Under the pieces are notes generated by a model. That model saw nothing but the letters and a program-made list of their open reading frames with translations, was not told the origin of the DNA and searched no databases. A stretch of 32,690 nt of DNA from an uncultured Bacilli bacterium (GTDB taxonomy: Bacteria; Bacillota_I; Bacilli_A; RFN20; CAG-449). This document shows positions 1-32,690 of this stretch, in pieces. Both the position numbers and the translations under genes were made by a program. The first letter of the stretch is position 1. Each line of letters starts with the position of its first letter. The DNA lies in NCBI GenBank assembly GCA_947627505.1, contig CANQWG010000014.1:1-32690 (forward strand). The letters are read 5' to 3'.

Positions 1-179
1 GTTTTTTTACTACATTTTTTATTCTTTCAATTTTCTTTCTTTATTTGTTGCACTTGCTTTTATAATTAACCATTTTTAATAAAAAGTCTTTTACTATAAA
101 TTGCTAGGATATATTCTGTTTTTAAACACGACGATGTTTTGTAATTTATCGATGATTAAAAGCAATAATTGTGCCGCAA

Positions 180-854
180 CTAAATGGCTTTTGAAAAATA
201 TTTATAAACAGCTCCATAAATAACTTGTGCCAATTCATTTTGATATGATTCTTGCAAAAGTTTTTGCCGTTCAGAATAATTGGATATAAAGCCGCATTCA
301 ATCAAAATACCATTGCACTTAGTATTACGAAATAAATAATAATCTTCACTATGTGGTTTTTTATTAACTTTAGCTAGTTCATTTAAGTCTTGTTGTACAA
401 TTTCAGCTAACGCTTTTGATTCCGTATCACCATAACGATAATAGACCATAGGTCCGTGAACTGTCTCGTCATTTAAAGCGTTCAAATGAATTGAAATAAA
501 AAGATCCGCATTCGCATCGGCTATTGCTTGAACTCTTTTTTTTAAATCTTCCCTTTTACGATTTTTGGCATATTGTGATGCTAAATCATAATCGCCACTT
601 CTAGTGATGTAAGTTACAAAGTTATTTAAAGCACATATTTCAAAAAGTTTTGAAGCAATTTTTAAATTAATCTCATCTTCAACCACATCATTTCTAGAAG
701 CTCCATCATCTTTTCCACCATGTCCAGGATCAATAAACACAATTTTCTCTATAGTTGCTGCCACTTCTTGATTTCTAGCAAAATCATTACCGATTAATAT
801 CAAAGATGCAGTAATGGAAACCAATAAAACAATCCGAATCCATAATTTTTTCAT
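180..854 (-). CDS. N-acetylmuramoyl-L-alanine amidase (Amidase_3 family, CwlD-like)
   Basis: Zinc-dependent amidase that cuts the bond between N-acetylmuramic acid and the peptide stem of peptidoglycan outside the membrane. The 224-residue protein starts with a basic, hydrophobic signal/anchor (about residues 1-22), followed directly by one Amidase_3 domain. The zinc and catalytic residues of the family are visible: H45 in DPGHGG, E59 in VEDEINL, H123 in SIHLNA and the catalytic E186 in ILIECGF. There is no separate wall-binding domain; the length and the RNTKC...ECGFISN end resemble CwlD, the spore-cortex amidase, but nothing nearby indicates sporulation, so a general wall-remodelling role is equally likely. 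The ribosome site (GGTGAAATA before ATG) is weak. Family assignment is firm; the precise role is not. Confidence 0.9.
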   Translation of the reverse strand: MKKLWIRIVLLVSITASLILIGNDFARNQEVAATIEKIVFIDPGHGGKDDGASRNDVVEDEINLKIASKLFEICALNNFVTYITRSGDYDLASQYAKNRKREDLKKRVQAIADANADLFISIHLNALNDETVHGPMVYYRYGDTESKALAEIVQQDLNELAKVNKKPHSEDYYLFRNTKCNGILIECGFISNYSERQKLLQESYQNELAQVIYGAVYKYFSKAI

Positions 855-1024
855 TATTTCACCAATAAAAGATATGGTTAATAACTATAAAAGAATAACA
901 TAAAACGAAACTATTAATGCAACTAGGTTAATGTTTTAAAAATTGTAAGCCTTTGTTTTCTAACACTATGTTGAATGAGCAAATAAAAAACCCTATGCAA
1001 CTCCAAGTTGACAAATTTCTAGCT

Positions 1025-1062
1025 ACCAATTGGTGGTGAGCAACCTCAAAATACGCTATGAT
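1025..1062 (+). promoter_or_regulatory. Candidate promoter and operator of the XRE-membrane gene
   Basis: A perfect 10-base palindrome (ACCAATTGGT, 1025-1034) lies just before a possible -35 (TGGTGA, 1034-1039), 17 bases and a -10-like TATGAT (1057-1062), about 50 bases upstream of the chosen start. The overlap suggests possible autoregulation, as is common for XRE regulators. The -35 match is poor, so this is tentative. Confidence 0.25.
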
Positions 1063-1114
1063 TTTATTAGTGATAGTAGATTTGCACGCAAAAATAATCA
1101 TGGAGGAAAGAAAA

Positions 1115-2080
1115 ATGATTTTAGCAGAAAAAACAAATTTAAGGAAAAAGAATGGTTTATCACAAGAGGAGCTTGCAGAGAAAATGCAAGTCTCACGCCA
1201 AGCGGTTTCCAAATGGGAGAATGCACAAACCATACCGGATTTAGAAAAAATTTTGACTTTAAGTCAACTCTTTGGCGTCACGACTGATTATCTTCTTAAA
1301 GACGAGATTGAAAACGAAGAATTTACTGACGAAGCAGACCATGTACCCGTAAAACGTGTTTCTCTTTCCCTTGCAAACGAATTCTTAAAATGTAGAAAAC
1401 AGGCATCCATAAATATTGCCGTGGCTACTTTTTTATGCATATTTTCCATAATTCCATTGCTCCTTTTAAGTGCCATGACGGAAGTTCCAGAATACTCTAT
1501 TTCAGAAAATTTTGCTGCTGGAGTAGGAATTGTAATATTACTAATTCTTGTTGCTGTCGCTGTGGCGATTTTCGTCTATTGTGGGTTTAAAAACACTCCT
1601 TTCGAGTTTATGAATAAAGAACCGTTCGAAACGGAATATGGTGTAGATGATATTTTAAAAGAGCAACAAAAAGCCTATCGACCTATTTATGTAAAAATCA
1701 ATATCATCGCCACCTGTCTTTGCATTCTTTCTCCAATTCCGCTTTTTGTAGGATTAGTCACGGAAGAAGAGTTTTACATGGTGGTCATGTTGACTATCAC
1801 AATATTTTTAGCGGGCATCGGTGCGACACTTTTCACTCTTGCCGGCGTGCGCTATGCTAGTATGCAAAAACTATTAAAGGAAAAAAATTATGCTAAGCAA
1901 GATCAAAGAAAGATCCGTATTAAGAAAACCATCTCCATGGTTTATTGGTTAACCGTCACCGCTATTTATCTTGCGTGGAGCTTTTTAACAAGTAATTGGG
2001 AAATAACTTGGGTCGTTTGGCCAATCGCCGGAATCTTATTTGCCGCCTCTATGTGTCTATGCAATATACTCATGGATTGA
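1115..2080 (+). CDS. XRE-family helix-turn-helix regulator with six-helix membrane domain
   Basis: Putative membrane-anchored transcription regulator of 321 residues. Residues about 5-60 form a Cro/CI-type helix-turn-helix ([20 protein letters not shown] then [18 protein letters not shown]). The remainder carries about six hydrophobic helices in three pairs, separated by a charged central loop containing [15 protein letters not shown] chose the ATG at 1115 because GGAGG lies eight bases before it; an in-frame ATG at 1058 would add 19 residues but has no ribosome site. XRE-membrane proteins of this layout are common in Bacillota and are poorly characterised. The gene stands alone between two genes on the opposite strand, with nothing to show its target. 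It ends in TGA, showing that TGA is a normal stop here. Confidence 0.85.
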
Positions 2081-2393
2081 TAAAAAAAAACAAGAAAAAC
2101 AAAAATTTGTGTATAAAAAAGTGTCGGTCTCGAACTCCCTAGAAGAGTGTATATCAAACCAACACAATATTATTACGCACAATTTGAAGCAAAAGTAAAT
2201 ATAATAGTTTGTAGTTAAGTCTTTAAAATGCGACTTTTTGTTTTAAATCATTTTGAAAACACTATTTTATAAATTTGATTGCTATAAATCTTAAAACTAA
2301 TAAACATACTTTTTTTTACTTCGATGATAAAATACAATAAAAAAGCCCGGAGAAAAAGAATTTCCAAGCTTTTTTGAATTTTGTAATTTGCGA
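2081..2393. other. Intergenic region between the XRE gene and rpsI
   Basis: This 313-base stretch separates two convergent genes and shows no credible coding frame. It contains an imperfect inverted repeat at 2121-2165 (GTGTCGGT against ACCAACAC, one mismatch, with an inner ACTC/GAGT stem), which could be a weak end signal for the XRE gene although no T tract follows it. The rpsI terminator is at its right end. The middle (about 2170-2335) is plain AT-rich sequence in which I see nothing. Confidence 0.5.
2339..2375 (-). terminator. Rho-independent terminator of rplM-rpsI
   Basis: AAAAAAGC (2339-2346) pairs with GCTTTTTT (2368-2375), with an inner GGA/TCC pairing. Read on the minus strand the hairpin ends in a T run about 20 bases after the rpsI stop. 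Confidence 0.75.
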
Positions 2394-2804
2394 TTAACGC
2401 TTGCTGAACTGCGGTGCACGACGTGCAGCTTTAAGACCGTATTTCTTACGTTCTTTAGCACGAGAATCTCTCGTAAGCATTCCTGCTACTTTGAGAGGTT
2501 TGCGCATTTCCGGCGTAACATTTAACAACGCTCTAGCAATACCTAAACGAATTGCACCGGCTTGTCCTGTGAATCCTCCGCCATATACGGTAGCTTTTAC
2601 ATCGAACTTATCTTCGGAAGAAGTTAAAACTAATGGTTGTTTCAAATCCATAACTAAGGTTGGATATGGCATATATTCGTTAACATCTCTACCGTTGACA
2701 ACGATTGTACCTTTACCAGGAGTCAAATAAACTCTGGCAATTGAAGATTTTCTACGCCCAGTACCATAATAGACGACATCCTGAGCTTTTTTCTTAGCTG
2801 GCAT
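2394..2804 (-). CDS. rpsI: 30S ribosomal protein S9 (uS9)
   Basis: Structural protein of the small ribosomal subunit whose C-terminal tail reaches the P-site tRNA. The 136 residues match the usual length. The family signatures are present: [19 protein letters not shown] near the N terminus, [19 protein letters not shown] in the middle, and the invariant basic tail ending QFSKR. It follows rplM, the standard Bacillota order. Its ribosome site (AGGAGGAAAG) overlaps the rplM stop codon, so the two are probably translationally coupled. Confidence 0.98.
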
Positions 2805-2816
2805 TTATCTTTCCTC

Positions 2817-3257
2817 CTAATACTTTAAATTGAGCACTTCAGGATTTTGAGCTTGTTGCTTGTGCTCACTACCTTCGTAGACAAATAATTTTTTATAAAT
2901 TTGTCTTCCTAATCGACCTTTAGGTAACATTCCCCAAACGGCTCTTTCTACCATCTCAACCGGATATTCTCTTTTCATCACTCCGGCAGATCTTTTTCTG
3001 ATTCCTCTTGCATAACCAGAAGCATTATAATAGTACTTTTTGGCTTCCTGATCACCAGAGAAAGCGACTTTAGCGGCATTGACGATGATGATATAATCAC
3101 CACAATCGACATTTGGAGTATAAATCGCTTTATTTTTGCCTGTTAAATAAACCGCGACTTCTGAGGCTAAACGACCTAATGGTTTGTCGGCTGCATCAAC
3201 CACATACCATTTGCGTTCAATGTCTTTGGCTTTTGCAATAGTTGTTTGACGTTGCAT
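2817..3257 (-). CDS. rplM: 50S ribosomal protein L13 (uL13)
   Basis: Early-assembling protein of the large ribosomal subunit. The 146-residue length is typical, and the sequence shows the family blocks WYVVDAADKPLGRLASEVA, NVDCGDYIIIVNAAKVAFSG and the MLPKGRLGRQIYKKLFVYEG segment. AGGAGG precedes the ATG at a good distance. It is the first gene of a two-gene operon with rpsI, reading from a promoter at about 3350 through a short leader that may be an L13 autoregulatory structure. TAG is its stop codon and lies inside the ribosome site of rpsI. Confidence 0.98.
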   Translation of the reverse strand: MQRQTTIAKAKDIERKWYVVDAADKPLGRLASEVAVYLTGKNKAIYTPNVDCGDYIIIVNAAKVAFSGDQEAKKYYYNASGYARGIRKRSAGVMKREYPVEMVERAVWGMLPKGRLGRQIYKKLFVYEGSEHKQQAQNPEVLNLKY

Positions 3258-3317
3258 GAATAATTCCTCCTAATAATTGTTTGTCTTACCGGGACTACAA
3301 TTGGCGAATTAGTGCCA
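3258..3317 (-). promoter_or_regulatory. Candidate L13 leader (5' UTR of rplM)
   Basis: The predicted transcript has about 60 bases before the rplM start, with a short hairpin (GGC ACTAATTC GCC) followed by TTGTAGTCCCGG and the ribosome site. Low-GC Gram-positive bacteria often carry an autoregulatory L13 leader here. Position and size fit; I could not match the known consensus by eye, so the family is inferred from location. Confidence 0.35.
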
Positions 3318-3323
3318 CATACA

Positions 3324-3353
3324 ATAATAATTCAAAAGGCAATTTTTCGTCAA
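3324..3353 (-). promoter_or_regulatory. Promoter of rplM-rpsI
   Basis: On the minus strand TTGACG (3353-3348) and TATTAT (3329-3324) are separated by 18 bases, giving a predicted start near 3317 and a leader of about 60 bases before rplM. Confidence 0.5.
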
Positions 3354-3460
3354 TTAAATTTTACAAATATCTAAAAAACCTTTGTAATTGTCATATATTA
3401 ATAAATGCAAACTAGTGAATCAATTATTGAAAAGCCGATAATTTGATTGCTTTTATTTTC

Positions 3461-3489
3461 TTGACAAAACTAAAAATTTCAAATATAAA
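3461..3489 (+). promoter_or_regulatory. Near-consensus promoter with no adjacent gene
   Basis: TTGACA (3461-3466), exactly 17 bases, then TATAAA (3484-3489). Transcription would begin near 3497, over 200 bases before the kinase start, giving either a long kinase leader or a separate small RNA. Confidence 0.45.
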
Positions 3490-3575
3490 AAAATTTTATA
3501 TAAGTTAAAAAAGTTTTTATTAAATAATTATCTTTATACATTGCCTTGTTTAAATAAACATAACAAAATAAAATG

Positions 3576-3604
3576 TTTGATATGCAAGTTTAAGGCATAT
3601 CAAA
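3576..3604. repeat. Perfect inverted repeat (10-base arms, 9-base loop)
   Basis: TTTGATATGC (3576-3585) and GCATATCAAA (3595-3604) are exact complements around AAGTTTAAG. No T run follows on the plus strand, so it does not look like a standard terminator. It could be an operator for the kinase or a structure in the leader RNA made from the promoter at 3461. Confidence 0.5.
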
Positions 3605-3673
3605 AATTATCAATCAAGTCATATGCAAATCCTTTTGTCTTTCAAATAAGCAGTATTATTTATTTAGATATCG

Positions 3674-3682
3674 TGTTATAGT
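3674..3682 (+). promoter_or_regulatory. Extended -10 element of the sugar kinase gene
   Basis: TGT followed by TATAGT (3677-3682) forms an extended -10, about 23 bases before the kinase ATG. There is no good -35, as is usual for extended -10 promoters. Confidence 0.35.
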
Positions 3683-3704
3683 AATTAAAAAAGAGAGGGT
3701 CTTT

Positions 3705-4598
3705 ATGATTGCGTTATTTGGTGAAATGATTTTAGATATCGTCGAAGAGCAAGAAACGCTATATTATGCTGGAGGTGCTCCGTATAATGTCGCAAAAAGA
3801 TATTCACACTTAGGCAAAAAGTGTTATTTTTGCTCTACAATCGGCAATGACAAAGAAGGATTGATTTTAAAAAGCGATTTAATTAATCACCCTAACATTA
3901 CCGCTTTCATTTCCCAACAAGAAGAATACAAAAGCGGTGTTTCCAAAGTCTCAATCGATCAAAATGGAGAACGTCATTTTCACTTTGAAGAAAATCGCGC
4001 TTATGAATTATTAAACGATGAAAACGTCGACATGCTAATTTCAGAATGTGATCTTTTTCACTTTGCCTCTTTACCATTAACGTCTAAGCAAGGCGAAGAA
4101 AAAACGGAAAAATTGATGAGTTTTTTAAACAAGCAGAATAAGATAGTCAGTTTTGATGTAAACCTTCGTCCTTCATTATTTGCTTCCAGTGCAAAATTGA
4201 AAGAAACATACCTTAAAATTCTTCCCCTTTGCGATATTCTTAAAATGAGTGAAGATGAAGCAAAAATATTAAATATCTCTTCAAGTAATTTAAAGAAAGA
4301 CTGTTTATTATTTATTACTAAAGGCCAAGAAGGTGCTGAGGTTTATTATCATGATTTACATTTTTCGTTACCCGCTATAAAGTGCTCTTGCTTAAATACT
4401 CTTGGTGCCGGCGACGCTTTTATGGCCGGAGTTCTTTATATGTATCAAGAATGCAAAAATTCACTTCCTAACTCTCTAGAGCAAATCTTAACCTTCGCCA
4501 TCGCCAACGGTTCTTACGCGGTGTCTCATCCACTCAACGATTATCCTTCTAAAGAGAAACTGATAAATTTTATATTTTCAAATAAAAATAGCATTTAA
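3705..4598 (+). CDS. PfkB-family carbohydrate kinase (fructokinase-like)
   Basis: Cytoplasmic ATP-dependent sugar kinase of the ribokinase/PfkB family, 297 residues. The N-terminal substrate motif GGAPYNVAKRYSHLG (23-37), the DVNLRP segment (151-156) and the family's GAGDAF signature (234-239, catalytic base D237) are all intact. The GEMILD start and GGAPxNVA motif are closest in style to fructokinases, so phosphorylation of fructose is the best guess; another hexose, or a nucleoside or ribose, cannot be excluded. The ribosome site is AGAGGG seven bases before ATG. It is a single-gene unit ending in a perfect terminator that overlaps its last codon. Confidence 0.85.
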   Translation: MIALFGEMILDIVEEQETLYYAGGAPYNVAKRYSHLGKKCYFCSTIGNDKEGLILKSDLINHPNITAFISQQEEYKSGVSKVSIDQNGERHFHFEENRAYELLNDENVDMLISECDLFHFASLPLTSKQGEEKTEKLMSFLNKQNKIVSFDVNLRPSLFASSAKLKETYLKILPLCDILKMSEDEAKILNISSSNLKKDCLLFITKGQEGAEVYYHDLHFSLPAIKCSCLNTLGAGDAFMAGVLYMYQECKNSLPNSLEQILTFAIANGSYAVSHPLNDYPSKEKLINFIFSNKNSI

Positions 4599-4627
4599 AA
4601 AAACCTCAATTTGCATTGAGGTTTTTT
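4598..4627. terminator. Bidirectional terminator between the kinase gene and nifJ
   Basis: AAAAAACCTCAAT (4598-4610) pairs perfectly with ATTGAGGTTTTTT (4615-4627) around a TTGC loop. Both strands read as stem plus T run, so it serves both convergent genes. Confidence 0.9.
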
Positions 4628-4631
4628 AGTA

Positions 4632-7600
4632 TTAATCAGCTAATTTTTTAAATCTCTTCCAACGCATTGCCGCATATTGTTGTGATTTAGTCAACAATTC
4701 TTCAGCGTGTTCCGGATTAACTTTCGGAAGTTGTGAATAACGTGTCTCACACATCACGAAATCTCTAAATTTAGAGAAATCCGGTTCTGGGCAATCTAAC
4801 TGCATCGGATTTTTACCTTGAGCTTCCAAACGTGGATCATAACGGAAAATCGGGAAGTATCCACATTCAACGGCTTTCTTTTCGGTTAATTGCGAGTTAG
4901 CTAAACCACCCTTAATACCATGAGCTTGACATGGCGAATAGCAGATGATAAGCGATGGTCCATCATAACTTTCAGCTTCTTGCAAAGCTTTAATCGCTTG
5001 CATTTTATTAGCACCCATTGCGATTTGAGCAACATAGACATGACCATAAGAAATCGCCATCATCGCCAAATTCTTTTTCGCGGTCTTTTTACCGGAAGCC
5101 GTAAATTTAGCGATGGAACCGGTTTGTGAAGATTTGGAAGATTGACCACCGGTATTTGAATAAACTTCGGTATCCAAGACTAAGATGTTGACGTCTTCTT
5201 CATTGGCAACAACGTGATCTAATCCGCCATAGCCAATATCGTAAGCCCATCCGTCACCACCAACAATCCATACTGATTTATCGATCAAATCTCTTTCAAA
5301 CTCCAAGACCTTCTTGATTTCTTCATTTTTAGAAGCCTTGATTAAACTTACTAAACGATCGACGATCGTTCTTACAAATTTACGATCTTTGATTTTTTCG
5401 ATATATTGATTGATTAAATCTTTAAGTTCATCTTCGACATTATCTTTATTTTCTTCTAAGATTTTAACGATTTGTGCCAACTTATAGTTGGTTGCAACTC
5501 TCATACCGTAACCATATTCAGCGTTATCTTCAAATAGCGAGTTAGCCCAAGCGATACCTTCGCCATTTTTATCGGTGCAGAACGGTGTTAAAGGAGTAGA
5601 ACCATTATAAATTGAAGAACATCCAGTCGCATTGGCCACTAGCATATCTTTACCGAAAAGTTGTGAGACCAAACGATAATATGGTGTTTCGCCACATCCA
5701 GCACATGCTCCGGATACTTCGACATATGGCATCAAGAAACTTGCGCCTTTAACGGTCGTTGTCGGGAATAATCCTTCCTTATACGGAACTTCTTTATAAA
5801 GATAATCAGCAGCGGGTTCTTGATCAAATTGTGTCTTTGATTCAACCATCTGTAAAGCTTTTTGCCCTTGTTTTCCTGGACATTCAACGACGCAAAGTCC
5901 ACATCCGACACAGTTGCGCGGTGTCACTTGAATGCGATATTTTAATCCTTTGACGTTCGGTCCGCCAAGCGCATCTAAGACATCCTTGTTACCTGGAATC
6001 TTACTCACTTCTTCATCAGTGAGCATAAAGGCCCTTATGGTTGCATGAGGACAAACGAAGGCGCATTGTCCGCATTGAATACAATTTTCTTTAATCCACA
6101 TCGGAACTTTGTCGGCAATGGAACGTTTTTCCTTAAAGGTCACATTATTGCGCATCGTGCCATCCAATAATTCATATTCGGTGAATTTAGATACTGGTAA
6201 ATTGTATCCGTCTAAAGATCCGATAACGTTGACATATGAATCAAAGTATTCATCGTCACTAGCGGTTTGGGTTTGATTCAAAGGCAATGAAGACCATTCC
6301 GGTTTCACTTCGACTTCGATTAAGCCATCGGCGCCGGCATCGATTGCATCCCAGTTCATCTTTACGATTTCATCGCCCTTTTTAGCATAGCTCTTCTTGG
6401 CAAATTTTTTCATCCAATCTTGAGCTTCGGCATAAGGCATAATGTTTTGATTCAAGTAGAAGAAACTAGCTTGTAAAATAGTGTTGGTTCTTCGACCTAA
6501 TCCGATTTTTGCAGCGATTGCATTTGCGTCGATAATATAAAATTTAGCTTTTTTATCAGCAAGTTGTTTCTTAACACGATTTGGAAGTTTAGCTTCTAAT
6601 TCATCAGGAAGAATATCGGTGTTAAGTAAGAATGTTCCGCCCATCTTCAAGCACTTGAGCATGTCAAACTTGTAAATATAACTATCGAGCGAGCATGATA
6701 GGAAATCAGCGTGTTCAATATAATAAGTCGAATGAATCGGTTTTTTTCCGAAACGCAAGTGTGAACGAGTGACACCACCCGCTTTACGGGAGTCGTAAGC
6801 GAAATACGCTTGCGCATATTGTCCGGTAGCATCACCGATAATCTTAATCGAAGATTTATTGGCCGAAACGGTACCATCAGATCCTAATCCATAGAATAAG
6901 CAAGAAGTGTAATCACCTTCAACATGGAAAGAATCATCGACCGGAATCGATAAGTGAGTGACATCATCGACGATTCCAACCGTAAATGAATTCCAATTTT
7001 TATCGCTATCTAAGAAATCGTAAACTGCTTTAATGTGTTTCGGTTGCGTATCTTTGCTTGAAAGACCATAACGACCGCCTAAAACGACATCGACATTGCG
7101 ACCTTCTTGCCGCAAAGCAGCGACAACATCCAAATAAAGCGGTTCGCCGGTCGCCCCGATTTCCTTGGTGCGATCCAAAACAGCAATCTTTTTAACGCTG
7201 GCTGGCAAAGCCTTAACAAAATAGGCACTAGCGAAAGGACGATAAAGATGAACTTTTACTAAACCTACTTTTTCGCCTTTAGCATTTAAAGCATCGACCA
7301 CTTCGCGAGTGGTTTCAGTGACTGATCCCATCGCCACAATCACGCGAGTGGCATTCTTATCACCATAATAAACAAATGGCGCATATTCACGGCCGGTTAA
7401 TTCACTGACCTTTTTAAAATACTCATCCGCGATTTCCACAACTTTAGCAAAGTGTTGGTTTTGAGCTTCGCGGCCTTGGAAATAGATATCGTCATTTTCA
7501 GCCCCACCGCGAGTTACGGCATGAGTATGAGGATTTAAAGCTCTTTTTCTGAAATTTTCTAATTTTTCTTGATCGATTAATTTGTTCCATTCGGAATTAT

Positions 7601-8171
7601 CGACGAATTCCACGTTTTGAATTTCATGTGAAGTTCTAAAACCATCGAAGAAGTGCACTACAGGAGCCTCAGATTTAATGGCAATCAAGTGTGCTAAAGG
7701 CGCTAAATCCGCACATTCTTGAACCGAATGAGAACAAAGCATAGTCACACCCGTCTGTCTCACTGCATAAATATCTTGATGATCACCAAAGATTGAAAGC
7801 GAACGTGTCGCCAAACTTCTAGCCGAAACATGCAAAACAGCCGGCAACATTTCACCAACCCATTTATAGATATTCGGAATCATCAACAATAGGCCTTGTG
7901 AAGCGGTGTAAGTTGTCGCCAAAGCTCCGGCTTGCAAAGCACCATGTACAGTTCCTGATGCACCTGCTTCAGATTGCATTTCCACAACTTTAACTTCAGT
8001 TCCAAAGCAGTTTTTCTTTCCTTCTGAAGCGTATTGTTCGACTAATTCAGCCATCGTTGAAGATGGGGTAATCGGATAAATGCTTGCCACTTCAGTGAAA
8101 TTGTAGGAAGCTAACGCAGTCGCCGTGTTTCCATCAACTGAAAGGAAAGATTTTTTGGTATTTTCTTCCAT
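4632..8171 (-). CDS. nifJ: Pyruvate:ferredoxin (flavodoxin) oxidoreductase, single-chain
   Basis: Converts pyruvate and CoA to acetyl-CoA and CO2 while reducing ferredoxin; the core of anaerobic pyruvate fermentation in the cytoplasm. The 1179-residue chain has the full PFOR order: pyruvate-binding domain with YPITPSSTMAE (about 32-42), domain II with TKEIGATGEPLYLDV (about 335-349), a two-cluster ferredoxin domain with Cys 697/700/703/707 and 754/757/760/764, and the TPP domain with CAGCG (823-827), C851, GDGWAYD (972-978) and NTGGQ (1006-1010). AGGAGG lies before ATG. It follows galU after 80 bases. No separate ferredoxin gene is seen in the window. Confidence 0.97.
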   Translation of the reverse strand: MEENTKKSFLSVDGNTATALASYNFTEVASIYPITPSSTMAELVEQYASEGKKNCFGTEVKVVEMQSEAGASGTVHGALQAGALATTYTASQGLLLMIPNIYKWVGEMLPAVLHVSARSLATRSLSIFGDHQDIYAVRQTGVTMLCSHSVQECADLAPLAHLIAIKSEAPVVHFFDGFRTSHEIQNVEFVDNSEWNKLIDQEKLENFRKRALNPHTHAVTRGGAENDDIYFQGREAQNQHFAKVVEIADEYFKKVSELTGREYAPFVYYGDKNATRVIVAMGSVTETTREVVDALNAKGEKVGLVKVHLYRPFASAYFVKALPASVKKIAVLDRTKEIGATGEPLYLDVVAALRQEGRNVDVVLGGRYGLSSKDTQPKHIKAVYDFLDSDKNWNSFTVGIVDDVTHLSIPVDDSFHVEGDYTSCLFYGLGSDGTVSANKSSIKIIGDATGQYAQAYFAYDSRKAGGVTRSHLRFGKKPIHSTYYIEHADFLSCSLDSYIYKFDMLKCLKMGGTFLLNTDILPDELEAKLPNRVKKQLADKKAKFYIIDANAIAAKIGLGRRTNTILQASFFYLNQNIMPYAEAQDWMKKFAKKSYAKKGDEIVKMNWDAIDAGADGLIEVEVKPEWSSLPLNQTQTASDDEYFDSYVNVIGSLDGYNLPVSKFTEYELLDGTMRNNVTFKEKRSIADKVPMWIKENCIQCGQCAFVCPHATIRAFMLTDEEVSKIPGNKDVLDALGGPNVKGLKYRIQVTPRNCVGCGLCVVECPGKQGQKALQMVESKTQFDQEPAADYLYKEVPYKEGLFPTTTVKGASFLMPYVEVSGACAGCGETPYYRLVSQLFGKDMLVANATGCSSIYNGSTPLTPFCTDKNGEGIAWANSLFEDNAEYGYGMRVATNYKLAQIVKILEENKDNVEDELKDLINQYIEKIKDRKFVRTIVDRLVSLIKASKNEEIKKVLEFERDLIDKSVWIVGGDGWAYDIGYGGLDHVVANEEDVNILVLDTEVYSNTGGQSSKSSQTGSIAKFTASGKKTAKKNLAMMAISYGHVYVAQIAMGANKMQAIKALQEAESYDGPSLIICYSPCQAHGIKGGLANSQLTEKKAVECGYFPIFRYDPRLEAQGKNPMQLDCPEPDFSKFRDFVMCETRYSQLPKVNPEHAEELLTKSQQYAAMRWKRFKKLAD

Positions 8172-8226
8172 TCTTATTTCCTCCTAATAAAAACCATTAA
8201 TTAGTATATACCATAAATGACGAGAT

Positions 8227-8250
8227 TTCTATATCAAGATTGATATAGAA
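8227..8250. repeat. Perfect inverted repeat between galU and nifJ
   Basis: TTCTATATCA and TGATATAGAA are exact complements around AGAT, one base past the galU stop and 56 bases before the nifJ start. There is no T run on the minus strand, so it is a poor terminator. It may be an operator for nifJ or a hairpin protecting the end of the galU message. It does not match the Rex consensus as I know it. Confidence 0.45.
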
Positions 8251-8251
8251 T

Positions 8252-9127
8252 TTAAAATTTTAAAGCTTTAAGATAGTTTTGCACTTTCTCTTTCAAATCA
8301 TTTCGGTCAAGAGCAAAATCAATCGTGGCTTTTACAAAGCCGAATTTATCGCCGACATCGTATCTTTCACCTTCAAAACGGCAAGCGTAGATCTTTTCGC
8401 TTTCCAAGAGGCGCTTTAAAGCATCTGTCAATTGAATTTCGTTACCCTTGCCGGGTTTTTGGGTTTTCAATAATTCAAATATTTTCGGAGTTAAAACATA
8501 GCGACCCAAAACAGCTTCACAAGAAGGCGCTTCTTCAACTTTTGGTTTTTCAACCATATTGGAAATTTCAAACAAATCGCTTACTTTTTCTTTAGGAGTC
8601 ACAATGCCATATTTAGAAACATCATTTTGATCGACTTTTTGAACTCCAAGAATCGAAGAATTCGTTTTTTCGTATGCTTTAATTAACTGTTTTAAAGATG
8701 GTTCTCCATGACGATTAATCACTAAATCATCGCCTAACAACACGGCAAAAGGTTCGTCTCTTACAAAGGATTCACCACACATAATCGCATGGCCTAAACC
8801 TTTGGGTTCTTTTTGGCTGACAAAATAAACATTAGCCATTTCAGCAATATCGCGAAGCATTTTCACTTCTTCATTTTTACCGCTTTCTTTTAAACGTGTT
8901 TCTAGTTCATAACTGACATCGAAGTGTTTCTCAATCGAAGTTTTATTGCTATTAGTAACAATCAAAATTTCTTCAATACCTGACTGACGCGCCTCTTCAA
9001 CAATATATTGAATTGTCGGAATATCAATTATCGGAAGCATTTCTTTAGGAAGTGCTTTAGTTGCAGGTAAAAAACGAGTACCGAGACCTGCCGCGGGTAT
9101 AATCGCTTTTCTTACTTTATAATTCAT
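8252..9127 (-). CDS. galU: UTP-glucose-1-phosphate uridylyltransferase
   Basis: Makes UDP-glucose from UTP and glucose-1-phosphate, the precursor for glycolipids, teichoic acid sugars and exopolysaccharide. The 291-residue cytoplasmic enzyme begins with the nucleotidyltransferase motif GLGTRFLPATKALPKEMLP (14-32), then IQYIVEEA, the metal/nucleotide segment VLLGDDLV and MVEKP. This layout is the standard bacterial GalU/GtaB form. GAGGTGG precedes ATG. It reads toward nifJ, with only an inverted repeat between them, so co-transcription is possible, but no functional link is evident. Confidence 0.95.
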   Translation of the reverse strand: MNYKVRKAIIPAAGLGTRFLPATKALPKEMLPIIDIPTIQYIVEEARQSGIEEILIVTNSNKTSIEKHFDVSYELETRLKESGKNEEVKMLRDIAEMANVYFVSQKEPKGLGHAIMCGESFVRDEPFAVLLGDDLVINRHGEPSLKQLIKAYEKTNSSILGVQKVDQNDVSKYGIVTPKEKVSDLFEISNMVEKPKVEEAPSCEAVLGRYVLTPKIFELLKTQKPGKGNEIQLTDALKRLLESEKIYACRFEGERYDVGDKFGFVKATIDFALDRNDLKEKVQNYLKALKF

Positions 9128-9193
9128 ATTTCCACCTCGTTTATATCATAATACATCAAGAAAGACTTTTCCATCCTATAATTTTGAAAAGCC

Positions 9194-9223
9194 TTGCTAA
9201 ACGAGTTTATTTTATTGTAAAAT
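9194..9223 (+). promoter_or_regulatory. Candidate promoter of the Crh/HPr-like gene
   Basis: TTGCTA (9194-9199) and TAAAAT (9218-9223) are 18 bases apart, placing transcription start just before the AGGAGG at 9233-9238. The -35 is only a partial match. Confidence 0.35.
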
Positions 9224-9246
9224 TTTAATGTTAGGAGGTGGTCAAA

Positions 9247-9510
9247 GTGATTAAAATTGAAGGCAAAGTCAATAATCCTCTCGGTCTTACCTCGCGACTG
9301 TCCGCAGATTTAGTCGCTGAGGCCAATCGATACAAATGTGCTTCGACGCTAGTAATCAACGACGAACGAGCCGATCTTAAATCGATTATGAATGTTATGG
9401 CACTCATCATCGTGAGTGGTACATCCTTCACAATTGAATTAGAGGGCGAAGATGAAAGTATCGCCGCTACCAAATTTGAAAGTTTATTAACATCGTTGAA
9501 ATTAAAATAA
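9247..9510 (+). CDS. HPr-fold protein without the active-site histidine (Crh-like)
   Basis: The 87-residue protein has the HPr fold of the sugar phosphotransferase system. I chose the GTG at 9247, eight bases after AGGAGG; an in-frame GTG at 9238 overlaps that site. Numbered from 9247 the motif positions align exactly with HPr: the usual GLHAR is GLTSR here, so His15 (phosphorylated by enzyme I) is Thr15, while Arg17 and the regulatory Ser46 in LKSIM are kept. B. subtilis Crh, with Gln15 and Ser46, is the known precedent: it cannot pass phosphate to sugars but, when phosphorylated on Ser46 by HPr kinase, helps CcpA in catabolite repression. A Crh-like regulatory role is therefore the likeliest reading. 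No HPr kinase, CcpA or enzyme I gene lies in the window. Confidence 0.85.
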   Translation: MIKIEGKVNNPLGLTSRLSADLVAEANRYKCASTLVINDERADLKSIMNVMALIIVSGTSFTIELEGEDESIAATKFESLLTSLKLK

Positions 9511-9559
9511 TATAGAATGTTTAAGTTCGCATTATTCATACCATTAAATGGGTGAAATT

Positions 9560-10579
9560 ATGCGGACTTTTTTAAATATCAATCTTGAGAATATGAAGAA
9601 TAACTTTCTTTATTTACGCAAGAAATCCGGAAAAGACATCATCGCTGTAGTGAAAAGCAATGCTTATGGTCACGGACTTATAGAATGTTCTAAATTATTT
9701 TCTTCTTTGGGCGCAACAATGTTAGCGGTCACCACATTCGAAGAAGCCATTTCAATCAGAAAAAATTTAATTCAAACTCCAATACTCCTATTTGAACCGG
9801 CAACCGAATTAAATATTCTTTATAGTTATCGAATAACTCTTTCAATTTCATCAATAGAATATTTAGAAGAACTTTCAAAAAGCCGCATTCCTTTTTCAAT
9901 TCATCTCGCTTTAGAAACCGGCTTCAATCGTTTAGGCATTGTCGAAAAAGAGATCGATAAAGCAATTTCAATCATTAAAAATAGTCATTTAAATCTCAAA
10001 GGCATTTATACTCATTTTGCCGATGAAAACAAGTTTGATGAACAATATCAAACTTTTAAACGCATGCTTCAAAAATTTAAAGACTACCATTCTTTAATTA
10101 TCCACACTTCATCATCATACTTTATCGAAAAATTGATTCCCGAAACGAACGCATGTCGAATCGGATTATATCTTTATGGTATCAGTTCTCAATATTCGGA
10201 TTTAAAACCTTGTCTAGAATGTTTTGCGCCAATATATCGAATAAAGCCCGTTAGCGAAAAAGAAACGGTAGGATATGATCAACTTGGTGTATGCCAAAGT
10301 CACGGAAACGTCATCACGATACCTTTAGGATATAGCGATGGGTGGAATTCCAAACGAAAGACCATCGCTTATCAAGAAGATTACTTACCGCAAATCGGCA
10401 AAACTTGCATGGATCACATGATGTTTTTTTCGCGTGAAGTTCTCGACCCTACAAAACCACTTGAAATCATCGGACCACACATTAAAGTGATCGATTTAGC
10501 CAAGTTATACAACATTTCCCCACACGAAATCTTAGCGACTTTAAGTCCCCGATTAAAAAGAAATTATTATAGAGTTTAA
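9560..10579 (+). CDS. alr: Alanine racemase
   Basis: PLP enzyme interconverting L- and D-alanine, giving D-alanine for peptidoglycan. The ATG at 9560 is preferred, since GGGTGA precedes it and the sequence starts at once with the family opening; an ATG at 9548 would put this ribosome site inside the gene. In the resulting 339 residues, the PLP lysine is K32 in VVKSNAYGHG, the other-face catalytic tyrosine is probably Y239 in VGYDQLG, and the C-terminal domain has IPLGYSDGW and IGKTCMDHMMF. It is a little shorter than the usual 360-390 residues, mainly through a trimmed N terminus and loops, but no key motif is missing. It lies 49 bases after the Crh-like gene and may be cotranscribed with it. 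Confidence 0.93.
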   Translation: MRTFLNINLENMKNNFLYLRKKSGKDIIAVVKSNAYGHGLIECSKLFSSLGATMLAVTTFEEAISIRKNLIQTPILLFEPATELNILYSYRITLSISSIEYLEELSKSRIPFSIHLALETGFNRLGIVEKEIDKAISIIKNSHLNLKGIYTHFADENKFDEQYQTFKRMLQKFKDYHSLIIHTSSSYFIEKLIPETNACRIGLYLYGISSQYSDLKPCLECFAPIYRIKPVSEKETVGYDQLGVCQSHGNVITIPLGYSDGWNSKRKTIAYQEDYLPQIGKTCMDHMMFFSREVLDPTKPLEIIGPHIKVIDLAKLYNISPHEILATLSPRLKRNYYRV

Positions 10580-10654
10580 ATTGATATTTAAAAAAATTCA
10601 GTGTGAGAAAATTTGACTACTTAAAATAAGTTTGTTTCCAATGTATTTAAACTA

Positions 10655-10685
10655 AAAATAGCGAGAAAAACTTTCTCGCTATTTT
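10655..10685. terminator. Bidirectional terminator between alr and the surface-protein operon
   Basis: AAAATAGCGAGAAA (10655-10668) pairs perfectly with TTTCTCGCTATTTT (10672-10685) around a three-base loop, with A and T flanks suited to both strands. Confidence 0.88.
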
Positions 10686-10717
10686 CTTAAATGGCTAAAC
10701 ATACTTTGATATTGACT

Positions 10718-13636
10718 TTACGCCAATGAGAATCTAAATCTTAATAAATTATTATTGTAGTTTGTATAAACCACTTTCATAATATATGTCTCGCCTTCAT
10801 TGAGGCATAAATCTTCGCCTTCACTGGTTTTTGTAATTGAATCCTTATTCGTCCATTGATCAAATAGTGTCACTGCATCGCCATCCACTTTATAAAGTTC
10901 AATATTGACTGATCTTAAGAATTCCATTTTGTTAACATTGCCACCGCTAACAGTGAATTTAAAATATTCATAGACGTTAGTGTATCCCATAACATCAGTT
11001 GTAACATAATTTTCACTTACAAAATTACTGAATTCTATTTCATGTGGTTCCTCCATTGTAGAAGTACTCGTTATCTCTGTAATCTTAAATTGTATTGAAT
11101 ATGTACAATGCACAAAACTGCTAGAACTTTCACCCATAAATTTAAAACTATAGTAGTTATCAGCTTTTAAAGATAAATAAATTCCTGCTGTACCACTACT
11201 TGTTGAAATATATGGATAGCCGGAAGAATTGGTGCCAGAATAACCTATTTCACTAACTCTAGACGAATTTTCACTTTCGTTTCCTATGTAAGCATATATC
11301 GGATTACTGTAGCTTAACCCGGTGACTTCTAATTCTACAACCATATCGTGAGAAGGCACTAAAGAATAATATACTGCCGAGAATGTAGAAGTATAAGAAG
11401 CGCTGTAACTTGTTCTAATATTTTCATGAATACCGGCATTCCAATCGACATCAGTCAACTGATCAAGCTGAATTTCAATACCATTATTTTTGCTAGCTCC
11501 TTTAGGAGTTTGATCTAAGACAATCGTGCATTCACCGCTTGATGGTCTTCCGGCGACTGCACCAAATGTAATAGTATATGTTTCGCCTTTTTGTAATCCA
11601 CTTAAATCAAAATATTTATTGTTAGTTGAAGCAGAAACCGAAGCATTTGATAAGATTACAGTCTCATCAGAAGCAACCATTGATACTTGCGGTGAGAAAA
11701 CACACTCGATGGTCATTCTTATATCCTTTTCATCAATATTATGGGTATAAGTAAAATACCTTTTATAATTTGAGGAACCGACTCTTGCATCAACTTGTTG
11801 CTGATATTGAATCGTCTGTATTTCGTCTTCACTATCGCCATCGATAGTTCGTAGCGCAACGTTCATTTCTCCATAAGAATAAGTGCTTTCCGTAGCGGCC
11901 TTAAAGATGTAAGTTTTGCCTTGTTCCAATTGATATCCGATTGAAAATCTGTTGCCGTAGGCACTATCGTCATCTTTAGTTAAATAAGTAGTCTCATCTA
12001 ACGTCCCATCGGCTTCTAATTCATATAAATATGCAATATTGTCTGAGTAACTATCGGTTTTAATGTCCGTAAAATAATATACGTCAGTAACTTGCGGTGT
12101 ATATTTAAAATAGAATGCTTTAAATCCATCGGCGCTTGTGGTACGACTATAAACTTGTCCTAATACAAGCGGTGTTGCCGATTGATAATCGTGTCCATCA
12201 TCACTGGAATATTCAGAATATTTTGCATAATATGTGACATTTCCGGTGACAACGATCTCTTTGGTTTGAAGTTTGGTATCTTCTTCAAAGGTATTAGAAC
12301 TATACCACCCTTCAAAATGATGTTGTTCATCAAAGGTAGGAATGTTTGAAAAAATTTGAATTTTTTTGTTTTCCCATTCGCTAATAACATACGGTTCGCT
12401 AGAGGTATATGTAGTATCATCGATAGTCAAAGAGCCTCCATTAGGATCAAAAGTAATATCGTATTTTAAAGAATCAGTGCACACAAGATAATTATCGCGG
12501 AAAACGTAATTCATATTGCCCACTTGAACATTTTGCCATTGTGCTTTAGATCCTTCATATTTAAATTCTTGAAGATTAAGTGACGCGACAAATGTCCCTT
12601 CCGGAATAGAGGCAACTTCTGTCCCAATGATAAGACTTTCTAATTCTTCAACCGATTTTAAAATATCGATATTCGCTGATTCCAAGGCGATTGATTCATA
12701 TCGCACACGTTTTAATCCGCTCATGTTGGCTACCGCGCTTAATGAGTTAGTTCCATAACCATCCAAGGCGATTGTCTTAAGATTTTTCGGAAATGTAAAA
12801 TCTTCGATTTTATCGCAATTTCTAAAGGCGTATTTTTCAAAAGAAACAATCGTATCCGGTAAACTAACACTAGAAAGAGTGTTTGCAGCACTATAAAAGC
12901 CACTGCTTGCTACCGTATCAACAACGCCATAATCACTGGCAACGTACCTCTCTCCGCTTTTAAAGTTACCAGCATAAGGCATTACTATCGCTTCTTGTAT
13001 TGAATCGGTTGCTGCCGCAACGCTATAGTGACCTTCAGACGTCAGGGTGTAAGTTAAATTGGGATCTTCTCCCTGTTCCATTAAAATAACACCCATTACA
13101 TTTGCGTTGATTGACTTATAAAATTCCCCTACTCTTACTGTTACTTTTAAGGTATCCAACCAATGATCTTCCGGAATATTATTCATGGTGTATGTAATAA
13201 AATAATGATAACTATTACCATAATCGCTAGGATTGTAGACAGTATCACCATCGTTCAATGAAGAATAAGCTTTAGTTAAATGATATACTTCCTTTTCTTT
13301 AGAAATCGTGTTTGAAATACCTTGATACATCGTTCTAGTAAATGAAGCGTTGACATCCAAAGTCGAAATAGCCGCAAAAAAGCGAATTGATCGTTTTCCT
13401 TCATTTTCTTCTGAAACTTGAACTCCTACATAAGGATCGATATTTTTGGTATCTTTAGAAGTAACAACTTTTGAGCCATCCGCTAACTGAAGCGCATTTC
13501 CAAATCCAAAGGAAGAATCACTGTTTTCGTTATCGAAATTTTCTTCATTAGAAGAGATATTAATGTAACTACCCCATGTAATGGCACTGATTACTAATCC
13601 AAGGCTGAGAGCAATTATTAAATCTTTCTTTTTCAT
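10718..13636 (-). CDS. Large secreted/anchored surface protein: LRR, InlB-type B-repeat and PPC-like modules
   Basis: Predicted 972-residue extracellular protein. Residues 5-25 are a hydrophobic signal or membrane anchor, without a lipobox. About 205-385 contain BspA/LRR_5-like leucine-rich repeats (VSLPDTIVSFEKYAFRNCDK is one unit). About 392-474 are an InlB B-repeat (Listeria-Bacteroides repeat), with FDPNGG, FEGWY and TYYAKY. From about 485 to the end come three or four beta-sandwich modules resembling bacterial pre-peptidase C-terminal (PPC) domains, each with a KAFYFKYTPQ- or YIFKA-like phrase. No LPXTG sorting signal is present, so the N-terminal helix may hold it. AAGGAGGG precedes ATG. 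It is second in an operon with the lipoprotein 19 bases upstream. Such modules usually serve adhesion or glycan binding; the ligand is unknown. Confidence 0.8.
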   Translation of the reverse strand: MKKKDLIIALSLGLVISAITWGSYINISSNEENFDNENSDSSFGFGNALQLADGSKVVTSKDTKNIDPYVGVQVSEENEGKRSIRFFAAISTLDVNASFTRTMYQGISNTISKEKEVYHLTKAYSSLNDGDTVYNPSDYGNSYHYFITYTMNNIPEDHWLDTLKVTVRVGEFYKSINANVMGVILMEQGEDPNLTYTLTSEGHYSVAAATDSIQEAIVMPYAGNFKSGERYVASDYGVVDTVASSGFYSAANTLSSVSLPDTIVSFEKYAFRNCDKIEDFTFPKNLKTIALDGYGTNSLSAVANMSGLKRVRYESIALESANIDILKSVEELESLIIGTEVASIPEGTFVASLNLQEFKYEGSKAQWQNVQVGNMNYVFRDNYLVCTDSLKYDITFDPNGGSLTIDDTTYTSSEPYVISEWENKKIQIFSNIPTFDEQHHFEGWYSSNTFEEDTKLQTKEIVVTGNVTYYAKYSEYSSDDGHDYQSATPLVLGQVYSRTTSADGFKAFYFKYTPQVTDVYYFTDIKTDSYSDNIAYLYELEADGTLDETTYLTKDDDSAYGNRFSIGYQLEQGKTYIFKAATESTYSYGEMNVALRTIDGDSEDEIQTIQYQQQVDARVGSSNYKRYFTYTHNIDEKDIRMTIECVFSPQVSMVASDETVILSNASVSASTNNKYFDLSGLQKGETYTITFGAVAGRPSSGECTIVLDQTPKGASKNNGIEIQLDQLTDVDWNAGIHENIRTSYSASYTSTFSAVYYSLVPSHDMVVELEVTGLSYSNPIYAYIGNESENSSRVSEIGYSGTNSSGYPYISTSSGTAGIYLSLKADNYYSFKFMGESSSSFVHCTYSIQFKITEITSTSTMEEPHEIEFSNFVSENYVTTDVMGYTNVYEYFKFTVSGGNVNKMEFLRSVNIELYKVDGDAVTLFDQWTNKDSITKTSEGEDLCLNEGETYIMKVVYTNYNNNLLRFRFSLA

Positions 13637-13655
13637 TTTTTATCCCTCCTTGTGC

Positions 13656-15017
13656 TTAAAAGTTTTCTGAAGCACTATTATCATTCCAGTCGCCCGGATT
13701 ATCTGCTTCTTCCAATGATTTCAATTGTGAAAAGTCAAAATCAATAACCGTCGAGTTCAAATTGCTGAATTCAATAGTTACTTTCCCGCTTTCATCACTA
13801 CTCATTTCATAATCAAATTCAATTGTTTTTAAATGATTATCTGTATCTAATTTAACAGAAAGGCTTTTAGCGTATTTCGCATATTCAATCGCTTTGTCGT
13901 CTTTAGCAAGTAACTTAGCCACAGCAGAAACAAGGCTCTCATTTTCAAGCATTAAATCATACGCTTCAAAAACTCCCTCTCCCTTGCTTTCCAATAATTC
14001 CAAAGCAAAATCTTCGCCATACACAGGTACAAAATCGCGATATTCATTATTTACAAGCTCACCACGAACAAGTTCTTCATTGACATAGGTGTATTTATAT
14101 AATTTGTCTTCGACGCTTGCAACGCCAAAAGACACAGCATCATCGTAATTGACGTCTGCAAAAAAAGCATCATCGCCATATTTATACTCATAATTTAAAT
14201 CTTGGTCAACGCCATCTTTTTTAATTAAATAAGAAGCCGTAAAAGATTGTTCTTTCAATTCTTCAAAAGCTACTTTCAAAGTGTCATGAGCCGCCTCTTT
14301 AACACACGGCACCGGTTTTTCGGGAAGAACAACTTCATTACCTTTTAAAGCGACATCATATTGATATTGATTAGTCGCGGTTATGACTGCAATACTTGCG
14401 ACTTCATCGTCTTGAACGATTAATTTTAATGATTCGATCTCCTCTTCAAATGGTGCTACAAAAATCGAAGCACTCGCTACTTTATCATCATTTAAAACAA
14501 AAACATCGTCAACGAACGAGAAATCAGAAACCACCAAATTATCAAACGGATTTTGACATTGACTCCAACTTGAAAAATCGCTAGATGGCATCTCCTGAAT
14601 TTGATTATTTATCGTTAAAAAATAAGAAACAGGCTGACCATCTTTGTTAAAATAAGCTTTTTCAGTTTCTTGACCATCATCGATAATTTTAATACCGACA
14701 ACATTCTCTCCAAAATTAATGGCAATCTGCTTTTTTTCTTGCGAATAAGCAAATCCCAATTGTCCTTGTAATGACGCAAGAGCTTGATCGCTTAAAGTGA
14801 TCTGTTCTGTGACACTAGAAGTTGAATCATTTTCTACACTTTCAGAATCACTAATAGACAAACTGCTGCTACTTACTTCTTGAGAAACATCTGAACTTTG
14901 AGACGTGCTAGACGACTGCCCCAAAGAAATTTCACTGTTAGAAGTGGTCTCTTCTTTGCCGCCACATGCGCTTAATACCAAAATAGCAAGTATCGGCACA
15001 ATACTTCTTTTCCTCAT
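13656..15017 (-). CDS. Ser-rich lipoprotein of unknown function
   Basis: A 453-residue lipoprotein. The signal ends in the lipobox LSAC with Cys18 as the lipidated residue, followed by a Ser/Glu-rich flexible linker to about residue 70. Two beta-rich regions follow; the second (about 245-440) has the strand pattern of LolA/LppX-like lipid-binding domains and ends in a phrase (KVTIEFSNLNSTVIDF) like the ends of the repeats in the 17408-19450 lipoprotein. That similarity is by eye and the function is not known. AAGGAGG precedes ATG. It is the first gene of the operon that encodes the 972-residue surface protein and is read from a near-consensus promoter 28 bases upstream. Confidence 0.75.
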   Translation of the reverse strand: MRKRSIVPILAILVLSACGGKEETTSNSEISLGQSSSTSQSSDVSQEVSSSSLSISDSESVENDSTSSVTEQITLSDQALASLQGQLGFAYSQEKKQIAINFGENVVGIKIIDDGQETEKAYFNKDGQPVSYFLTINNQIQEMPSSDFSSWSQCQNPFDNLVVSDFSFVDDVFVLNDDKVASASIFVAPFEEEIESLKLIVQDDEVASIAVITATNQYQYDVALKGNEVVLPEKPVPCVKEAAHDTLKVAFEELKEQSFTASYLIKKDGVDQDLNYEYKYGDDAFFADVNYDDAVSFGVASVEDKLYKYTYVNEELVRGELVNNEYRDFVPVYGEDFALELLESKGEGVFEAYDLMLENESLVSAVAKLLAKDDKAIEYAKYAKSLSVKLDTDNHLKTIEFDYEMSSDESGKVTIEFSNLNSTVIDFDFSQLKSLEEADNPGDWNDNSASENF

Positions 15018-15044
15018 AATTCCTCCTTTTTAAATTTTTTTATT

Positions 15045-15073
15045 ATTTTAATTTTTAATAATTCGCTTGTCAA
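15045..15073 (-). promoter_or_regulatory. Strong promoter of the lipoprotein/surface-protein operon
   Basis: On the minus strand TTGACA (15073-15068), exactly 17 bases, then TAAAAT (15050-15045), giving a start near 15038 and a short leader before AAGGAGG. Confidence 0.65.
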
Positions 15074-15172
15074 CTATAACTTATATTACTCTAATGTTTT
15101 CAGTGCATTATTTGTAATTTGTCTTGATAAGAAGATAATTTTATATCTTTTTTTATGTATACTTAATATTTA

Positions 15173-15226
15173 GCATTAGCAGATTTTGTGACCCACTGAC
15201 CAGGAAAGTTCCCGTGTCACTCATGC
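15173..15226. other. Compact structured intergenic element (possible small RNA)
   Basis: A locally GC-richer island in AT-rich DNA. GCAT (15173-15176) can pair with ATGC (15223-15226) and GTGAC (15188-15192) with GTCAC (15216-15220), enclosing GGA AAGT TCC. Read rightward, it is followed at once by a hairpin with a T run, the usual layout of a small RNA. I recognise no known riboswitch or SRP motif in it. Confidence 0.3.
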
Positions 15227-15262
15227 AAAAAAGAGAGTCGCCTTCACGACTCTCTCTTTTTC
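15227..15262. terminator. Terminator downstream of tRNA-Lys
   Basis: AGAGAGTCG (15232-15240) pairs with CGACTCTCT (15247-15255) around CCTTCA. Leftward it ends in six Ts and closes the tRNA unit; rightward it also ends in a T run and could close a transcript through 15173-15226. Confidence 0.75.
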
Positions 15263-15293
15263 AAAACAGCGATCATATCGCCGATTTAACCAA

Positions 15294-15370
<77 letters not shown>

Positions 15371-15381
15371 TTTGCCATAAT

Positions 15382-15410
15382 ATAGTACCTTAATTATGAC
15401 TTTAATTCAA
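15382..15410 (-). promoter_or_regulatory. Candidate promoter of tRNA-Lys
   Basis: On the minus strand TTGAAT (15410-15405), 17 bases, TACTAT (15387-15382), which ends 11 bases before the first tRNA base. It lies between the udk stop and the tRNA, so the tRNA can be made separately. Confidence 0.4.
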
Positions 15411-15434
15411 GATTTATTTTAAAATTGCTATCGT

Positions 15435-16052
15435 TCATTCTTTGATGATAGATTTAATATTTCTAATTAACATTTTGCAACCGACATCATGATGATAATC
15501 GTTAGGTATGATAATATCGGCATATCGTTTAGATGGATTTACAAAAAGATGATGCATAGGTTTTACCGTTTTCAGATATTGATTAATCACATTATCTAGG
15601 GTTCTGCCTCTTTCGTTAATATCACGTTGTAAGCGACGAATAAAACGAAGGTCGTCATCACAATCAACAAAAACTTTTATATCTGAAATATTCCTAATTT
15701 TTTCATCTTCAAGAGCTAAAATTCCTTCTAAAATAATGACTTTTTTAGGCTCAATATGCTCTGTTTCTTTTTTACGGGTGTAAGTCACAAAATCATACAA
15801 TGGTTTATCAATCGCTTCACCATTTAATAGTTTTTTTAAATCGCTAAGTAATAAGTCGTTTTCCAATGACGAAGGATGATCATAATTAGTAAGTCGCCGC
15901 TGTTCAAGTGAAATATCATCCTGACAACGATAATAGTCATCATGTTTAATAATTATCAAATCTTCATTTCCTAAAGCTTTAAAAATTTGTTCTACAACGG
16001 TCGTTTTACCTGAAGCGGAACCACCGGCAATAGTAATCAATACTGGCTTCAT
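15435..16052 (-). CDS. udk: Uridine kinase
   Basis: Phosphorylates uridine (and usually cytidine) to the monophosphate in pyrimidine salvage; cytoplasmic. The 205 residues match bacterial Udk length. The P-loop GGSASGKT is at 10-17; YDHPSS, the nucleoside-site phrase of the family, is near 58; the DFVTYTRKKE segment and FVDCDDDLRFIRRLQRDINERG lid region follow. GAGGAG precedes ATG at a slightly long distance. It sits a few kilobases from a cluster encoding a surface nuclease and an ABC importer, where salvage of imported nucleosides would make sense; that link is inference only. Confidence 0.93.
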   Translation of the reverse strand: MKPVLITIAGGSASGKTTVVEQIFKALGNEDLIIIKHDDYYRCQDDISLEQRRLTNYDHPSSLENDLLLSDLKKLLNGEAIDKPLYDFVTYTRKKETEHIEPKKVIILEGILALEDEKIRNISDIKVFVDCDDDLRFIRRLQRDINERGRTLDNVINQYLKTVKPMHHLFVNPSKRYADIIIPNDYHHDVGCKMLIRNIKSIIKE

Positions 16053-16197
16053 CTTTGATAACTCCTCTTAAAAAATAAATTAAGTTGGTTTAAAATGAAT
16101 CAAAATTTATTCATCTAAAACACACTTTTTTATTTTATCTTAAATCATGCCATAAAAAAAGAAGATGATGCAAACTGATAAAACATCTTTGATTAAC

Positions 16198-16222
16198 AAA
16201 AAGAGCACATTTTCATGTGCTC
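16198..16222 (-). terminator. Terminator of the PH-like gene pair
   Basis: GAGCACAT (16203-16210) and ATGTGCTC (16215-16222) pair perfectly around TTTC; on the minus strand the hairpin is followed by five Ts, six bases after the stop codon. Confidence 0.85.
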
Positions 16223-16227
16223 CAAAT

Positions 16228-16797
16228 TTATTGTTTGTTTGCCAAATTATATTTTATTTTTGCTAAAACTGCAGGGACAGAACTCATTATTTCTTCTGCA
16301 TCTTTTAATTTGGGTCTCAACTTAATAGGCTTAACTTTTCCAGCACTACCAACTGTTGAAATAGGATTATAATAATTGCGTTGTTGGGCATTAATCTTAA
16401 TGTAAAAGCCATTTCTTAAACTTAATAAACCAATTATCAAAGAAATTACAGCTAATGCAATACAGATCCACATTAATGGTTGCACTAATGGAAATTTAGA
16501 AAAAGCTTCGAGATTTTCAGCTTGTTTTGCCAAATTCGGAAGCTCAAAGAGAAAGTAGCCAACAAGACCATAAACTGCAGTTAAAATAAAACATAAGACA
16601 TTCACTGGTGTAACGTTAGTTTTTACAATGCCGACCTCATCTACTTTATATTCATGTCTTTTAATAATACGCTTGCTAGTAACCATACTAATAAAGCGTT
16701 TGTTAGTAATGGTAATATTACCTATGCCACCACCAAAGCTTTTAGCATAATTACGTTCGTAAATAATTTCTTCGCCTTTAGCTAGTACAAGACTCAT
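16228..16797 (-). CDS. Membrane protein with N-terminal PH-like domain
   Basis: A 189-residue protein. Residues about 1-65 look like a bacterial PH/GRAM-type fold, with GNITITNKRFISM, a phrase typical of the bPH group. Two membrane helices follow (about 68-85 and 107-126), then a basic cytosolic tail. The start has no Shine-Dalgarno; its ATG lies two bases after the stop of the preceding gene, so translation is probably coupled. It pairs with its neighbour, which has the same TNKR-IS phrase. Function unknown; a membrane-associated sensing or scaffolding role would be a guess. Confidence 0.65.
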   Translation of the reverse strand: MSLVLAKGEEIIYERNYAKSFGGGIGNITITNKRFISMVTSKRIIKRHEYKVDEVGIVKTNVTPVNVLCFILTAVYGLVGYFLFELPNLAKQAENLEAFSKFPLVQPLMWICIALAVISLIIGLLSLRNGFYIKINAQQRNYYNPISTVGSAGKVKPIKLRPKLKDAEEIMSSVPAVLAKIKYNLANKQ

Positions 16798-16799
16798 AA

Positions 16800-17252
16800 T
16801 TATTTTGCGAGTGCGTTACGTTCCATAACTAAAGTAGAGAGATTGAGAACGACGTCTTTTGCCGCATTTACGTCAACTTTAACTTTAGCTTTCTTACCAG
16901 CGAAAAATCTACCAATAAGTGGGATTCTTTGGAGAAGACTTGGTTTATTAGTAATGGCACTTAAACCAACGACTGAAACATCATCAAATACATCAGTGGC
17001 AAATGAAACTTCCAAACTACCTCTCTTAAAGAAGAAGAAATGTCTCTTAAATGCATAATTTACGCTGACATTTTGAATGTTGCAAAGGTAATAATCTTCA
17101 CGAGAACTATCCGTTTTACCTTCATAAAGTGAGATTACTCTTTTGTTTGTAACAACTAAAGTAAACTTTCCTCTAACGCGGAACCATCTTTTGTAAACAC
17201 CATAGTCCCAACTTTTGACAACTTTTTCATCTTGAAATAATTTAACGTCCAT
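16800..17252 (-). CDS. Small soluble PH-like domain protein
   Basis: A 150-residue protein with no signal peptide and no clear membrane helix. Its first 90 residues show alternating strands and the bPH-type phrase FTLVVTNKRVISLYEGK, matching the phrase in the protein encoded directly downstream; the two are probably distant paralogues working together. The C-terminal half contains a short hydrophobic/basic patch (IPLIGRFFAGKKAKVKV) that could touch the membrane, and a terminal helix. AAAGGAAAA precedes ATG. I do not recognise a more specific function. Confidence 0.6.
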   Translation of the reverse strand: MDVKLFQDEKVVKSWDYGVYKRWFRVRGKFTLVVTNKRVISLYEGKTDSSREDYYLCNIQNVSVNYAFKRHFFFFKRGSLEVSFATDVFDDVSVVGLSAITNKPSLLQRIPLIGRFFAGKKAKVKVDVNAAKDVVLNLSTLVMERNALAK

Positions 17253-17407
17253 ATTTTTTTCCTTTCTTTAAAATCGTATTAAATTACGTTTTTAATTTTT
17301 ATAAAGCGAGCTTATTGTCAATGTATAATCAATGTTATTTTCATTAATGAGCGAGAAAATCAGGTTTTTTTAGCTTTTTTCTTAAAAAGAATTAATATTT
17401 AATTAAC

Positions 17408-19450
17408 TTAGTTTACTGTTGCAGGCAACCAAACTTCCGTTGTTCCAATTTGGCTAAATTCCATTGTTACTGTAGTTATACCCATTGAAGCGGAAGGTCC
17501 ACTGACTTCACTTAAATCAATCTCTACATTAAATCTAGTAAGCCTTGATTGATTTAAATATAATTTGATGTCTAATTTGACTGTTCCTTGACTATCGGCT
17601 TCATTAATTTCAAATGAATTGGTGTAAGTGTATTGATTTTCACTAACAGTTTCAAGAACATCCATTGTTGTGATTAATTCTTTTAACATGTTTTGCATTT
17701 GAGAAAATATATCGAAGGCTTGATCTCGTGCCTCAATAAACTCAGCTTCTTCTGCAAAATAACGATAATAACCAGCAGGCTGTTTTTGATAATGATAATA
17801 AACATCATTTGATTGATACCAATAATCATCATTTGTCATCGATCCATAACTGACTGTATTTTGAAATCCTTCAAAACTTTGGAATTTAGTAGTGACGCTA
17901 GATACAATTCCTCCATTTGACTTTTTCGTTTTTTGACTTAATGTTGCATTTTGTAAATTAAGATTATAGATAGCTAAAAGAATCGGTTCTGTCGGAACTA
18001 CTTCAGGGATAGTGACTTCCGTTGTTCCAAATTCACCAATATGCGCAACAACTTTTGAAAAAGTATCATCTTCGACAAAACCATTTAAGTTATGGACATT
18101 ATTACCTTCAAAATCAACTGAAACTAAGGTGTCACCATCTAATGTTATTGAATAATTTAATTCACCATATTCAGTATACGCAGTTGTTTTATAAACACCT
18201 TCATCAAGCGTAAATTGATTAAGATCTAAGTCCCTAAGAGAAAGTAAAAAATCAAGTCCTTGATTTAGATAAGAAGTTGCAGCATTAGAAAATTCTTTAT
18301 TATCAATAGAACTTTTTTCCCATTTGTTGTTTCCGTTTACACCTTTAAGATAACGATTATATGCTTCGTTTTCTTTAGCAAAGACACAACTAGCGGTGGT
18401 TTCTTCTGGGAAAGTAATGGTATCTGAAGCAAAATGTTCTTCATCTTGAAAATATCTAGTAATTTCATTTACTTTGGCATCATTTTTAAATAATTCAAGA
18501 GAATAAGTTAAATTGTTGATGTTTTCAATATTTTTAAGTGCTTTTGCAATCGGTTCATCGTTAGGATTTATGCATTGATTTGAATCAGGTAAATTTACTT
18601 CTGAGGTTCCAAAATCGTTGAATGTAAATTCAGTGACTAAAGAGCCAGCACCAACAATGGTAAAGGTTGTTTTAAAACCTATTTCAAGTAATCTTTCATT
18701 GTTATCGGTTTTGATAGTAAATGGCACCAATCGAATATCATCGGCATCAAATTGCATCTCATCTTCGATGACATAGGTATAAATATTACCATCTTTTGTA
18801 AAGCCATCGATTAATTCATAATCAAGTTTAAATTGAGTTATAAGACCATTTAAACCTTCAAATAAGCCAGGAACAAGATTTTCATAATAAAATGCATAGG
18901 TATCGGCATCTATCGTTTCAAGATAGAACGTCCCTTCTTCAAGTTCTCTTTCCCAATAATGGTTAAAAATATCCGCGTCATCAACTGCTTTATGCTCAAA
19001 ATATTCGCCGCCATTCCCATAAAAAAGATCACTTGAAGCGATAATATTTTGACTTACCCTACTTTCACCTTCATTCCCTTGAGCGTCATATTGAGTTTCT
19101 TTGGTGGTTTGGGTGAAATTAACCTCAGTAAGCGGGGTCATTAAAGCTTCCCATTGTTGTTGAGTTACACCTTTATTACCAGTTTCTGTTCCTATTGAAG
19201 TTTGAGAATCTGATTGAGATGAAGCCTCAGACGTTTCACCAGTTCCACTATTAGAGACACTTACTGATGAAATTGAAGAATCGCTCGCTGATAAAACTGA
19301 ATTTGAATCTGTATTTTCAAGCAAATTTGATGAAGATTCAAAGGCAGATCCTTTATCTTGACTATCCATTGAGTTCAAGTTTGAGCCATCGCTGCATGAT
19401 GCTAAGCAACTTATTAACATCATCGCCATTAAGAGTTTTGCTTTTTTCAT
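17408..19450 (-). CDS. Lipoprotein with three tandem copies of one beta-rich domain
   Basis: A 680-residue lipoprotein. The lipobox LASC has Cys19, and a Ser-rich linker runs to about residue 95. The rest is three repeats of about 185 residues (about 100-288, 300-483 and 490-677), each starting with a short helix and N[FL]T strand and closing with the same signature: FGTSEVNLP, FGTTEVTIP and IGTTEVWLP. The strand pattern is like LolA/LppX lipoprotein-carrier folds, but this is a visual impression. AAGGAGG precedes ATG. It lies after the terminator of the MBL gene and so is probably its own unit. Function unknown. Confidence 0.75.
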   Translation of the reverse strand: MKKAKLLMAMMLISCLASCSDGSNLNSMDSQDKGSAFESSSNLLENTDSNSVLSASDSSISSVSVSNSGTGETSEASSQSDSQTSIGTETGNKGVTQQQWEALMTPLTEVNFTQTTKETQYDAQGNEGESRVSQNIIASSDLFYGNGGEYFEHKAVDDADIFNHYWERELEEGTFYLETIDADTYAFYYENLVPGLFEGLNGLITQFKLDYELIDGFTKDGNIYTYVIEDEMQFDADDIRLVPFTIKTDNNERLLEIGFKTTFTIVGAGSLVTEFTFNDFGTSEVNLPDSNQCINPNDEPIAKALKNIENINNLTYSLELFKNDAKVNEITRYFQDEEHFASDTITFPEETTASCVFAKENEAYNRYLKGVNGNNKWEKSSIDNKEFSNAATSYLNQGLDFLLSLRDLDLNQFTLDEGVYKTTAYTEYGELNYSITLDGDTLVSVDFEGNNVHNLNGFVEDDTFSKVVAHIGEFGTTEVTIPEVVPTEPILLAIYNLNLQNATLSQKTKKSNGGIVSSVTTKFQSFEGFQNTVSYGSMTNDDYWYQSNDVYYHYQKQPAGYYRYFAEEAEFIEARDQAFDIFSQMQNMLKELITTMDVLETVSENQYTYTNSFEINEADSQGTVKLDIKLYLNQSRLTRFNVEIDLSEVSGPSASMGITTVTMEFSQIGTTEVWLPATVN

Positions 19451-19521
19451 GTTTCCTCCTTAAATATTTATTGCTCACTTAATATGAAAATAAGCTCAAT
19501 GTTAATTTTATTCCTTGAAGC

Positions 19522-19558
19522 GTTAAAAAAGCGTTTATATAGTTCGCTTTTTTTTAAC
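19522..19558. repeat. Long AT-rich hairpin upstream of the three-repeat lipoprotein
   Basis: GTTAAAAAAGCG (19522-19533) faces CGCTTTTTTTTAAC (19545-19558) around an 11-base loop containing TATATA. It could be a terminator remnant, an operator or a leader structure. Confidence 0.4.
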
Positions 19559-19648
19559 ATTAATAAAATTTTTATGATGATATACGAGAAAATGTTTAAC
19601 AAATAAAATAGTTGATAAGTTTTTTATTGTCATTCTTTATTTTTCATC

Positions 19649-19698
19649 AAAAAAAGCAGCCGTTGAATCGATTGCCTTTGATTCAAAACATGCTGCTT
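19649..19698 (-). terminator. Terminator of the MBL gene (end of the transporter-nuclease cluster)
   Basis: Two-part stem: AAGCAGC (19654-19660) with GCTGCTT (19692-19698), and TTGAATC (19663-19669) with GATTCAA (19680-19686). On the minus strand it runs into seven Ts, about 60 bases past the MBL stop. Confidence 0.75.
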
Positions 19699-19759
19699 AA
19701 TAAATTATAATTTTTAAATAATATTTCGTTAAGGTTACTTTATTTTTATCAAACTTATA

Positions 19760-21379
19760 CTACCTGTACTCTTTAGCCCAAGCCGTATCTTTGAATTCTA
19801 AATTTTGCTCACCCGTAATCGCCTTACCTCCCATATAATATGGCGAACTAACACCTAATCCTTCAACTTCTAAACTGCCACTACCTTTGGATGTTACATG
19901 AACCGTTCCCATTGTAAAGTTGCAATATACCTTAGCATTCACATCGTAAAAGCGGCCTAAAGCTCCGGCATTTGGATGCCATTGGTTATTGGCATTTGAT
20001 TGTTCATTGCCACGACTCTCTAATGCAGTAGAAACAACGACAACTTCTGGTCTAATGGTTCTTAATAAATTACTGCTATTACCCTTATAAGAAGCATGGT
20101 GAGACGCTTTCATCAAATCAACATTTTTCAATTGTCCGGAAGAAACCATATTATTTTCTCCTCCAGAATCAAGATCACCGCTGAAATAATACGAGTGATT
20201 TTTAAACGTCATAATAAAGGTTACCGAAGCTTCATTGTCATCACCATCTCCGATATCTTTACCCGGCTCAATATATTGATACGTATTGAGGATAGTAATA
20301 TAGAAATCATCCGCAATCCAAATAACACCATTATTATTTTTCAAAGCATCAGTTACCGCATAATAAGAAGTCGCTTTTTCTTTCATCATGTCTCTTACTA
20401 CTGAAGAAGTATAGTAACTAGCTCGATCATAGCCATAGTCAAGGGCATAACCGATTTGATTGATGTTGCTTAAAACGCTTGCCATTCCTCCAATATGGTC
20501 TCCATGTGCATGAGTGGCTACCACCATTTCTAACGTAGAATCTAAAGCGTGTTCTTTAACAAATTGCGAAACATAATACCCATCACTATTTTGTCCGGCA
20601 TCGATCAGCATATCAAATTCACCGGCTTGGATATAAATTGCATCTCCATATTGTTCGTGCATTTCTATAAAATAGATGTTTACTTCATCCAAAGGGGCTT
20701 TTCCATTATATAAAGGATTTTGTTTTGAGCCTAATTCTCCACTTCTCACTTCTTTTTTATAAGCAATCAAATCATAGCTTTTAGATGCAAATTCTTCATC
20801 ATCTAATCTAAGTGAAATATTTAAAGTTATATTAGTATCTTGCTGTGGAGCGACAAAAATACCTTCGCTTGATAAAATATCGGGACGTGAAGAAGAATAA
20901 ACGTATGTTAATCTTCCTGTTTTAGGAGCACGACTTATAAATTTGACACTATTGCCAATGTAATGCATCTTGGAATAAATGCCATCGATGTAAGCTAAAG
21001 AATATTCTCTTAATTCTTGATCTAGTTTTTCTTTATCTGGCTTATCGTCTTCAATAAAAGGAAAATCTTTCAGTTTTCCTTCGCCGATGTTCATTTGAAA
21101 GGTATAAGTTTTTGTAGCCTTGGTAATTGAAGGGAAGCATTTTTTCAAAATACCGCTACAATCAACATCAAGTGAAATCAAACTACCATCATCATCAAAA
21201 TAAAATTGATAAGAAACTTCGTCACCTTCCGATAAAAAAGTATTATAATCTATCAAATATCCAAGATCATAATATAGATGTTGCACCAACATTTTATTGT
21301 TAATGATACCGATAGTTCCATAATCGATTTCGCGACTTATCGCATCATTAAAAATACCTTCAAGGCCCGTAAAAACCAT
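19760..21379 (-). CDS. Extracellular metallo-beta-lactamase-fold hydrolase (ComEC-type MBL), probably 3' part of a frameshifted lipoprotein gene
   Basis: The 539 listed residues comprise a beta-rich N part, an Ig-like domain (about 125-210) and an MBL-fold domain (about 233-510). The MBL metal ligands are visible: HAHGDH (H290, H292, D294, H295), GD at 401-402 and the SHHAS motif at 426-430. The layout is closest to the MBL domain found at the end of ComEC/Rec2 DNA-uptake proteins, proposed to act on DNA, but without any ComEC channel. The first ATG has no ribosome site and no signal peptide, and its frame stays open about 25 codons further upstream, into the preceding lipoprotein fragment. 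Restoring one base near 21416-21418 gives a single 691-residue lipoprotein. Confidence 0.8.
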   Translation of the reverse strand: MVFTGLEGIFNDAISREIDYGTIGIINNKMLVQHLYYDLGYLIDYNTFLSEGDEVSYQFYFDDDGSLISLDVDCSGILKKCFPSITKATKTYTFQMNIGEGKLKDFPFIEDDKPDKEKLDQELREYSLAYIDGIYSKMHYIGNSVKFISRAPKTGRLTYVYSSSRPDILSSEGIFVAPQQDTNITLNISLRLDDEEFASKSYDLIAYKKEVRSGELGSKQNPLYNGKAPLDEVNIYFIEMHEQYGDAIYIQAGEFDMLIDAGQNSDGYYVSQFVKEHALDSTLEMVVATHAHGDHIGGMASVLSNINQIGYALDYGYDRASYYTSSVVRDMMKEKATSYYAVTDALKNNNGVIWIADDFYITILNTYQYIEPGKDIGDGDDNEASVTFIMTFKNHSYYFSGDLDSGGENNMVSSGQLKNVDLMKASHHASYKGNSSNLLRTIRPEVVVVSTALESRGNEQSNANNQWHPNAGALGRFYDVNAKVYCNFTMGTVHVTSKGSGSLEVEGLGVSSPYYMGGKAITGEQNLEFKDTAWAKEYR

Positions 21380-21399
21380 CGTGTTATCGATATCATTGA

Positions 21400-21834
21400 T
21401 TAAATCATTGTGCGCTTTGTACCTTGAAATACGGCATAGTTTTGACCATTTACATACATTTCAACATAATTGCAATTTGGCTTTGTAAAATACGCTTTAA
21501 GATTTTGTATTTCAGCATACGCTTGAAAAATAGTTCCATTTTGATAATAACCTTTTTTCTGATTGACGATTGGTGTTTCGTTTTCGCCGTTATCGTCAAC
21601 AATAAGAGTTTCATTAATAGTTAAATTTAAAGCACTATTAACATCTTTTAAAGACTCTTTCGCTGTAGCGGTAAGTTTATTGTCGACGATAGAATTAGAT
21701 GAATTGTTGCTTCCATTTGAATCGACGATAGAGTTATCGCTTGCATTTGAGTTAGAACTATTTTGATTATTTATTGTGCAACTACTAAGTAATGTACTTG
21801 TAAAAAGCAATAATAATGCGATATTTTTTTTCAT
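21400..21834 (-). CDS. N-terminal lipoprotein fragment, probably joined to the MBL gene before a frameshift
   Basis: A 144-residue frame with a clear lipoprotein signal (LSSC, Cys19), an Asn/Ser-rich linker and the start of a beta domain (ALNLTINETLIVDD, then YVEMYVNGQNYAVFQG). It stops abruptly after KRTMI. The next frame over (-1) continues with KAHNDLINDIDNTM straight into the MBL protein, which has no start signal of its own. The gap between the two frames is closed by one extra A in the CAAAG run (TTT on the plus strand at 21416-21418). No canonical slippery heptamer is there, so an inactivating mutation or a sequencing/assembly error is likelier than programmed shifting. AAGGAAG precedes ATG. 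Confidence 0.7.
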   Translation of the reverse strand: MKKNIALLLLFTSTLLSSCTINNQNSSNSNASDNSIVDSNGSNNSSNSIVDNKLTATAKESLKDVNSALNLTINETLIVDDNGENETPIVNQKKGYYQNGTIFQAYAEIQNLKAYFTKPNCNYVEMYVNGQNYAVFQGTKRTMI

Positions 21835-21860
21835 GCTATCTTCCTTTTTCTTTTTTTTAT

Positions 21861-21890
21861 AAAAGAGGTAGGTGGAATCCTACCTCTTTT
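21861..21890. terminator. Perfect hairpin inside the nuclease-MBL cluster
   Basis: AAAAGAGGTAGG (21861-21872) and CCTACCTCTTTT (21879-21890) pair perfectly around six bases, between the OB-fold lipoprotein and the next gene. On the minus strand only four Ts lie at the stem end before ATAAAA, so termination may be partial. No good promoter is seen in the 74-base gap, so the downstream gene probably depends on read-through. Confidence 0.7.
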
Positions 21891-21908
21891 TAAAACTTTT
21901 TAATCTAA

Positions 21909-23684
21909 TTAAGCTTCAAAGACGTAAATGATATTACCTCTCCAATAGTCACCGCTTTTGGAATTCATATAAAAAGCAACAGTGATTTGAGTTCCGATAT
22001 ATTGATCTAACCAAGCATTTTCAGGACATCCAATGTCTCCCGCACTACTATAGATATTAATATAACTAGTAGAGCCATCTGCAGTGCTAGCGAAACAATA
22101 CTGAGTAAAAGTAGTTACCTTCTTAACTACATATCCTTCTAATTTATAGATTTCACCTGCGCTGACACTACTTGAAGTCTCCACATCAGCAATCGTCATA
22201 TCTTTAATTAAATTAGCATCTACCGGTGCTGGAATATCTTGATTTGAATCAAGTTTAGTTAAATCAGTACCATCTGATAATTGTAAACCACCGCTATAAG
22301 TTGCAAGTTTCGCGGTAAATTTAACTTTATCACCACGTTCAACTTGAGTTGCCAACTTATATCCATAAACATAAATCGTATCTGTTTCATCGGTCAAATA
22401 GAATCCGTTAGGAGAAGATTCACCACTACTATTTTTACCACCGACAAAAGCAGAAACTACACCTTCAACATTATATAAAGTACCTATTTCGCCTTCTTTA
22501 ACTTCAGCGATTGTATTTGTTTCAGTTGGTTTAATAGGAGCCTCTTCAAGAACATCAAAGACATAAATGATGTTACCTCTCCAGTTTCCGGTACCGCTGC
22601 TGGCTCTTGAGTTCATATAATAAGCAACTGAAAGTTTTGCACCTACATATTCATCTAACCAAGCATTTTCTGGACATCCAAATCCACTTGCAGAACTATA
22701 AATGTTAATATATTTAGAACCATCTGCATTATTGGCAAAACGATAATTCGTATACGCGCCATCACTTCCGGTACCTTCATATTTAGTCAACCAACCTTCT
22801 AACTTATAAACTTCGCCAATAGTAATGTCGTCTGGAGTATCTAAAACGTCAGCGACCGTTTTTCCTTCGATTACATAATTGCTTGGATCTGGTACTTCAG
22901 CTTCTTGACGAACTACTTCTTCTAATTTAGTAACTCCACTAGCAAATATTAATTGTTTACCACCGCTATATTCACCAAGCGAAGCAGTTAATACGATTTC
23001 GTTTCCGATTTCTACAGTATTTGCAATAGAATAAGCGTACACATAAATTGTTCCGGTCTCATCGCTAAGATAAAAACCATTTGCGGAATAAGCGTCGCTA
23101 AACTCACCACCTACAAAAGCGGAAACCACACCTTTGACAGTATATGCTGTTCCGATTTCTCCTTCTTTAACTTCAGCAATTGAAGTTAAATCATATTTGT
23201 CATCATCAAAAGCTTCTTTTTTAAGAACTGTGACATGAAAAGTACGATCATTTGAAACCGTGCCTTTAGAAGCGGTCGCGGTTAAAGTAACCGTCACATC
23301 TTCTTCATCAGCTTCAGGTCTAGTGACAGTAGCAAGTTGACCATCGATTGAAATCACATCGTTGTTGCTTGATTGCCAAGCAATTCTAACACCACCTGGC
23401 GCGCTAACAGTTAATTCGAAGCTATCTGTAACCGTTTCATCTACACTTAAAAGATTCAAAGCTGCATTGACCAATTCTTCCGATTGATCAGTAACACTTG
23501 AATTTTGTTCACTTCCACTATTTGTAGAAGTGTTAGCAGAAGTTTCAGCTGAATTACTAGCAGAAGTTTCAACTGAATTACTAGGACTACTGGAAGAAGG
23601 ATTATTCTCACCATTACAAGAAGCGAGAACTCCAGTAGCTGTCATTGACATTAAGATTGAAAAAATTAATGTTTTCTTTTTCAT
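21909..23684 (-). CDS. Lipoprotein with Ig-like domain and four OB-fold-like domains
   Basis: A 591-residue lipoprotein (lipobox LASC, Cys23; Ser/Asn/Thr linker to about 65). Residues about 66-155 form a bacterial Ig-like domain (WQSSNNDVISIDGQ...VTRPEADEEDVTVTLTAT). Two long repeats follow, 167-379 and 390-591, each made of two OB-fold-like halves: IAEVKEGEIGTAYTVKGVVS with GFYLSDETGTIYVYAY, then ADV...GEVYKLEGWL with INIYSSASGFGCPENAWLDE and NWRGNIIYVF. OB folds of this secreted type often bind nucleic acid or oligosaccharide. It lies 15 bases after the SNase lipoprotein gene, and AAGGAGAA precedes ATG. A nucleic-acid-capturing surface protein is my inference; sugar binding is the alternative. 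Confidence 0.8.
   Translation of the reverse strand: MKKKTLIFSILMSMTATGVLASCNGENNPSSSSPSNSVETSASNSAETSANTSTNSGSEQNSSVTDQSEELVNAALNLLSVDETVTDSFELTVSAPGGVRIAWQSSNNDVISIDGQLATVTRPEADEEDVTVTLTATASKGTVSNDRTFHVTVLKKEAFDDDKYDLTSIAEVKEGEIGTAYTVKGVVSAFVGGEFSDAYSANGFYLSDETGTIYVYAYSIANTVEIGNEIVLTASLGEYSGGKQLIFASGVTKLEEVVRQEAEVPDPSNYVIEGKTVADVLDTPDDITIGEVYKLEGWLTKYEGTGSDGAYTNYRFANNADGSKYINIYSSASGFGCPENAWLDEYVGAKLSVAYYMNSRASSGTGNWRGNIIYVFDVLEEAPIKPTETNTIAEVKEGEIGTLYNVEGVVSAFVGGKNSSGESSPNGFYLTDETDTIYVYGYKLATQVERGDKVKFTAKLATYSGGLQLSDGTDLTKLDSNQDIPAPVDANLIKDMTIADVETSSSVSAGEIYKLEGYVVKKVTTFTQYCFASTADGSTSYINIYSSAGDIGCPENAWLDQYIGTQITVAFYMNSKSGDYWRGNIIYVFEA
21912..23186 (-). repeat. Intragenic tandem duplication encoding the OB-fold pairs
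   Basis: Copy 1 spans about 22548-23186 and copy 2 about 21912-22517. The two are still visibly alike in DNA, for instance around the CCAAGCATTTT of each ENAWLD segment and the TTACCTCTCCA of each WRGN segment. This points to a fairly recent internal duplication. Confidence 0.6.
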
Positions 23685-23699
23685 ACAATTCTCCTTTTT

Positions 23700-25271
23700 T
23701 TATTTTACAATGACGAAATCTGTACCGAATTTTCCGTCATTATCAACAGGTCTATTACCAACAATAATTTGATATGATGGTAAATTATCGGGATCTTGAA
23801 CATCTTCCATAAAGAAAGTGCTCATAATTCCCTTGACAATAAATTTTGCGCCACTATCGACAAGATCTTTTTGAATCTCCTCTTTAGTATAGCTCGGGTT
23901 TAAAGTACCGTTAATTCGTACTTCCATTTCGTTGTATTCACTATTTAAATCGGTAACAACTTGATTGGAGGTAAGTGAGAAAGATTTATCTTTGCTCAAA
24001 TTACCAGTTTTTTGTCCCGTAAGTTCCATAGTTACTAACTTACCCATATATTGATCGAGATAGGCTCTAGTTAAATTCGTATTTTCTAAAGCAATCGGTT
24101 CAGGAAGAGCAATCATTTTTGTAGGATCGGTAACCTTAACAAAGGTATCTCGCTTCCAAACAACGTCAGATAATTGCTTTTGCCCACCATAAGTAGCAAG
24201 TCGTCCTCGAATTGAAATTGTATCACCAACCGAGAACATATTATTGATAGATTTTCCTTCAATGCCCATGTAGACATACAAAGGATAACCCTCCGCATCT
24301 TGAAAATAGAAGTTATTTCCAATAAATGCTGTGATAACACCGGTTAAACTGAGAAACTTTGCTTTGGATTCCCATTCATCGAAATTATCGTAAGCTTCTT
24401 TAATGGTCGCTTCTTGAGGAGTATCGCTATAATCGTAATCAGGATCTATTTCAGCGCCTATTTTTCTAGCACCTAAACGTTGCATTCTGACACTAGCTTC
24501 AAAAAGAACTTCTGATAACGATAACGTTCCGTAATTTGATTTATATCTTTCATAAAGAAGTGGTTCTGTCGCTTGATCAGCATTATAAACAAACTGTTCG
24601 CTTTGTAAATTAGCGGTGTAAGTGGAATAGCATTCTTCAATGACATCCAATTGTAATGAACGATATTGTGAATAATCAGAAGGATCTCCATCTTTCGGGC
24701 AATACCAAATCATGCCTAACCATCTAGTTCCATTACTATCAAGACGAACTCCAGATTTATAAGTATCGTTAACTGTCGGATATAAAGTTTTATCGCTAAC
24801 GTCGATACTAGTCGCATCGACTATTATTCCTTCGGCATTGTAAAGTTTATCTTTGACATATGCTGAAGCTTTTTTACCCCACGGAGCAATTGAAGAAGTC
24901 GATTCTGGGGTATCAATTGCCAAAAAACGAACTGTTAAATAAGAATACTCATTTCCTAGCGGATTTGTATAACCATCTTTTTCTCCGTCGAGATGGAACA
25001 CCGCAGTATCTCCGTCGGTAACTGATTTAAGTTTTAATTTGGCAATACGATTAGCCATGAATTTGTTGTTACCGAGAGATAAATTCATATCTGCAAAAGA
25101 AATCCGATTGCTATAATAATGATCAATTTCAGTTGGGATATGATCTAATGTTTCTACAAACGTTGATGACTCTTGAGATTCGCTAGTTTGAGGATTATTA
25201 GCGCTATTACAAGCTGTGATAAAGCCAAGAGAAGTTGCAACGGTTACAATAAATAATCCGATTTTCTTCAT
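23700..25271 (-). CDS. Surface nuclease lipoprotein: SNase (thermonuclease) domain plus OB folds
   Basis: A 523-residue lipoprotein (lipobox ITAC, Cys21). Residues about 78-275 are a staphylococcal-nuclease-like domain with the catalytic set present: VTDGDT (D88), R115 in VRFLAIDTPE with D120, T121 and E123, WGKKAS, and R183 in the GTRWLGMIWY phrase that matches the second catalytic arginine. These align with D21, R35, D40, T41, E43 and R87 of the family, so calcium-dependent cutting of DNA or RNA is predicted. Two OB-fold-like domains follow (about 302-378 and 405-500). The ATG is two bases after the stop of the solute-binding gene, whose last codons hold its ribosome site (GGAGAA), so expression is tied to the ABC transporter. 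Confidence 0.88.
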   Translation of the reverse strand: MKKIGLFIVTVATSLGFITACNSANNPQTSESQESSTFVETLDHIPTEIDHYYSNRISFADMNLSLGNNKFMANRIAKLKLKSVTDGDTAVFHLDGEKDGYTNPLGNEYSYLTVRFLAIDTPESTSSIAPWGKKASAYVKDKLYNAEGIIVDATSIDVSDKTLYPTVNDTYKSGVRLDSNGTRWLGMIWYCPKDGDPSDYSQYRSLQLDVIEECYSTYTANLQSEQFVYNADQATEPLLYERYKSNYGTLSLSEVLFEASVRMQRLGARKIGAEIDPDYDYSDTPQEATIKEAYDNFDEWESKAKFLSLTGVITAFIGNNFYFQDAEGYPLYVYMGIEGKSINNMFSVGDTISIRGRLATYGGQKQLSDVVWKRDTFVKVTDPTKMIALPEPIALENTNLTRAYLDQYMGKLVTMELTGQKTGNLSKDKSFSLTSNQVVTDLNSEYNEMEVRINGTLNPSYTKEEIQKDLVDSGAKFIVKGIMSTFFMEDVQDPDNLPSYQIIVGNRPVDNDGKFGTDFVIVK

Positions 25272-25273
25272 AT

Positions 25274-26827
25274 TTAATTCTCCGATTCCACTGCAATTCT
25301 TTGAGTTTGCAATTCACGATAGCAAGCTTCAATTGCATCATCTATCGTATGGTCGTTACAGTAGATGGTTCTTATCATTGAATCAACTTTATCACGAACA
25401 ATTGAAGATCCTTTAAATGCCGGATCTGTATAGAAATAGTCAAGTTGCGAATATGCCGCATTGATTGCTTTAGCAGCATTACCATCGAATAAATCTTCTT
25501 CATTGGACAAGAATGTTTTGAAAACTTCGCTATCACGAGCTGTTTTACGCACCGGAAGATAACCGGTATTCATTGAGAAATTCGTAGTATTTTCGGTGTT
25601 GGTTAAATATCTAATTAATAACCAAGCCGCCAAACGAGTAATGTTATTTGAATTTTTCGAAAGAATCGCTGCATTAGTTCCTTGTTGAATAACCGCTTTA
25701 ACAGCATTATTGTCATAGCTACGTTGTGGAATAGCCGTACATTTTAATTGATATTTTTGAGAATCGTTATTATTAACACCAGCAGTAGAACCGATGGAAA
25801 TAAACGCTTCGTTCAAAAGCATCAAAGCAGATCCATAACCTTGGTTAACCTTATCTGGTATATTCCATAAACCTTGATTTGCTTTTTCTAAAAATGTTCC
25901 TTGCGCCGATCTTACGGTTGCGTTATCGAAAACAACTGTTCCGGAACCATCAGCATTTCTTCTAGTATAAACGTCTTTGCTACCATCTGACCATTGACGC
26001 GCTGTAGTAATAAAGAAGTTAGCGCCAGAATCAATGTAAACCGGATATGATTTCTTGCTTTTATCGGCTTTAGCCGTTTGACTGATATTATTGTATTTCC
26101 AAGTAATACCTTCCGGTGACTCGAATTTTTCTTTAAGAGTCTTAGCAACTTCAAAGAGTTGATCCCATGTCGGTTGTGACCATTTTCCATCCGCATCGAG
26201 ATAACCTTTTTCACTAAGAATAGGATCGACTGCCGAAGCGTTATAATACATTATCTCCGTAGATTTGTTGAAAGGAACGGCGATAATGTGCTCTTTAGCA
26301 ACATCATCATTTTCTGCTTTCATCGTCATTTTGCATTCAGCCCAGTAACTATCGACAAAATCGCTGGTATTTGCAATTCCGATTTCTTCATCTTCGGCAT
26401 TAACATACTCATCTAACGGAAGTAAAATGCCGCTTTCAATGTAATCTGCAAAATGGTCAGGGTATCCAAGTAACATCGTTGGAATAGCATTGGATTTAGT
26501 TCCCAAATTAACTTGACCTCTTAAACCATCATAGCCGCCACCGGTTGAAGTAGCCTTTATATCAATATAAATCTCCTTTTTTTCCATTTCTTTTTCGAAA
26601 CTATCAATTAAAGGATTTAGAGCTTCTTCGATGTTGTGACCGAAAGAATGCCAGAATGATACAACGATTGGTTTGTCAGGTGAGCTGTTCTTTTTTAAAT
26701 CATCTAACGATAAAATTGAAAGCTTCTCGCCGGCATTTTCAACGTTATCCGAATTACAAGATGTCATCGTAAACATAAGTGCTAACGCTGCGGTACCAGC
26801 TAAGACAGATATACCGATTTTTTTCAT
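25274..26827 (-). CDS. ABC transporter solute-binding lipoprotein (family 1, CUT1-like)
   Basis: Substrate-binding lipoprotein of 517 residues that delivers a solute to the two permeases encoded just upstream. The lipobox is MTSC with Cys24. The body begins with IVVSFWHSFGHNIEEALNPL, a typical opening of family 1 sugar-binding proteins, and has MLLGYPDHFADYIESGILLP, PFNKSTEIMYYNAS and the hinge phrase WDQLFEVAKTLKEK. Such proteins usually bind oligosaccharides or glycerol-3-phosphate esters, but the tight coupling to a nuclease lipoprotein suggests that nucleotides, nucleosides or oligonucleotides should be considered. AGGAGA precedes ATG; it lies 51 bases after the permease gene. Confidence 0.9.
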   Translation of the reverse strand: MKKIGISVLAGTAALALMFTMTSCNSDNVENAGEKLSILSLDDLKKNSSPDKPIVVSFWHSFGHNIEEALNPLIDSFEKEMEKKEIYIDIKATSTGGGYDGLRGQVNLGTKSNAIPTMLLGYPDHFADYIESGILLPLDEYVNAEDEEIGIANTSDFVDSYWAECKMTMKAENDDVAKEHIIAVPFNKSTEIMYYNASAVDPILSEKGYLDADGKWSQPTWDQLFEVAKTLKEKFESPEGITWKYNNISQTAKADKSKKSYPVYIDSGANFFITTARQWSDGSKDVYTRRNADGSGTVVFDNATVRSAQGTFLEKANQGLWNIPDKVNQGYGSALMLLNEAFISIGSTAGVNNNDSQKYQLKCTAIPQRSYDNNAVKAVIQQGTNAAILSKNSNNITRLAAWLLIRYLTNTENTTNFSMNTGYLPVRKTARDSEVFKTFLSNEEDLFDGNAAKAINAAYSQLDYFYTDPAFKGSSIVRDKVDSMIRTIYCNDHTIDDAIEACYRELQTQRIAVESEN

Positions 26828-26878
26828 ATTTTGTTTTCTCCTATCTCCACTTTATTTAATGCAAAGTGGTTAACATTT

Positions 26879-27766
26879 CTAGCCTTTAATGCCAGATCTA
26901 GCCACACCGCGCATGATGTATTTCTTAAAACATACAAATGCAATAAGAAGCGGCAAACTCACAACAGTAGTCGCGGCCATCATAATGTGGCTGGTTTCTC
27001 CTCCAGTATCACTTTGGAACAACGATAATAAGCCATCTGTCACTAATTTCATTTCGCTATTCTGAGATACAGTTCTCGGCCAAATATAAGCGTTCCAACT
27101 ACCGATCATTTCAAGAATGACCACTGTGATAATCGCCGGTCGGGCGATTGGAATCATTACTTTCCATAAATATTTAAAGTCGGAATTTCCATCGACTTTG
27201 GCCGCATAATAAAGTTCATCGGGAATCTGCATAAAGTTTTGACGTAAAAAGAAAATGTAGAATACCGAAGTTCCAAAAGGAACAATAAGCGCTTGATAAG
27301 TGTTAAGCCAATTGAGATCCGCAACCGTAGTAAAGTTTGTCATGATCATCATTTCGCCAGGCACCATCATCGTCGCTAGTAAGAGCGAAAATATAACATT
27401 TTTGCCTTTAAAATCCAATCTTGAAAAGGCAAAAGCTGCTAAAACCGTAGTAACTACCACAAGAATTGTCGTAAACACACCAACCAAGAGGGTATTTCCA
27501 ATATAACGAATTAAGATACTATTACGCCCGTTGAAAACATCCAAATAGTTATCAATGGTCGGATTTTGTGGTATGAAAGTCGCCGGAACGCGAATCACTT
27601 CATCGAGTGTCTTAAATGAAGTAGCTAACATCCAATAGAAAGGAACTAAGGTAAATAAAGCAGCAACAGATAATGCAAAATAAACTAAACAGAGTTTAAC
27701 GATTCTAATAACTTCGTAACGCTTAGCTTGTTTTTCGCTTGCAAAATATAACTCTTCTTTTTCCAT
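26879..27766 (-). CDS. ABC transporter permease, MalG/UgpE type
   Basis: Inner-membrane half of the import channel, 295 residues with about six hydrophobic helices after a charged N terminus. The short loop that docks on the ATPase (EAA motif) reads YYAAKVDGNSDFKYLWKVMI then PIARP, and FVPFYWMLATSFK-type sequence near residue 45 is typical of MalG-like permeases. AAGGAGGT precedes ATG and only 12 bases separate it from the partner permease. It works with the other permease, the solute-binding lipoprotein and the ATPase of this operon. Confidence 0.93.
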   Translation of the reverse strand: MEKEELYFASEKQAKRYEVIRIVKLCLVYFALSVAALFTLVPFYWMLATSFKTLDEVIRVPATFIPQNPTIDNYLDVFNGRNSILIRYIGNTLLVGVFTTILVVVTTVLAAFAFSRLDFKGKNVIFSLLLATMMVPGEMMIMTNFTTVADLNWLNTYQALIVPFGTSVFYIFFLRQNFMQIPDELYYAAKVDGNSDFKYLWKVMIPIARPAIITVVILEMIGSWNAYIWPRTVSQNSEMKLVTDGLLSLFQSDTGGETSHIMMAATTVVSLPLLIAFVCFKKYIMRGVARSGIKG

Positions 27767-27778
27767 AATTTTACCTCC

Positions 27779-28834
27779 TTAATAATGAACCTTTCGTTTA
27801 TTAGCCCACATTTGAAATAAGGTAATAATCATAATAAAGACAAAGAGAATCAATGCTGCCGCAGATGCAACGGATAATAATTCCGCATTTCCGCCGGAAG
27901 TTACACTATTGAAATATTTGTAAATATAACCGACGGCAGTAATAAATGTTTCATCAAGGCCATTTCCCATATCTTCACCAAATAACGCAACAATTGAGGA
28001 ATAAGATTTAAATGCCCCGATAAGCGAAGTAATCGTAATGTAAAGAATCATCGGTGAAAGAAGCGGAACCGTAATTTTTGTAAAGACCCGCCACTTTGGT
28101 GTCGCATCAACTTGAGCGGCTTGATAATATTGTTTATCGATACCTTGAAGTCCCGATAAGAAGACAAGAATCTTAAATGCCAAGCCATTCCAAATCGCAT
28201 AAACGGTAATAACAAAGATACCGGCCCAATAAGGGATCGTATAGGCTGTACCCGTCCAGTGAACGCTTGAAATACCGACAAGATTTAATAAAGAGTTTAT
28301 AAGACCATAATCCATCGGCGAGAAAATCGTCGCAAAGACAAGACCGAAAGCAATACCATTGGTAACATATGGTAAAAAGAATATGACTTGATATACACCT
28401 TGTAATCTTTTAATCGAGTTTAATAAAACCGTAATCAACAATGCGATGATAATACTTAACGGCACGCTTACAATGACCATAAGTGCCGTATTTCCCATCG
28501 CCCTCCAAAATGTTGTATCTTGCAAAACCGTAGCATACGAATCAAATCCGAATTGTCCAAAAGCATCAGTTTGATAGTTATATGACGGGAAAAACGAAAC
28601 AATAAACGTTTTTATAATTGGGTAAAAAGTAAATACCAAAAGAATCAATAGTGCTGGTGCTAAAGATACGATTGCTTTCCAACCATCTTTTTTCCATTCG
28701 AGCATTTGGTTCTTTTGTGATTTTTTATTTGACACTTTGCTGACAAAGAAATTTTTTATTTTAATAAAGAAATTTTCTTTTTCTACTTCATTATCGATTT
28801 CTGTCGGCATTTCCGTTTTATTGAATTCACTCAT
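27779..28834 (-). CDS. ABC transporter permease, MalF/UgpA type
   Basis: Partner permease of 351 residues. A polar, acidic then basic N-terminal extension (about 1-55) precedes roughly six membrane helices. The EAA loop reads YYQAAQVDATPKWRVFTKIT then VPLLSP. I place the start at the ATG at 28834, since AGAGG lies six bases before it; a TTG two codons earlier overlaps this site. It begins nine bases after the ATPase stop. The extension is longer than in most MalF-like permeases and is not explained. Confidence 0.92.
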   Translation of the reverse strand: MSEFNKTEMPTEIDNEVEKENFFIKIKNFFVSKVSNKKSQKNQMLEWKKDGWKAIVSLAPALLILLVFTFYPIIKTFIVSFFPSYNYQTDAFGQFGFDSYATVLQDTTFWRAMGNTALMVIVSVPLSIIIALLITVLLNSIKRLQGVYQVIFFLPYVTNGIAFGLVFATIFSPMDYGLINSLLNLVGISSVHWTGTAYTIPYWAGIFVITVYAIWNGLAFKILVFLSGLQGIDKQYYQAAQVDATPKWRVFTKITVPLLSPMILYITITSLIGAFKSYSSIVALFGEDMGNGLDETFITAVGYIYKYFNSVTSGGNAELLSVASAAALILFVFIMIITLFQMWANKRKVHY

Positions 28835-28843
28835 AAGCAACCT

Positions 28844-29905
28844 CTAAATAAGACGTTTTCCTTCGCTATCAAAAATAAAGAAACGAGTAAAATTAATTCT
28901 AATGTCAGTATCTGGTAAAACTTCCAAGGTGCTTGGAACAATCGCTTTGAAGGTTTGTTCGCCACCCTTAAATTTAAAAATAATCGATTTATCTCTTCCA
29001 ATATATTCTACCATTTCCACATGAATTTGATATTTGCCTTTTTCATCAACTTGAACAAATTCCGGGCGAATACCAATAGACAACTCATCGCCATCTTTGG
29101 CATCGATGTCGGCTTTTTCTTTAAATGTTTCATCAAAGAAGCAAATTTTATCTTTTTCCATATGAGCTGGAATAATATTGATTGGTGGCGTTCCCAAAAA
29201 CTTTGCAACAAACATATCAATTGGTTCGTTGTAAACATCTTGCGGTTTTCCGATTTGGTGAACAACGCCAAAATTCATAACGACAATTTCATCAGAAATC
29301 GACATCGCCTCTTCTTGGTCATGCGTAACGAAAATAGTCGTAACGCCGGTTTCTTTCTGAATGCGTTTGATTTCTTCACGAGTTTGTAATCTAAGTCTCG
29401 CATCTAAGTTCGATAATGGTTCGTCAAGAAGTAAAACTTCCGGTTCTTTAACAAGCGCTCTAGCGATTGCCACACGTTGTTGTTGACCACCGGAAAGTTG
29501 GCTCGGTTTACGATCCATTAAATCACCGATGCCGACAAGATTAGCATATTCTTCAGCTTTTTCTGCCGCCTCTTGCTTTGGCATTTTTTTATTTTCAAGT
29601 GGGAACATGATGTTTTGCCTAACCGTAAGGTGTGGGTATAGAGCATAGTTTTGAAACACGAGTCCAATACCTCTTTTTTCAGGAGGAAATTTGCTGACTT
29701 CATTTTCACCAAAATATATTTCTCCTTCAGTTGGGCGATGAAGTCCTGCAATCATATAGAGCGTTGTCGATTTTCCACAACCAGAAGGGCCTAATAAACC
29801 GACTAATTTTCCTGTCGGAATAGTGATGTTGATGTGATCGACTGCACATACATCCCCTTCTTTTTTACTGAACACTTTAGTCAGATTGATTAATTTTACT
29901 TCCAC
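28844..29905 (-). CDS. ABC transporter ATPase, MalK/UgpC/MsmK type
   Basis: Cytoplasmic ATPase that powers the import channel, 353 residues. Walker A GPSGCGKST (39-47), Q-loop Q85 in LVFQNYALYPHLT, signature LSGGQQQRVA (137-146), Walker B with D161/E162 in LLLDEPLSNLDAR and H195 in FVTHDQEEA are intact, followed by the C-terminal TOBE regulatory domain from about 235. Initiation is at GTG six bases after AGGAGG. It opens the cluster, directly behind a strong promoter. MsmK-type ATPases can serve several importers, but having its own permeases and binding protein behind it suggests a dedicated one. Confidence 0.95.
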   Translation of the reverse strand: MEVKLINLTKVFSKKEGDVCAVDHINITIPTGKLVGLLGPSGCGKSTTLYMIAGLHRPTEGEIYFGENEVSKFPPEKRGIGLVFQNYALYPHLTVRQNIMFPLENKKMPKQEAAEKAEEYANLVGIGDLMDRKPSQLSGGQQQRVAIARALVKEPEVLLLDEPLSNLDARLRLQTREEIKRIQKETGVTTIFVTHDQEEAMSISDEIVVMNFGVVHQIGKPQDVYNEPIDMFVAKFLGTPPINIIPAHMEKDKICFFDETFKEKADIDAKDGDELSIGIRPEFVQVDEKGKYQIHVEMVEYIGRDKSIIFKFKGGEQTFKAIVPSTLEVLPDTDIRINFTRFFIFDSEGKRLI

Positions 29906-29933
29906 GAGAACCTCCTATTAATCGTTCGTATCC

Positions 29934-29962
29934 ATTTTAGCATAAAGCGTTTTTCTTTTCAA
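29934..29962 (-). promoter_or_regulatory. Strong promoter of the ABC transporter-nuclease operon
   Basis: On the minus strand TTGAAA (29962-29957), 17 bases, then TAAAAT (29939-29934) preceded by TGC, an extended -10. Transcription would begin near 29927, some 20 bases before the GTG. The -35 overlaps the stop of the preceding gene. Confidence 0.65.
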
Positions 29963-30309
29963 TAAGAGGTTATTGAGCGTAGATTTAAAAACCGCCAATT
30001 ATCGAGTTTTTTATTAATTTCTTTACAAAGTTCATCGCCTAAAGTCAACAGATAACTATTTCTTCCAAAGTAATGTTCAAAATAAAAAAATTCCCCTTTT
30101 TGATAGAAACGATACATCAATGGTTTTTGATAATTTTTAAAGACTTGCTTCAATCTAACATCAAAATCTTTCATGAAACTTTTATCGCGATTTTTTATTT
30201 TCTCTTCAATTTCTTTTTTTTGCATTAAAAAATAATCGATAAAATTCTCTTCTCGGCTCAAAAATTCTTTATCTATATATCCTTTAGTATAAACTGCCTT
30301 TAAAAACAT
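29959..30309 (-). CDS. Hypothetical 116-residue protein
   Basis: I do not recognise this protein. It is small, rich in Lys, Phe and Tyr, and has no signal peptide or membrane helix; a charged helical stretch (QKKEIEEKIKNRDKSF) is in the middle, then RFYQKGEFFYFEHYFGRNSY, suggesting a compact mixed fold. The ATG at 30309 is preferred because GGGGGT lies just before it, overlapping the end of the 44-residue gene; an upstream ATG at 30348 lies within that small gene. It is last in the RDD operon and just ahead of the ABC promoter. Confidence 0.6.
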   Translation of the reverse strand: MFLKAVYTKGYIDKEFLSREENFIDYFLMQKKEIEEKIKNRDKSFMKDFDVRLKQVFKNYQKPLMYRFYQKGEFFYFEHYFGRNSYLLTLGDELCKEINKKLDNWRFLNLRSITSY

Positions 30310-30310
30310 A

Positions 30311-30445
30311 CTACCCCCAAAAAACTCGAAATAACATAAAAAGTACAATAGTAATTACCGCTGAAATTATAGTGATCAATATTTTTAACCACATAGGTAT
30401 CGGCACACCATCCAATCGCTGTAAGTCATCTGTTTTTTTCTTCAT
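30311..30445 (-). CDS. 44-residue single-helix membrane protein
   Basis: A short frame translating to a basic/polar N terminus (MKKKTDDLQRLDGVPIPMW) and one strong membrane helix (about 20-39, LKILITIISAVITIVLFMLF), then RVFWG. Its ATG overlaps the last 20 bases of the RDD gene and AAGGAA sits eight bases upstream; its TAG lies inside the GGGGGTAGTATG that begins the next gene. This tight interlocking, without gaps, supports a real translated gene. Function unknown; small helpers of membrane complexes look like this. Confidence 0.6.
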   Translation of the reverse strand: MKKKTDDLQRLDGVPIPMWLKILITIISAVITIVLFMLFRVFWG

Positions 30446-31226
30446 AACTAAATTCCTTTTCTTTTACAATAGTTAAAGCAAAATAATCGTGAATCATTTT
30501 TCCTTCTTTAGTACAAAGCGCTAAAAGCGAAGAAATGATAAATGTTGCACCATAAAAATATAATGATGGTAATAATTCGATAGCAAAGAAACCCAAAAAA
30601 CGCATAAACAATTGTAAGATAGTCAATTTTTGACTAGGTTCAGATTTAACCTCAAGTCTCCAAATTTTCTTACCTAAAGATTGCCCATTTTTAAGGCATA
30701 ATGGTATAACAAAATATTCAATTAGACTAGATATCAAAAGCGCCGCATAGGCACCTATCGTCATTACATTTTTCATTTTTGATTGAAGATCTTTATAATC
30801 TTCTCGCGATGCTAAAGAAAAACGAGCTTTATATAATTCACTTTCATAAAAATCGCTCAACGCTTCACTAGATGCCGTAGATTTTTGATGATACTTACCA
30901 TTTTCATCAAGTTCGAATAATCCCGACCTCGCTTTAGCGTCTTCATAATTTAAAGCCTTTGCATCAGGATCGTAATACTGATTCAATGTATAAAACTCAG
31001 TCAATTTTTCATCGATATTTTCACTGATTAAAACCATTTGTCCGTCTTTTTCAATATAAAGTCCACTATCTAAAAATACTTGATTCAATTGTTCTTGCCA
31101 TCGTGGATAATCAGTAAAATTTTGAATGATAGTCAAATTAAATATTTGCAAAAGCACGAAAAAAATAGCGATTATTATACCTAAGTCTATAAGCCCCGCA
31201 AAAATACGTTTTAGTTTTATCGGCAT
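30426..31226 (-). CDS. RDD-family membrane protein (266 residues)
   Basis: Membrane protein of the RDD family, whose members are of mostly unknown or transport-related function. The first helix carries the family's spaced R and D (KLKRIFAGLIDLGIIIAIF). A long extracellular loop (about 40-145) of mixed polar residues separates it from a second helix at about 150-170, then the cytosolic phrase NGQSLGKKIWRLEV, characteristic of RDD domains, and a last pair of helices near 210-250. Its ATG overlaps the stop of the preceding RDD gene by one base (TAATG), so the two are coupled and probably form a complex. Confidence 0.82.
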   Translation of the reverse strand: MPIKLKRIFAGLIDLGIIIAIFFVLLQIFNLTIIQNFTDYPRWQEQLNQVFLDSGLYIEKDGQMVLISENIDEKLTEFYTLNQYYDPDAKALNYEDAKARSGLFELDENGKYHQKSTASSEALSDFYESELYKARFSLASREDYKDLQSKMKNVMTIGAYAALLISSLIEYFVIPLCLKNGQSLGKKIWRLEVKSEPSQKLTILQLFMRFLGFFAIELLPSLYFYGATFIISSLLALCTKEGKMIHDYFALTIVKEKEFSYEEKNR

Positions 31227-32248
31227 TATTGAATATTGGTCCCTTCATTGTCATCTATCGTCGAAACCACATCACGTTCTTGAGTTTCAAGGTCAGTTTC
31301 TTGCTCATCAACGCTTTGTGCATCTTTAGAGAAAACAAAATACTGCATATCAACCACCATAGTTGAAGTCACAAAATCTTCTAAAGTTCGGCCTTTATTA
31401 TTTAAAAGCATTATGATAATAAATAGCACCAAAGGTAATCCCATCACATAAAACGATGGTACTAAACCCACAAGTACAAAAAACAAACTTCTAAGAAATA
31501 CTCGTGGCCTTGAAGCAATTTTCATTGTTTTAATATCAACAATCGTCAAAGCCATCATCCTCTTTCCTAAAGTCATTCTCCATTTGCTAATTAAAGGAAT
31601 AACAAAGTAAAAAATGATAAGCGAAATCGTCATTGCAATTGCGTTCGTAACAAAGCCATAGACACCTACTTTAGTTATTTGTCGTGCTACTTCTCCGTCT
31701 TTATATGAACCGATACTTTGTTCTTCCATCCAAGAGGAGGCGATTGTAGTCAAAAACGACTTAACTTCATCTTCTTTAGCCGAAGGATTGATCTCTCCGT
31801 TTGTAAATAGTGAATTATTGTCGTTTTTTTGTTTTAAATATTGATCAGATTCTCCGATTTCATTATAAAAATGCGTTAAATACTGATCTAATTGTTCACT
31901 AGTAATTTGTAATTTTTCATCAGTTAAATAACAATAATTATATTCTGAATTTTCAGTTTTTACTTTATTAAGAGCTTCGGTTCGTTCTGCCTCAGATGAT
32001 TCATAATCAGCATATATTGTAATTATGTAATCACCTTCTGTTTCGACTCTTTGTCCAATAACCGCAACACCTAAATCAACTAAACTTTCAAAAGCTTTGT
32101 ATGTATCTTCAATGTATGGTGTCGCACTATAAGTAATCGGCATAACAAGCGTACTAAGCAATAGATAGCTAACAATATAGGTAAGACCCAAATCTATAAA
32201 TGCAGCTCCGATTCTTTTAAAAGGTGATGCTTTAACAAAATCATCCAT
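31226..32248 (-). CDS. RDD-family membrane protein (340 residues)
   Basis: First gene of the RDD operon, 340 residues. Helix 1 has the family residues in FKRIGAAFIDLGLTYIVSYL; a polar external loop of about 150 residues follows, then helices near 205-225 and 260-290 around the RDD phrase WRMTLGKRMMALTIVDIK. The last 35 residues are an acidic tail rich in Asp, Glu, Gln and Thr. It is a paralogue of the next gene, with the same unusual long loop after helix 1. AGAGGTTAG precedes ATG, and a near-consensus promoter lies 26 bases upstream. Confidence 0.82.
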   Translation of the reverse strand: MDDFVKASPFKRIGAAFIDLGLTYIVSYLLLSTLVMPITYSATPYIEDTYKAFESLVDLGVAVIGQRVETEGDYIITIYADYESSEAERTEALNKVKTENSEYNYCYLTDEKLQITSEQLDQYLTHFYNEIGESDQYLKQKNDNNSLFTNGEINPSAKEDEVKSFLTTIASSWMEEQSIGSYKDGEVARQITKVGVYGFVTNAIAMTISLIIFYFVIPLISKWRMTLGKRMMALTIVDIKTMKIASRPRVFLRSLFFVLVGLVPSFYVMGLPLVLFIIIMLLNNKGRTLEDFVTSTMVVDMQYFVFSKDAQSVDEQETDLETQERDVVSTIDDNEGTNIQ

Positions 32249-32273
32249 TTTCTAACCTCTTTTTCTTGATTGT

Positions 32274-32302
32274 ATCATACACTTAATCTAATTTTTTTTC
32301 AA
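32274..32302 (-). promoter_or_regulatory. Strong promoter of the RDD operon
   Basis: On the minus strand TTGAAA (32302-32297), 17 bases, then TATGAT (32279-32274) preceded by TG; transcription starts near 32267, about 20 bases before the ATG. Confidence 0.65.
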
Positions 32303-32400
32303 TATAGAGAGACTTTTACATAATGAAATTAATTGTCTTTCTTTCCTTAAAGTAATTTTTAATTATTAATTTCATATTTTATATGATAGGAGGACTATTT

Positions 32401-32565
32401 ATGAAACAAATCTATCCTACATCTGTATATATCTCTAATATTAACGAAACAGTAAAGTCTATTGCGAAAAAACATAATTTAGAGGAGTTTGAAATTATAA
32501 AATTAAATAGTCGATTTAAAAATATTCACGTTCAACCTTTAACCCCTCCCGTGTTTAGGATTTAG
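32401..32565 (+). CDS. Tiny LysM-like protein (54 residues)
   Basis: The 54 residues resemble one stand-alone LysM domain: SVYISNINETVKSIAKKHNL, then EEFEIIKLN and the closing TPPVFRI, in place of the usual G(D/E)T..IA....v....l..lN....G..L.IP pattern. LysM binds peptidoglycan or chitin, but there is no signal peptide, so the protein would stay in the cytoplasm unless exported in another way. I chose the ATG at 32401, which follows AGGAGG at 32390-32395; an in-frame ATG upstream at 32383 overlaps this site. It is divergent from the RDD operon. Confidence 0.55.
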   Translation: MKQIYPTSVYISNINETVKSIAKKHNLEEFEIIKLNSRFKNIHVQPLTPPVFRI

Positions 32566-32603
32566 CACTATAAAATTTAGGATAAGTGAATATTTTGGAT
32601 AAA

Positions 32604-32625
32604 TTACTTATTTATAAATAAGTAA
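32604..32625. promoter_or_regulatory. Perfect 22-base palindrome, likely operator
   Basis: TTACTTATTTA followed by its exact complement TAAATAAGTAA, with no spacer, five bases before the -35 of the promoter at 32631. A dimeric regulator's binding site is the natural reading; there is no T run to suggest a terminator. Confidence 0.5.
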
Positions 32626-32630
32626 AAGTA

Positions 32631-32659
32631 TTGAAAATATTTTTTTATTGCTTTATAAT
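32631..32659 (+). promoter_or_regulatory. Near-perfect promoter reading out of the window
   Basis: TTGAAA (32631-32636), 17 bases, then the consensus TATAAT (32654-32659). Its gene lies beyond the right edge, so the target cannot be named. Confidence 0.65.
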
Positions 32660-32690
32660 ATATAGTGTTTCACGTGTTTTATTTCCCGAG

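Follow-up and report, generated by a model that had tools for sequence, protein, structure and literature searches.

A lipoprotein–metallo-hydrolase gene with a broken reading frame at the end of a diverged operon in an uncultured Bacilli bacterium

The window analysed here, a stretch of 32,690 nucleotides from an uncultured Bacilli bacterium, carries an operon of transporter and lipoprotein genes that ends in two reading frames overlapping one another (Table 1). The upstream frame encodes a protein that begins MKKNIALLLLFTSTLLSSC..., has a lipobox at Cys19, and stops at a TAA codon (21402-21400). The downstream frame, shifted by -1 with respect to the first, encodes a metallo-beta-lactamase (MBL) protein; it reads open back to 21460, is preceded by a TGA codon (21463-21461), and shares 61 bases with the lipoprotein frame. 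An initial annotation, made from these letters, had recognized this overlap and correctly located a TTT at 21416-21418, but set the upper end of the overlap at about 21458, two bases short. The 539-residue MBL ORF retains all of its metal motifs and, as that annotation noted, lacks both a signal peptide and a ribosome-binding site. Shine-Dalgarno pairing is absent at its ATG (21379; +0.3 kcal/mol), 11 of the 12 other starts checked in the window lying between -5.8 and -11.3 kcal/mol, and the lipobox is on the 144-residue piece and not on the MBL piece. Another start without a Shine-Dalgarno sequence, at 16797, belongs to ORF 16228-16797, a conserved gene; this ORF abuts 16800-17252, and translational coupling is possible there.

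Table 1. Positions of the split gene, its operon partners and the surrounding block in the window.
Feature	Coordinates	Strand	Remarks
5' part of split gene	21400..21834	-	144-aa ORF, lipoprotein signal, Cys19; profile positions 1-100
3' part of split gene	19760..21379	-	539-aa ORF, ComEC/CbpE-like metallo-beta-lactamase domain
Overlap of the two frames	21400..21460	-	frame change must fall inside
A_AAG tetranucleotide, upstream frame	21415..21418	-	minimal -1 shift site, low-efficiency type
Lipoprotein, aBig_2 domain and OB-fold repeats	21909..23684	-	resembles N-terminal region of ExeM/NucH nucleases
SNase/thermonuclease-like lipoprotein	23700..25271	-	weak, just under Pfam cut-off
ABC solute-binding lipoprotein	25274..26827	-	operon partner
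Two UgpE/UgpA-type permeases and UgpC/MalK-type ATPase	26879..29905	-	operon partners
Block apparently replaced relative to congeners (xenologous allele)	19545..31247		breakpoints approximate: left 19545-19571, right about 31247

Homologues were sought in 58 relatives and then in 279 genomes of the order, and four at full length were found, three in the same genus (G001, G002 and G003) and one in another (G006). The G006 protein is the nearest intact homologue, with 56% identity to the window copy over the MBL part, and the other three are about 41% identical. In all four, both parts lie colinearly in an uninterrupted lipoprotein-MBL ORF of 656-670 aa, with an N-terminal lipobox (...LLISCN, ...LVSACS) carried by the polypeptide that also bears the MBL domain; the split is present in one of the five family members, the window copy. 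A profile built from the four intact homologues matches the MBL frame at positions 111-664, colinear with the N-terminal piece and adjoining it at the overlap. The match of the N-terminal piece is weak and diverged (at most 28 bits, with E about 1e-6 in a two-sequence search), and about 115 residues beyond its signal correspond by homology to the intact relatives' N-terminus; in the alignment of 683 columns, the MBL ORF starts at column 125. Four relatives with one ORF matching both pieces in the same order thus bear out the initial proposal of a single gene cut by a frameshift, and homologues encoded as two separate genes, the counter-evidence it had named, were looked for and not found among the four. 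A contig search of GTDB r220 with the alignment returned no loci beyond these same relatives, and one with the window protein alone as query gave no match. Ten more distant MBL lipoproteins and relatives were also inspected, and these are mostly single lipoproteins with a lipobox of their own. By this comparison the intact family is small and restricted, a set of ComEC/CbpE-like MBL lipoproteins of the cell surface whose genes belong to a nuclease-transporter operon.

The MBL part passes the Pfam cut-off for the MBL-fold hydrolase superfamily (PF00753; 35.7 bits against 22.7), and the window protein contains each of the motifs LIDAG, HAHGDH, N, SGD and SHH and has the HxHxDH, D and H metal motifs of MBL-fold hydrolases. 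It falls outside ComEC/Rec2 (TIGR00361), scoring 36.4 bits against a threshold of 190.05, matching at positions 451-633 only, and containing no membrane channel domain. The best solved relatives, both by sequence and by the fold of an intact homologue, are the ComEC MBL domain and CbpE/Pce; structure prediction on the intact G006 homologue was moderate for the MBL part and low for the N-terminal 230 residues (mean pLDDT 53). The intact protein is probably a surface enzyme of ComEC/CbpE-like type, an MBL phosphodiesterase or nuclease. Mn-dependent nuclease activity is proven for the MBL domain of ComEC (PMC8579336), and fold and neighbourhood together suggest a nuclease role here, but motif II (HxHxDH) is of the canonical CbpE type and not the aspartate variant of ComEC, which counts against that role.

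The split gene is at the end of the operon, with its partners upstream and in the same direction. The most likely targets of the intact enzyme are phosphodiester substrates (nucleic acid), which it would degrade at the cell surface and so supply to the ABC transporter encoded in the same operon. We infer that the operon is a surface scavenging system for nucleic acid or another phosphodiester, and that the split deprives it of its MBL enzyme. Throughout the order, the genes for ComEC-like MBL lipoproteins (L123-L129 and L009) lie directly 3' of an ORF for what looks by eye like an OB-fold lipoprotein, and the arrangement suggests that MBL and OB-fold lipoproteins may form a conserved two-gene surface module.

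All seven operon genes lie inside a block of about 11.7 kb with two sharp edges, the left an intergenic terminator-like stretch and the right the stop codon of ORF 31226-32248. Outside it, the flanking genes share 86-99% protein identity with G001 and G003 (most above 90%, and PFOR 100%), and DNA identity to these genomes is 91-96% on the left as far as about 19,545-19,571 and on the right from 31,248 onward. Within it, the operon genes are only 37-80% identical to those of the congeners, which among themselves share 90-99% identity. Each of the seven is closer to its counterpart in G006 (44-87%), whereas PFOR in G006 is only 83% identical, and no second, congener-like copy of the operon is present in the window's genome. 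These identities are read most simply as a replacement of the operon along the line leading to this genome, in which recombination within the conserved flanks brought in a diverged allele; a difference in the downstream neighbour excludes G006 as the direct donor. A chimeric assembly is a possible source of the block, but would need two joins at orthologous positions. The operon appears to be part of an allele that different lineages of uncultured gut Bacilli have exchanged, and its exchange suggests that surface scavenging systems turn over through homologous replacement. At the right edge of the block, 30426-31226 and 31226-32248 encode two tandem RDD-family membrane proteins. G001 has two RDD proteins in the corresponding position, and the first of the window pair shares only about 30% identity with either one; the number and type of RDD copies therefore vary at this edge.

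These comparisons support one gene split by a frameshift as the likely origin of the two ORFs, and we consider it highly probable that a small indel specific to this genome, inside the overlap, has abolished or nearly abolished a surface enzyme. The intact product would be a surface lipoprotein of roughly 660-690 residues, with a signal peptide and lipid-anchored cysteine followed in turn by an N-terminal domain of unknown fold, a probable Ig-like segment, and a ComEC/CbpE-like metallo-hydrolase domain. Translation from the real start would now yield only the 144-residue lipoprotein stub, and the MBL domain, left with neither ribosome site nor export signal, would be lost from the surface or almost so. 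The lesion is likely to be recent, because it stands alone and has left every catalytic motif and the other 539 codons intact; with only 56% identity to the nearest intact homologue, its position is resolved no further than the 61 bases of the overlap. As a frame disruption the feature is ordinary, the interest lying in its operon, and recognizing it removes a possible false annotation, that of a small 144-aa lipoprotein beside a cytoplasmic MBL enzyme.

A singleton, homology-validated frameshift, by the criteria of PMC3711429, points to an indel mutation or a sequencing error. We give about even chances to a genuine mutation, which is slightly likelier than an assembly error. That the frame was broken in sequencing or assembly of a metagenome-assembled genome, and that the gene is intact in the organism, is nonetheless a serious contender at somewhat under even chances. 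The assembly of the window's genome consists of 60 contigs, the relatives are MAGs from rabbit ('Lapin') whose contigs bear assembler names of the NODE type, a single lesion with all else intact is the pattern expected of an error, and homology-validated singleton frameshifts, of which this is one, were expected to be mostly sequencing errors in a survey of 1106 prokaryotic genomes (PMC3711429). Against an error, the candidate site is a three-base A run and not a long homopolymer, and the absence of other frameshifts in some 40,000 codons compared indicates that the assembly is accurate in frame. This check compared the orthologous parts of about 420 kb of the window's genome with similar samples of G001 and G003 and took genes with at least 75% identity, a range outside which the split gene itself falls. 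Frameshifts in the window's genome numbered 0 in 129 genes (44,158 aa) and 0 in 114 genes (40,232 aa), and a simulated control in which one base was dropped per gene was flagged in 114 of 124 cases. Frame errors are rare in this assembly, but real frameshifts are rare as well, and the sample cannot settle one case. The sole other frame break in that comparison is in a gene at about 3375-4221 of L075 (G001:C1): intact in G003, it loses its frame close to the 5' end in G001.

Recoding at the overlap fares much less well. One very unlikely scenario is that, once the operon had been acquired from another lineage, loss of its terminal surface MBL enzyme became advantageous or at least tolerable, with low-level -1 rescue at A_AAG giving a leaky rather than a dead gene. 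We give still less credence to programmed or leaky -1 ribosomal frameshifting at this site as a source of some full-length lipoprotein. The shift is in the correct direction (-1), the A_AAG at 21418 is in frame within the overlap, and Z_ZZN tetranucleotides of this type are minimal -1 sites at which low-level shifting compensates nearby frameshift mutations (PMC5009743). The initial annotation saw no classic slippery site, and this holds in that there is no X_XXY_YYZ heptamer in the overlap, with the in-frame A_AAG, expected about 0.08 times per 20 codons, as a caveat. There is no stimulatory structure downstream, where the RNA folds worse than its shuffles (z = +1.12), and no Rfam match in 19400-22000. 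None of the four relatives is split, and they need no shift. A Shine-Dalgarno-like AAGG is only 3 nt 5' of A_AAG; the corresponding spacing to the shift site in dnaX is 10 nt. A programmed frameshifting gene, being unconserved and having neither heptamer nor structure, is rejected, and the A_AAG allows at most a leaky rescue, which is possible but unsupported. Least credible of all are two functional genes, a small lipoprotein and a separately initiated MBL enzyme (cytoplasmic or coupled): termination-reinitiation is conceivable at an ATG 20 nt past the upstream stop, but this ATG has no ribosome-binding pairing, the start of the MBL ORF falls partway through a region with homology to the secreted form, and nearly all relatives have the MBL domain on a lipoprotein and none has a two-gene arrangement; this reading is rejected.

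As a single gene broken by a small indel, the window gene resembles the singleton frameshifted genes or hypothetical pseudogenes of the GeneTack classification (PMC3711429), being validated by homology, confined to one genome, and likewise without a conserved shift site; nothing essential differs, and the window gene lies inside an apparently horizontally replaced operon. Its family is matched best, by sequence and fold, by ComEC/Rec2 (TIGR00361), and shares with the C-terminal MBL domain of that protein (PDB 9ic4) the asparagine at motif III, the GD and HH motifs, and the extracellular location, but the window protein has no membrane channel or OB domain and differs at motif II. A full ComEC-like protein is encoded elsewhere in the window's genome (G000:C20), which makes DNA uptake conceivable. 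The second-best solved match, the phosphorylcholine esterase CbpE/Pce (PDB 2bib, 1wra), is likewise a surface MBL hydrolase, whereas the window family is lipid-anchored, lacks choline-binding repeats, and matches in sequence over part of the domain. The operon recalls the mycoplasma SNase-solute-binding protein-ABC operons (MAG_5040/MAG_5030, mhp379), which are proposed to feed on nucleic acids (PMC3585158) and likewise combine nuclease-like and solute-binding lipoproteins with an ATPase and two permeases; that of the window has a weak SNase match, known here from sequence, and adds the OB-fold and MBL lipoproteins.
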